Source: Whitmania pigra
Lineage: Eukaryota > Annelida > Clitellata > Hirudinida > Haemopidae
Assembly: GCA_021613335.1 (NCBI GenBank)
Contig: JAJTWR010000254.1
Span: 1,191,501-1,255,500 of the forward strand
Direction: 5' to 3'
Length of the DNA: 64,000 nucleotides
Part shown: positions 1 to 64,000 of the stretch, in pieces
Layout of the letters: each line of letters opens with the position of its first letter
Numbering within the stretch: position 1 is the stretch's first letter
Notes under the pieces: model-generated
Databases searched by the model: none
Told to the model about the DNA's origin: nothing
What the model saw: the letters and a program-made list of their open reading frames with translations, nothing else
Translations under genes and position numbers: made by a program

Positions 1-1830
1 TACAACCAACACTTTTCGACGCAACAATCAGCAATGAACATCTAAGAGATTACCATTATTAATTAGAATTATTACCATTATTGTTTTGCTTTTCCGTTAT
101 CAGGCTGACGTTTGGATTATATGCACATGCGCATTTCGCTTAAAAAGTTGATAAGCGTTCACGTATGAATTATAACTTTACAATGTTTTTTCTAGCCTAA
201 ATAAAAAGTTATCTGAACATTTTCACGAAAGAGTTTGACACAAAGAAAACTAAGTTTCGCATGCCTTTATTTGCCAATTTAGTTAGACCAATTTATAGAT
301 CATGGACGTAACCAATGTACCTGACAATTTCATGAAAGTTTTAATTTTTGCGAAGTAAATTAAATGTTGTTTTTGATTAGGTTCATGTGAATCCGAATTA
401 CAAAATAGCAGAGTTGGACTTCAACAACAATGCAGCTTTGTGCAACATTTACTACAGCGGCTTTGATGTCAAAGCTACCAATTGCGTAATTGGAAGGGGA
501 TGAAAGACGGATTTTTCATTTACTAACTATATGCGTCATATATTAGGAAATTGTAGCGAGACTAACAAATTGAGGCACAATTCACTTATTTCTAAGATAT
601 TTAACACAGATTTTAGTTAGCATTACATGCTTGTAGCACCTATTATTGACTTAGTTTCTATCCTTAGATTGTTTTTCTGATCTGCTGCTAAATATTTTTG
701 GTGCAATTATTATTCAATAAATTTTGTATAATGGTACCCTCAGATTAATGTTTAAAACAAGTAGCAGAAAAAAATAAAAGTCAGATTGCCGACACTCCAA
801 TAAATGAAGCATCAGAAGCCGAGGAATTCTGAAATACAGCAACAGCAAAACAAAGCAGATGCTAAGAAAAGACCAATATAAGAAAACTTAGCATAAAAGA
901 AGAATCGAACAATCGGACACGGATGATATCGATAGTGATGAAGATGAATCGGTAGTCATTTGAGATGATACTAGTGAAGCATCGGATGAAGAACTGAATG
1001 AACCTAATGAGAAAACTGCTGTTGCCGCCCCGCCCCCCTCTTGATTAATAATCCATTAACTTTCAAAATTTCGAAAAGCTCTCAAATATTTATCTTCATG
1101 GAACTAAAATGAAATTTAAAATTCACAAACAAACTTTCAACGCTTTTGTTTCCGCAAAGTTTTTTTTATAATAGTCTCAAAATTCAGTCCACCTGCAAGT
1201 TCCTTCACTGTAGAGAGAACTGCCAAGTCTGTAAGCCGATGATCAAAAATAGTTTTTTATTAACCCTTTTCATGCCGCATGCCGTTGTATTAGCAATCAT
1301 CAAATTATTCCAAAACTTGATGAATCAGCATGAAATTAAGCCAAAACAAAAAAAATTGTATTTATTGCCATAATAGTTTTCAGGATATACGTGTGGCAGG
1401 AAACGTTATCTAAAGTTTGGAGAATGAGAACTCACACCTAGCAACACTAATAGCTTAGGCTATGAAGATACGCATCAGGATCACAATATTAGGGGTAGAA
1501 TCCCCAAGATGGTATGAAGCTCAAAATATTTCTATTTTTTAATTTTCTTACGTACTCCCTCGAAATGCCTCCCCTCTCTTGGTGCGCCACTGTTGATAAC
1601 AAATTAAAGATGAGTAATGTATGCTTACCTGAGCTGCGGATTAATAAATCAATTATTCATTAAACATTTTAAACGGTCAAATTTTTTTCAAACGATATTT
1701 ATTTATTTATTTTAATTTTAATAGTCTTCTCTTTGGTTACTTTCTTTTCATCCACATTGTTATTTAGTCATTGTTATTTAGTTCGAACTTCAACAATAGC
1801 GAGTACCGTGGCTGTTAAGCATCTAAGCCA
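1..1830. other. Gene-poor AT-rich DNA, no gene recognised
   Basis: I see no recognisable protein domain, RNA gene or repeat boundary here. The longest open stretches are short and carry no motif. A patch near 780-1020 is purine-rich and reads like decayed acidic coding sequence in places, but no frame stays open. Confidence 0.5.
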
Positions 1831-1831
1831 G

Positions 1832-1930
1832 CGGTTCTCAATCTTTCCGACACGGCGAACCCCAGGCAGCACGTGCTACGGCTACGGCGACCCACAACAA
1901 TTGATTGGGCTACATTTAACTTACGAATCA
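1832..1930 (+). mobile_element. Possible hAT-type terminal sequence
   Basis: The stretch starting CAGCGGTTCTCAATCTTT resembles the CAGNGGTTCTCAA ends common in hAT transposons and their MITEs. No matching right end was found; the R2-like fragment begins within about 100 bp and may have displaced it. Seen: the terminal motif. Inferred: the family. Confidence 0.35.
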
Positions 1931-2019
1931 TTGTTGCAGTTATGCCTTTCACTTCTGAATATTAGAAAATGCATGTTCAAAACTTTTTATGCACATATGA
2001 CACTTGCAAGAGCTCGAAA

Positions 2020-3600
2020 TTAAAGTTACCTCTTCGTTCCCTGGTGGAAGAGTATGAGGTCTCTAAAATAAGGACGCAGTGGATGTTGAATAACTCTGCG
2101 GACATCAGGATCCGCGAAGTTAGACCACTGTTAAGAACTAAAAGGAAATTCTCAGCACATGATGAAATCGATAAGTCAGTTGCGGAACTGTCGTTCGAAG
2201 AAATGCGAGGTCCTATTCAGTCGGGTCGTCAGGCTGTTGGGTGGAACCACTTCGCAAAATGGTCTGAGTCTTGCTCTGTGGTTAGGGCAAGGCTTATTAT
2301 TCAGGAGAGGAGGAGAGATTTGGAAAAAGATTGAGTCATTAAGGCAGTGCAGCAGGCACAGCAGGGTCGATGGACCGCGTGGGAAGACGTGGTTCAGCGT
2401 TTCATCGGTTGGAACGAGATATGGAGAATGTCTCCATATCGTCTGGCCTTTCTGATAAGATCGATTTATGACCAACTTCCCTCTAAGGACAATTTGCGAA
2501 GATGGGGTTTGACGGAAGACTGTAAATGTGAGCTCTGCGGCGGCTTCAAGACACTTCATCATGTGCTCTCAAGTTGCGCATATGCCCTCGACAATGGTCG
2601 GTACACGTGGCGACACAATAAGGTCCTAAAGGAAGTGGTAGAAGCTACCAAAACGGCGGTAGCTAAAGCAAATTCTCGCAAGATTGCATTGCAGCGGAAG
2701 ATATACTTCCTGCGAGAAGGCTTTTCACTACTCTGTAAGAAAAATAGACTCCCTCCGAGGAGAGACATTCTTGCAGAAGCTAATGATTGGACTGTCGCAG
2801 CCGACCTGGAAGGTTTGAGACAATATCCCCAGCTGCTTAGGAATAGCGGCCGGATGTTGTTCTCGCTTCGTCGTCGTCGTCAGGCGCTCTCATTTTGATA
2901 GAGTTGACTGTCCCGTGGGAAGATAGGATTGAAGCAAGTAATGTGCTGAAAGAAGAGAAATACTCTGAGCTAGCGAAAGATCTAGAGGTAAGCGGGTTTC
3001 GAGTAACGCTAGTGCCCATTGAAGTTGGGGCGAGAGGTTTGGTTGGTAAGTCAGCCTACACGTTCCTCACTAAAATAGGTTTATCGAGCCGGGAAAGAAC
3101 TAGGGCTATGATAAAAATGTCAGAGGCTGCAGAGGCATCGTGTTGGAAATGGGAGATGAGGGGTAGTAAGCGTTGCTAAGAATAGAGATCGCGGTTTGGT
3201 TGTTGAGTTGTTGACGCGCGCACTCGCAAATGACTTAAAAACGCGATTGAGCGTTTGAAGCAATATATGCTCGCGTCCGGTGAGCGTATATTTCTAAGTG
3301 ACGGCGGCCGCTTCAAAGAAATTATAACGCTCAGTTTGCATTATGAGATCGATGCGCAAAGGTCGTCGTGAATTTCATCGATCATCATATAACGTGCGGT
3401 GCGTTACGATGAAGTCGGATATGTAGGGTTTTCACCGACAGGGACACCCGCCTGATCAGCGGGTGTGTGGCCCACCCCTCGAGAACGTCAGGAGTTTGGC
3501 CGAAACGTTTGATGACGGGGGCACTCCTCTGAGGATTCCCTGTCGGTTAGCTCCGCGATAGGAGTTTCTAAGTTCTAAGTTCTAGTTAGTTTTAAATAAA
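2020..3600 (+). pseudogene. R2-like non-LTR retrotransposon, 5'-truncated 3' half
   Basis: This is the C-terminal part of an R2/NeSL-type LINE polyprotein, which reverse-transcribes its RNA at a nick cut by its own restriction-like endonuclease. From about 2020 one frame reads the linker after the reverse transcriptase (LPLRSLVEEYEVSK). The frame then changes, and 2347-2898 carries the zinc motif C-x2-C-x7-HH-x4-C (CELCGGFKTLHHVLSSC). A further one-base shift near 2845 moves to the frame with RPDVVLA and IELTVPWED, the RPD/D core of the restriction-like endonuclease, which runs to 3179. The 3' UTR holds a GC-rich hairpin (ACCCGC/GCGGGT) near 3446-3467 and ends in an A-rich tail near 3600. The reverse transcriptase itself is missing, so this is a dead 5'-truncated copy. 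A fragment of the same family lies at the right edge of the window. Confidence 0.8.
3446..3470 (+). other. GC hairpin in R2-like 3' UTR
   Basis: ACCCGC, a seven-base loop and GCGGGT form a short stem inside a GC-rich patch that stands out from its surroundings. R2-type LINEs recognise structured 3' UTR RNA, so this may be part of the template-recognition element; that role is inferred. Confidence 0.45.
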
Positions 3601-4360
3601 AAAAACATGAGTACGTATTGTCGTGTTTTTAAATTATTTATTTTGTAACATTATTTGAGTTTCTTAACATTGCAACACTTTCAGTGAGATGGCAGTGCTC
3701 GCTGAAGATGGCAGCAACCAACAAATGTGCTTACTAGCAAAGAAACTTTATAGAGAACGAGATATGTGAACATATCTTTACCACGTATATTTTATTTGTA
3801 CAATGTACAACATCAAATAACATAATTAGTTTATTGTTCCGACCACAGTTGATATTTTGTATCCAGCCAGCCTGCAAGCCATTCGCTAAACTATCGCCGC
3901 AAGAATCTGCCGAACGGTCAGAAGCAACATTGAGCGTTATACAATAACCAAAAAATGCTTGCACTACAAAAAAGCTTCTTGCTCGAAATTATATGTGGCA
4001 TAAGGTTTTGTCAAAAAATATGTCTTTAAAAAATATTTTTAAACAAATATTAAATTCTCAGTGTCTTAGGCGATCCCTGGCAAAAGCGTCAAGGGTCTAA
4101 GCGGACAGTTGAACAAGCATTTTGTTTATAAACTAAATACGAAATAGACAAACATGGGACCAAGTACTCAAGTCTAAAGTACAAGTACTCAAGGTCCAAT
4201 TACTCGAGATTCAATTACGTACAAGTATTTATACAAGGACCGATGACTATTAACAAATAATTTACAAGTCCGATGATTATGGACAAGTACTTTACAAGTA
4301 CATTTTTAATGATTTTGGTTTATTTCTGAACAACATTCTGAACCAAGTAACCAAATAATA
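3601..4360. other. AT-rich intergenic, no gene seen
   Basis: No supported coding region. From about 4150 the sequence becomes rich in AAGTACTC/ACAAGTAC words like those at the ends of the hAT relics at 5.5-7.5 kb and 40.6-41.4 kb, so an eroded transposon end probably lies at 4150-4330. Confidence 0.4.
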
Positions 4361-5038
<678 letters not shown>

Positions 5039-5329
5039 CTGCATTGACAGTGAATTGGCTTTTTTCCATCACTTCTCCAACAATACTCTAAAACCACCAT
5101 TATATGCAGGGGCGTTAGTGGGGGTGTGGGTTGTTCGGACTGAACCCTGATGACACTAAAATCATAATCTTTACATTTATTGATGAAATTCTTTTTTTTT
5201 TATTGTCAGCTCAGCCTCTTGAACGGCAAAAACACCTCTCTACCGAGAGGCTGATATCTTTTTTTTGCTTGTCAGATATTCAACTTAATGCTTATGGTGA
5301 AAGTCTTAAAGGGCTTCTCGCGCCAGCCT

Positions 5330-5620
5330 TTGTGATGCCACTTATTATATGCACTAAACAATATAGAAAATTCTCGTACATTAAATTTAAATGAAATTTA
5401 ATAGTTTCAAAATCATTTCAAATGTCAAACATCCTGGATAGGAAGTAACCTATAATCTTGCCAAGTTTCACTTCATAGGTCCAACTATTCAAACAAGCGT
5501 CAATAAACATGCTTTTCAATAAAATGGGAACAAGTATTTGAGGCCCAAGTACAAGTACCTGAAGTCGGTACACGAGTATTACGAGTACGAGTACAAGTAC
5601 CAGGTAGCCCATGTCTGGAA
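5330..5620. mobile_element. Dispersed repeat, hAT-like end, inverted copy near 41.4 kb
   Basis: The stretch around 5400-5600 (CTTGCCAAGTTTCACTTC, then a tract of ACAAGTAC words) matches 41340-41520 in reverse orientation with scattered substitutions. Both lie beside GTACTTGTAC-rich sequence and hAT transposase debris, so they look like two copies of one transposon end. The exact boundary was not found. Confidence 0.55.
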
Positions 5621-6210
5621 ACGGAGCTAAATAATCTTGGCAAAGTAGTCGATGACAACAAAGTTCACTACGTTCATTGTAGTATATTTCCTCTCTGAGG
5701 TTCAAAAATGTCACTAGCATATTACCTTCGACATATCTTCTCAAATACCAAGACGTTGGAAGAGTTTTGACGCACGATCTATTGATAGTACAAACAAGTC
5801 TGTAAGCGACAAATTTTCTGCAGACTTGAAAGTCGCTTTAGCTCAATGGATTACCAGCTCAGGACGTCCAACTTTAATTGCGGATAGGGCTGCAGATAGC
5901 TCTTCAAAACCGGGCCTACAACTTGCCAAGTCTGTGCTGACACTGTGATTGCTGAGATGTACAACGAAAAGTTAGCAGAGCATAAAAAAGTTGTGAAAGT
6001 ATTCACAGCAGGGATGCCAATGAGATTTTTGAGAAACGCGCAGATCGATTCACAAAAAACAAGAAGAGCCCAAATCATGTTAAACCAGCTTTTATCGTCA
6101 ATTATTGATATTATCATTTTGTAATTACCAGTGTTGCGGTAAGTACTCCAAAAAAAACTTATAAGTACAGGTACAAGTACGTTGTAGGCAATGTACTTAA
6201 GTACACGTAC

Positions 6211-7212
6211 AAATGCAAGTATTTTTGAATGTACAAACTGATAAAGAGTTTTTATCAAGGGAAAAATGAGGGTTTTGAGCTGGTCTGAAATTGCTAATTG
6301 TGATTATATAGTTTCCAACACTGACTCTGTAGAATGTTTGAATTATAATAAAATTGTTTGACTTGTTTCATTAATAATCTGATCTTTGCTAAATTGGGAA
6401 CCCACGGCTTTGTGCAATAACATGAATCGTAATTACCGTAATTAATTGCCGAATACTTAAGTACTCATGTACTTAATTACATTAGCTGTACTTGAGTATT
6501 TACACTTAAGTCCTTTCGCGATTGTGTACTTAGTACTTGTACTTTAAATACATTTTTGATGTAATTGTTAGTAAGTACATTTTAATTAAGGCCAAGTACT
6601 TTTACATTTTCTTTTTTTTTATAAATAAAATGCAAGTATTTTTGAATGTACAAACTGATAAAGAGTTTTTATCAAGGGAAAAATGAGGGTTTTGAGCTGG
6701 TCTGAAATTGCTAATTGTGATTATATAGTTTCCAACACTGACTCTGTAGAATGTTTGAATTATAATAAAATTGTTTGACTTGTTTCATTAATAATCTGAT
6801 CTTTGCTAAATTGGGAACCCACGGCTTTGTGCAATAACATGAATCGTAATTACCGTAATTAATTGCCGAATACTTAAGTACTCATGTACTTAATTACATT
6901 AGCTGTACTTGAGTATTTACACTTAAGTCCTTTCGCGATTGTGTACTTAGTACTTGTACTTTAAATACATTTTTGATGTAATTGTTAGTAAGTACATTTT
7001 AATTAAGGCCAAGTACTTTTACATTTTCTTTTTTTTTATAAATAAAATGCAAGTATTTTTGAATGTACAAACTGATAAAGAGTTTTTATCAAGGGAAAAA
7101 TGAGGGTTTTGAGCTGGTCTGAAATTGCTAATTGTGATTATATAGTTTCCAACACTGACTCTGTAGAATGTTTGAATTATAATAAAATTGTTTGACTTGT
7201 TTCATTAATAAC
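6211..7212. repeat. 417-bp tandem repeat, about 2.4 copies
   Basis: The unit starting AAATGCAAGTATTTTTGAAT recurs at 6211, 6628 and 7045, giving a period of 417 bp. The copies are practically identical, so the duplication is recent or homogenised. The third copy breaks off at about 7212, where the transposase fragment begins. It lies inside the hAT relic. Confidence 0.93.
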
Positions 7213-7217
7213 TTATC

Positions 7218-7415
7218 GTGATGGAACGCTTGCCAAAGTTCAGCTCTCAAGATTTCACGTTCTTGAAGGAATGGATTAAAGTAATGAGACCAATTGCACA
7301 AGCTCTAGACAATTTACAAGGAGAAGACACATCTGGAGATTATTTTGGCTTCATTCTTCCAACATTTCACACTATACTATTGGTAGCAGTCAAAAAAGTA
7401 TTTCTCATTGCCTAA
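7218..7415 (+). pseudogene. hAT transposase fragment
   Basis: A 65-codon open stretch with WIKVMRPIAQALDNLQGED, closely matched by the minus-strand fragment at 40743-40976 (WIEVMRPIAQALDNLHEDTS). The spacing and wording fit the central part of hAT/BED-finger transposases. Only this piece remains; it has no DNA-binding or catalytic part. Confidence 0.6.
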
Positions 7416-7516
7416 AACGTACTTGTACCTGTACTTATAAGTACCTTCAGCTCCAGGTACTTTGTACTTATACTTAAGTACATTTTTGGAGTACTTACGG
7501 CAACACTGATTTTTTC

Positions 7517-9010
7517 CAAAACCGCCCGAGAAAACTAACATAAACCTAGAATCCTAGATTGGGTCCAAAATTTTCACAAAAGCCAAGATCTTGGATTAAA
7601 AAACCCAACACTGGCAACACTGATTCAATGCCTGCCTACTTTCTGTCATACTACTGACTGCATTATTTAATTGTTTGGCTACTGTTTAATTAAACAGTGT
7701 TTATAAACAAATTAATTCTCACTTTTTTCTCAGTTTCTAAACAAATAAAAAAAATTTACAATGTGTTTATGCGACACAATATTTTGTTTGTTATAGCTAA
7801 CTAAGGTCGGATGATAAGTATATATATAGTGTACACTGACTAATGCAGAACTGCGACGCAATCAGATCGGCTAAAAGCTGGAATGTGTGTTATTGTTAAT
7901 CGAATTTAATCGATTAATCGATTAAAATAAATTTCGGTTAATTTTAATTTTAAACTTAAAAAAAATTTAATAGTTCGCAGCACTAATAATTTAGAAAATC
8001 ATTACTGGCTCATTAGCATCCAAAGGACACTTACACCATTGGTATGTGATCTGATCAATAAGCACGAGTGAGAAATAACTTTTTTTAAGCAAATTTTGTA
8101 GGTTGGAGTAATTACATAACATAACATATTTAACATAATAATTAATATATAATTAATATATAGTGATTTTACATAACATATTTAACATAATAATTAATAT
8201 ATAATTAATATATAGTGATTTTAGAACACTAATGCCTGTGTTATAAACCGCTCCTACTTTTTAAATCGATATCCAAATTTCGATAGTCATATTTTAAATA
8301 CTTCTACCGAATCTGAAAATTACTGTCATATTGGGACAGTATTTACAATTTCAAAGCTTTAGGATGCTCCATTCCGATCTTAATTGCATGTTCATTTAAG
8401 ACCTTATTATACAAAAATTGTATGATACAATCTTTGCTACTTTTTTGATTTAATTAATTTAAATTTTGCCATAGTCACTTAATATGAGTTTATTAACAAT
8501 AACTAAGATTAATTAAAGTCCTTTTTTGGTTTTAAAACATTTCCTTCCATATTACTCCTTCATTTTGCAAGAATTAGGTTATTTCATTTTGCTAGGACTG
8601 TGCTCAAGCGTCGGAAAACTTTCTGATTTATTCGTGTATGCGCCCGACTAAAAAAAACAATTATTTTTCCAAGTTACAAATATCACATTATAATACAATT
8701 TCTTGCAATATTCTTTGGAAGACAATTAATGCAAAGAAATTTCTGATATTTTATGCAATGTATGGTTAGGTGAAAAGTTTGTCTGGTTTTTCAGTTCAAT
8801 AAAATGATGGAAATGATAAATCTGGCGCAAGTCGATTGCTCTTTTTGTTTGAAAGGCAAAAATTTCATTTAAATTTTTCCAAACTGAGAAATATTTCGAT
8901 CAGGTGGCTGACTCCTGATAGAAGCCATGAAGTCAAGATCTTCTCTGGTCAGTTTCTCTCAATATGAATGTCGCTACAAAGAACTCATGAATAATAATTG
9001 CGAGGCAGGA
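7517..9010. other. AT-rich intergenic with one 52-bp tandem duplication
   Basis: No gene recognised. A 52-bp unit (ACATAACATATTTAACATAA...) occurs twice in tandem at 8119-8222. The rest is AT-rich without motifs I can name. Confidence 0.45.
8119..8222. repeat. 52-bp tandem duplication
   Basis: Two adjacent, apparently identical 52-bp copies of a pure AT-rich unit. No function suggested. Confidence 0.9.
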
Positions 9011-9019
9011 AAAAGTGGA

Positions 9020-9215
9020 CTCACTTTGCAGTTTGAACATATCATGGAGGCTCAACCTTCATAGCCCTCGACTACCTGTTGGAACAAGCAGAGGCGGAGA
9101 AGGTCGATCTTCACGGTCTGACGCACAACATGCGACTCGACAGGTGCAACATGATTCAGACTGTGGAACAATACATCTTTGTGTGTGCGAGTTGGCATAG
9201 AGGGCTGCTAACAGT
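9020..9215 (+). pseudogene. Receptor-type protein tyrosine phosphatase fragment, decayed
   Basis: In the frame through 9057-9185 the peptide TFIALDYLLEQAEAE, then VDLHGLTHNMRLDRCNMIQT and VEQYIFV, matches the stretch after the catalytic loop in classical PTP domains, where the loop motif HCSxGxGRTG is followed by TFIALDYLLEQ and QTxEQYIF. Just upstream, where the loop should be, the sequence reads roughly HFAV-stop: the catalytic Cys and the Arg are lost and a stop is present. After the match the frame continues as HRGLL, like the HRALLE that follows in the family. No intron signals or neighbouring exons were found. It is most likely a processed or duplicated pseudogene fragment; an exon of a damaged host gene is the alternative. 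Confidence 0.7.
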
Positions 9216-10712
9216 CTATCGTTTCTACTATAGAATGTTACAAGTCCGGTACCAGAAATGGTGTCCGGTTCATGATATAGGACGGAAGCTCTCAGGATTG
9301 GAATGCTGGTGAAGAACTATATTTTAGCTCATCAGGTGTGACATCGAAGTCCTGATTTGTGGCATGTAGGATATGGTGTCGCTCTATTTCAAGGACGTCA
9401 CTGGTAACAATGGTATGACTTGTATGCGTTTGAACTAACAACCTCCATTAAATTGCTCGACTCTAATTCGAACGGATGAATTCGTCGCATTACAGAAACT
9501 TCATACAATTCCCTAAAATAATTCTGTCTTCTTTGCATTTATAAATAATATTCAAAGTAGTCATTTTCATCATCATCATGCAGATAATTAGTTGGGTTCC
9601 ATATATACAAAGGCTTTGAAGAGACATCTTGTAATGTGTGTAATGATAACTTGCAAAACCAAAACGTTTCTATGGCCTTCAACAGTGGTGCTGGCCTTCT
9701 TGATGATGGTGACCTCTGTAGTAAACCTGCCTCTTGTATACTATAAAAAGACCTCTCCCGAAAATAAGCCCTCATGAGTTAAGATCGCCAGCCGGTATTT
9801 CAAGCCGTACATTAGGTCTGTTGCAACACTCAATAACATATTTAAATTAATAATATAATATCAGTAAAATTTTAGTGAAATATTAATATAATTACTGATA
9901 AAATTTATGTATTTGTATGTAAAATATTGATGGGTAAGCAGAGTCGCGCCAAAGCCCTTTATAACATTCTTGTAAAATATTACTTCTATTGACAAATGAA
10001 TAAAACCATGGTCTTTGTCTCTTGTAGTTTAATAACTTGTGTAACAAGAAAAAATGTGTTGGCTGGTTATTGATTATGAAAACATGACGGTAACCGGACT
10101 GTTGCTCAAATGGCAATTGCTCACATAGATTATTGCGCACATGGCCAATTACTCACACTGACAGTTGGTTACATAGACTCTTGCGCACATAATCTATTGC
10201 GCAAACGACATTTGCGCACACTAAAAATTTTAATTTGAAAGTTTAATGAGTTTAATTGAAATGTTTTTGAATTCGTTTAAAATATCATTTCTTATCTGAA
10301 CAATGAAGCTTAAAAAAAAAATTCAATCTATTTTAATGGTATTCTTAGTGCATAGGGCCGTATTTAGAAATTGATTTCGGGTGGGTTCAAATCAGGGCTG
10401 CCGAGAGAAAAAACAAATGTCGATTAGAGACTTTTTCTGGGCCTCCTTTCCATCACTAATCATATCTAGATGATTCAGTTGGAAAGACAAAAGCATAAAA
10501 CAATAGAATGATACGAAGTTGCTCAAAGTTAATAAAATATAGACAAAAAAAAATTTTAATTTTTCTCAGCTCTCTATAATTATTATACCCCACCACACAA
10601 AAAAACCTCTTGATTTGGAAAAATTAGGTTGGCCTCCTTGGAAGAGGTGGAATTTCCCTTTCAGCGTCAAAGTAACAATAAAATTTCATGAGTAATTGCC
10701 CATTTCAATTTT
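9216..10712. other. Repeat-derived intergenic DNA, no gene
   Basis: Contains a CCCGAAAATAAGCCCT-type repeat at about 9757-9900 that also flanks the gypsy at 35995-40507, and a run of TTGCGCACAT/TTGCTCACAT words at 10090-10225 that looks like an eroded transposon end. No coding sequence is supported. Confidence 0.45.
9757..9900. repeat. AAAATAAGCCCT repeat family, copy 1
   Basis: Shares CCCGAAAATAAGCCCT, a GTTAAGAT(C/T)G segment and AGTGAAATATTAATATAAT with the sequence at 35875-35994 continuing at 40508-40560, where a gypsy has split the second copy. Probably a DNA transposon; class not determined. Confidence 0.55.
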
Positions 10713-10718
10713 GAGCTC

Positions 10719-12028
10719 CATGGTTCATACAGGAAGTTGAAAACCAAAATTTAGGACTTTTTAGGACCTTCTACTCCATTTTTTAGGACCAACAATAGTA
10801 ACAAAAATAACGATATTTAGATTTTAATTATTCATTGTTGTATAATTTAGACATATATCATAAGACAGTAACATGTGAAAGTTCATAATATCGATTTATT
10901 TATATAAAAATCAATTTTCCAAGTCTTTCTCTAAAGTTGCAATTTCTGTCACTTTTGCCTTACTATCTTTCCTCAGGCTGTTTGCCTGGACCAAAAGATC
11001 CATGTTCCAGGTTCTTACACTTTCGTCCATTAATATTCGAAATTCTCTGTCCAACATATTCCTGTTATGTTTTAGAGTCTTCAGCTTCTTCCTCAGCATG
11101 ATCATGTCCTCTTCATCTGCTTTTCGTTTTGAGATTACAGCTGCCTATCGCTCCTCCTCATGCAAGGTATCCAAATAAAATTTATATCTTTGTCTTGATG
11201 CTTTAAAATGGCTCAGGACCGATTTATTTATCCTAAAATTGCCTATACCTCCAACACTGTTAACATAGTCTCTAATATCCTCCTTGCATTCAAGTTCTTC
11301 TAATTTTGATTTTCACAAATAATACTTTTATTTATGGAGAAACCTCTTTCAACAGATGCCTGACCATGACTTAAAGTTAGCAAAACTGTTACAATCTGTA
11401 TGCAATCTTCATTATCATATCGATTCCCAGCAACTGATGGGAAAGCCTCAAGAGAATCACAACTTGCTTGAGGTTCAATTTCCTCACTCACCGATGCAGT
11501 ATCAACTGATCTGCTTGCAAACGTGGTAACGAAACTGTTCATCGGTTGAGAGCCTTTGCATGATGTAACATTGTCGCAATGTTATTTGCCTCGAGCGTGT
11601 GTTGTAACTGCTTGAACTCCCAATTTCGAAATGTCAAAGTTCTTTTTGCCTTTTGGGAATCTGTAGTATTCCTTTTCAGCCAACTCCATTCTTCATTGTC
11701 TAGCCATTTGCTATTGAAAACACAAAGTCTAGGCATGATTGATAGTGCTATCAAAACTTAACTGTGGAACAATACATCAAACAGACAAGCAAACGAACGT
11801 AACCGGAAACTTAATTGGGTGAGGCTAGAACAATGAGACCTCAAGAACAAAGGGACCAATTTTCCGCTAATTGTTATTTCAATAAAACTTATTTATTTTT
11901 TTGAACCTTTATCATTTTTTAGGACTTTTTTTTATTTTTTAGTACCTCCTTCACTTTTTTAGGACTTTTTAGTACTAAAAAACCGAATTTCGGAAATTTA
12001 GGACTTTTTAGGACCTGTACGAACCATG
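10719..12028 (-). mobile_element. hAT-like DNA transposon relic
   Basis: Terminal inverted repeats CATGGTTC(A/G)TACAGG lie at both ends, flanked by GAGCTC at 10713-10718 and 12029-12034. GAGCTC is palindromic, so it may be a target duplication or part of the ends. Both subterminal regions repeat TTTAGGACTTTTTAGGACC. Minus-strand coding remnants between them (11754-11539, 11542-11300, 11105-10911, different frames) include LTLSHGQASVERGFSINK, which matches the C-terminal hAT dimerisation region. Frameshifts make it inactive. Confidence 0.75.
11300..11542 (-). pseudogene. hAT transposase C-terminal dimerisation fragment
   Basis: The reading contains VLLTLSHGQASVERGFSINK. S/C-x-ERxFS-x-x-K is the signature of the hAT dimerisation domain. 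The upstream part (11539-11754) is in another frame, and the downstream helix-rich tail (10911-11105) is separated by stops. It sits inside the element with CATGGTTC ends. Confidence 0.65.
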
Positions 12029-12034
12029 GAGCTC

Positions 12035-13069
12035 TAATGTTTCTGGGCCCCCTAAACTAGGCCATCCCTTCTCATGGGGCCCGGTTCAAATATATTATTT
12101 GTAAAAGTTCGAAATATTTTATGCGCGCAACTGCCATGTGAGCACTAAGTCAGGGAACCAAATATGACACCCCCTAAAATAAGCCATAGCATGACTCCTG
12201 GAGCAAAAATTATTTTTGGGGAAACACGGTAGTAGGGCCGCCACTGTTATTGGAAAATATGGCAGTTTCGACATTACAATATGCAATCAATTTAATGTTA
12301 ATAAGAAAAATAGACTTATACATCTTGAAATTAAATTATTACCCTTAACCCTTTCCTAAACCGCAACATTCTTGTCAGCCTTCGCAGTCCACATGACGAC
12401 CTCGCGTTTTCTAGGCCTGATTTGACACAAGCTAACTGTTTTATTTTACCATGGCTCACTCCGTTGGGGCTGGTACCGCCGCATGCTTTTTATACCGAAC
12501 GCGAACACCTGCCCACCTCGGCAACACCACGCCCCCGCAACGGACTTTCCGCGGCACTATACTGTGAGAATCCGGCCATTCAGAGCAAAAAAACAATATC
12601 TTATCGATTTTGCATCTGACAAACTCAATGAAATGAGCTTATTTAAACCGAATGATGTGTCCCTCTCACTGCTCCCGTTTCTCTAACACAGAACTGCGAG
12701 ACCTCGGCACTTCTGCCGCCAGTATGCCAGCAAAAACAGATTGGTCACCCCAGGAAAATATTCTAAACCACTGCTAGCACAGCGCGATACGCGATATGAT
12801 ACACCAAACGAATAGCAACGTTATCTGTAAAGGCTAGTGCAGCAGACTTAATTCATTAAGCATTGTTTGAATTGAAGATTCAACTATAAAATCCATCCAA
12901 TGAATTTCAATAAATCCAGAGCAGAAACTAGGATAAGGTCGCCAAGCTGTCGCACAGAAACCTGAAAATGAAGGGTGCACAAAGAACTTAATTGAGAATA
13001 TGATTTTAGAATAACTTTCTCACTCAGTCTGAATATCTCTAGGATATTCAATTATATTTTACCAAACCT
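12035..13069. other. Downstream flank of ZRANB2, repeat debris
   Basis: No gene seen. TTTTTGGGGAAACACGGT near 12214-12231 is the inverse of the ACCGTGTTTCCCC end found at 35873, so a transposon end of that family finishes here. The stretch 12420-12700 is GC-richer but shows no recognisable protein. Confidence 0.4.
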
Positions 13070-16000
13070 CTACCATCTTGCATTCCTTCTTGCAATCACA
13101 GGTGATCTGCAGGACCTTTTCCTAGAAGATGATCTAGATCTAGATCTTGATCTTGATCTAAAATAATTAAAACTGAAGAGGAGATAATTCTAAAATATAT
13201 GTAATCGCTTCAATTTACCTCGAATGCCTGCTTTTTCTATGCCTTGAATTTTTTTCCTTTAGTTCGCAATTGACATTGGCACATGGTATTTTTGCTGAGC
13301 TGAAAAACAGTTTTTATATATATCAAGAAACCAGCTATCTTGATTAGTTGTTATCAACTTTACTGCTACCTTGATACCAGAGATCTAGCCCTATCACTTT
13401 GAGATTTCCCAAGCAATTCATCTTCCTCTTCATCTTCCAAATTATATTTGGACAGATCTATATCCTCCTCCTCCTCTTCATCCTTAATATCACAGCAGAT
13501 TTACAAATATTTTTACAACAGCAACAATGCTTAACTGATTTAGGAAGGAAAAACTTACTTCATCTAGGTTATTTACCGAACTCTCCGTTAGTCCTTCCAG
13601 ATCTTGAGAAGAAGGCTCCGAACCTTTGACGTGCCTAAACTTCTTTTTTTTCCGGCCAAACTACAATATTTGTACTAATACTTTACTTTTTATAAAATAT
13701 AAAGTCATAAGAGGCAAAAATGCATTTTTGCTTTAACTATAACCTCTGGTGAAGAGCCAGTGCAATATAGACAGAAAGAGCATAATTTATGCAAAATTAT
13801 CATACACCAAAAAAATTGAATTTATGCAAATTTTAACATTACATAACTTTACCACATACATAATATGTATTATAATAAATATAATACCTATTGGAAAATT
13901 TCAACCTGAAATAACTTAAACTTATAATCATAAAAAAGTATTTTTGGGCCATAACAGATATGAATGGGTTACATAGCTTATAGCTATAAAAGGCACAAAC
14001 TTCAAAATAGGTTTCTCTGGTATATGATGCATTTTTCCTTTTTCTGATAATTTAATGATAGCTAGCAGTTAAGCATTGTCTGAAAATGAGAAGTGGATAA
14101 TTGAATCCTTTAGGAAAGCCAATTATTCAAGATCAAGGATTGTTAAAGAGTTCAAAAAGTCCCAAAATTTTATATGTAATTATTTGAATGCTCCTTTAGA
14201 CAATGGAATCCAAAAATGTATAAGAAAAAATAAACTCTGCCAAAAAGGAGAGGAAATTTTGAAATGTGAAAAGAGATTGAAGATTCCAGCTCTGCAAATA
14301 TGTCATAAAGTTACCATAGTTCAATGGGCCAAAACTCAGAAAATTTTTATGATTAAAAGGAAAATTCAATCTAGAAGGACCTAGAGGTCACCAGTTTAAA
14401 ACCATCTCCTGACTTTTGCTAAGAGGAAGCACTGTGCAACCTACACAATTCAGAAGAATAATGCTCCAATCCATACTTCCAAACTAGAAATAACCTTTTT
14501 CCAAAAGAAAAATATATGGTTTGAGTTAATAGTTAATTTGTGAGGTGTAGTATGCATAGAGGCTGGCTAGCCCATTCTCCTGAACTCAATCCAGTTGAAA
14601 AAGCTTGTTTACAAAGATGGAAGACAATTTAATTCTAAATCTTCATAGGAAGATGCCACTAGGGCCACTCTGATTAAGTTGGAAAGACTTTACAAAAAAA
14701 TAACATTTCATAATATATTCTTTTTGCACCATATTTTTGAATTTAAAAAATTAAAATAATATTTCACCTAATTCACCATAACTGTTTAAGCACAATTTAC
14801 ATAAAGTTTGAGTAAATTTCACTCAAATTAAGACCCCCCCACAGGCCAGATCCAGTCTACAATGTTAGTTCGTCATGTACTCCAATTTACTTGATAAAAT
14901 GTATGGAACATGAAAAATTTCATTTCAATTTATAATACAATAGTAAGTATAGAATACTAGAAGCTGCCAGTGTCAGGGCTTAAGGCAAGATCTTGGCTTT
15001 TTTTTAATTTATTTATCCCAATTCGGGTTTCTAGGTTTTTGACTTGGAAATTCCTTGGAAAAAATAATTTTGGGCCTAAAAATAACAATATGTAAGATTC
15101 TTTGGTTTATCTCTTCAATAAAGCCTTCATCACTACAGGCTTCCTTCTTTTCTGCCATCTTTGCAAGAACTTCATGTTTTTGAACAATGGACGATGATGC
15201 ATTTACTCCAGTAGCTAGCAGTGTTGATCCACCTTGTAAGAAAGTTAATATGTGGCACAACCAGGAATGTTAAGAGGTATGGATGTTGTTCAAAGTCAAT
15301 TCCTGGCAAAGGGTTGGTTGATGATGTAACACAAGGACATTGTTGGCAGAAATTTGAAAGCCTTAGGAAACATAACATCAAAGATTCTCACTTAAATTTT
15401 GCTAATTGTACTTTCCGACAATGACTCCATAGAATTTTGCACTAAGATGAAATTATTTTGTTTTACTTCATTTAAGTGGCGCCATATGCATCATCAGAGG
15501 CGCTTCTTGAAATCATTTATATACCGCTCCTTCCCGAGGGCACTTGTGGCAGTTCAGGCTGGGTTATGAACAAGACTCATTGCGACAGTTACCACGATCA
15601 TCGTATGCAGGCACGTAGCCCATTCGGCCTTGCAACCTTTAATCAACCAATAAAAGGTCATGGTTGTGGAGCTGATAATATCTTGAGGCAGAATTCCGGG
15701 GTTTCACAATTCGGTTGGTGAAGAAATGAGGCCTGTGAGCTGTGAAGCATTTTTCTTGGCATAGGGGTCCGACCACTTGTGTGAGATAACACGAAAATGG
15801 GGAATTTGTGGTTGCTGTAGTGTAATATTTTGTGACAGAAGCATAAATCATGGATGAGGCATAGTAATTGTCACCGATATAAGTGACCTTTCCTATGATT
15901 TATTGCAGTCTTTTATGATCCTGAGATCTCTAGAAAATTGCCTTTAGATATTTGTCTTCAATCCACCCATTTGAATGCCATTTATGGAAGGCACGAAATT

Positions 16001-19000
16001 TCAGTTTCTAAGCTTGAATGATGAATTTAGGATAAGATGGCTTTTTTGCATTCCTGATTTTGATGAATTGGTCTTGCACCAGAGTAACACTCAGAATAGC
16101 ATGTCACAAAATTGAGAAACAATGTCCAGTAGTCATCAACTGAGAAACAATACTGAAATGAGTCACTCCATCCATTCCACAAAAATAATTATTGAGATTT
16201 CTGTAACAGAATCTGGTTATTTGTTACTAGTTTTAGTAATGGAGCTTGACCGGGAATATTTGGTTTGAAAACTGATGTTATCAATCTGTGATAAAAAGCA
16301 TGCATCATTCAAAAGGAGTAGATCTAGTATGTTTGATTAATCAGTTGGAGTTTTTACAAGTTGGTATAGTCCAATTTTATCTATAAAGTTAATAAATAAG
16401 TTCTAAATTTCATTATTGGGGTGAGAATAGGTTTTTCCAGTTTTATGAAAGGTGTTTTAAAGACAAATACATTTGCAGAGAACAAGACAACATGTACATT
16501 CTAATGAAAATCAGTGTGACAACAGTAAATATTAACAAATACCCCATCCAGATTTATCCCTGAGGCATATTTTAGTCAAATGGATTTTTAGGATGTGAGA
16601 ACAGAAAAAAGTTGTATTTTAATTTTTCCATACATTGGCTCCCCAATATATATTATATAATAACAAGTCTAAAGCGAAGGGTTTTAACAATAAAATTTTT
16701 AAAACAAGTTTAAAATGAAAAAACCTCATCAAATTCATCATCAGACTCATTCCGCTCCTTATATTCTATAACTTCATCTCTCTCCATGTATCCACCTCCA
16801 TAACCTAAAAACATTGTCATGTTAATTTGTTTATTTTCAGTACATCAAATTCAAAAATAAGATAACTTTTCCTTAAATTTTTACTATGACTGAAAACTGG
16901 TGCAATTTTTGAACACAATCAAGGTCCATTCAAAATATTGCTATTGCATATTCAAAATAAATGCTATCATTACCACTAACAAAATTTGATATAGTTAATG
17001 GCCCAGCAAAAAAAGTGAAATCAAGGAGGTAATATGTAATAAAAATATAACATCATTTCAGCACAAAATTAAGAGCTTATCAACATTGCAATTGCAGCAA
17101 TAAAAATTGCATATGGACTGTCACGGTTGTCTTCATCTGACTGAGCTGACGTCAGCATTTTTACAAAGAGACCAATCAGATCAATCCAGCATTTTGTTTT
17201 TTATTTGAACTGATCATAGCCCAGAGGAAGACTATGTATAGAAAGGAGCATCTGGCATTGGGGAGTTCCTGAATTTAGCTAGAGTAGTTCTGTTGGAGTC
17301 GTTTTTAAATTTTAGCTTTTTTTGTTGTTAATACAGCTATCAATTTCTTTTGAATTGTGTGGATGAACCACACTACATAGACAACAGGTCATAAAATATA
17401 AAATGGTATGGTTAATTCTCACATCACCAAAAAAATCAACAGCTAAATCAGACCTGTCCTCTTTTCTGCCTTTGAAAATTTTGGAGTATTACACACATTA
17501 CATTGTGACCTCCTTGCCCAATTCACATTACCGCACCTAACAACATTTAAATACAATCATGTTCAGTTTCACCATTATCGTCAATATAATCACCATAACA
17601 GCTATTTTTAATGACAATGTTACCTTTGCCACAATTCGCCAGCATTACCTCACCATAAGCATTTTAATCATCATTACATATACTTCACTTGACAATTATC
17701 ACCAAAGCTTTCATTACACATTAAAATGGGTTAACCAGAACAAAAAAGCATTGAACTACTAACGTTTTACATTGCCAGTCATCGGCACTAAACAAGCCAT
17801 GGCTTTTTTCAGCCATAACCTTTCCAATTTCAGTACCTTGCTTTTTTATCTCCATTCCATCATCTTTTTCTAAAAATTTAAAGTTTAACTTTGAAAATTT
17901 GCACTTAATTTTGAAACACCAACTGCATACCTTTACCACAACGGTTGCATTTTGATCTTCGAGCAAAGTTTATGTTGCCACATCTATTTTTCAAAAGGAA
18001 ATTTGTTTTAATCAAGAAATATAAAATTTACACATAATCACATAGGCATCCATCACATATATACATTACAGAGGTCCACATACATATGAACAAACTCTGA
18101 TTTAAGTGCACATTTGTTCTCATTTATCACTTAAACAATATGTAGTCAGTATGCAAACAATAAAAAACATAAATACAATGTATACTAGTTTATGATTGAT
18201 AGTAAAACATTAGCCACCTTGTGCAGTCCAATAAAAAGAGCAATAATACAAAACAGAAAATATGTCCATGTATGTGTGTCCCAAGAACTTGTCTTAAATT
18301 TTCATACAATTCTATGTCATTCTTAATTTGGCTGTTATTTTTAGTTCTCAACTTTCACCTCTTTTCTAGTTTAAACTTTAGGCTGTCTTTCATTTTCAAT
18401 GAGCAAGATAATGAAATAATAATAATAAAATCTTTAATAGAAAATTGAATCAAAACAATTGAATCATTTGGTGGTACAAATTATGTTTGTACTTATCTTT
18501 TGTTATAAAGTAAATCATATAGAGCTTATATTTAATGCTATTCCTGTGTTATTTTCACAAGAGCTCCAAAATCAGTGAACAGTAGCATATCAACCTGCCA
18601 TTCCAAAGTTTCATTAAAATTTCAAACTAAAAGAAGTAACTTTGAAACATGTCAAAGTAGAAATTACAACATATGACTGTCCATGATTTTCTCAAAAAAA
18701 AAAGAAGAAAAATGAGACCTGCTCTATATTTGCTAGATTGACTGAAAAGCAATGGTACATAAAGAATGCAGTGGCAAGTAAAAAATACTAGGCAGTAAGC
18801 AATAACCATGATGGACGATTAGGCTTTTACCCAATTTGTCGCAAAGTTTGGGAACAGGGCAGCATTGCACTTATCAAACAAAACCAATAGCAAAATTCAT
18901 ATAATCATAGTAATTAAAGAAGCAAGGTAAAATTGCATAATATTGTGCATTCTAGAGATTCATATTCATTTCTACCACTAGATACTATCTATTAGAATTA

Positions 19001-19577
19001 ATTTCCTTTGTAACATTGAAAGCAAATGTTCTAGCTTCCATGAAACCATACGTTTTAAAGTGACAAAATTGAACTACCTCTAAAAATATTAATATTTTTA
19101 ATAAATTTTCGTTTTTATTCTTAATGATCTTTTATGTAATTTTGCTCAAATTTAATTTCACTCACCTTGTAAGGGCCACCCTAACATACACAAATTATAA
19201 AAACCCAAATATGAAATTATATATTAGCTCGTGAAGCTTCCTATAATTACAAAGACGCTGCCAAGACTATTTGTAAAAAATTTACGAACACATGAGCAGC
19301 CAAAATTCCCAACTAGATCTGTTTAAGAAAAAAATATTCTGATACTATGTGCGGGTTATTTAAATATGAATTGAGTTTCAAAAGTCCATTAAAAGTATAA
19401 TATGTAATCTGGCCATATTGTTATATATCGAAACGAATAAAGCGTTCTCTATGGCGAACATTCAATTTCGGAAACTAAACTTTTTAAATTACACAAAATA
19501 AGCAAAAACTTCGTTATGTCTTACTTTGACTCTCCACAAACCCAGTCACCATCCCCCGGCTTGAACCTCTCCGCCAT
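13070..19577 (-). CDS. ZRANB2: ZRANB2: RanBP2-type zinc finger splicing regulator
   Basis: Orthologue of ZRANB2, a nuclear SR-like protein whose two RanBP2 fingers bind single-stranded AGGUAA RNA at 5' splice sites and whose RS tail contacts spliceosomal proteins. Nine coding exons on the minus strand: 19577-19525, 17983-17931, 17869-17764, 17536-17454, 16804-16725, 13660-13559, 13482-13370, 13299-13219, 13157-13070. They join in phase to 252 codons plus stop. Finger 1 starts FKPGDGDWVC and continues KCGNINFARRSKCNRCG across exons 1-2. Finger 2 is DDWQCKT, then CGNVNWARRSQCNVCNTP. Next come GYGGGYMERDE, the basic FGRKKKKF, an acidic stretch with DLSKYNLEDEEED, and a short RS tail (SRSRSRSRSSSRKRS). 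The RS tail is much shorter than in vertebrates. 5' splice sites of exons 3 (GTTAGT) and 5 (GTTTTT) are weak. Intron 5 (3 kb) holds a Tc3 relic. Start chosen as the only ATG before finger 1. Confidence 0.93.
13661..16724 (-). other. ZRANB2 intron 5 (3.06 kb), repeat-bearing
   Basis: Bounded by the 5' splice site after exon 5 and the AG before FGRKKKK. It contains a plus-strand Tc3-like relic (about 14065-14700). The open stretches at 15009-15851 match no family I recognise and overlap on both strands; I treat them as non-coding or unidentified repeat debris. Confidence 0.7.
14065..14700 (+). pseudogene. Tc3-like transposase relic
   Basis: The peptide IESFRKANYSRSRIVKEFKKS, then a stretch around YLNAPLDNG, parallels the HTH start of the Tc3-like relic at 47620-47877 (AFRKANYSIRKIANELNRS, then FLDDPDSYG). 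Downstream, near 14550-14600, AGCCCATTCTCCTGAACTCAATCCAGTTGA reads SPELNP-like, the sequence around the last catalytic region of Tc1/mariner transposases. It is full of stops and frameshifts. It lies antisense in ZRANB2 intron 5. Confidence 0.6.
17984..19524 (-). other. ZRANB2 intron 1 (1.54 kb)
   Basis: GT-AG intron splitting the first zinc finger between its two cysteine pairs. AT-rich; no other feature recognised. Confidence 0.8.
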
Positions 19578-19911
19578 AACAAAAAGTCATTTATAAACTT
19601 GCATTATTTTTATATCGTAACGTTTACCGAAGATTGATTGGTTAGAACTTAAATTGTAACATCAAATATTTAATAAAAATTTATATTATTTTAGTTTTAT
19701 AAATATAATTGCATTTAGATTTATTTAGATATTAAGACCGTAATGGTAAAAGGTGGTACATTACTTTAAAAATTTTTATTGCAAATAAATGCATAATAAA
19801 ATACACAAAATTTTATATTTAATCTATACAATTTTTTAATTTTTAAGTGTGTGATGCTTTCGAGAAACAAGTCCTAATTATAATTTCGCCCATTAGCTTG
19901 TGTCAGCAAAA
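19578..19911. promoter_or_regulatory. Shared bidirectional promoter region ZRANB2/SNRPD2
   Basis: Only 334 bp separate the start codons of ZRANB2 (leftward) and SNRPD2 (rightward). Both promoters and 5' UTRs must fit here or overlap the first exons. The region is AT-rich with no obvious TATA box in a decisive position. The arrangement is seen; the shared regulation is inferred. Confidence 0.6.
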
Positions 19912-20449
19912 GATGTCGTAAGTCTAGAGTTTCTTTTTTAGATTCGATATGTCAAAGACTTTTTTTTTACATAGCTTTGTTTTATTTAAAACGTATTTTA
20001 CGTGGTTATTGATAAACTTTGTTTGGTATTAGGTCGACTCTGCAGAAACCCAAGAGCGAAATGACTCCGGAAGAGCTTGCTCTTAAGGAGCAGGAGGAAT
20101 TCAATACTGGACCATTATCTGTTCTCACCCAGTCTGTCAAGAACAATACCCAAGTTTTGATTAATTGCAGAAACAACAAAAAAATTTTGGGAAGAGTGAA
20201 GGCCTTTGACAGGTAACCATAATGTAGCAAATACATTATAGTTATAGTAATCACTAATTTTGTTATTATGTTTTTTGCAGACACTGTAATATGGTTTTGG
20301 AGAATGTCAAGGAAATGTGGACTGAAGTTCCAAAGGCAAACAAGGGAAAAAAGAAATCCAAGCCAGTCAACAAAGACAGATACATATCAAAGATGTTTTT
20401 GAGAGGTGACTCTGTCATATTGGTGCTGAAAAATCCAATGCAGGGTTAA
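19912..20449 (+). CDS. SNRPD2: SNRPD2: small nuclear ribonucleoprotein Sm D2
   Basis: Sm D2 is one of seven proteins of the heteroheptameric Sm ring around the U1, U2, U4 and U5 snRNAs. Three coding exons join in phase: 19912-19916 (only ATGTC), 20033-20212 and 20281-20449, giving 117 residues (118 in human). The N-terminal extension carries [19 protein letters not shown]. Sm motif 1 runs through [30 protein letters not shown], shown here as its two parts on either side of the intron (the join falls in Arg-His), and Sm motif 2 contains [11 protein letters not shown] near the end. The first coding exon is tiny; it was chosen because ATGTC|GTAAGT is a perfect donor and the join yields [10 protein letters not shown], while the upstream in-frame reading of exon 2 is intronic. 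Head to head with ZRANB2. Confidence 0.95.
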
Positions 20450-21290
20450 GCCACTTAACAATGTTTTGTTGATTATTCAAAAACATAAGGACTCTGGCAT
20501 CTTGTTATAATTGGTTTGTGTTTGGATAAAATTGTTTTAACAACATCTTTTGATTTTAGTTTTTGGTTGTGGGTGGTTGTTGAGTCTATCAGTTCAATCC
20601 TCAGATTAGGATGAAATGGAGCTTGCTCGTTACTTGGGTGTTTGTCCGATTTTGAATCGACTGTAGTCTTATTATATTGGATTTGGAGTCAGATTTTATT
20701 TTTCTAGAATCGTGTATTACTCTTGTTAATACCATGATTAAGGTGTTGAGCCAAGTGAACAAACTTGTCTCAGTAATTTATGCATTTTCAGCTTTGTTGT
20801 TGTTCAGGCACTATGGTAAGCTGAGGAAATGGCCATCACAGTTTGGGAGGTTTTGTACTTCCCAAGGAAATGGATTTCTGGTGTAAGTTCCCTGATTGTT
20901 TCTGACTATCGACTGAATTTGGTTGGACTAGTGGTTGTGGGTGCTGGTCAGAGCTACATCAAGAATCATCAGAGAGGACTCTCCTTCTCCGAGAGTCACG
21001 ACACTTGGACCTTCTGGCTAGGGGTCAACCTGGGGGTCACATTTTTAGATGGGCCAGGGTGTGAAATACACGCTTAGTTATGAAGCTTTCTAACGTATTA
21101 ACAAAACATTTTATTCGGCCCTCAAACACTTTCTAAAGCCATCATCAGAAAACATCACCATAATACTTAGTCCTCCAACTGGTCAAGAGATCACCCAAAA
21201 ACCATAGCTTGAATATTGTTGAATTTGATTAGAAAGATTAAAATGATTACATGAATTTTTGAAGTATTGTCATGGAATATTGAAAGTGTT
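20450..21290. other. SNRPD2 3' UTR and downstream spacer
   Basis: No further gene. The open stretches at 20677-21077 lack motifs. A short repeat, GGTACTATGTTTGAAA plus about 17 bp, occurs twice just beyond at 21334-21408. Confidence 0.45.
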
Positions 21291-21399
21291 CTTTGTACAT
21301 CATCGTCGGCCCTTTCTTCCGTGTTTTTTTTCGGGTACTATGTTTGAAAAACCTCCAGATCTTATGTTTTCTTCAGGTACTATGTTTGAAAACCTCCGG

Positions 21400-23390
21400 A
21401 TCTTATATGTCTCTTGTAACTTGTAACACCTTAATGGGTATACACATAAGAAGTCTTCTTGTGACATAATTTGCCTTCCAAAAATCCCAGGACTTCAAAG
21501 ACACCGCACCCCTCCAATTCAATATGAATGCTGTGTTCCTTTCCGTTGTAGATCTGATGATTCCGTTATGTTCTTTGTTCGGCTGAGGTTTCCTAAATCT
21601 TCTCACTTCGCTCATAACAGTTGTGATTGCAACGTCGGCTGCTTTAAGGGCCTTAAGAGCAACTTTGTCGAAGGTGAGCCCATGAACCAGACTTGACAAC
21701 AGATGCTTCCTTAGAATGAACGATCTCTGTAACGGCTTGAGTGGAGCACGTGAAATGGAGGCCCTTTTGAATTATTTCGCCGAACGAAGAATATTTCATA
21801 CGTGGTCCTATTTTAACACCGATGCTTGTGATGCTGATAACCTTGATTTCCTTCCTCTGCAGTTTCAAGTAAGGTGTGGGATTAACTATCCACTGCTTAC
21901 GTTTGCTGATAATTTCGGTTTTCATCAAGGCACATTTTCCTGGATTCATGATGAGACCGACTTTAACCATTTCCGTCTCCAGTTGTCTCAGCATCATTCC
22001 GATGTCGGTTGAGTACAACACTTCGCATCTGCGAACATAATTGCATTTCTCCTGTGGTGACGCCGATAGAACTGTCGATGTTATTCATGAACACGTCAAC
22101 GACCACGTTTAAAAACACAGGAGACATTGGGTCTCACTCCTCTACCGACCGGAATTGCCTCGCTGATTCCTTTCTCGATTTTCATATAAACTTTGCAGTT
22201 GCTGTACAAACTTATCAGGTATTTGGTCAGATTTGGGGGGTAGGGTGCCGAGGTGCCTAACGGCAATCAGGATGGAGTAATGGCTCACTGAATCATAAGC
22301 CTTTGCCACTTTGCCTACAAAAGTCATGTTCAATTTTGTTCCTTTCATGTCTTTTTTTGTCAATTAATGCTTTGACGAACCACAAGTTATTACCGAGACC
22401 ATCGCCGTTTCTGAAAGCTTCTTGTCGAGCAGATATCGGCCAAAATAACAGCATTCTTTTGTTGATTATCCGATGAAATAATCGACTCATAACGTGACCG
22501 ACAGTTATAAGATTAAATTCATTTGGGGTGGATGGCCCTTTGACTTTCAGATTGCAACTGACGATTCCCTCCTTGAATGGAGATGGAGGGAGACCAGCAA
22601 ACTTCCATAGCGTCATGTGAACAGCACAATCAATAAATTTAATCCCTTCGAGATGATTTTTCTTCATTCCTTCCAGTCCTGGAGCGGCATCTTTCAGACC
22701 CTTCAAAGCTATTTTGACCTCACTGCATGTTATTAAAACTTCCAAGTCATAACAGTTGCTGGTGCCATGGGTCTCTCACCTCTGACTGAGTCGCTGGAAA
22801 ACACCTGCCGCCGATACTTGCCCAGCCTATCGTGAGGGAAGGGTTTCTGTTCTTTTCCATAATCTTCATTGAGAACCGACCGTGCATCCTTCGTCAGGTT
22901 TTTTTTTATCAGAGTTTGAAGTTTCTTTCTTTGTTTTTGTCGCTCTTGTATTCTCAATTCTGTCTTGGTTGGTCTCGTCTTGGCCACAAGAAATTTGCTG
23001 TTATTTCCTTGTTTATTGTTCTCTTCTATATTCACTGCGTTCGTTGTTTACTGGAGAATCAGCTTTTTCTTTTTACAACCACTGTCTATCAGATTTTGCT
23101 TTGTCTCTCTTTGTTGGTGTTGATTAGTTCAACAGCTGAGACAGTTCCTCAGCCGAAAGATTTAATAGCTGCGTAAATTATTTCAAATACACGCCTGTCC
23201 TATGCAAGTCCGGATTGGGATTGATCGATATTTTGATTACGTGATTCTGTGGTTCTTTCTAATATTAAGTTGTTGTAGAAAGGTGCGGTACTGCTGTTTA
23301 TTTCTAACCCTCTTGATACTTTTCGCTGATGTGTTTGGCAGATGTTAGTGTAGAGACAACTTAATTTGTTTCTTTTCATTTTCATGCTAC
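21400..23390 (-). pseudogene. R2-like LINE reverse transcriptase, decayed (3' part)
   Basis: Minus-strand pieces in several frames read, in order: a charged linker (23035-22733), reverse transcriptase motifs with LKDAAPGLEGMKKNHLEG, KVKGPSTPNEFNLITVGHVM and ISARQEAFRNGDGLGNN (22745-22293), KAYDSVSHYSILIAVRHLGT (22363-22142), and thumb sequences LETEMVKVGLIMNPGKCALM and SLVHGLTFDKVALKALKAAD (22021-21403). SRLFHRI and ARQ-x-F-x-GDGL are typical of the R2 group. The catalytic FADD near 22035 is degraded (reads FADA in a shifted frame). The 5' part is displaced to 35673-35865 by the gypsy. It is a dead copy. Confidence 0.8.
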
Positions 23391-23514
23391 TGTAATGTTT
23401 TCGTTTAAACACGATGACAATAACAGCTAATCAAAACAGTTCAGAACACAAGATGGCGACCACCAACACAAGCCTAACAAAAGATCTCTAATCGAACAAA
23501 ATATAAACATAGAC
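23391..23514 (-). repeat. Gypsy 3' LTR, main part
   Basis: Matches 35539-35662 of the 5' LTR almost exactly. It is cut 10 bp from its TG end by the ULP1-carrying element; those 10 bp (ATATGTCACA on the plus strand) lie at 25771-25780. Confidence 0.9.
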
Positions 23515-24003
23515 ACGAGTGTGATAACTGCCCCTATTCTAGCCCCTTTTCAGGGGTATTTTGTAAAGTCGATTAAAAATCAACCGCTAGAGATAAAAAT
23601 GTGCGGATTGTCTTAAAAAATAGAGAAAGGATCAAAGTGCCAGGGACGAGCATTCAAAAAAAATTAACAAATCGGGAACTATTTTTAATTAATGCTTGAA
23701 AACTTTGAAGATTTTTTTAGGGTGGATCCCTGTGTGCGCTAGTCAAGTCACTTACATATTTGAATTCTCCTGAAAAATATCTATCAGAATATGTATAACA
23801 TGTATTTTTAATCCCCAGGGACGGGGTCGAAAAAGCTTCCGATAAAATCAAAACAACTTGGGCGAAATTAGAAGATTTGCGACTAATGGAGTACGAAAAA
23901 GGCGATTGTAAATCAACCAACCCAGTTAAAAATACAACAACTATTTTAAAATATAGATCACAACTTAGAGAGCCAGAGTTTACTTCTTGAAAGTTTATTA
24001 AAA
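23515..24003. repeat. Left 489-bp terminal inverted repeat
   Basis: Reverse complement of 25274-25762 with very few differences. Identical 67-codon open frames read inward from both copies are just the two arms of the repeat. Confidence 0.93.
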
Positions 24004-24125
24004 TGTCGAAAAACTGGAATAACCTCAGGACGCAAACGCCGTCCTAATTCCTAAGTAATGGAGACAAGCAACAGCAAAGATGTATGAAAGCCAAGTCTGA
24101 TAAGACATGCTTACTGAGAGGAAAG

Positions 24126-24953
24126 TTATTTAAAGGATTTAAAGAATTCGCCACAAAAACAACAAGCAAAGTCAATGGTTGTACATTTAACTCCATTTTT
24201 CACGATGCAATGTTCATGCATCCATCTCTGGCATGTATGACATTGCATCCACTTAGCTTCCCTATGTCCTCCGCAGTAAAGACAACAATCAGCCATGCTG
24301 TCCGATGAAATGAGTATGACATTTTGAAAATTTTGCCTGCGTTCTTTTGGGTCGAAAGGATTAAGAGGATCATCACCGCTGCCTAAAGCGGCAATGTGCT
24401 CCAGCAAGAAAATGCCACAGTTGTAGCCGTCAACTTGTTTAAAGAAGTTTTTATTGACACAGTTGTATTTTATCCATTCATCAACAATATTCCAATGCAT
24501 CTTTATCGAAAAAAGAAATTTTAAAAAGTTGAAATGCTCGGAAATATTTTGTTTACCCAATGGGTCGTAAAAATATATTTCCTTGTTGACCAGGTCTACA
24601 ACGTGGCATGAGAAATGAGTATCATTGTTTATAAGAAGCGGAAAAACTACATACCTGCAAATGGCTCTAGATGTAAAATAACTTACTTCGAATTTGCCAT
24701 TTCATATGGCATGGTGGCTGACCATTACAGGTATGTAGGTAACGTCAGGAGACTTGAGTATATTAAGGCAAATATAATCAATAACTAGATTAGATAACCA
24801 GTCCTCATCAAAAAGAGTCCTGAAATCTTCTCCATCCGAAAGTTGGTAGAAAGTATTCTGCTCTCCTTGCCATTCCTGCAACAGTACATTACAACCAAGG
24901 AACGTTTTTGCTAACGTCTGAGGCTTATGATATCCTTTGCTCGGCGAAGACAA
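24126..24953 (-). CDS. ULP1-type (C48) protease with C-terminal PHD finger
   Basis: C48 proteases cleave SUMO or ubiquitin-like conjugates. Reading the minus strand, 24953-24705 gives the N-terminal part of the fold (FDEDWLSNLVIDYICLNIL). After a stop, another frame from about 24632 to 24126 contains NDTHFSCHVVDLVNKEI (catalytic His), FYDPLG (catalytic Asp), and FKQVDGYNCGIFLLEH (oxyanion Gln and catalytic Cys). The complete His/Asp/Cys set is therefore present. It ends with a PHD-like zinc finger (CLYCGGHREAKWMQC, H-x2-C, WMHEHC, then CCFC). A GTAAGT...TTTGCAG segment of about 32 nt lies between the two frames, but the TGA before it keeps the frames from joining as read, so this copy may be broken. 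Cargo of the inverted-repeat element. Confidence 0.72.
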
Positions 24954-24954
24954 T

Positions 24955-25235
24955 ACATGTCATACATATTCTGGTAGATATTTTTTAGGGGAATTTTATT
25001 ATTTAACTATTTTGGACAGCGCACACAGGGATCTATCATAAATTCCGCTTCAAAGGTTTTAGACGTTAATTAATAATAGTTCCCGATTTTTTATTTTTTT
25101 GGGAATACACGTCCCTGGTTGTTTGATCTTTCTTTTATTTTTTAAAGCAATCGTCATTGCTGTATCTGCATCGGTTGATTTTTAATCGACTATATTATAG
25201 GATCACATCTCAGGGGCTGGGTGCGGGGGCAACTC
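24955..25235. repeat. Diverged internal copy of the terminal repeat
   Basis: Aligns, with many substitutions, to the right terminal repeat in the same orientation (CATACATATTCTG-TAGATATTTTT, GCGCACACAGGGATC, AATAGTTCCCGATTTTTTA, GGTTGATTTTTAATCGACT). It ends near AGGGGCTGGGTGCGGGGGCAACTC, much as the true end contains GGGGCTAGAATAGGGGCAGTT. This suggests an older end of the same family inside the younger one. Confidence 0.7.
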
Positions 25236-25273
25236 TAAATCATTCAAAACGCTGAATAAAAATAGTTCCCGAA

Positions 25274-25762
25274 TTTTAATAAACTTTCAAGAAGTAAACT
25301 CTGGCTCTCTAAGTTGTGATCTATATTTTAAAATAGTTGTTGTATTTTTAACTGGGTTGGTTGATTTACAATCGCCTTTTTCGTACTCCATTAGTCGCAA
25401 ATCTTCTAATTTCGCCCAAGTTGTTTTGATTTTATCGGAAGCTTTTTCGACCCCGTCCCTGGTGATTAAAAATACATGTTATACATATTCTGATAGATAT
25501 TTTTCAGGAGAATTCAAATATGTGAGTGACTTGACTAGCGCACACAGGGATCCACCCTAAAAAAATCTTCAAAGTTTTCAAGCATTAATTAAAAATAGTT
25601 CCCGATTTTTTAATTTTTTTTGAATGCTCGTCCCTGGCACTTTGACCCTTTCTCTATTTTTTAAAACAATCCGCACATTTTTATCTCTAGCGGTTGATTT
25701 TTAATCGACTTTACAAAATACCCCTGAAAAGGGGCTAGAATAGGGGCAGTTATCACACTCGT
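25274..25762. repeat. Right 489-bp terminal inverted repeat
   Basis: Partner of 23515-24003. The target duplication ACATAGAC follows at 25763-25770. Confidence 0.93.
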
Positions 25763-25838
25763 ACATAGACATATGTCACATCTCCCCTTATACAACTAAT
25801 GTCACTTCATTGATCGGATGATGATGGAACTCCTTCCT

Positions 25839-26294
25839 TCAGAGATCTGCAAAACGGACTGGGGGTTTGGAGATCCTTCCTGACCTAGTCCGGTATTCAG
25901 TCATAGTAGAATCAGTGGGGTGTACTGAAGGTGCTTCAGTCGGTTCTTGGTTGTTTTCATTGACCTCTATGGGCTCATCCGTTTGAACTGAAATGACTGG
26001 AGGAGATTCCTCTGTGGCTATGAGATGACGCCGATTTCTCCTGAGTTTTCCACCCGACTCGGTAGTCATGATGTACGATCGAGGGGCGTCATGCTTGTTG
26101 TCCACTTGTCCTAGAATCCACTGGCCCTGATGACGTATTCTAACTGTTTCTCCTGGCTGCAGTTCTGGTAGGCTACGAGCTCCTCTGTCGTAGTACATCT
26201 TCTGCAAGTTTTTTAGTTGTTTCTGGCCATTAACCGCTTGGGGCATAAGCAGAGACTTTGGAGCTGGCAGTTTAGTTCGAAGAGCTCTACTCAT
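25839..26294 (-). pseudogene. Gypsy integrase C-terminal region
   Basis: Open frame of 151 codons following the integrase core in another frame. It contains LPELQPGETVRIRHQGQWI, the SH3-like DNA-binding tail of Ty3/gypsy integrases, and ends TRSGRISKPPVRFADL, a common end of this clade. The polypurine tract TAAGGGGAGA lies just before the LTR at 25790-25781. Confidence 0.85.
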
Positions 26295-28126
26295 AAGAAG
26301 CTGGGCTGGACTGAAGGTATCATACTTCCAGTGATTGGAGAGGTACGGTATTGCAAAAGACCTATATGAGCGTCTGTTCCTCCTTCATAAGCCTTCTTTA
26401 ATAGCTTCTTCACTGTCTGAATTGCTCTTCCTGCTTGGCCATTGCTTTGGGTATAGTTGGGACTTGAAGTGACTAGTTGAAAATTCCACTCGGCAGCAAA
26501 TTTTTTCATGACTATGCTCGAACTAGGCATGTTGTCAGCCATGACGAGTTCGGGAATTCCATGACGAGCAAAAACTTCCTTCAGTTGATCCATCACAGAG
26601 ATTGCCGTTTTTCCTTTCAAGAGGCCCACTTCCGGATATTTGGAGTAGTAATCAACCACTATTAGGTAGTCTTTGCCATCTAGAGAAAAAATATCAACTC
26701 CAACTTTTTCCCAAGGTCGATCTGGAATGGGGTGTGGGATCAAGGGCTCTTTAGGTTGCATGTTCCTATATTTACTACAGATGTTGCACCTTTTCACTAA
26801 TTGCTCAATGTCACGCGACATATTTGGCCAAAATAGTGCAAGGTCTGCCTTGCATTTCTCAATCCCTAGATGTCCTTCGTGAATCCTTCTAAGCATATCA
26901 GGCCTAAGTTTCGAAGGAACTATTATCCGGTCAAGGTAGAATAAGATACCCTCGGCTTCGTAGATCTCTGCAAGAAAATTCTGGTAATCATGCAGTTGTT
27001 TGACAAGTTGGTTTTTTACTTCAGCATCCCAGCATAGCAAGGCTTGACGTAGCTTTGTTAGCTCTGGGTCACAACTGGTTGCTTCCTTAAAGACGTCTAG
27101 CATGCGTAGACTTACTGGCGTATTGTGAAGCACTGAATGTATTGTAACATTAATGTCTTCTTCAACTTCAATCTCTGAGGGAGTCTGGGGAATTGTAAGG
27201 TAAGCTCTAGACAAGGCGTCTGCAACAAACATGAGCTTGCCTGGTGTGTAGACCACTTTGAGATTGAACTTAAGTAGTCTGAGCAACATTCTCTGAAGTC
27301 GTGGAGTGGTTGCTGCTATGGGCTTGCGAAAAATGGCTTCCAGTGGGCGATGATCACTCTGGATGATGGTCAGTTGTCCATAGATAAATTGGTAAAATTT
27401 TTCACAAGCAAAGACTATTGCTAATAGCTCCTTCTCAATTTGAGCATAGCGGGTTTCTGCATCTGTTAGAGCTCTTGAAGCATATGCTATCGGTTGTCCT
27501 TCTTGAAAAAGACAAGACCCTAATCCTGATGAAAAGGCGTCAGTTTGGATAGTGATCTGCTTGGTAGGATCAAAAAATCTCAATGTTGGGTCTTTTAATA
27601 TGATGTCTTTCAATGCTTCAAATGCTTTTCTGTGTTGAGCTGCCCAGGTCCACGTCATGCCTTCTTTCATCAGCATTCTCAGTGGATCTGTCATTGATGA
27701 AAAATTGGGAATGAACTTTGAGAGGTAAGTCACCATGCCTAAGAATCTATGAAGTTCTTTCTTGTTGGTTAGTGCTTCTAACTTTTCAATTGCCTGGATT
27801 TTGTTGGGATCTGGACTGACTCCCTTTTCCGACAATAAGTGACCTAGGTATCGGACTTGATGTACCTTGTACTGAAGCTTCGACTTATTGAATTTTACGT
27901 TGTGCTGTGGTGCTCGTTCCAACACTTTCCTAAAAGTTTCATCGTGCTCAGCCTCATTTCTCCCTGCGATAATAAGGTCGTCAAAGACTATGAGGACATT
28001 CGGTATGTCACCGAATGTATCAGTGTTTCTCTTCTGAAACACTTCGGGTGCTGACGTTATGCCAAATGGGAGACGAGTAAAGGAATATCTTCCAAATTGG
28101 CTGGAACAACCTGGAACTCTCTTCAT
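26291..28126 (-). pseudogene. Gypsy pol: RT palm to integrase core
   Basis: A 611-codon frame holding the second half of reverse transcriptase with the catalytic VFDDLIIAG, RNase H starting TDAFSSGLGSC and with ADALSRA after it, the HHCC zinc finger of integrase (HEGHLGIEK...CNICSKY) and the integrase core with GVDIF and VMADN. At the third catalytic position the family has Glu in NGQAERAIQ; here it reads NGQAGRAIQ, so the integrase lacks its catalytic Glu. The upstream reverse transcriptase part lies in another frame (28622-28020), so the pol gene is broken. Confidence 0.92.
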
Positions 28127-28622
28127 CCAGCTTTATTTGATGAAAACCATCCTTCATATCAATGATGGTGAACACAGTCATGCCATGGAGTTGTGCTGTA
28201 ACATCCTCACATGTGGGAATAGCATAGTGTTCCCTTTTTATGGCGGTATTCAGGTCTCTTGGATCGAGACACAATCTGATAGATCCATCCTTCTTTTCAA
28301 CCAGCAACAAGCTGCTCACCCATTCCGTCGGTTCATCGCGCTTAACCAAGACTCCTGCTTTAATCATCTGATCCAACTTTTGCTTGAGTTTTGGCTGGAG
28401 AGACAATGGAACACGTCTTGGAGGGTGAATTTTGGGTGTAATGGAAGCATCAACAAAAATATGGTGTTCTTTGGGATAACATCCCAATCCTTGGAAGACA
28501 TCTTGATATTCCTCTAAAGTCTTCTTTGATGCCATCTGTGTCACGCTGTCAATCCTGCTTATCAGGTTCAGCTCCAGACAACTTGGCAGGCCCAAGATTG
28601 TAGGTACTTGACGGTTGACCAC
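28020..28622 (-). pseudogene. Gypsy reverse transcriptase, fingers and first catalytic Asp
   Basis: Contains RLCLDPRDLNTAIKREHYAI and TVFTIIDMKDGFHQIKLD, the latter with the first catalytic Asp of reverse transcriptase. It runs out of frame into the downstream piece around 28110. The start of this stretch is the inner copy of the 287-bp duplication. Confidence 0.88.
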
Positions 28623-28928
28623 GAAAAAATCGGTCGGAATACTGCTTTAATCATCTGATCCAACTTTTGCTTGAGTTTTGGCTGGAGAGACAATGGAACA
28701 CGTCTTGGAGGGTGAATTTTGGGTGTAATGGAAGCATCAACAAAAATATGGTGTTCTTTGGGATAACATCCCAATCCTTGGAAGACATCTTGATATTCCT
28801 CTAAAGTCTTCTTTGATGCCATCTGTGTCACGCTGTCAATCCTGCTTATCAGGTTCAGCTCCAGACAACTTGGCAGGCCCAAGATTGTAGGTACTTGACG
28901 GTTGACCACGAAAAAATCGGTCGGAATA
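28355..28928. repeat. 287-bp tandem duplication in gypsy protease/RT
   Basis: CTGCTTTAATCATCTG recurs at 28355 and 28642, and the following 287 bp are practically identical. 287 is not a multiple of three, so the duplication breaks pol. The identity of the copies shows that it is young, after insertion. Confidence 0.95.
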
Positions 28929-29669
28929 CTTCTTCCACGATGTTGGATGAGAATGGTGACCAATCCTGCTGGGTTTACCTTGTCGTTACTAAATGAAGTG
29001 AGTACAGCTTTTGTAGTGCGAAGATGTGGACGATCTTTCAGGTGTCTGAAAACATTTTGTGATAAAATGTTCACCTCTGCACCTGTGTCTAATTTGCACC
29101 TAAGGTTGGTTTTACCCACGAGGAGTTCTTTCCACCACGATGTTTGTTGAACATTTCCAAGCTTGCACATTGACACGAAAAATGATTGCACTTCATGGAC
29201 AGGAGATGGTCTCTGTCTCGAACGAGATGTGGATCTCTGTCTTGGCGTCGTCTTGGTATTTCTACAACATTTGGCGTAATGGTTCTGTTTGCCGCAGGAC
29301 AAGCACTGCATGCCGTACGCTGGGCACTTCCTTGGTGGATGCTTTCCTCCACAGTTTCCACACTGCTTTACATCCAATGCTTGGAGATTGGTGTGGAGTG
29401 GTTTTGCGCTCTTTATAGCTAGCACCGCTGAGTTGTCGCCAGTAATACTCTTAACCTGGGCTTTGCATGACTCCGATGCTCTGCAGATGCTAACTGTTCT
29501 TTCGAGAGTGAGTTTGTCGTCTTGAAGGAATCTTTCCAGGAGCGAGCGATCCGCACATCCGAGTACGATCCTGTCTCTCGTCATAGACTCCACTTGGTCT
29601 CCGAACTCACATGACTTTGCTTGGTTCTTCAGTTTGGTAACAAATGCGTTAATCGGTTCATCCGGCAGC
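28568..29669 (-). pseudogene. Gypsy gag C-terminus, zinc knuckles, protease
   Basis: From the high-coordinate side: gag capsid end with PINAFVTKLKNQAKSCEF, two CCHC knuckles (CGNCGGKHPPRKCPAYGMQC then CLSCGKQNHYAKCC), and an aspartic protease with LDTGAEVNILS. It then runs into the first reverse transcriptase block through the duplication. Its upstream gag part lies at 35219-35538, 5.5 kb away, separated by the satellite-carrying element. Confidence 0.9.
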
Positions 29670-29725
29670 TGTGATAACACTCCCGTGAAGCTATCGGACG
29701 TTCAAAACGCTATCAGACACTAAAA

Positions 29726-32610
29726 CAGCTTAATTCAAGAGCAATTAACAGTAACTTGCACTTAACAAAGTTTTTCGAATAAGATCTCATTCTAAAGAGA
29801 TATAATCCAACTTTATCACATTAGCAAGCTCTTTGCGTAAAAACCTATAATTTTCAAGATATTTATGTTCAAACATCACGCACTAAAATCAGCCTAGAAA
29901 AACAGCCTTTAATTCAAGAGCAATTAACCGTAACTTGCACTTAACAAAGTTTTTCGAATAAGATCTCATTCTAAAGAGATATAATCCAACTTTATCACAT
30001 TAGCAAGCTCTTTGCGTAAAAACCTATAATTTTCAAGATATTTATGTTCAAACATCACGCACTAAAATCAGCCTAGAAAAACAGCCTTTAATTCAAGAGC
30101 AATTAACCGTAACTTGCACTTAACAAAATTTTTCGAATAAGATCTCATTCTAAAGAGATATATTCCAACTTTATCACATTAGCAAGCTCTTTGCGTAAAA
30201 ACCTATATTTTTCAAGATATTTATGCTCAAACATCACGCACTAAAATCAGTCTATAAAAACAGCCTTAATTCAACTGCAAAAAACTGTCACTTAGACTAA
30301 ACTATATTTTTTGAGTAAATTCTCATTTTGAAGACATAGCATCTATCTTTCTCACATTTCTAACCACTTTGCCGTCAGACACTTATTTTTCAAGTTATTG
30401 AAGCTCAAACTTTACGCATTATATGGAAAAACAGACTCATTTCAAATGCATAAAACCTTAACTTAGACTTAACCAAATGTTTCGACAAAGGCCTCATTTT
30501 AAAGATATTTAATCTCATTTTTTTAAATTTCCAAAGACTTTGCCATCAGACACTTATTTTTCAGGTTATTAAGGCTCAAATTGTACTCACTACCTCGGAA
30601 AACAGCCTCATTTCAAATGCAATTAACAGTAACTTAAACTTAACTAAATATTTCGACAAAGGTCTCATTCTAAAGAGATTTAACCTATCTTTATCAAGTT
30701 GGCAAGCCCTTTGCCATCAGACACTTATTTTTCAGGTTTATTAACGCTCAAAGTTTACGCACTAATTGTACTCACTACCTCGGAACACAGCCTCATTTCA
30801 AATGCAATTAACCGTAACTTAAACTTAACTAAATATTTCGACAAAGGTCTCATTTTAAAGATATTTAAACTATCTTTATCGATTTGGCAAGCCCTTTGCC
30901 ATCAGACACTTATTTTTCAGGTTATTAACGCTCAAAGTTTACGCACTAATTGTATTCACTGCCTCGGAACACAGCCTCATTTCAAATGCAATTAACAGTA
31001 ACTTAAACTTAACTAAATATTTCGACAAAGATCTCATTTTAAAGATATTTAAACTATCTTTATCGATTTGGCAAGCCTTTTGCCATCAGACACTTATTTT
31101 TCAGGTTATTAACGCTCAAAGTTTACGCACTAATTGTATTCACTGCCTCGGAACACAGCCTCATTTCAAATGCAATTAACAGTAACTTAAACTTAACTAA
31201 ATATTTCGACAAAGGTCTCATTCTAAAGAGATTTAACCTATCTTTATCAAGTTGGCAAGCCCTTTGCCATCAGACACTTATTTTTCAGGTTTATTAACGC
31301 TCAAAGTTTACGCACTAATTTTACGAACTGCCTCGGAACACAGCCTCATTTCAAACGCAATTAACCGTAACTTAAACTTAACTAAATATTTCGACAAAGG
31401 TCTCATTCTAAAGAGATTTAACCTATCTTTATCAAGTTGGAGAGGCCTTTGCCATCAGACACTTATTTTTCAGGTTTATTAACGCTCAAAGTTTACGCAC
31501 TAATTTTACGAACTGCCTCGGAACACAGCCTCCTTTCAAATGCAATTAACCGTAACTTAAACTTAACTAAATATTTCGACAAAGGTCTCATTCTAAAGAG
31601 ATTTAACCTATCTTTATCAAGTTGGAGAGGCCTTTGCCATCAGACACTTATTTTTCAGGTTTATTAACGCTCAAAGTTTACGCACTAACTGTACTCACTG
31701 CCTCGGAACACAGCCTCATTTCAAATGCAATTAACCGTAACTTAAACTTAACTAAATATTTCGACAAAGGTCTCATTCTAAAGAGATTTAACCTATCTTT
31801 ATCAAGTTGGAGAGGCCTTTGCCATCAGACACTTATTTTTCAGGTTTATTAACGCTCAAAGTTTACGCACTAATTTTACGTACTACATAAACAGACTCAT
31901 TTCAAATGCATAAAACCGTAACTTAACTTAACTAAATGTTTCGACAAAGGTCTCATTTTAAAAATATTTAATTCTGTTTTTTAAATTTCCAAGGCCTTTG
32001 CCATCAGACACTTATTTTTCAGGTTATTAACGCTCAAATTTACGCACTAATTTTACGTACTACATAACAGACTCATTTCAAATGCATAAAACCGTAACTT
32101 AGACTTAACTAAATGTTTCGACAAAGGTCTCATTTTAAAGATATTTAATTTCTATCTTTTTAAATTTCCAAGGCCTTTGCCATCAGACACTTATTTTTCA
32201 GGTTATTAACGTTCAAATTTCACGCACTAATTTTACGTACTACATAAACAGACTCATTTCAAATGCATAAAACCGTAACTTAGACTTAACTAAATGTTTC
32301 GACAAAGGTCTCATTTTAAAAATATTTAATTTCTGTTTTTTAAATTTCCAAGGCCTTTGCCATCAGACACTTATTTTTCAGGTTATTAACGTTCAAATTT
32401 CACGCACTAATTTTACGTACTACATAAACAGACTCATTTCAAATGCATAAAACCGTAACTTAGACTTAACTAAATGTTTCGACAAAGGTCTCATTTTAAA
32501 AATATTTAATTTCTGTTTTTTAAATTTCCAAGGCCTTTGCCATCAGACACTTATTTTGCAGGTTATTAACGCTCAAATTATTCGCATTACCTCGGAAAAC
32601 AACCTCATTT
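29726..32610. repeat. Satellite-like array, about 16 monomers of 167-185 bp
   Basis: Monomers share TTTGCCATCAGACACTTATT, TTCGACAAAGGTCTCATT and CCGTAACTTAAACTTAAC. Three subtypes occur in blocks: three near-identical units of about 178 bp on the left (29726-30260), a central block including three units of exactly 185 bp (31252, 31437, 31622), and units of about 180 bp on the right. The neighbouring units are most alike, as in arrays grown by unequal exchange. Open frames of 76-98 codons across it are by-products: 185 is not a multiple of three. Confidence 0.95.
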
Positions 32611-33021
32611 CAAATTTGAATTATTTTTATACTATACACGTGATAGCGGAGATGTGTTGTCACTACTCTTCCATTGTCAAATAGTAGTCAGTTTTACCAC
32701 GTTCTATAGTCATTTGTTTCTTCATTTTTCATTGACATAATCATAAATTTTCTCATTTTCGTTAACAGTAAAATTCACAGTTTAACAATTATGTAAAGAT
32801 TCTTTCATACGTGTCATAAAAAATAATTTTGTAACCAATCACAAACGAGCAAAAAAAGTACATTATTTGTTTCAAATTTCAATGAACGGCAACAATTGGA
32901 ACCTTAAAATGAAAGTGATTGTTTATTCATTGAAGTAAAAGCATAAGAAAAATTTGAGTTGGTAAAAATGCGTATAATAATGCGTATGATAATGATAATG
33001 ACAATGACAATGACAATGGCA

Positions 33022-33390
<369 letters not shown>

Positions 33391-33399
33391 TTTACATCA

Positions 33400-35185
33400 T
33401 TTTATTAATTTTTTTGATTTGTAATTAATAATAATAAATTGAATCAACTAAATATTTTGAGTTTAGGCTAAGATTCGCATTAATTATGCGGAACGAATAA
33501 ACCCATTTCAATGAAATCCTGGAAAAAGTAGGTTTGCTATAACGGAAAACCTTTCTTGTTTTAAAAGTCTTTTACGTTAAAAATAATGTTTAAAATAACA
33601 TTTTTAAAACTTGGCAATGTAGCTACAACATAGCCAATAATAAACCCGTTATTTTGCCAATTAAATGTGTACATAAAATTATTGTTTTATGAGACTCTAT
33701 TATTTCATGCTATTTGAAAATATTATTATTTGTATTATAAACCAGATTATGAAAATGTCTCCAAGGTTTATGTCGCTCACTAGTAGATTTGAAATATCAA
33801 GTCGTGCAAGTTTCGCTATTGACTACTTTATCGTGAATATCTCTCAAACGAATTTAAATTGGAACTTCAAATTGCAGAATATGAAAGAAAACTTCATATT
33901 CTAACATGTGTAACAGAATGGGCTTTCTAAAATTGGTTGAAGTCGAGATTTTAGGCACTTTTATGCAGTGTTGCAGATCATTTGTTATATCTTTCTAAAT
34001 ATGAAGTTCAAAAGTTTTTTTCTGTGATTATAATATTAGTTAGATTGTAATTACCTATAAATTTATAAAATTATTCTTAAACGAAAATGAATGTTTGTTT
34101 TAAACACATTTTTATTAATATCTTGCTAAATATATGTAGTTAGAATTTCAACTTCAGACATGTTTGTCTCCAAGTCATTGGTGATATTTAAATGTAGTAC
34201 TTGTACTTTAGAATGTAGTATTAAAAGAATTTGAACGCAATTTTACGCTAATATATTCATTTCAATATTGTTCACCTTTAAACACACTATACTCTCGATC
34301 TCCTATTGTCTCGATTACGATAAACTCAACAGAATCGATCTGAAAAAAAAAACAAGGATATGGATTTAATTCTCAGCATGGAATATAGGCATAAAAAAAA
34401 TTAGCCCTTGGTCTGAGTCAACCTTAAGACAAAAGGGGTCATCCATAAAAAACGCCCGAAAATGGTGGAGCGCTTCTAAAGCATACTAATGCTGAAGGGG
34501 GAGGGCAATTATTTTTGTTGAATAAAAACGAAATAATTTTTAAATTTTAGAAATGTATATGTTTTAATGATTTTATTTTAATTTTTTAAATATTATTTTA
34601 TTGACATTTGGGTACGTCCATAAAGTATGTCATGCTCGAGGAGGATGTCTAAGAAATTGTGACAAATTAAAAATTACAGTTAAGATTTATTGTGGACGTC
34701 TTTGTGGACGACCCCCAAAGAGAAAAAGCGTCTTCTAATTCAAATTTTGTTTGGTTTCTGTGCGCGCAAATAGAAAAGTTGCCGTCACTACATAACTACG
34801 CTTGAGATTCTAGTTAACTTTATTTTGATGATTTCTTATTTTCTTTTTAATTTTTAAAATGTTCAAAGGAAGACGTCAATAATCGTAATGTCTTATTAAT
34901 CTCCAGTTATATTCTGGGGATCGGCTTCAAAAGATCGACATTTTGATAAGGACACCGCAACTTAACAAAAAGTTAAAATTGTTAATTAACTAAACATAAT
35001 TGCAATTGTTTTTATAAACACATTTCTTTCAGTACACCATATTTCAGACATTTTTGTTATTTTTGAGATTATCCCCATATCCAAAAATACATCAATATAT
35101 CAACAACCGGCCACATTTGTTTATTTACATTTTATTACCCGGCTGCCCATACTTGCTTGTTGTTATTTATATTTACATCACCCAG
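33400..35185. other. Right arm of the satellite-carrying element, no gene seen
   Basis: AT-rich; the longest open frame (33689-33904) has no motif. No transposase was recognised, which is why the element is called non-autonomous. Confidence 0.5.
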
Positions 35186-35218
35186 CGGACGTCCGATAGC
35201 TTCACTCTTGTGTGATAA

Positions 35219-35539
35219 CTGCCAAAAAGCGACCCTCTCCATGATCGAGTTTAACTTCGGCGTGCAAAATGCTTCAAACTTCTTGATCACTTCTTCCAAA
35301 TTGTTAGCATCCGAGTTTCTGTCAAACGTGAATGCGTTGAAGATTGGAAGAGCATCCGGTCCTAAGTAGCTGAGGAGCATGGCTATCTTGATGCTCTCAG
35401 GCTTGTCCCGAGATTCCGAGGCCGTCAAACGTATATTGAACATTTGAATGAACAGTCGCCATTCTTCGGCGAGGTTCGCCGTACCGAATCGAAATGTATA
35501 AGATCTATTGAAAATAGAATCTTTCGTCGACTGCGCCAT
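35219..35539 (-). pseudogene. Gypsy gag N-terminal part
   Basis: Starts MAQSTKDSIFNRS and continues with LAEEWRLFIQMFNIRLTASE, SYLGPDALPIFNAF and KFEAFCTPKLN, matching the capsid start of this gypsy group. The ATG uses the last base of the LTR plus the first two of the primer-binding site TGGCGCAGTCGACG. It is cut at the target duplication 35211-35218 by the satellite-carrying element; the remainder continues at 29669. Confidence 0.87.
35525..35538 (-). promoter_or_regulatory. Gypsy primer-binding site
   Basis: TGGCGCAGTCGACG directly follows the 5' LTR end CATTACA, the position where a tRNA 3' end (CCA complement TGG) primes minus-strand synthesis. Confidence 0.75.
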
Positions 35540-35672
35540 GTAATGTTTTCGTTTAAACACGATGACAATAACAGCTAATCAAAACAGTTCAGAACACAAG
35601 ATGGCGACCACCAACACAAGCCTAACAAAAGATCTCTAATCGAACAAAATATAAACATAGACATATGTCACA
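35539..35672 (-). repeat. Gypsy 5' LTR (134 bp, intact)
   Basis: Begins TGTGACATAT (minus strand) and ends CATTACA. Unusually short. It matches the split 3' LTR and gives the uninterrupted target sequence for the ULP1 element. Confidence 0.9.
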
Positions 35673-35865
35673 CTACAGTGTCCTGTGGGAGAGGAAACAC
35701 ACTAACAAGGGCATCGTTTGCAAAGTCAGCAATATCTTTCGCAACGTCATTCTTTTCCCCTTTTCGTCGATTCAAAAAACAACGCAGGAAAAACAAATCA
35801 GTCGCACCTCGGCTCTCTCGCTCGAAACTCTATTTTCTGCTTTTCTTCAACTTCTTGAAACTACC
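35673..35865 (-). pseudogene. R2-like LINE, N-terminal piece cut off by the gypsy
   Basis: Minus-strand reading includes DVAKDIADFANDALVSVFPL, then meets the gypsy at CTAC. The sequence resumes on the other side at 23390. No N-terminal zinc finger was seen. The assignment rests mainly on the CTAC duplication and position, since this segment alone is not diagnostic. Confidence 0.5.
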
Positions 35866-35872
35866 GTGTTTC

Positions 35873-35994
35873 CCCGAAAATAAGCCCTAGCTTGATTTAT
35901 CAAGATGCTTGTGATAAGCCCTCCCCCGGAAATAAGCCCTAGTTAAGATTGTCAGTCGGCATTTAGGCTATAATTTGTTGAATTGTAAGCTATT
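35873..35994. repeat. ACCGTGTTTCCCC / AAATAAGCCCT repeat family, copy 2
   Basis: Starts ACCGTGTTTCCCCGAAAATA and holds three AAATAAGCCCT words. It matches 9757-9900 and continues after the second gypsy at 40508. The same outer end occurs inverted at 12214-12231. Confidence 0.6.
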
Positions 35995-36327
35995 TGTTGT
36001 GGTGAGGAACCAATGAGAGTGGAGCGCGCCATGAACACAATGGAACATGTTCTATAAATAGCCTTGAGCTATCGCTCACTCTCTCGGTGCGCCCGCATGG
36101 CCTAACGGTTAAGGCGGCACTCTCACGATGGCAGCACGGGATTCAAATCCCGCTGCGGGTGCACCGTCCTAATCATCTAGCTATGCAACGGACGTTAATA
36201 AAGCATTACTTTACTTTTTTTGCTCACTCTCTCTCTCTCATGTAGTGACCGTGTGTAGTTGTTGTTTACTTGTGAATAAACCGTTACGTTAAACCTTGCC
36301 TTTCTTCGGGATCTCAGAGATATAACA
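35995..36327 (+). repeat. 5' LTR of the second gypsy, with SINE inside
   Basis: TGTTGTGG to ATATAACA, interrupted at 36086-36221 by a SINE with a 12-bp duplication. TATAAATAG at about 36053 is the probable LTR promoter TATA box. Confidence 0.9.
36086..36221 (+). mobile_element. tRNA-headed SINE with LINE-type tail
   Basis: 136 bp. The head is tRNA-like: a 7-bp acceptor-type pairing (GCCCGCA with TGCGGGT), an A-box TGGCCTAACGG, a B-box within GGGATTCAAATCCC, which also forms the T arm. The anticodon arm does not pair, so it is not a working tRNA gene. The tail (CGTCC...GGACG stem, then TTAATAAA and T-rich end) is shared with the RNase H LINE in the 3' LTR. Duplication GCTCACTCTCTC at 36074-36085 and 36222-36233. 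Confidence 0.87.
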
Positions 36328-36330
36328 TTT

Positions 36331-36343
36331 TGGCGACGAGGAT
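36331..36343 (+). promoter_or_regulatory. Primer-binding site of the second gypsy
   Basis: TGGCGACGAGGAT three bases after the LTR end, a standard gypsy arrangement. Confidence 0.7.
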
Positions 36344-37292
36344 GGGATCCGAAGATAAATTCGTTTTTATGATTACGATGTTCATGGAAGAAAGCAAGAA
36401 ACGAGACGAAGAAAACAAGAAACGCGACGAACTTTTGTTGCAACTGTTGGAGAAGGTCAATCTTCACTCGACTACACATCGTCAAGGCGAAGAACTGATC
36501 ACGGAAATGATCAGTAAGACTCAGACCTTCAACTACGATCCTGAACATGGAGGCACGTTCACAAAATGGATCGAACGTTTCGAAGATGCAGTTGCAACTC
36601 ACGGTTCACGATTGTCGGAGGAGGAGAGAGCGAGGGTGCTGGTGATGAAACTTGATACAGAAGTGTACAACCTGTTCCGGGACCACATTCGACCAAGGTC
36701 AACAAAGGATCTGAAGTATGATGAGGTCAAGGCAATCTTGGAGACGTTGTTTGGAGACAAAGATAGTATCTTCAGACGCAGATATGACGCACTCCGGGTT
36801 ACGCTTGAGGACATGAACTTCAGAGCATACACCACGAAGGTCAACAGAATGTGCGAGCTGGCACGGGTAGATGAATTGACAAAAGAGCAATTTAAATGCC
36901 TGATTTACATTTCTGGGATGAAGGTGCAAGCACACGCCGACTTCCGAACAAGGTTGCTGCAGAAGTTGGAGCTGCAACCAAACTGCACACTGGAGGACTT
37001 GAACAATGAATGCGAACACATTCTGACTCTGAGAAAAGATGCAAGTGCCATCGGAGAAGTCCCAAGTGCTGTGCAGGTGGTCCAGAGAAACAGCAGAAGG
37101 AAGCCTCGACCAGAGTTCCGTAGCAAAGAACCCGGCCGACCCTCAACTGTAAGGAGATGTTTCATCTGTGACGAGACAACTCATCTGGCAAAGAGTTGTC
37201 CCAAGAAATTGAGAGTAAAGAAGATCGATGACAACCAAAAAAAGGGGGAAAAGGAAATTTGCCAAGATCGATTTTGGAAGCATCAAGATTGA
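36342..37292 (+). CDS. Gag polyprotein of the second gypsy
   Basis: 316 residues from the ATG at 36342. Gag forms the capsid and binds RNA. It begins with a charged helical stretch (EESKKRDEENKKRDELLLQL), then the capsid region with FTKWIERFEDAVATHG and LETLFGDKDSIFRRRYDAL. Near the end is one CCHC-type zinc knuckle (CFICDETTHLAKSC). The frame is intact. Pol overlaps it in another frame from 37228, as expected for translation by frameshifting. The wording resembles the K02A2.6-like gypsy group of invertebrates; that comparison is from memory and not checked. Confidence 0.88.
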   Translation: MGSEDKFVFMITMFMEESKKRDEENKKRDELLLQLLEKVNLHSTTHRQGEELITEMISKTQTFNYDPEHGGTFTKWIERFEDAVATHGSRLSEEERARVLVMKLDTEVYNLFRDHIRPRSTKDLKYDEVKAILETLFGDKDSIFRRRYDALRVTLEDMNFRAYTTKVNRMCELARVDELTKEQFKCLIYISGMKVQAHADFRTRLLQKLELQPNCTLEDLNNECEHILTLRKDASAIGEVPSAVQVVQRNSRRKPRPEFRSKEPGRPSTVRRCFICDETTHLAKSCPKKLRVKKIDDNQKKGEKEICQDRFWKHQD

Positions 37293-37947
37293 TATGCAGC
37301 TTGACTCGGGTGCAGATGTAACCATCATCAACGCGGACACATGGGAGAAAATTGGAGCTCCAGATCTGGACAAGTCTTCAGTGTCACTGTCAGCTGCAAA
37401 TGGCACCCCGATTGAGGTACTTGGTTGTTTCGATGTGCAATTCCGCTGCCAAGGGTTCACTGGCCATGGTCGCTGCTTCGTGGCTAAGGATGTGGACCAG
37501 CTTTTGGGCATTGAATGGCTGGACCAGTTCCCACCATTTGCGAAGGCCTTCAACGCCATCTGTTGTCAAGTGGAACAGAGAACAGTTGAAGTAGGAGGTC
37601 TGTCCCAAGAATTGTCCAACAGACACCCAGAGGTCTTCAAGGAGGAACTGGGCCGATGCTCCATGAAGAAGGCAGAACGTTTTGTGGACACCTTCAAGAG
37701 GACTTTTCAGAAGTTGAGAGGGGAGGGAGCCACAGCAGAAAACTGCATTGGACGACAGTTGAGGACTCCGGTAAGTGACCTACAGTTGCAGAGTCATCTA
37801 CAACAGGAAGCGATGAAAGGCAAAGCGCAGCAGATGCGCAAGGTACATCGCAGGGAGTTTGCCGAAGGGGACACAGTGTACTTGAGGCTGTATGAAGATC
37901 CACGAGGTCGATGGGCCCAAGGAGTGGTCATCAGAAGACTTGGATGA
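37228..37947 (+). pseudogene. Deleted pol: protease joined to integrase tail
   Basis: Protease with MQLDSGADVTIINADTW and a conserved LLGIEWLDQF near its end. After HPEVFKEELGRC, where the reverse transcriptase begins in intact elements, the text jumps to integrase C-terminal sequence with TAENCIGRQLRTPVSDL and FAEGDTVYLRLYEDP. The active sites of reverse transcriptase, RNase H and integrase are all absent. The frame then shifts, and the last integrase part (DVRCNSKIVKRHANQLRPR) is read in the frame of 37892-38245. The element cannot move by itself. Confidence 0.9.
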
Positions 37948-38326
37948 TGTCCGATGCAACAGCAAGATTGTCAAACGACACGCGAATCAGCTGAGACCTC
38001 GGACAGTGGAAGACGCCTTCAACGTCATGATGGATACCTTTAACCTGCCTCTACTGCCCCTCAGCCAACCGGAAGGTAACAACATGAGTGCTACAGAGCC
38101 CAGCACGACAGAAGTTCTTATCGAAGCAGACCATGCCCCACGACCAAAGAGGAGACGCCGACCGCCGAAGAGATTGGAGATGGACGCGTCCAAGAAGAAG
38201 TACGAACTTGTTAGGGGGGGAGGTGTTGTGGTGAGGAACCAATGAGAGTGGAGCGCGCCATGAACACAATGGAACATGTTCTATAAATAGCCTTGAGCTA
38301 TCGCTCACTCTCTCTAACTCTCAAGG

Positions 38327-40261
38327 ATGGGCATCAAGGGGAAACCCTTGATGTGGATCCACAATTTCCTTCAGGATAGATCTATCCAAGTGAGGGTTGG
38401 ATCCTCCCTCTCTGAACCGGTCACCCTAGAGAATGGCACACCACAGGGTAGCATCCTGAGCCCGTTGTTATTCATCATCATGATGAACTCTGTTCCGGAA
38501 CCGACAAACGGGGTCGAGCTGTCCATGTATGCCGATGACATTGCTCTTTGGACGTCCGGAACGTCCATAGAAGCACTGACATCGAAAATGCAGAAACAGC
38601 TCGACAAAATGGCTAAGTTTCTATTTGCTAATGGTTTTAAGATCTCCGCATCTAAATCACAAGCAGTCCTTTTTTCAGAATACCAGAATCAGACGAGGAA
38701 TGCGGGCATCAGACTGAGGGTCGGAGCGGAGGAGATCCCCCTGTCCAATACAGCCACCTTTTTAGGAATCGTCCTGGACGCAAGACTAAACTGGAAGGCC
38801 CACGCAGAGTCTGTCAAGACGAGATGCAACAAGAGGCTCAACGCCATGAAAGCCATCTCGGGCAGTTCGTGGGGGGCGAGCAAATCCACCCTGCTCACAG
38901 TCTACAGAGCCACCATCCGCTCTGTTCTCGATTATGGATCTGAGGTAATCGACCTGGGGCGCAAGCAGATTCGAGACACATACGACAGTCTTCAGTATCA
39001 GGCACTGAAGATCTGCTGCGGTGCCATGAAGGGCACAAGTGCCTCGTCTTTGCGGGTGGAGTGCGGTGAGCTTCCCCTCGACCTTCGTCGTAAGAAGCTC
39101 ATGGCAAACCACGCCCTCAGGTCGTTCGCCACCAATAATGTACCTGTTAAAAATAAATATTTCATTTCAGAGCCAAAGTCCCAAGTCGAAGTGAGGTTCC
39201 ACTGCAGGATGAGGATAAGAGGCGAGGAGCCTCCGCACAAGAAAGTCGAGTCAGTGATCCCAGCAGATCTCCTGGAAGACATCAGGGAGGCACCTCCCAG
39301 ATTCCCTCCTTGGAGACTGAGAAAGCCGACAATCGACTCCTCGAATCTCTCCTTCGAAGCCGACAACCCTCTGCGGATGCTGGTGGCAAGGGAGAAAATA
39401 GAGGATCTCCAGGACAGCCTCCTCTGCTACACGGACGCCTCCAAGACCGAGGACAACAAGGCCGGAATTGGGATTTACATCCCAAGGAAGGAAGTAAACA
39501 TCAGTCTCAGGACGTCGAGTCACAGCTGCATTAGTTCAATCGAACTGGCAGCCATCGAGCGATGTTTACTACATGTCAAGGACTCATATCAGGAGGAGTC
39601 CTTCGACATTGTCGTCCTAAGTGACTCGCTTAGTGCCCTACAGGCACTAAAGGACGGCAACAATTATGCTCCCGATATTAAAAATGTACAGTTTTTAATT
39701 TCAGAAATTCAAGAGAGCGGCAGAAAGGTCACTCTCGTCTGGGTCCCTGCCCACGTTGGAATCCCTGGCAATGAGAAGGCCGATGCCCTGGCAAAGGCAG
39801 CCACTGCAAGGGATCAGATAGACCTCCGGATTCCGGCGTCTATCAAGGATGTCAAAAGGTCCGTAGCCCGCAACATCTTCCAACAGTGGCAGACCAGATG
39901 GGATGAAGATCCTAGAAGCCTACATTATAAGTCCATAGAGAAACAAGTGTCGACGAAGAGCAAGTTCCAATGTGTCTCAAGGAGGAAGGAGGTTCTCATC
40001 TCCAGACTCCGAGTTGGAAAGTGTGCTCTGAATCAGCACTTGTTTCTCATGAAACGGCACCCAGACGGGAGGTGCGAGAAGTGCCCTCAGGAAGACGAAA
40101 GTGTGCAGCATTTCCTCATGGAATGCCCAGCCCAGTCATCCCTGAGGAGAGAAATCAAGATGTTTACAGGTCTATCCGACATGAAATCCATGCTTAGCAA
40201 CCCAGCAAGTGTGGACATCATTTATCGGTGGATCTGCAAAAACAGATGCGGCTTACTATAA
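38327..40261 (+). CDS. LINE polyprotein: reverse transcriptase, RNase H, zinc knuckle
   Basis: A 644-codon frame, open to its stop. Order: the end of reverse transcriptase with TPQGSILSPLLF and the catalytic MYADDIALW; thumb with TATFLGIVLDARLNWKAH; connection region with SSWGASKSTLLTVYRATIRS; RNase H with the four expected blocks LLCYTDASK, SSIELAAIE, LSDSLSALQAL and PAHVGIPGNEKADALAK; and a C-terminal CCHC-like zinc motif (CEKCPQEDESVQHFLMEC). Reverse transcriptase followed by RNase H points to the I/Jockey-related LINE groups. The N-terminal endonuclease and the front half of reverse transcriptase are missing by truncation, so the copy is dead although its frame is clean, which means it is young. 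Confidence 0.93.
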   Translation: MGIKGKPLMWIHNFLQDRSIQVRVGSSLSEPVTLENGTPQGSILSPLLFIIMMNSVPEPTNGVELSMYADDIALWTSGTSIEALTSKMQKQLDKMAKFLFANGFKISASKSQAVLFSEYQNQTRNAGIRLRVGAEEIPLSNTATFLGIVLDARLNWKAHAESVKTRCNKRLNAMKAISGSSWGASKSTLLTVYRATIRSVLDYGSEVIDLGRKQIRDTYDSLQYQALKICCGAMKGTSASSLRVECGELPLDLRRKKLMANHALRSFATNNVPVKNKYFISEPKSQVEVRFHCRMRIRGEEPPHKKVESVIPADLLEDIREAPPRFPPWRLRKPTIDSSNLSFEADNPLRMLVAREKIEDLQDSLLCYTDASKTEDNKAGIGIYIPRKEVNISLRTSSHSCISSIELAAIERCLLHVKDSYQEESFDIVVLSDSLSALQALKDGNNYAPDIKNVQFLISEIQESGRKVTLVWVPAHVGIPGNEKADALAKAATARDQIDLRIPASIKDVKRSVARNIFQQWQTRWDEDPRSLHYKSIEKQVSTKSKFQCVSRRKEVLISRLRVGKCALNQHLFLMKRHPDGRCEKCPQEDESVQHFLMECPAQSSLRREIKMFTGLSDMKSMLSNPASVDIIYRWICKNRCGLL

Positions 40262-40346
40262 GCCTTTTACAATTTTACCATAACTAATTAATGCAGTTTA
40301 TTATCCTATTACTTTTCATTTTTACTAACTTACTAACATTAACTAA

Positions 40347-40377
40347 AGTCCAAATCATCTCAGTTATGCAACGGACT
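40347..40377 (+). other. LINE 3' stem-loop shared with SINE
   Basis: AGTCC, a loop with ATCATCTCAGTTATGCAAC, and GGACT. In the SINE (36165-36194) and the minus-strand copy at 56276-56247 the outer pair changes from A-T to C-G on both sides, so pairing is conserved while sequence is not. Probably the structure the LINE reverse transcriptase recognises. Confidence 0.75.
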
Positions 40378-40599
40378 ATAATCAAATAAATAAATAAATA
40401 AATAAGCTCACTCTCTCTCTCTCTCATGTAGTGACCGTGTGTAGTTGTTGTTTACTTGTGAATAAACCGTTACGTTTGCCTTTCTTCGGGATCTCAGAGA
40501 TATAACACTATTAGTGTAATATCACTACAATTTCAGTGAAATATTAATATAATAGAGTACAAATAATAAAAGTTATATTTATAATCGGCGTTCGTTTTC

Positions 40600-41540
40600 T
40601 TCAATACAATGTTAATACAAGTATAACAGAATTTATATTTATCATTAAAATTGTTTATTTTTCTTTAAAAGAAGCAGTGTTTAAAAATATTTGTCACAGA
40701 GTCTGTTACGCTGAGGAGTAAGTATAAGACCAACTTGACTGACTAGTCTTTCAACAGGTGCAGATGATGTACAGGAATGGTTGCGTTGAACAAGGAGAAA
40801 TACTTTTTTGAATGCTGGATACCTAGAAATAGTATGGTGTGTAACTTTGGAAGAATGAAACCCAAATAAGCTCTAGATGTGTCTTCATGTAAATTGTCTA
40901 GAGCTTGTGCAATTGGTCTCATTACTTCAATCCATTCCTTCAAGCAATCTTGAGAGTTGAACTTTGACAGCTGCAAGCAATCACGATATTAAGTTTGTCC
41001 TTCATATCATGGATGGCTCTGTAACTGTCAAATTCAGAGTTCCAACGAGTTGAGTTTGGCTTAGGTATTGTTCTCCCAAGTACATCAAACACAGCTTCAT
41101 CAGTTTTTGAAATCTGACGTGACGCATTGCTCAAACTGGAACATTTGCCAGCAACTGAACGATACATTCGCTTGAAAGTCGTACCGCTTGCCAGTGCTTT
41201 TTGGCTTTCGGAACGTTCAAATAGTTCTGCCATCTTCCAACAAATGAGAACAATCGACAATACAAAGAGAACAAAGGAAACAAAGAGACAGGCATATAGT
41301 AAAGCCTTTTCCAACCTCTAGAGGCACCCATCAGTCTTGGTTTCTTAATTCGTTGTACTCGAGTACCGATTTCAGGTACTTGTACTTGAACCTCAAATAC
41401 TTGTTCCCATTTTACTGAAAAGCATGATTATTGACGCTTGTTTGAATAGCAGTGAAGTGAAACTTGGCAAGATTATTGATTACTTCCTATCCAGGTTGTT
41501 TGACATTTGACACGATTTTTCAATTATTAACTTTCATTTA
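40600..41540 (-). pseudogene. hAT transposase relic with GTACTTG-rich flank
   Basis: Minus-strand fragments: around 41331-41131 RWQNYLNVPKAKKHWQAVRL, around 41314-40940 TDEAVFDVLGRTIPKPNSTR followed by WNSEF (TRWNS is a hAT core landmark), and 40976-40743 WIEVMRPIAQALDNLHED. They occupy different frames. The region 41340-41520 is the inverted partner of 5400-5600. No intact ends were found on the low side. Confidence 0.65.
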
Positions 41541-41559
41541 AATTTGTGTTTCAGTACAT

Positions 41560-42165
41560 TGTGTAAAAAATGGCTTATGAAAATTCTGCACATAAAAAGT
41601 TGTCGTCAAGAAACGTAACTGCAACGCACTGTACGTCCACGACTTTGAATTAATTTGGATGTAAAAACCTGAAATAATTTTTGTAATATAATTTTGTAAT
41701 GGTTCAAATACAATAATAAGCAACATGGCTGTGAAATATCCGCCGTACAATATAGTTTCAGCAAGTGATTTAGGATTTAGGGAATACCTTAAGGGGCATA
41801 TTTTCCAGTATTCCCCTCCCCTCCCCCCTACCTTCTAAATCCACCACGGAGACAGACTATACAGAAACTATCAGACATCAAAACGGATTTGAAGCTTGCC
41901 ATATTATTATTGGCATCCTGGTTTGGACAATGATTTCAATGATAAAAATTACTTTAACTTGTCTTAAATGTGAGCAGTGATTTAAAAATAAATGGATACA
42001 AAAGTATTAGCAGTATTCATCTATCTCATTTACAACATTAGTTATGACACAAATGTGGCCGATTTTCAAAAAATCAAAATTAGAAAACTAGGGTGGCCAT
42101 ATAAAAATGGCAATATCTTCTAAAATATTGAGTCATATCTAAAAAATATCTTGTTTTTCTCCATT
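41560..42165. other. Intergenic, no gene seen
   Basis: No supported coding sequence or repeat boundary; ends at the MITE duplication. Confidence 0.45.
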
Positions 42166-42173
42166 ATATAGAC

Positions 42174-42504
42174 CAGGGGTACTCAAACTTTTTTGGCCGG
42201 GGTCCACATTACGTAATTTTCAGAAAAGTAAAAAGTAATGAATTAATATTAAAATGCTGTCAGACTTTTTATTTAGTGTGATGCATGGAACTGTTTGTCC
42301 TTCATGACTTCTATTGTCAGAACTGATAAAGCCAATTTCTTGGAGCAAGGGTATTGACCCTCAATTACAAACTTAGACCAGAATTCAGAATATTTTAACT
42401 TTTTAAATTTTTAAATTTATTTTTTTTGGAAATAATTGGAGGTCCACTTAAAAGCTATCGGCGGTCCGGATTGTGGACCGCGGTCCGCAGTTTGAGTACC
42501 CCTG
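42174..42504. mobile_element. hAT-type MITE (331 bp)
   Basis: Left end CAGGGGTACTCAAACT, right end its reverse complement (AGTTTGAGTACCCCTG). Flanks ATATAGAC (42166-42173) and ATATATAC (42505-42512) differ at one of eight bases, fitting an old 8-bp duplication. No coding capacity. CAGGGGT-xx-CAAACT ends are typical for hAT MITEs. Confidence 0.85.
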
Positions 42505-42952
42505 ATATATACCCACTGTTCATTGTATCAAAATATTAAATTTTTGAGATACTTTGTTGGGAAAATTTTTCAAAATTCATTTTTCTGAGTACATTTGATC
42601 TGACTATTTTGTGTTGTTTATGTATACGTAAAATGTACCCCCTTCCTCGAGCTATTTCAAATTCCTTGGTACGCCCCTGATTTGTATTTAATGATTTAAT
42701 TAACTAGTGCTTGACGATGTTTAATAGTGCTAAATATGCATCGAAAACTCCGAAATTCACAAAAATGAATCACGGATTGAAGCACAAATAAGCGATAAGT
42801 GCTGCAAATGCTGCAGGCTGCTGGTTTGCATAGTGCTGCTCACTTAGTGTTCCTAACGCTCTGCTATATAATAAGTGTTCGACAGCACAAAATTGAAATG
42901 TTTTAAATATTGATCTTCAACTTTCATAAATCTCCGTGTGTATGTTATTAAA

Positions 42953-44572
42953 ATGGCCTGTGGTGCAAAGTTTCTTGACGAAGTTTGTGAACAGTTTTTA
43001 ACATGTCGAGTTTGTAGCAAAATCTTTAGAAATCCTAAAGCACTGTCTTGCCTACATACATTTTGTTGCGAATGCTTAGAAAATTGCTATGATACTGAGG
43101 AACAACAAAAGAGGCCTTACAGATTTCTTTTATATGCTAGAGTCATTTCATGTCCTGTCTGCAATGTTAAAACCGACATTCCAACAGGGGGGATTTCTCG
43201 TTTGCCAGATAATTCTTTTCTGGAAGAACTATGTCAGATGGTTAGTCGTTCATCAGCTTCAAACGTAGAGAACAAAACTTGTGAAATATGTGGAAACTTT
43301 AAATTAAATGCCAGCGACAATGTCCTAGCTAAATTGGCTGTGGCGAGATGTATGGATTGTTCGAAATTTTTATGCCAAGAATGTTCCGATCGACACAAAA
43401 GCACGAAGGTAACATCCTTGCATTCGCTATTTAAATTGGACATTGAAAAGGATTTGCATTGCAAAGTACATATCAGCGAAATGATCAAATATTTTTGCGA
43501 AACTTGCGACGAATGTATTTGTTTACTCTGTGCTTTTCAGTATCATAAAAATCATGAAGTATGTTTGATTACGGAGATTGTGGATAAAGGAAAAATGTCA
43601 TTGAAAAATATCTTGAAAGAATGTGAAACTATGATAACAAACATGCATGAGAGCATTAACAGTATCAACGATTTCGAAGTTTATGTGAAGGAGATTGAAG
43701 ATCAAATTCGCGAATATGCCACTGAAATGATTTCGTTAATACGGCAAAAGGAAAGGAACTTACTCGCGCAGATTAAGCCGTTAGGGAATTCTAAAGAAAC
43801 AGACAATGCAGCTTTTAAGGAAATTTTAGAAAGCAGTATAAGTAAACTTGAAGCTGCTGCCAAACATGCAGTCGCAATAATGAAAGAAAATAGTATTGAA
43901 GTGATGCTGGCAAAAAAACTGATAAAAGAGCAGATGATCAGCGTTTCAAGGCACTCAAATTTACTTATTCCATCACTACCATCAGAAGAGAGTAGAGAAA
44001 GAACTCATTTTTTTAAGTTAAGGGAAAAACTGAAAGAAAATGAAAGTCAATTCGAATTAATTTCTCTCAATCAGTTCACTCAAACTGAACTTCAACTTGA
44101 AGACCATTTAGACAATTCTTTTTCTTACGGAACATATGGTGAAAAAAACAAATGTCGTCAGTGGCATAGATGTATACCTCCTATTGAAGTTGTACAAAAT
44201 GCAGTTGTCACTCCTGTAGTCTTCTTGAAAGTTGCACCAATTACTGAGGTAAAATCAAAGGATTCCTTTACAGAGATGCCTCAAGTAGTCATGCTCGATA
44301 AATATGCAGCTACACATCGCGTCCAGTTTTCAGATAAAGAAACATCAACATTTCATGCCAAAGTTATGCATAAAAATATCTCTACAGTAAGTCAGGTCAC
44401 TACCGATAAAAGTACAAGTACCTCCAATGATGTTTCTCTCATCCAACGAACGGTTGCTAATATCAAGAGACAAATTACAGTTAGTAGAGGAACTATGACG
44501 ACATTCCCGAGAGCGGAATCAACAACATTCAATCTCCAAACATGCACTAGAAGTACTTCGCCCATAAAGTAA
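42953..44572 (+). CDS. RING/B-box/coiled-coil (TRIM-like) protein
   Basis: 539 residues from ATG at 42953 (AAAATGG context; an in-frame ATG lies 15 bp upstream). RING finger at about 18-70: C18-x2-C21, C33-x-H35, C38-x2-C41, CPVC at 67-70, with an unusually long last spacer. First B-box about 112-160 (CEICGNF...CMDCSKFLCQEC), second about 168-205 (CKVHISEMIKYFCETCDECI). A long helical, charged stretch follows (about 215-330), then a tail rich in Ser/Thr without NHL, SPRY or filamin domain. RING proteins of this build are E3 ubiquitin ligases. The stop TAA overlaps a perfect donor (AAA|GTAAGA at the end), so splicing to a further exon is possible. A poly(A) signal AATAAA at 44577 favours the single-exon form. 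Confidence 0.85.
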   Translation: MACGAKFLDEVCEQFLTCRVCSKIFRNPKALSCLHTFCCECLENCYDTEEQQKRPYRFLLYARVISCPVCNVKTDIPTGGISRLPDNSFLEELCQMVSRSSASNVENKTCEICGNFKLNASDNVLAKLAVARCMDCSKFLCQECSDRHKSTKVTSLHSLFKLDIEKDLHCKVHISEMIKYFCETCDECICLLCAFQYHKNHEVCLITEIVDKGKMSLKNILKECETMITNMHESINSINDFEVYVKEIEDQIREYATEMISLIRQKERNLLAQIKPLGNSKETDNAAFKEILESSISKLEAAAKHAVAIMKENSIEVMLAKKLIKEQMISVSRHSNLLIPSLPSEESRERTHFFKLREKLKENESQFELISLNQFTQTELQLEDHLDNSFSYGTYGEKNKCRQWHRCIPPIEVVQNAVVTPVVFLKVAPITEVKSKDSFTEMPQVVMLDKYAATHRVQFSDKETSTFHAKVMHKNISTVSQVTTDKSTSTSNDVSLIQRTVANIKRQITVSRGTMTTFPRAESTTFNLQTCTRSTSPIK

Positions 44573-44576
44573 GAAG

Positions 44577-44582
44577 AATAAA
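44577..44582 (+). terminator. Probable poly(A) signal of the TRIM-like gene
   Basis: AATAAA five bases after the stop codon. So close a signal would give a very short 3' UTR, so a downstream signal may be used instead. Confidence 0.4.
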
Positions 44583-45209
44583 TTTTGTATAATATGACAT
44601 TATAGTAATTAATTACTGATTTGAATTTAAGGTTCTTTGAAGAGTCTACATCAAAGCCTGGATAAATTGTTTTGGTTTCGTCATTTAATTTGTTGTTTTA
44701 AACTTTGGTTGAAATGAACAAAAAAAACATGAATTTGATAGCTTGATTTAATGATAAGCAAATTGATCCTTCAATAATAATGTAGGATAAGATTGTGCCC
44801 TCCATCCAGAAATGCCGACAGAAATTTCGAATCCCTAGGAGCGTGACAGTGGAGCATTTGATTCGAATATAGGCATATTAAATTGATTTTTATGGCTCCA
44901 GTCACTATCCGTTAACATCCCTACCCGAAACTGCGTTTCAACCGGAAGCGCAAGTTCATATTTTTAAGTGTTTCGTAAAGGCTTGGGTTGGATGCCGTGG
45001 TTGTGAAATTTAAAAAGAGGTTCCAAGACTTCATTGGGTATCAGTAATTTACATAATTAGTGACGATCCCATATCCCGGCTCTGTTTAAATTAGAGCTTT
45101 AACTTATTTTGAGATTGAGTTGCTTCGAGCTTCTTTGTTTTGTTGTACGAGTACAAATCGTGCTCTTTGTTTGAGTTCTAATAAAATTTAAATTGCAGTT
45201 ATATTAACT

Positions 45210-46110
45210 TTCAAAAAATGTATTTACGTTCAGCATGCTCAAAAGCTAACGAATCTGAACAAGAAGCTAAACAAAAAAGTGAAAAGAATTAAAGCTGACA
45301 GAGATCGAAGTAAAGAAAATGAACAACAAGGACAAGTTCAAAAACGTAAAAGAAAAGAATCTGTTGAAGAAATTATGGAGAGGAAAGCGAAAAAAATAGA
45401 GTTGACAGAGATCGAAGAAATGACAAAAATTAACATAAAAGACAAGAACGTATTCAAATGCGAAGAACCAAATAACATTGAACAACATATGTGTGATAAT
45501 ACGAATCAGACTTGCAAAATACTGTGCTTGCCTTCTTTTGGATAGATGAACTAAACTCTTCCAAAAAGTTTACGGAATATCTGTCATGATGGTAAAGTTT
45601 CTCTTCAACATTTATCGGCAACTCCTGATCTGCTTCAAAGTTAGCGACAACTTCAGCTGTGGCAAAAAAATATCCGTGAACATTTCCGAGAATACAACAC
45701 CGCATTAGCTTTCGCTTCAATGGGTACAGATATGAAATCACCTCCTGGGACTAGCCCATACTGCTTTCGAATTCACAGACAAATTTACCACATGCTTTCT
45801 CCTACATAAACGATCATCACAAACCATCCTATGTATAATATACAGTGTATGTATTCAAATCAAGCGAGGCAACGAAAAAACGCATGGATTATAATCAAGG
45901 TTGTTCAGCAGTTGTTATGGAAAATTTAGATTTGATTTTACGCAGTGCTAATCCATTTGCTGAATCCTAAAATAAAAAGCATCAAATAATACAGTTCAAC
46001 CACATTGAACAAGTTTGAATTATTCTTATGGAAGATCCAAATTTAGACTTAAGACGATATAATGCACCACTTGCTGCATATTCGACGGTGAAGATGGCGA
46101 ACCACCAGCC
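45210..46110 (+). pseudogene. Helitron Rep-type N-region fragment
   Basis: Plus-strand pieces in several frames match the conserved N-region of animal Helitron Rep-helicase proteins: a Lys/Glu-rich leader (about 45218-45500, MYLRSACSKANESEQEAKQK, then KKIELTEIEEMTK), CHDGKVSLQHLSATPDLLQS (about 45586), NIREHFREYNTALAFASMG followed by PPGTSPYCFRIHRQIYHM (about 45678-45800), VVMENLDLILRSANPFAES (about 45915), and DPNLDLRRYNAPLAAYS (about 46037). The order is that of the family. The Rep HUH motif and the helicase are missing. The minus-strand frame 45454-45741 is a shadow. Confidence 0.78.
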
Positions 46111-46459
46111 AATAGAGATAAATGCATCTATCCGATTGGAGATTCTTGCAAAAATACTTTACCTCTGAATCGATGCACTGATCGATAGTGCATCCTTTAC
46201 TTTTTCCCACGGGGTGAGTTGGCATTCTGGAATGGAGCATGTTGAATAAAAACGATCTGTCAAGCGAGTTCGCATCATGCAATTCTTCGCTTGTCGACTC
46301 TCTGTTTGTCCCGGTTTTAGTCTCTTTCAAAGCAGTGGAAAATTGTTTGAGCAATACATTTTTGATAATCACGTAAAAATCGAAGTTTGGAAATTTTAGA
46401 GAACCAACCGTCAATTTGGCAACCAATAAACTAACTTCAATTGATGTTTTAAAGGGGTG

Positions 46460-47343
46460 ACCCGTCATAACAGCCCGGCGACAGAATAGCCCCGACAAAA
46501 CAGCCCCGTCAAAATAGCCAAAGACAAAACAGTCCCGACAAAACCGCCCCGACAAAACAGCCCCGTCGAAACAGCCCGGCGTCAAAATAGCCCAGGGCGG
46601 AAAATCCCGTCAAAATGGCCCCGTCAAAATAGCCCCGACAAAATAGCCCGACGACAAAATAGCCCAGGACAGAACAACCCGGCGACAAAATAGCCCGGCG
46701 ACAAAATAGCCCCGTCAAAATAGCCCCATGATAACTCCATGGCAAAGTATTTTTAAAAAATGTTGTGAAACTGAATCAAAATTTAATTCGAAATTAGTGG
46801 ATTGAATGCTTTGACCATTTTGAGTATTGTCTGTTGTTATTATTGTTCTACAGAAGTATAATTTGCATAGTCTTGCTTATTCAAATTTGTATCTGGCTTA
46901 CAAATTTGTGTTGACATTATCCTCATCACAAGTTGCTTGTGAGAGGTCGTTTTCAAAATTGAAATTCGTTTTGAGCAGATTGAGAAATTTTCTGAACCAG
47001 TCAATTCTACGATCATTCATGCTGATGTCATGTGAGAAAGACTCTTTTCCAAGAATCAATAACAATGAAATCATTGATGTTTTAGCATCGACTAGTGAAA
47101 CGATGAAAAAGCTGTTATAATAGTTAATAGTGAATGGAATTAGACTCTAGTGTTTCTTATGTTTAAGTTGATCAAACTAGGAGTTAAATAAAATTTCCCG
47201 GGTCGGTTTTTTAAGCCAGTCCGACCCTGGTGACAGGGCTGTTTTGACGGGGCTGGTTTGTCGAGGCTATTTTGTCGCCGGGCTATTTTGTCGCCGGGTT
47301 GTTTTGTCGTGGGCTATTTTGTCGTCGGGCTATTTTGTCGGGC
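46460..47343. mobile_element. hAT-related element with inverted minisatellite ends
   Basis: The left end (46460-46737) is an array of 15-17-bp words of the type GACAAAATAGCCCCG; the right end (about 47225-47343) has the same words inverted (CGGGCTATTTTGTCG). Between them is a hAT dimerisation fragment. Similar words recur at 61290-61345. The right array abuts the Tc3 relic directly. No clear target duplication was found. Confidence 0.7.
46827..47120 (+). pseudogene. hAT C-terminal dimerisation fragment
   Basis: Reads FVLTLSSSQVACERSFSKLK and VLSRLRNFLNQSILRSFMLM, the hAT dimerisation signature (ASCERSFSKLK, then LRxxMxxxRL). It is the only coding remnant between the inverted arrays. Confidence 0.8.
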
Positions 47344-47880
47344 CTTTCAAAAGCACCAGTTCCGTCCTCCCAAATGCTGAAATTCCTCCCCATACCATCA
47401 CAGAGCCTCCTCCGTGTTTTCTGCTAAAAAAAAACATCTCTTTCTTTTCTAAGATCATGCCAGTAAAAATTACGCGTTCCCATCTTTCGTTGTAGCTGAC
47501 CATCTCTTTGGCCCAGAAGGGGCGTTTTTCTTGTGATGGACTTTCAACGCTGGAGCTCGCTTTCGCATTTCGTATTTCGACTGTCCACTTGAATTAAGAT
47601 AATTGCAGAGTGTCCTAACTTAGGCATCCAAGTCCAGCTTATCTTTTAGCTGTTTACACGAATATTCCCCTTGTGAAGCCTCCCTGATGAGACGTCTCTG
47701 AATCTGATTCGAGAGTTTTTTCGGTCCTCCGCCCTTGTACTTCTTCCCATATGAGTCTGGATCATCCAAAAAACATTTGATGACAGCTCTTGACCTATTC
47801 AACTCATTTGCAATCTTTCTTATTGAATAGTTTGCCTTCCTAAAGGCCTTAACTTGTCTTCTTTCTCCTTCTGTCAAACC
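47343..47880 (-). pseudogene. Tc3-like transposase relic
   Basis: Minus strand: N-terminal HTH (MTEGERRQVKAFRKANYS, IRKIANELNRSRAVIKCFLD, GPKKLSNQIQRRLIREA) from 47877. After an internal deletion the catalytic core follows: ERWERVIFTGMILEKKEMFF and, one frameshift later, KHGGGSVMVWGGISAFGRTE. It ends where the minisatellite array starts, so it has probably been cut by that element. Confidence 0.8.
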
Positions 47881-50198
47881 TGCTTTCTACCCCATGATGA
47901 AATGAATGTAAAAGGAAGTTTTGAATTTCACACTCCTTTATATAGCCTTCTTAATGACAATTTAATGTTTGATCTTTCCAATAAGCCCTTGAAATTGATG
48001 AAACGAGCCCAAAACGGAAACTGTCGTAATAATATTTCCAGGCCAAAAATGGTTCATTTGCATAATTTACGGGAACCATTAACCCACATGAAAGGAAATT
48101 TTGCACGATGTTTATGGTGTTTTATATAATTGCTGAAAATTTCAGCAAGATATGTTAATTTGTAAGGAAATTATCCACAAAAAGTGGGTATGTCGTAACA
48201 ATATTTCTAGCACTGTATTTATCGAGGATCTAGGATTACGAAAGAGCTCAACTGGCCCATAGATGTTATTTGTAATTACATGATAAAATATTTTTTGAAA
48301 TAATAGCAAATAAAGGAAACATAATTTCATATTAAATAACTTTTTGAGTAAAAAAAATTTCTATTATTATTGACTTTTGACATTTACTTCTTATATTTTT
48401 TGGACACCGCTGAAACACGGTATTTTTTACTAAGTTTGAAAATAATACTTCACCAAATTTAAAACATAATTTTGGAAGCTAAATAAATGGTAATGGATAA
48501 TAATTTTATGTAGAAATTTTAGTGGCGTATTAGTTGTGATGTCGTCAAAAGATGGGTACTTCCTGTATACATAGTTACTTGTTACTCCGCCTTGGAGCTC
48601 CGACAGGGATCCTCAGAGGAGTTTTCTCCGTCTTCAAACGTTTCGGCCCTTTGAGTCTCCTTACATTTTCGGGGAGTGGGCCGCATCCGGTAATCAGCCG
48701 GATGTCCCTGTTGGTTTTGTCTTGCTGGACCCAACTCTTACCGCCGGCTATGAGAAGCACTCGTTGGCTTTGTTATGCCGGTCACTGCTGCCTGGACTGG
48801 AGCGACTGCGAAAGCTCTCAATGGCTCCTTCATGTCGCATGCTGTCTGTTTGTCGCCTTCAAAATTCGACTATGCGGGGCTCTCATTGGCCTTGTTATGT
48901 CGATCGCCTCCATACCAGTTTGCCTACAGCGGTCATGAAAGCTCTCAGTGGCTTCTTCACACCGTCTTAATATATGCAAACTGGGCCTTATAATTTCTTT
49001 TTGACGGCAGCCGGAGATAGAAATTTTGCATATTGAGCTGAGTGTATGTAGTACATCCATCGATGCGCTAAACCAAATGCCAAATTGAAACCTAACTCTT
49101 CGATTGAATCATTTATCAAGAACTATTCGTTTTGAAACCGATCACACTACACATTTTGTATAAATTTGATCGAAAGTCTTTGATCATCGCCCCCTTAATC
49201 CGTGCATTGATTGGACTAAGAAACAACCGAGTTACTGACTTAAATGAGTGAGAATCGCATGGTAGCTACATCTTACAGTGATTTTATAGCTTTCCATACA
49301 ATTCGACTCAATGGACCTCCACAGCCTACGCCATTTTGGATGTTTTCTCATCATTTTCAATCGTTAGGCAAATTACGAACAGCTTGTTGCAGATATGCCT
49401 TAGTCGTCACTTTGTGTACTCTCGTTAAATTAAAATTGTCAATATTTACTATGATCATCAGTCCATCTAATTAACAACTTTGTCTTTATTCTCCCGTATG
49501 TGTCTTATTGCGATGTCTTGATGTTGAATGAGGTATTAAATTTAGAATCTATTTTGCACGGTCTCATTCGCTCGGCCCGAAGGTTTTCTGAATTCTGTTT
49601 CTGGACATCGGCAAAAAGAGGTTGTCCCCACTGGTCTATGCGATCTTGCTCTTTTTAGCGTTGCAAGAAAGACATTGGAAAAAAGAGATTTTGCTTATGG
49701 CACTGACCGGTTTCCGACATTGAAATTTAGACAAGCGAATCTTTAGAAGACTATGTAAATCAAAATTCTGCAGTGACTGAGACACATGAAATATAATTTA
49801 AATAAATTTGCTTCTTTAAATACAGTATTTTATTAAAATTTCTTTTTTTCTTATTAAACTTAACAGAAAAATGTGATAAAACGTGGGTAGGGTGGGGTTG
49901 GGGGCATCAGTTTTATAGTTTGGCCCCGGGCGAGAAATATCCTAGCTATACCTTTGACCCAATGCATATGCGGGCTTTCATTCTTATAAAAAGTCCTAAT
50001 CCTAGTGGTCATGTTTTCTATTGTATGAATGTTTTGCATAACTTATTAAAAAAACTTATTTGATTATTATTTTTTAAGTATTTAAAATTTATACAAGTAA
50101 CAAAAATTTAAATTTGAAATTTTTATTTCTCACGCAATGTATAAGATTTTTTTGTCAAATTTCGACGTGGTATTATATCGCTCTTGCGAGATCCGTCT
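47881..50198. other. Long spacer before DDX55, no gene recognised
   Basis: Mostly AT-rich. The stretch 48550-49060 is distinctly GC-richer with imperfect internal repeats (GCTCTCAATGGCTCCTTCAT, GCTCTCATTGGCCTTGTTAT, GCTCTCAGTGGCTTCTTCAC) and reads open on both strands, but I recognise no family. 49560-50160 shows nothing. Confidence 0.45.
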
Positions 50199-53100
50199 AT
50201 GTTGATAATGTGGGATAACATTTTTCCTCCACTTTCTCTGCCAGTTTTAAAAACGGTTAAGGCATTTGGTTATGAATCGATGACACCTGTACAAGTATGT
50301 ATTTTTATTTACATTTGTTTTAATGTTTATTTCAGCAATTGCTCTCAAAAAATTGGGCCATTTGTATAGTTTTTGGTGCCATTTTAAAATCTTTATTTTA
50401 TTTGGAGTAGGAGTCATGCATACCTTTGTTTATGAAACACAAAGACGTGGCTGCAGAAGCTGTAACTGGGAGTGGGAAAACTCTAGCTTTTGTCATTCCA
50501 GTTATTGAAATGCTTCTTGTTAAAGAATACGAACTAAGAAAACACGATGTGAGTCCATTATTTAAGTTATAATTTACTGCATTATCATTTCAAAATGCCT
50601 GTTTTTACTTGACACTTACACTAATGCATTGTAACAGATTGCGGCCCTGATTATATCCCCTACAAGAGAATTGGCAACTCAAATATTCAATGTTATTTTG
50701 CCATTCTTAGAAGAGATTCCTAAATTTACTGCTAAACTTCTTATTGGGGGAACCAATCCACAATATGACATTGATTCATTCCAAGAAACTGGGTAAGTTT
50801 TACATTTCTTGATATCTTAAGATATTTCTAGAGATACTAACTACATTTGTATGCAATTGTGTTAAGAGGACATATAATAGTGGCCACACCAGGTAGATTA
50901 GAAGATTTTTTGCAAAGGAGTTTCAATGGAATGAATGTGTCTGCTTGTTCAAAGTCTTTGGTTATTATATTTTTTTTTGCTTTACTTTTGTGCATTCCTT
51001 GTAATATCTTCTATATATACTTCCCTAAGGAAGTACTTGTTTTGGATGAAGCTGATAGATTACTTCATATGGGTTTCAAGAAAAGGTAAGAGGTATTCAT
51101 TTGTTAGTTTAATAGAAGATAAATGGATGGATTTTTAAGCCTTACCACAATACTCGGACTTCTGCCAAAGCAAAGAAGAACAGGAATATTTTCGGCTACT
51201 CAAACCCAAGAAGTCGAGGACCTCATAAGAGCAGGAATGAGAAACCCCGTCAGAGTTTCTGTTAAACAAAAATCTTTGATAGGAAGCGAATGCTGTGATC
51301 AGAAAACACCAATTTTATTAAAGAACTTTTACATGGTTTGATATTTGCTTATGTCATAAATAGTACCAATGAAATCATTCAATATTTCCTGTAGGTTTGT
51401 GATGCTGACATGAAGCTTAACTGTCTCTGTGAATTCCTAAAGATTCATAAAGATGACAAAATAATGTTATTCTTTAGCACATGTGCATGTGTTGATTATT
51501 TCTGTAATGTTCTCAAAAGGTTGTTATTGTTTTTTTGGTATTGACACACATAATTTTTTATTACTTAATTTTCTTATTCTTCAAGACTGCTTCCAAGGAT
51601 TCAAATTTTGTCAATTCATCGAAAAAAAGATAACAGAAAATTTGTTGTTGATAAGTTCAAAGACATTAAAAGGTTTATGCTTTTAATATTTACTTTAATG
51701 TTGTTAGTTTGTAACTGTAATACTGTTATTACAGTGGTCTATTTTATTATTAATGGAATTTATTTGCAGTAGATTTCTTTTACGCATTATTTTGTTTTTC
51801 AGTGGTGTGTTAGTGTGCACAGATGTAATGGGAAGAGGTATTGATTTGCCAAATATCAGTTGGGTCATTCAGTTTGATCCTCCAGTTTCTGTTAGGTACA
51901 AAACTAATAGATCTGTTAATGCATCAATAAATTGTTATAATTGCTTCAAATTGTTCCAAATTTTCAGCAATTTTGTGCATAGGTGTGGAAGAACTGCAAG
52001 AATTGGAAATATGGGGAATGCATTGGTTATGCTTCTTGAGAATGAATTACCTTATGTCGAATTTATTAAGCTAAATCAAAAGGTGATTAAAGCAGATTTT
52101 ATATTTTACATTTTTTAATCATAAATATAATGCTACAAATTAAGACACAATATCATTATGTAGGTATCAATAAAATGATTGTGAATGATAGACATTCATA
52201 CTAGTTGGCTAGGACTTGAGCTCCCAGTGGAGCTGCTTTAAAACCTTAAAGCCTAGATTATTCCTTTGACATCCAATTTCTGGATATCAGTTGTTGAATT
52301 CAATCACATGCTTTTTTTCTTAATATAGATATGAGAAATTTTTTATAGTGTTGTTTATATAAGCATATTTAATTTAATTTAAATGCTTAAGTAAATTTAT
52401 TAAATGGTTTTCATATTTGAAGGTACCTTTGGAGTTGTTTACTCTAAAACCATCTGATAATGTGCTGGAAAAGGTAAAAGCATATTCATTAGGAGACAGG
52501 TAGGAATATTAATGAAATTATTATTAATTTCACTATTTGTGGATATGTTTAATTTACAGGGCAATTTATGAAAAGGGTCTGCAAGCTTTTGTGTCATTCA
52601 TACAGTCCTATGCCAAGCATGAGTGTAATCTCATATTTCGGATTAAAGGTATATTTATCTGGATTAGAAATTTGCTTTAATACTTTTAGACTTTAAGTAT
52701 AATACTGCCAATTTTAGATATCAACCTGGGTAAACTTGCTCAAGGATTTGGGCTCTTACATCTGCCTAAGATGCCTGAAATAAAGAAGAATCTTATTGAA
52801 TTTGTTCCAACTTATTGTGATTATAAAGCAATTCCATATCAGTTAGAAATTAATTGTTATTTCCAAGTTAGTAGAATTCATCACAACATTAAATAACACT
52901 TTTCAGAGATAGGCAACGGGAGCAGTTGCGTCAGGAAAAGCTATCCACAATTTCAGAGAAGAAGAATTTTAGTGGAAAAGTAATAGTATTAGTTTTAAAT
53001 TTTATAAAAAGCCAGGTGATATTATTTTCTAATTATCAGGACATTTTTTTTTTAATTTGTAGGCTTTAAAACCTGTAATACAATATTATAAATCATTAAA

Positions 53101-53348
53101 ATTTTTTGATTTGTAGAAAAAGATGCCAATCTTAAAGCAGAATGTAAAGTTAGTGAGAAAGAGTAAAAGAATGATGAAGGAATATGAATTGGATGAATTA
53201 ATGAATGATGCCAGATTGGTAAAAAAATTCAAATCAGGAAAGGTTGGTCATTTTTTTGTTCATTCAAATAATAGTTATTGTTTTGAATCACATTTTTTGA
53301 ATAAAGATCACCAAGGAGGAGTTTGATGGAGCATTCAAAGACTCATGA
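50199..53348 (+). CDS. DDX55: DDX55: DEAD-box RNA helicase (Spb4 family)
   Basis: Nucleolar ATP-dependent RNA helicase for 60S subunit assembly. Sixteen exons join in phase to 561 codons: 50199-50294, 50411-50548, 50638-50792, 50867-50960, 51030-51085, 51140-51335, 51395-51519, 51586-51672, 51803-51895, 51968-52082, 52423-52499, 52560-52648, 52718-52841, 52907-52979, 53117-53242, 53307-53348. Motifs: Q motif [19 protein letters not shown] (49-56), Ia PTRELA (86-91), GG and TPGR, II DEAD (167-170), III SAT (198-200), [22 protein letters not shown] (351-360). The C-terminal DUF4217-type region has [12 protein letters not shown] and [11 protein letters not shown]; the tail ends [12 protein letters not shown] as in human DDX55 (600 aa). 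Donors of exons 4, 6, 7, 8 and 15 (GTTxxx) are weak. Start: ATG at 50199; 50208 is a possible alternative. Confidence 0.94.
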
Positions 53349-53640
53349 ATATTTGATGCCTAGGTTGTCTTGTGAATCGAGGCTAGATTGGTATTGCAAG
53401 GTCAGGTTATCTGAGATGCATCAGACTTTATTGTTGTTTGTTGCCTGGTTGATAAATACAGTTGCCGATTACTTTCAAATTTTCTCAATTATTGCTGCTT
53501 TATGAATAATATTCAATATAGACCTAAAGGTAATAAATCAAATTATGATCTGTAGCTTATTTGGGAAATAAGTCCTAGGTACAATACCCAACAACTTGAA
53601 CGACTGACGAAACGCACGATAACCACCACAAAATAGCGTG
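53349..53640. other. DDX55 3' flank
   Basis: No further coding exon seen; the spacer ends at the minus-strand LINE tail. Confidence 0.4.
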
Positions 53641-54570
53641 TGTTTGTGTATTTTATTAATGACCATTTCATAACTAGACGATTAGGACAGGGGCCACAGA
53701 GGACAACGAACATCTATGACACACCTAAAAAAATATAGTCCGTAAATATAATTAAAAGTTATGTTCAACCAGTCTTCATCGCATCAGGTTTTTCTCTTTT
53801 TTTTGGACCCACCGGCAGATGAGATCTAGGCTAGCGTATTTGCCAAGCATAGTTCTAAAATCCAGTGACTGTATCTTGAGCTGATGATCCGTCTGACTTT
53901 CAGCAGAAGAATAAATTGAGAGCGTTATGAATTTGATCGACTTTAACAAGATATGTCAACAAGTTTTTTACGACTAAAAAACCCGAGCGCCAAATTTGGA
54001 TTTCTGCTGAACGTTAAATTTTTCTATCTAATTCATGAAAATTGCAAAGATTTCTGACACAGACATCAATGGCCACGAAAGTTTTACAGAAATTGGCGAT
54101 TGCAGAATACTGCTCAGTAACCGGAGTGAAGTCTTACCCAAAATTCCTTTGGATCTTCTTGGTTTTGTTTTATGGAAACGACTTGTAAAGTTCTTTCTTC
54201 CTACTATCGGGATATGTCGTAACGAGCAGATCAAAATTTCAGGATGTTAATCTTGATTGCAGCTTTGTTGTCTTTGAGGCATCCATGTAGCAGAGGAGGT
54301 TGCCCCGGTGATCCTTTATTTTCTCCCTTGCAGTCAGCATCCGCAGAGAGTTGTCAGCTTTGAAGGAGAGGTTCGATCACAGGTTTTTTTCAGTCTCCAA
54401 CGAGAACATGTGTGAGTTTCCTCTTTGATGTCTTCTAGTCTGTCGGAAGGAGGGACTTGACTTGTGCGGTGGCTGCTCACCATTTTGCTTCATCTTAAAA
54501 TGGAGCCTAACATCGGCCTTGTCTGGAATAACATACTTATTTTTTGTACACATTCATTGTTAATGGCGAC

Positions 54571-55908
54571 CAGTGATGGGCAAAAATCGAATCGAATCTC
54601 AATGGTCAAATCTCAAATCATTTGTAAAATGATTTAAATCTCAACAACCAAATCTCAAATAGAATCAAAAAAATTCCAAATAGAATCAAATCCCAAATGC
54701 CCAAATCGAATCAAATCTTCCAAAATTTACTGCTGCCCTAGATTTGCAAATTTTTTCGAGCAACACACAATGAAATTAACAGCCAACAGTTTTATTACCA
54801 TTTAAAAAAATCATTAAAACCCAGTTTGAGTCCAAAACTTGCAGCACCTGTGTTGCTTCTTCGAATGGCTCAAGTAAAGAGACAAGCTCAAGCAGCAAAG
54901 AACGTGAAACTGTGATTCGAGGGACATGTGCACCTGAGCTGCGTTTGACTTCCTTGGCTTTAACTAGAGTATCATTAACCGCCTTCCATACTGCAGCTTG
55001 AGATAATCTTCTTAGCATTATCAGATTGGAGTTCCGTCTGGTAGGCACAGCAGCTAACAAATTCAAACCATCTGATTTTTTCTAGAGTTCTTCATTCCAG
55101 TATAGTGACCTGCGGAAGAAAACGACTACAGCGCTGCTTTCGTTTAAAATTTTCTCTGCTAAAGGAACAGTTTTTAGTGCATCTTTAACAGCTAGCTGCA
55201 AGGTATGTGCAAAACATGGAAGTCGATGGGTTGTTCCTAAAACATGATTGTCCTGAAGAATATCCTCATTGTCATCGAAATTTTCATCTGACAACAACTC
55301 TGCAATTTCATCAGTATCATTCAATGGCTCTGAAGCCTCATCACGTTCTCTAATTTGACTTTTATTTTCCTTTTGATCAAAGGCAAACCTGGCAGCTTCC
55401 TCGGAAAATATTGTGAATGCTTTGAGCATGTTTCTGGAATGTCAGTAACAACATATCCAATGTCAATGCTCTGTATCCCATACTCTGACAGTATTTCCTC
55501 AAAAGCTGCACAAATATTTTTTCCTGTATGTTTTGACCCGAAGTGTCTAATATAATTGGTTAAAATGAACGGCTTTCCGTCCTTTGGCTGTCTTTAAAAG
55601 ATTTCGCTGAAATCTGATGCCACAAGTAGAACAACAAGCATGTAACCTACAACAATGTTTATTTAACGAGGAGCACGCCAAAGATATAGAATTCTTAAAT
55701 TTATAACCATTTTTAAAAAATTAAAAATATATAACCATCTTTATTTCAATGATTTGATTTGAAAAAGCAAATCGAATCAAAAAAAGGCAAATCTAATCGA
55801 ATCAAAATCACTGAGGCCAAAATCGAATCCAACAATGTTCAAATCGAATCGCAACCTTGCCTAAATCAAGATTTAAATCGCAATCGCGATTTGACCCGCC
55901 CATCACTG
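54571..55908 (-). mobile_element. hAT transposon with 8-bp target duplication
   Basis: 1338 bp. Ends CAGTGATGGGCAAAAATCG and, inverted, CAGTGATGGGCGGGTCAAAT; duplication ATGGCGAC at 54563-54570 and 55909-55916, which fits the hAT nTnnnnAn rule. The subterminal zones are full of AATCGAATC/AAATCAAATC words. It is inserted in the LINE relic, whose sequence closes cleanly without it. It carries a damaged transposase. Confidence 0.93.
54776..55640 (-). pseudogene. hAT transposase (BED-type), internally deleted
   Basis: Reading leftward: a zinc-finger remnant near 55640-55560 with two Cys pairs; 55429-55082 containing EIAELLSDENFDDNEDILQD, then RLPCFAHTLQLAVKDALKTV, the C-x2-H-x-L-x-L hAT block; and 55066-54776 with TRRNSNLIMLRRLSQ (hAT TRWNS-type block) and LLEPFEEATQVL. 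The C-terminal dimerisation part is missing. Confidence 0.8.
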
Positions 55909-56216
55909 ATGGCGACAGACCTGAGAGCGTGGTGTGCCATGAGCTTCTTATGAAAAAGGTCGAGGGAAGCTCACCACACTCCACCACCACTTGTTCTTCT
56001 CATGCCACCACAACAGATCTTTAGTGCCTGGTACTGAAAACTGTCGTTTCTCTGTGTCTCTGAGATGTTTGCACCCCAGATCCATTACCTCATAACAATA
56101 GTCGAGGACGGAGCGGATGATAGCTCTGTAGACTGTTAAGAGAGTGGACTTGCTTGCCCCCATGAGCTCAACCCGAGATTGAGTTTCTCAATGCACCGTG
56201 TTTTGACAGACTCCGC

Positions 56217-56330
56217 TCCACCGTCAGTTAGTTAGTTCTTTATTAACGTCCATTTCATAGCTACATGGTTAGGACGGAAGCTCCACTGTCCTCTGCCTGT
56301 CGCCTTATATACACAGGCAGCAAAGGCATG
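56217..56330 (-). mobile_element. SINE or LINE tail copy, minus strand
   Basis: Ends CGTCC...GGACG TTAATAAAG followed by (AACT)n, inserted in the LINE relic just before the AESVKTRC-like segment. The upstream part has TATATAAGGCGACAGG and AGAGGACAGTGG. The head is unlike the tRNA-headed SINE at 36086, so it may be a LINE tail or another SINE type. Confidence 0.6.
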
Positions 56331-56454
56331 CAAAAGGTCTGATTGCGCAACCAATCAGTGACTCGCGTGACATAAAATAAAACGCAATAATTAAATACAA
56401 TTACTAACATAATTAAATATAGTCAGGACACTGATAATGCTACTCAGAAAATTA

Positions 56455-56679
56455 TTACCCTCTAAGGATCAATGCACTAGAAGTCAACTCAAAGTCACAG
56501 GATTGCGGCACAATGTAATCAGCTAACATGGAAACTGCTTTAATACCGCAGATAACACTTATCCCTTGTGATACTAACATGTCATTCAAATTCAAATGTA
56601 AACAGTTTTTTCTCCATTTAGCCTTTTCTATGACGATCTCGGGGTCAAACGTTCTTAAAAATTTGTATCTACCTACCAA
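56455..56679 (-). other. Unidentified 74-codon open stretch
   Basis: Reads MVGRYKFLRTFDPEIVIEKA and continues without a motif I know. The region has no splice context. I list it only because the codon content is balanced; it may be transposon debris. Confidence 0.2.
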
Positions 56680-56689
56680 AACCGGTTTT

Positions 56690-57250
56690 TAGCAATGACA
56701 ACTCAACAGACAGCTCTAATATAGGCCCGTTCGGCGTACGATCGTTCGACTCTGTAACTACTGTCTAAGAAAATCAAGACATTAAAAACGTTCGCCGAAA
56801 TTTTTGACAAGGATGTTTATTTAAGGTGTAAGTAATAAAATTATTTTTTGAGGGCCATAAACAAAAATGAAAGCCACTGATGCTAGTACACATACACACA
56901 AATACACACACAACTATTAGCTAATGACTACCAGTTGACTCCCTCTTTTCCTTAAAGTTGAATAAAAGATGTTTTTAATTATCTTTAGCGAGACCTGCTC
57001 GATGCTCGGAGTGAGACACTTTCGAAAACGCTAATGATATTTTAAATTCTTTCTTATCTCAAACATTTTCGGAAATTAGTCACTGTTAGAATTACAGAAC
57101 ATTTTCTGGATGCTCATGGTTTGTATATTAATCAGTATTAAAATATTTTAAAAACGTTCACCCAAATGAATTCAATGTTCTTTAGAAAAAATTAAAAGCA
57201 AGTTATTAAATGAGAAGTACGTTGAATTACTATTCTGAAATTCAGAATAT
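56690..57250. other. Intergenic, 3' flank of the cysteine-rich gene
   Basis: No gene seen. Contains a short CACACAAATACACACAC patch near 56890. Confidence 0.4.
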
Positions 57251-57252
57251 CT

Positions 57253-57651
57253 TCAATCATCCACACATTTGCCGACTTTGCCCCCTGATTTGGGATTCAC
57301 TTCACACCTTGGATACTTAAAGCAGCAATCGTCATCAGTTTTACAGGAAAATCCCCGCCAGCAATCTACGCAAACTCTAGCTGATTTGTCACAGCTGTGG
57401 TACCTCTTGCAGCAATCACCATCGCTAGAACATGATCTTCTGTAGCATTCTGTATCTGGCAACTGTTGCCACGAAAATCTGAAAAATATAAGCAATCATG
57501 CAGTCAAGCACTTTTTTTTAACTCGTTCAGTTATAATTTTTGTGTGGTTCTGAAAGGATTATGTATGATGGGGATTAAGAAACCTATGAACTTACCTCAA
57601 AAATGGCAAAAACATAATTCTTAGATTGAGAATGATGTAAAACACAAACAT
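57253..57651 (-). CDS. Small secreted cysteine-rich (knottin-like) peptide
   Basis: Two exons: 57651-57596 and 57478-57253, joined across a GTAAGT...TTTCAG intron to 93 residues. Exon 1 encodes a hydrophobic N-terminus (MFVFYIILNLRIMFLPFL), a probable signal peptide; the mature part is almost wholly in exon 2. It has 12 cysteines spaced C-x4-C-x5-CC-x5-C-x6-C-x2-C-x5-C-x5-CC-x5-C-x12-C. The two SDGDCC/TDDDCC blocks look like an internal duplication. It fits disulfide-rich secreted proteins such as knottins, colipase-fold or dickkopf-like modules. Similar patterns occur both in venom peptides and in harmless secreted regulators or antimicrobials, so no function is assigned. Confidence 0.75.
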
Positions 57652-57729
57652 TTCGTCTAGAGTGTCATTTTTAACTCAAGAGCTTTTAGTACTTAAACCG
57701 CAATCAGTTAATATTTAAATACTTTTCAA

Positions 57730-58060
57730 ATCCATCCATGTTATCAGCATTCTTCTCCGCGTAGGTATCACCTAGAAGGGGATGGTTTTCTTGAGAATCC
57801 AATCTTTGCTTTGCCTCAATCAATTGCTCCTCGTGGTTTCTTGCAATTCGTTCGTCGCCGAAAGATTGCCTGTTTGAATTACTCTTGAGGAGTTTCGTTT
57901 CACACGTGCAACTGCATGTTGCAGGCTTATATCCAATTCTGTTGATTGTTTAAATTGCTAAAGTATATATACAATCAATTTTTCACAGTTTGCCTCATTA
58001 TAATTAATATATAATAATTATAATTATTAAATAATAATGATAATAATAATATATTATTAA
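57730..58060. other. Upstream region of the cysteine-rich gene
   Basis: No coding sequence; AT-only low-complexity stretch (AATTAT/ATAATA) at 57995-58060 up to the MITE. Confidence 0.4.
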
Positions 58061-58282
58061 TACACCGTGCGATTCATAAGTCTCAGTCTCTAAAACTAAA
58101 ATAAAACAACAGTAAGAACAAATAACGGTAAATAACAAGCAATTTCATAGCAATTGTTCAAGATGTTCACCATCTTTCTCCAAACAGAGATTGCTTCGTT
58201 TCCTGAAGCTTGAATAACATTTACGAACAACTTCTTGATTGATGTTTGTTAATTATAGACGGAGACTTATGAAATGCACGGT
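58061..58282 (-). mobile_element. Mariner-type MITE retaining the transposase C-terminus
   Basis: Ends TACACCGTGCGATTCATAAG and, inverted, TACCGTGCATTTCATAAG, each starting at TA. Between them the minus strand reads NINQEVVRKCYSSFRKRSNL then CLEKDGEHLEQLL-stop, the typical last residues of rosa-like/IS630-mariner transposases. The rest of the gene is deleted, so this 222-bp element is a deletion derivative. Confidence 0.82.
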
Positions 58283-58289
58283 ATTACTA

Positions 58290-58815
58290 ATATTAATATT
58301 AAATGTATTATTTTTTGTCTCGGCCATACAAACATTAACTACATACATTGTTCGAAAAACCATTCCGAAAGATTTAGTGTCCGCAAAAGGGTCCGAGATC
58401 TCCCTATATATACATATGAATTTAAAAGGACAAGCCGTAGTATAAAATGCCAATGTTACCGAGGAGCATCAACCATTAATGTTAATGAGAGTTCGAGCTG
58501 TGGACTTTCTTCGATAGCACCTATGAGCCCTCCATATCTTGTAACTCTGATTGAGAACAGAAATTACGATGTTCATAAGGCCTGACCTTATGATATTGCA
58601 ATTATTCTAAAATACAAATGATTTTTTGGGATATCACCCCTCTTCAGTTGCAAACAAATGCGCACAACAAATATGAAATGAAACATTTGGCAGCAATCCC
58701 TGAGTGTCTGCTGGAGCATTTCTGAGCATCCAAGTGTGAATATCTTGAGTGTCATATTTCAAGACTTTGTTGTCCAAGACTAATGTAGACGTTGTAGACG
58801 TAGCTAGCTGGAGTT
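58290..58815. other. Spacer without recognised gene
   Basis: Open stretches at 58239-58585 cross the MITE end and have no motif. Confidence 0.4.
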
Positions 58816-58819
58816 TTTT

Positions 58820-60380
58820 TTATTTTTATTTATTTATTTATTTATTTATTTAACCGGTCGAAGGGCTACTAGCCACTCATACGACCAGCCTCAGCAAAAA
58901 TGATAAAACCAGTATCAACATCGAGCGAGGAAAAGCAGGTTACAGATTAGTCGGTAATTGATCAAAATTTTGAAAATCTATCTCGAGGATTAATGATTTG
59001 AAAATGCCAGCACCATGTCGTCTGGTAGGGAGCTCCAGAAAACAACTCTGTTAAAAAATTTTTTTAGCAGTATTAGCCGAGCACTTCTCCATACGTAACT
59101 TAAAGCGATTATATTCTGAGAATTGAACAAAATTTAAAAGATCACTTTTTACGAGACCATTCAGTAATTTAAACAAAAAGCATAAAGCAGCAATTAAACG
59201 TCTATGTTCGAGTGTTTTGAGCCCTAGAATCTTATGTCTGGCTGGATATGATTGGTGACGAAGGATAGGAATTGCCTTTGTGAATCTTCTTTGGACTGAC
59301 TCGATTCTTTTAACAAGGTATTTGAGGTGGGGATTCCATACAGGAGAGCAGTATTCTAGTCTAGCATATGTGCAAAAGGCTTTTATTAGAATGTGTAGGT
59401 CTCTAGTAGAAAAAGACAATAGAATCAGTTTGGATATGGTTGATGCTTTTTTAATCATATTATCAATGTGTTTGTCAAAGTGGAGAGAAGAAGCAATGAG
59501 CACCCCTAGATCTCGAACTATGTTTCTTTTTCAGCTTGTTGCTATTAATGAAATATTCACAAGGGTTAAAATTTCTTTTGCAGCCAATCAGCGAGAGAAT
59601 ATTGCATTTGTAAGGAGCAAGTTGCAACTGTCATTTATCCCTCCATTCTGCTATCCTATCAAGAGAATATTGTAATTGAGATGGAGACTTATTGTAAAGC
59701 TTAACAAATGTGCTGGGTAGATCTTTTATAAAGAGTAGGAATAAGGTTAGCCCTAAAACAAACTGCCCTGAGGGACTCCACTTGTAACAGAAACTTCATC
59801 AGAAATAAAGCCATTAATATTGACTCTTTGTGACCTCAATTTGAGAAAATCCATAAGCCATTAATATTACCACTAAAGCCATAGATATATTTCTTGTTCA
59901 TAAGTTTAACATGTGAGACAGAGTCGAATGTCTTACGGAAATCCAAGATGTCTAAGTTTTGCTTGTTCTATAAGGCATCAGTCCATTGTTGGGTGCATTC
60001 GAGAATGTTAGTAGTGGTTGATCGAGCTGAAATAAAACCATGTTGGCTGCACTCAATTAGATGGTGGTGTAACAAGTATTTCATAGTGAATTTGTTGATT
60101 ATTCTTTCCATAGTTCTGGAGCAAGTTGATGTAATTGATATTGGTCTATAGTTTTCAGATGATATGGGTGTCACCAGAGCAATTTTCCATTCCAGAGGTA
60201 ATTTTTGATCCTTGAAGGATATACGAAATATGTGGGATAGTGGAGTGGCTAGTGATGAAGCACATTTGTTTAGAAACAAGTTTGGGATACCATCAGGTCC
60301 TGCTGAGAGTGATGATTTCAGGCCAAGAAGGGTAACAAAAATAATATCCGGCGTGTATTCTATGTTTGGCATCTCCGTAG
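58820..60380 (-). pseudogene. Second LINE type (CR1/L2-like group), dead copy
   Basis: Minus strand: 60372-59968 has GLKSSLSAGPDGIPNLFLNK, ENYRPISITSTCSRTMERII and HGFISARSTTTNILE, the front half of LINE reverse transcriptase. Around 59780 EVSVTSGVPQGSLF follows. The catalytic YADD segment is deleted (LLFIKDLPSTF goes straight to KLYNKSPSQL). 59503-59051 gives the thumb end with EYCSPVWNPHLKYLVKRIES and FLFKLLNGLV. The 3' end near 58860-58820 is AACCGGT followed by (AAAT)n. No RNase H, unlike the other LINE. Confidence 0.85.
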
Positions 60381-60399
60381 AAGTTCTTGAGGAAATAAC

Positions 60400-60744
60400 A
60401 GGGTTGTTGCCATCATCATTTGTGAAACCTGATGAGAACCAATTTCTAATGTTACTGTTGGAAAATATTCTTGTATTTTACTTGCCTTCTGTGTGTGGGA
60501 AGTGTTTGTGGAGTTCTACATTAATGAGTTTCACTCCTTGTTGTTTCAGTTCTATTTCTTTCATTGCCATCACATCTTCCATTCGTTCCATCTGCACCTC
60601 CAGTAACTATTTCCTGACCGTTTCGCATGACACTGGACTGGGTGGACACGACTCTCATGAATTTTTGCTCCTTTAGATGTTCCGAACTCCGCCTCACAAT
60701 ATTCACACTTTTGATGGACAACAGTCGGTACAGCCGACTCGAAG

Positions 60745-60745
<1 letters not shown>
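60400..60745. other. Unassigned flank of the second LINE
   Basis: May include more of the LINE 5' side; the frames at 60521-60721 are not recognisable. Confidence 0.35.
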
Positions 60746-61125
<380 letters not shown>

Positions 61126-61129
61126 TCAT

Positions 61130-62580
61130 AAATAGCACTGTCGCACTTGTCATTAACCTGAAACCAGATCTGTGACACCGCACTTGAAAGAAATTTAAGA
61201 TATTTTTGCTTCTTCGTCTTTTATTTGGCATATTTAATGATAACGATTTTTATGATGTTGTTCGAGAGAAAATAGAAAATGACAATGCCTTATCAAAACA
61301 GCCCGGCGACAAAACGACCCCGTCAAAACATAAAAATCATCAAAATAGCTTAGCATATAGTTACCCCCCAAATCCGCCACTGGACACACTCTTGTGAATT
61401 TACGAGACACAGCAATGTAAATGAACAATCTTGACAATTTTGGGCAGAGGTGTGACAAATACCTTTTGCGACGTCCGTAGGATGGTTGTCCATTAGTCAA
61501 TCTGTATTGGGAAAGAGACGATCCGTGCCAATCTGGAAAAAATTCTTTAAATATTTTTCTGAATGTTTAACTAAAAATGATGTGGTTCGTAACAAATAAA
61601 CATCCGTTTGTAAGTTCTGTGGTTCCAAATTTTTTTCTCAAAAATTAGCTTTAGTTTCATTAAAGAAACAGAATTTAATTATTCATCAGGAACGGACTAT
61701 GCGATTACAAACATAATTGTCATTGCACCAAGAAATGTGGGTGATGAAACGGGAAACGAGCCCCATCAAATATGTTTCAGTGGTTGTGTTATCCGACTTA
61801 ACCGTTTTTTTGGGTGCCTTATGAACCCAGATAGGAAATCAAACACTTTTTAAATGATGCTCCCTGGCAGTGCATGCTGGGTTGGACATAACGACTATTG
61901 TTATCATCGCCTCATGAAGGAACGCTACCAATTCGGCCAAGAGGGGAAAGTATTCCTACAAGATCTCCCTTTGCCTCCATTATCATTGGATACTCTTTCG
62001 TTTGGAAATTCCAAAAAGTCATAAAACCTTAAATCAGCCTTTCAACTGAAAATACATGAGTGGGATAACTGTACTAAGGCCGAATAAATTCTCAAATAAG
62101 ATATTGTAAAAAACCGTTGTCGACAAATTATTAAGCTAACCACCAAGTTTGCAATTATTTAATCAATAATCGAGCAGAGTAATTATGTAGGCATATATTA
62201 ATTTTGGCATCTTGTGAAAGATTTGGAAACGTTGGACGTGGAATATGAAAGCTGAAGTGGAATATCGAATCTAGAGTGGACCTATGGAACACTTTTGTCT
62301 TTGACTAACTTTTCTTTTATTCGTTTGGAGTGTGATTTTGATTCGTCGTTGTTGCAAAGAAAATCATGAATATAAAAAAAAAATGAGATAGATGTTTCAG
62401 GCGAAACCGAGTTAAAAAAAAGATGAAGACGAACAGGCCAAGCTCTTTTGAAGCGGTGACTACAGCTACAACTGAATCTACAACACCAGTTGAAGCAGGA
62501 CTCCTACCTGAGAACATTCAAAAAGATATAACAATATCTTTGGATGCCAAAGTTATCAGAACACCTTGGACACTGAAGAA
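61130..62580. other. Intergenic, transposon debris
   Basis: 61285-61345 has AACAGCCCGGCGACAAAACG words, the minisatellite of the element at 46460-47343. No gene was recognised in the rest; the frames at 62317-62517 and 62423-62623 are antisense overlaps without motifs. Confidence 0.45.
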
Positions 62581-62589
62581 CCCCTATTT

Positions 62590-63150
62590 TCGACACCTCC
62601 ACACTTGCAGTAGCAGCCGATGATCCTCTGAGGATGATGGACGCTAGGGAGAAGATTTAAAAAATCAGTGATTCCAGCCTGCTCTGCTATACGGTCGCAT
62701 CCAAGATGAAGGACAAGGCAGGGGTAGGGATCTTTATCTCTAAAAAAGGAATGAAGTTTAGCATCAGAGCTTCACCTGAGGCAGCATCTCTGCAATAGCA
62801 TTAGCAGCCATCGAGGACTGCTTAAGGCTGCTAAAAACCTCCGACCAGGGGGAGGACAAGAATTTTGTAATTTTAAGTGATTTTCTTAGTGCCATCCAAC
62901 GCCTAAAAATTGAAACAATGCATACCATGGTCCTGAAATTCATAGAATTTTATCTTTAATTTCAGATTTCAAACAGAAACGCCAGCAAGTCACTCTTGTT
63001 TGGATGCCTGATCACGTGGGCATCCCAGGACACGAGAACTTACTATTATTGTATTTACGGACAATAATATTTTTGTTGGATGATATGTCGATGTTCGTTG
63101 TTCTCTGTTGCCCCTATTCGTATAGTTATGAAATAGACATTAATAAATTA
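62590..63150 (+). pseudogene. RNase H LINE relic, 3' end
   Basis: Counterpart of 39350-40405 in the intact family: a DPLRMM-like start, LLCYTVASKMKDKAG (near 62680), SLQ-IALAAIEDCLR (62790-62825), VILSDFLSAIQ-like (62870), then VTLVWMPDHVGIPGHE (62990-63035). Most of the C-terminus is deleted; then comes the 3' tail with GATGTTCGTTGTTCTCTGT and CATTAATAAA (63090-63150). Riddled with stops. Confidence 0.8.
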
Positions 63151-63159
63151 CCAACCAGC

Positions 63160-63365
63160 ATTAAATGGTACTAAATCAATTCGTCGCAGGACAATTTGTC
63201 GAGGACAGTTTGGTTTGTACAATTAAGCGCTGACAATTAGTCTCAGATAATTCAATGAAGACCAATTGGAACAAGACATTTAAAATAAATTTATTTTAAT
63301 AAAAAAGTGATATTAATATAATTGTCTATTATAACCATATATTTATTACTGCATGACACTACCCG
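63160..63365. other. Spacer between two retroelement relics
   Basis: Nothing recognised, apart from GACAATTTGTC/GACAGTTTG words that may be a transposon end. Confidence 0.35.
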
Positions 63366-63369
63366 GATC

Positions 63370-64000
63370 GCGAACAAGAAGAAGGTTGTCCAAAATATCC
63401 TGAACAAATTAATCACCTTCTACGGTGGTGTCAAATGGCTTGCAAAATCCAGAAATCTCGCCCTGGTCAGGAGGAAAATTTGCGAATAAGTGTTCTCCGA
63501 TGTGGCGGAACAGCGAATCCCCAGAGTATCCGATAAACCTGTGAAAAGTCCTGGAAGGGTTTTCGCCGAATCTTTCACCGACAAAAACATGAAGGACACA
63601 ATACTCCAACAAACCATCAAGGGATTGCAGGCGATCGAGGCGGCAACGCTGCAAGGACATTTCAAAATGTGGTTAGTCCAATCCGTGCTTCTACCAAAAC
63701 TGCTACGGCCGTTAAACATCTATGAGATTTGTTTGTCAGTGGTCGAGAAACTGGAGAGAAAAGATCCCGATACACCAGAAAATGGCTAGGCCTACCTCCA
63801 GCACCAAGATCGGTTGCCCTCTACACCAGGAGCCCGAGACTGCGACTACCACTAAGGTCCATAGTGGAAGAGAACGAGCTCTCCAAAATCAGAAAGCAGT
63901 AGATGCTCAACAACTCCGCTGACAGCATGATCTGCAAAGTCAAGTCACTACTCATATCTGGAAGGAAATTCTGAGTCGCACTAAGGCCAAAGTCTTAATC
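63370..64000 (+). pseudogene. R2-like LINE fragment, continues past window end
   Basis: Plus strand: FYGGVKWLAKSRNLALVRRK, then after a stop VFSDVAEQRIPRVSDKPVKS, SFTDKNMKDTILQQTIKGLQ, AATLQGHFKMW and LLPKLLRPLNIYEICLSVVE. In a further frame come KWLGLPPAPRS, LRLPLRSIVEENELSKI and MLNNSADSM. These are the reverse transcriptase thumb and the linker. The last part matches the start of the fragment at 2020 (LPLRSLVEEYEVSKI), so both belong to one R2-like family. Confidence 0.82.

Follow-up and report, generated by a model that had tools for sequence, protein, structure and literature searches.

A SINE/LINE pair in Whitmania pigra whose target sites mostly lie about 20 bp past a TATA-like box

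In Whitmania pigra, a SINE and a LINE have inserted at the same base of the two LTRs of one gypsy-type element. The target sites collected from the genome suggest that a single LINE machinery probably moves both elements and that a TATA box upstream, not the sequence at the cut, sets the target; a tether through TBP and capture of the promoter by the new copy would be parts of this reading. The window (the whole stretch of DNA that was analysed) comprises 64,000 nucleotides of contig JAJTWR010000254.1 from assembly GCA_021613335.1, and the features discussed are listed in Table 1.

The host LTR element and its refilled site

Table 1. Features of the host LTR element and its two inserts (window coordinates)
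Feature	Position	Strand	Basis
Target duplication CTATT, 5 bp, left of LTR element	35990..35994	.	sequence
5' LTR (TG...CA) of gypsy-type element, split by SINE	35995..36327	+	repeats D6, D8, D10
TATA box TATAAATA of 5' LTR, nick position 21 bp downstream	36053..36060	+	sequence; position family-wide
Upstream duplication copy GCTCACTCTCTC, 5' LTR	36074..36085	+	sequence
SINE with T-rich tail, 5' end complete; tRNA head by eye; 3' part LINE-tail-like	36086..36221	+	
Downstream duplication copy GCTCACTCTCTC, 5' LTR	36222..36233	+	sequence
Gag-like frame of LTR element, PF23309	36345..37292	+	profile match
Aspartyl protease remnant of LTR element	37228..37947	+	
3' LTR, split by LINE	38224..40507	+	repeats
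TATA box TATAAATA of 3' LTR, nick position 21 bp downstream	38282..38289	+	sequence
Upstream duplication copy GCTCACTCTCTC, 3' LTR	38303..38314	+	sequence
LINE, 5'-truncated: partial RT, RNase H, (TAAA)n tail	38315..40405	+	
LINE ORF2 remnant, 644 aa, RVT_1 PF00078 and RNase_H PF00075	38327..40261	+	
Downstream duplication copy GCTCACTCTCTC, 3' LTR	40406..40417	+	sequence
Target duplication CTATT, 5 bp, right of LTR element	40508..40512	.	sequence

Direct reading of the sequence confirms the observation of the earlier note that the two inserts share a base: the identical flank TATAAATAGCCTTGAGCTATC adjoins GCTCACTCTCTC at the SINE in the 5' LTR and at the LINE in the 3' LTR, and both entered between ATC and GCTCACTCTCTC. 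The TG...CA ends and the CTATT duplication indicate one integration of the LTR element followed by two later insertions. These were independent events, as had been proposed, and gene conversion of a single insertion, which the earlier note had raised as an alternative, was rejected, as it would not place two distinct elements with unlike truncation points on the same base. The window copy of the host retains its LTRs, the CTATT duplication and the gag-like and protease matches. No reverse transcriptase frame was found between the protease remnant and the 3' LTR, so that the element looks internally deleted, and the name gypsy rests on the gag and protease matches together with the earlier note.

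Comparison of filled and empty LTR copies, suggested earlier as a check, showed that the site has been used repeatedly. The LTR sequence ATCGCTCACTCTCTC has 42 exact matches genome-wide, and 14 of these are filled by the SINE (8) or the LINE (6) while 28 are not. A similarity comparison found 13 of the filled sites; the fourteenth (C37:139744), which went unmatched because the query LINE was 5'-truncated, was added from its visible LINE 5' end. The 3' junctions of C183:3735948 and C345:866624 were unreadable and stand outside the junction count; in each of the 12 junctions that could be read, the insert is followed by GCTCAC. One of these (C177:794161) is ambiguous, with a few extra bases before GCTCAC and a duplication scored two bases longer. 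The inserts in the filled LTR sites include truncated copies. Set against 3,138 first-look candidate copies for about 2 million TATA-like motifs (a rough figure), the filling of 14 of 42 sites makes this LTR base a recurrent insertion hot spot, well above the average TATA motif. Coincidence as the cause of the shared base was rejected on the same count.

Target sites across the genome

Target sites were drawn from 76 SINE records, reduced to 63 by removing 13 that repeated an earlier flank, and from 40 fetched LINE tails, reduced to 34 by removing 6 long copies. Removal of 12 near-duplicates and three tail-stacked records (L154 and two of L016) from these 97 sites left 82; no duplication of 8 bp or more was present in 21 of these, so that 61 remained. 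Clustering by BLAST dropped two more, and the resulting 59 sites are treated as independent; this independence is approximate since L141, L142, L152 and L157, which look related by eye, were left apart. A TATA call is a score of at least 4 bits with an approximate TBP matrix, in a motif window picked after the data had been viewed. The controls for the TATA peak were upstream windows and letter permutation, both within the flanks of this SINE/LINE pair.

A TATA box starting at -25..-15 from the duplication was called at 33 of the 59 sites (19/35 for the SINE and 14/24 for the LINE); in five windows lying farther upstream the counts were 6, 0, 7, 5 and 1 out of 59. The G+C content is 15% at -21..-14 and 37-44% around it (59 sites). 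Of the 34 sites that score, 32 have the first T of the TATA 18-23 bp from the duplication, most commonly 20, and the duplications, which are 11-14 bp long in 52 of 59 sites, span about TATA+20 to +33. Most sites have the bottom-strand nick about 20 bp past the first T of the TATA, mainly in matching orientation. Additionally, the 61 sites contain 20 instances of exact TATAAA at -21..-17 and 3 of the reverse TTTATA at -23..-20. Permuting the letters of the islands gave 9.5 ± 2.6 TATA matches (maximum 19 in 1000) against the 34 of 61 observed, and the mean best TATA score of the shuffled islands was about 10 standard deviations below that observed, which indicates that letter order counts beyond A/T content. 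Short LINE tails and 5'-truncated SINEs obey the same rule.

A score of at least 4 bits is absent in 26 of the 59 sites; some of these have weaker A/T-rich variants and some have nothing (L111, L112, L108). The variants tolerated at target sites include TATTTAAG, TTATAAAG and CTTAAAAG, which look like those accepted by TBP. The reverse strand reaches the TATA score in 23 of 59 sites, and 12 of the 40 sites scoring in either orientation score better in reverse. The motif TATATA is nearly palindromic.

No base preference was found at the nick or within the duplication across the 61 sites, and other repeatedly filled sites have unrelated duplications (CCCTCCAAATC, GAAATTTCC, AAATTGATGT and GACACTCATCCG). 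The earlier note had held that the pair strongly prefers the site CTCACTCTCTC. A strong site preference is upheld, as are the repeated filling of the LTR and a target rule that both elements share; the sequence CTCACTCTCTC was not supported, the flank check for a fixed cut sequence having shown that duplications outside the LTR share no sequence and that what the sites have in common is a TATA-like box some 20 bp before the duplication. The LTR is filled because TATAAATAG stands 21 bp upstream of the nick.

Among the targets are a second LTR-like repeat carrying CTATTTAAGG and a Tc1/Tc3-type transposase promoter (TATATAAACCC; Pfam HTH_Tnp_Tc3_1), in which the LINE lies about 20 bp past the TATA; two empty copies have the ATG 60 bp past it. 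The inserts L141, L142, L143, L152, L157 and L170 occupy a repeat that carries (G)CTATATAAATGG and is not known as a promoter. At L140 the target is a TATAAA within a reverse-transcriptase reading frame, which argues that a target need not be an active promoter. Open frames showed no enrichment behind SINE sites: 6 of 29 records have one downstream, versus 9 of 29 upstream in reverse. No tRNA genes were found in 57 loci, of which 24 are SINE loci about 2-3 kb long and 33 are LINE loci of 291 bp. Each insertion leaves the TATA and the nick site intact, so that copies stack; one locus holds nine or more copies, with nine separators at TATATAAGG+20. In the L069 stack, tail divergence shows no trend with distance from the TATA.

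Make-up of the pair and the proposed mechanism

The related 3' tails reported earlier were recovered, SINE positions ~80-117 aligning with LINE positions ~2034-2072 at about 82-85% identity over ~39 bases. By eye, the SINE head resembles a tRNA, and ARAGORN calls no tRNA gene in the window or in the 24 SINE-holding loci among the 57 scanned. Pfam identifies RVT_1 and RNase_H domains in the window LINE copy and PF03372/PF14529 (APE endonuclease) with RVT_1 in its relative P0043; a matching frame, MDNAINIIQWNCQG, is present in L006 and L179. On these domain matches, the LINE is a non-LTR retrotransposon with an APE endonuclease, RT and RNase H in ORF2. For ORF1, Pfam gives nothing above threshold and a single sub-threshold zinc knuckle. 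In six LINEs that are flanked by the duplication on both sides, the 5' leaders all differ, which suggests transcription from captured promoters. Of the six, L182 lacks an evident TATA at -20 and L185 has a weak TATA only. A search for a second genomic copy of two LINE leaders (parts, up to 3 mismatches) returned only the known copy of each, and no donor promoter was thus found.

The TATA box is a DNA signal that positions the transcription start, and transcription normally begins at about TATA+20 to +33, the distance from the TATA at which promoters melt and start. We propose that TATA-bound TBP (as TFIID or TFIIIB) would bring the LINE ribonucleoprotein to the site, much as has been proposed for Dictyostelium TRE5-A, and that the APE endonuclease would cut at the fixed distance at which a promoter opens and its transcription begins. 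The newly placed LINE could use the upstream TATA as its own promoter, which would explain the short, copy-specific LINE 5' leaders, and the SINE would retain its internal Pol III promoter and fixed 5' end. Insertion about 20 bases past a TATA explains why the SINE and the LINE stand on the same LTR base. A fuller version, quite possible if tentative, is that the preinitiation complex is what the pair reads: an occupied TATA, through its TBP, would recruit the LINE, the first cut would fall where the DNA melts, the copy would begin at the transcription start and take over the promoter, refilling would be unlimited since TATA and cut site survive, and the LINE would be promoterless, its leader changing with each host promoter.

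It is also conceivable, although unlikely, that a LINE protein (ORF1, the endonuclease or an RT extension) itself recognises TATA-like DNA, in which case neither TBP nor promoter activity would matter. The L140 target, the filled (G)CTATATAAATGG repeat and the lack of open-frame enrichment downstream of SINE sites all favor direct recognition, but such extreme hot sites (14/42 for the LTR; nine separators) among about 2 million motifs point to occupancy or accessibility, the tolerated variants resemble those that TBP accepts, and Pfam finds no DNA-binding domain in ORF1. A general preference for nucleosome-free or bent A/T-rich DNA, with which the A/T-rich island upstream of the duplications agrees, was rejected as very improbable given the fixed spacing of about 20 bp, the ordinary composition on both sides and the dependence on letter order.

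Post-insertional selection, in which insertion would occur anywhere and only TATA-adjoining copies would be expressed, amplified and retained, was rejected. A TATA about 33 bp upstream might aid expression, but selection cannot produce the refilling of one base, and the rule is obeyed by the truncated LTR inserts and by the short LINE tails (14/24), which, like the 5'-truncated SINEs, cannot be source copies; we consider this explanation extremely improbable. The same refilling is what a preference for GCTCACTCTCTC or (CT)n at the cut would produce, yet we give that idea next to no credence, as the nick and duplication lack any base preference and duplications elsewhere are unrelated. A CT-rich cut-site preference was ruled out by the target-site alignment, in which no duplications are shared.

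Relation to known systems

LINE/SINE partnerships that share a 3' tail are of a known kind, and the W. pigra pair is the same in kind, with a SINE 3' end that is LINE-tail-like and with shared targets; its novelty is the target rule, not the tail-sharing partnership. Target-specific LINEs recognise the sequence around the cut. Those of the R1, Tx1, R2 and NeSL lineages (Keno, Utopia) resemble the pair in being LINEs with fixed sites in repeated sequences. In W. pigra, by contrast, the cut sequence is free, no fixed cleavage sequence of the R1/R2 type appearing among the 61 sites, and the position depends on a box that lies about 20 bp from the cut.

The Dictyostelium elements TRE5-A, NLTR-A and NLTR-B are likewise APE-endonuclease LINEs, and their insertions keep a fixed distance to a complex that contains TBP. 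The TRE5-A ORF1 protein binds TBP, Brf1 and Bdp1, and an RNase H domain is present in NLTR-A and NLTR-B (PMC5391098, PMC5911963). TRE5-A requires Pol III A/B boxes and inserts ~40-54 bp upstream of tRNA genes in opposite orientation, whereas the W. pigra pair occupies TATA sites, including LTR and transposase promoters, with sense inserts downstream of the TATA. A TRE5-type fixed distance from tRNA genes was not seen in the 57 loci, in a scan that covered tRNA genes only. The yeast element Ty3 also inserts at the transcription start, via TFIIIB, and TBP and Brf1 are the parts required in vitro (PMC5911963), but it is an LTR element with an integrase and its targets are Pol III genes.

In the portions of PMC5391098, PMC4640811 and PMC5911963 considered, LINEs are described as targeting either fixed repeated sequences or Pol III genes, and a literature search at the level of titles and abstract openings found no TATA-directed LINE. 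Such a LINE, if true, would allow the connection of TBP with retrotransposon targeting to be tested in organisms other than yeast and Dictyostelium. The stacks are a record of repeated filling at single sites, the insertions could record promoters that are open in the germ line, and the pair might show how a promoterless LINE lives from host promoters.

LTR insertions of the SINE and LINE

Both LTRs of the gypsy-type element in the window are interrupted, the 5' LTR by a SINE whose 5' end is complete and the 3' LTR by a LINE that is truncated at its 5' end. GCTCACTCTCTC flanks each insert, and ATC directly precedes each site. Gag-like and protease frames are present in the element and no reverse transcriptase frame was seen among its window frames and domain matches, so it looks internally deleted. 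The LTR TATA box, TATAAATAG, lies 21 bp upstream of the nick (the bottom-strand cut after ATC, at the start of the target duplication). Since transcription starts ~30 bp from a TATA box, the duplication should coincide with the transcription start of the LTR itself.

Coordinates of features in the window
Feature	Position	Strand	Remarks
Second LTR-element gag-pol region	25839-29680	minus	broken across several frames (judged by eye)
Satellite-like tandem array	30000-32615		units ~171-185 bp
Short tandem repeats	32949-33406		9/12 bp
Gypsy-type LTR element	35995-40507		duplication CTATT at either end
SINE	36086-36221		tRNA-like head (by eye)
LINE	38315-40405		3' tail related to that of the SINE
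Repeat, also splitting the SINE at C21:4014365 (L064:1688-1800)	near 42190-42500		by eye

The 15-mer ATCGCTCACTCTCTC occurs 42 times in the 178-Mb genome (28 forward and 14 reverse), and when all 42 sites were classified 14 were filled (SINE 8, LINE 6) and 28 were unfilled. The earlier note, which had proposed comparing filled and empty LTR sites, was right that the SINE and LINE sit at the same LTR base, and the pattern is much larger than it stated. BLAST alignments of the SINE inserts start at SINE base 1, 2, 7, 35, 64 or 79 and the LINE inserts are a tail, a body or a copy with a 5' end; because kind and 5' truncation differ among them, the inserts are independent. GCTCAC follows the insert in 12/12 filled sites whose 3' junction lies in the fetched DNA, counting C177:794161, where extra bases precede GCTCAC and the junction is ambiguous by a few bases. 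GCTCAC also marks the 3' junction of four copies beyond the 42 (L068, L082, L126, L172); at L011, a related LTR, three SINE matches were found and the junction is less clear. The upstream duplication copy is longer at C75:78467, which indicates a constant position for the first nick and a variable one for the second.

The TATA rule

SINE flanks (63 non-redundant of 76) and 40 fetched LINE tails, 34 of them short, were collected. Removal of near-duplicates and stacked records left 82 sites, of which 61 had a duplication of 8 bp or longer and 59 remained after BLAST clustering. When the sites were aligned on the duplication start no base preference was observed at the nick or within the duplication, and the endonuclease preference for one sequence at the cut that the earlier note had proposed as the cause is replaced by a rule based on the TATA box. 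The same alignment has an A/T-rich island at -21..-14 (15% G+C vs 37-44% around it). With a TBP matrix, a score of at least 4 bits was found at -25..-15 in 33/59 sites, vs 6, 0, 7, 5 and 1 of 59 in five windows farther upstream and a background rate of 0.056 for positions drawn at random from the 64-kb window. The two elements behave similarly (SINE 19/35, LINE 14/24). Permuting the island letters reduced the count from 34/61 to 9.5 +- 2.6 (maximum 19 in 1000), so the order of the TATA letters matters and not A/T content alone. TATAAA was the commonest of seven hexamers counted (20 times at -21..-17) and TTTATA occurred three times at -23..-20; among 40 sites scoring in either orientation, forward was better in 27 and reverse in 12, with one tie. 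The duplication is 11-14 bp long in 52/59 sites. The preference is strong but not absolute, as 26/59 sites do not reach a TATA score of 4 bits. We know of no other LINE/SINE that follows such a rule, and no TATA-directed LINE or SINE was found in the mostly open-access literature searched (titles and abstract openings).

Many short LINE inserts (L135-L174, L069, L071) start on AGTCCAAATCATC or only a few bases away from it, ~59 bp from the end of the tail. This may be a favoured point of truncation, although that string was also the criterion by which the 40 tails were chosen.

Targeted TATA boxes and stacked inserts

Besides the TATA box of this LTR, a second target repeat, LTR-like by eye, carries CTATTTAAGGAGCCAGGAG, and a third target is a Tc1/Tc3-type transposase promoter (HTH_Tnp_Tc3_1), whose motif TATATAAACCCAAAGAAAGTTAAAAATTGATGT has 95 occurrences with up to 3 mismatches. 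In two empty transposase copies the ATG lies 60 bp after the TATA. Another copy has a LINE ~20 bp beyond its TATA, where the TAAA tail makes the exact base ambiguous. A scan of 57 loci for tRNA genes found none. The L140 target lies inside a reverse-transcriptase frame (CKLFADDIKLYNT), so the targeted TATA boxes are not all promoters. Additionally, there is no excess of open frames downstream of SINE sites, and on these two grounds the TATA sequence seems to be required more than gene activity. Yet some sites attract far more inserts than an average TATA motif: inserts per LTR site number 0.33 vs roughly 0.0016 per average motif, a rough figure obtained by dividing 3,138 first-look candidates by a motif number of about 2 million, itself extrapolated from the window. 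A repeat with a TATATAAATGG-like sequence was struck in six fetched LINE loci (L141, L142, L143, L152, L157, L170), and its L157 copy has a diverged TATGTAAGTG box.

Each insertion rebuilds the TATA and nick site, so the next insert can land at the same base. At L069 (with L177; C52:722780-724000) LINE/SINE tails follow one another, and nine copies of the same duplication stand between them as separators, beginning 20 bp after TATATAAGG. The five TATA-near separators are CCCTCCAAATC and the four TATA-far ones CCCCAAA(T/G), a split as would be expected if a TATA-near change passes to all later inserts. More stacks were found at L070, L071 and L072, and SINE-before-LINE pairs at L022, L038 and L081.

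Proposed tethering and LINE leaders

The duplication spans about TATA+20 to +33, the interval over which promoter DNA melts and transcription starts. A cut without preference at a fixed TATA distance is most simply read as tethering of the LINE machinery to the target site. TBP would be the obvious candidate for a tether that brings the machinery to the TATA site, by analogy with two known elements: the TRE5-A ORF1 protein binds TBP and the other TFIIIB subunits (PMC5391098, PMC5911963) and Ty3 requires TBP and Brf1 (PMC5911963). The main rival to a TBP tether is direct recognition of the TATA by a LINE protein.

A LINE copy in this same LTR (L006) has an open ORF1 of 412 aa with a sub-threshold zinc-knuckle match; this ORF1 overlaps the start of a frame matching the endonuclease of its relative P0043. 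Reverse transcriptase and RNase H were found in the window copy. In six LINE copies (L006, L179, L182, L183, L184, L185) the duplications at the two ends match, and the leaders of these copies are 13, 24, 41, 45, 71 and 84 nt long when counted to the shared GCGATARATTG/GCGATTAATTG-like start. All six leaders differ, those of L006 and L179 sharing the last part, CGTTGCGTTGACTTTTTGACATCG, and diverging before it. Three start with CAG or CAC, as does a fourth if the last shared C is assigned to the leader. Parts of each of two leaders were searched and no second copy was found in the genome. Capture of the leaders from host promoters is possible; new leaders would likewise arise if reverse transcription switched templates, and a source starting ~30 bp after a captured TATA should leave a leader of only a few bases, which the long leaders do not fit. 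The 5' start of the SINE is fixed, unlike that of the LINE, and this difference fits transcription of the LINE from changing external promoters and of the SINE from an internal Pol III promoter.
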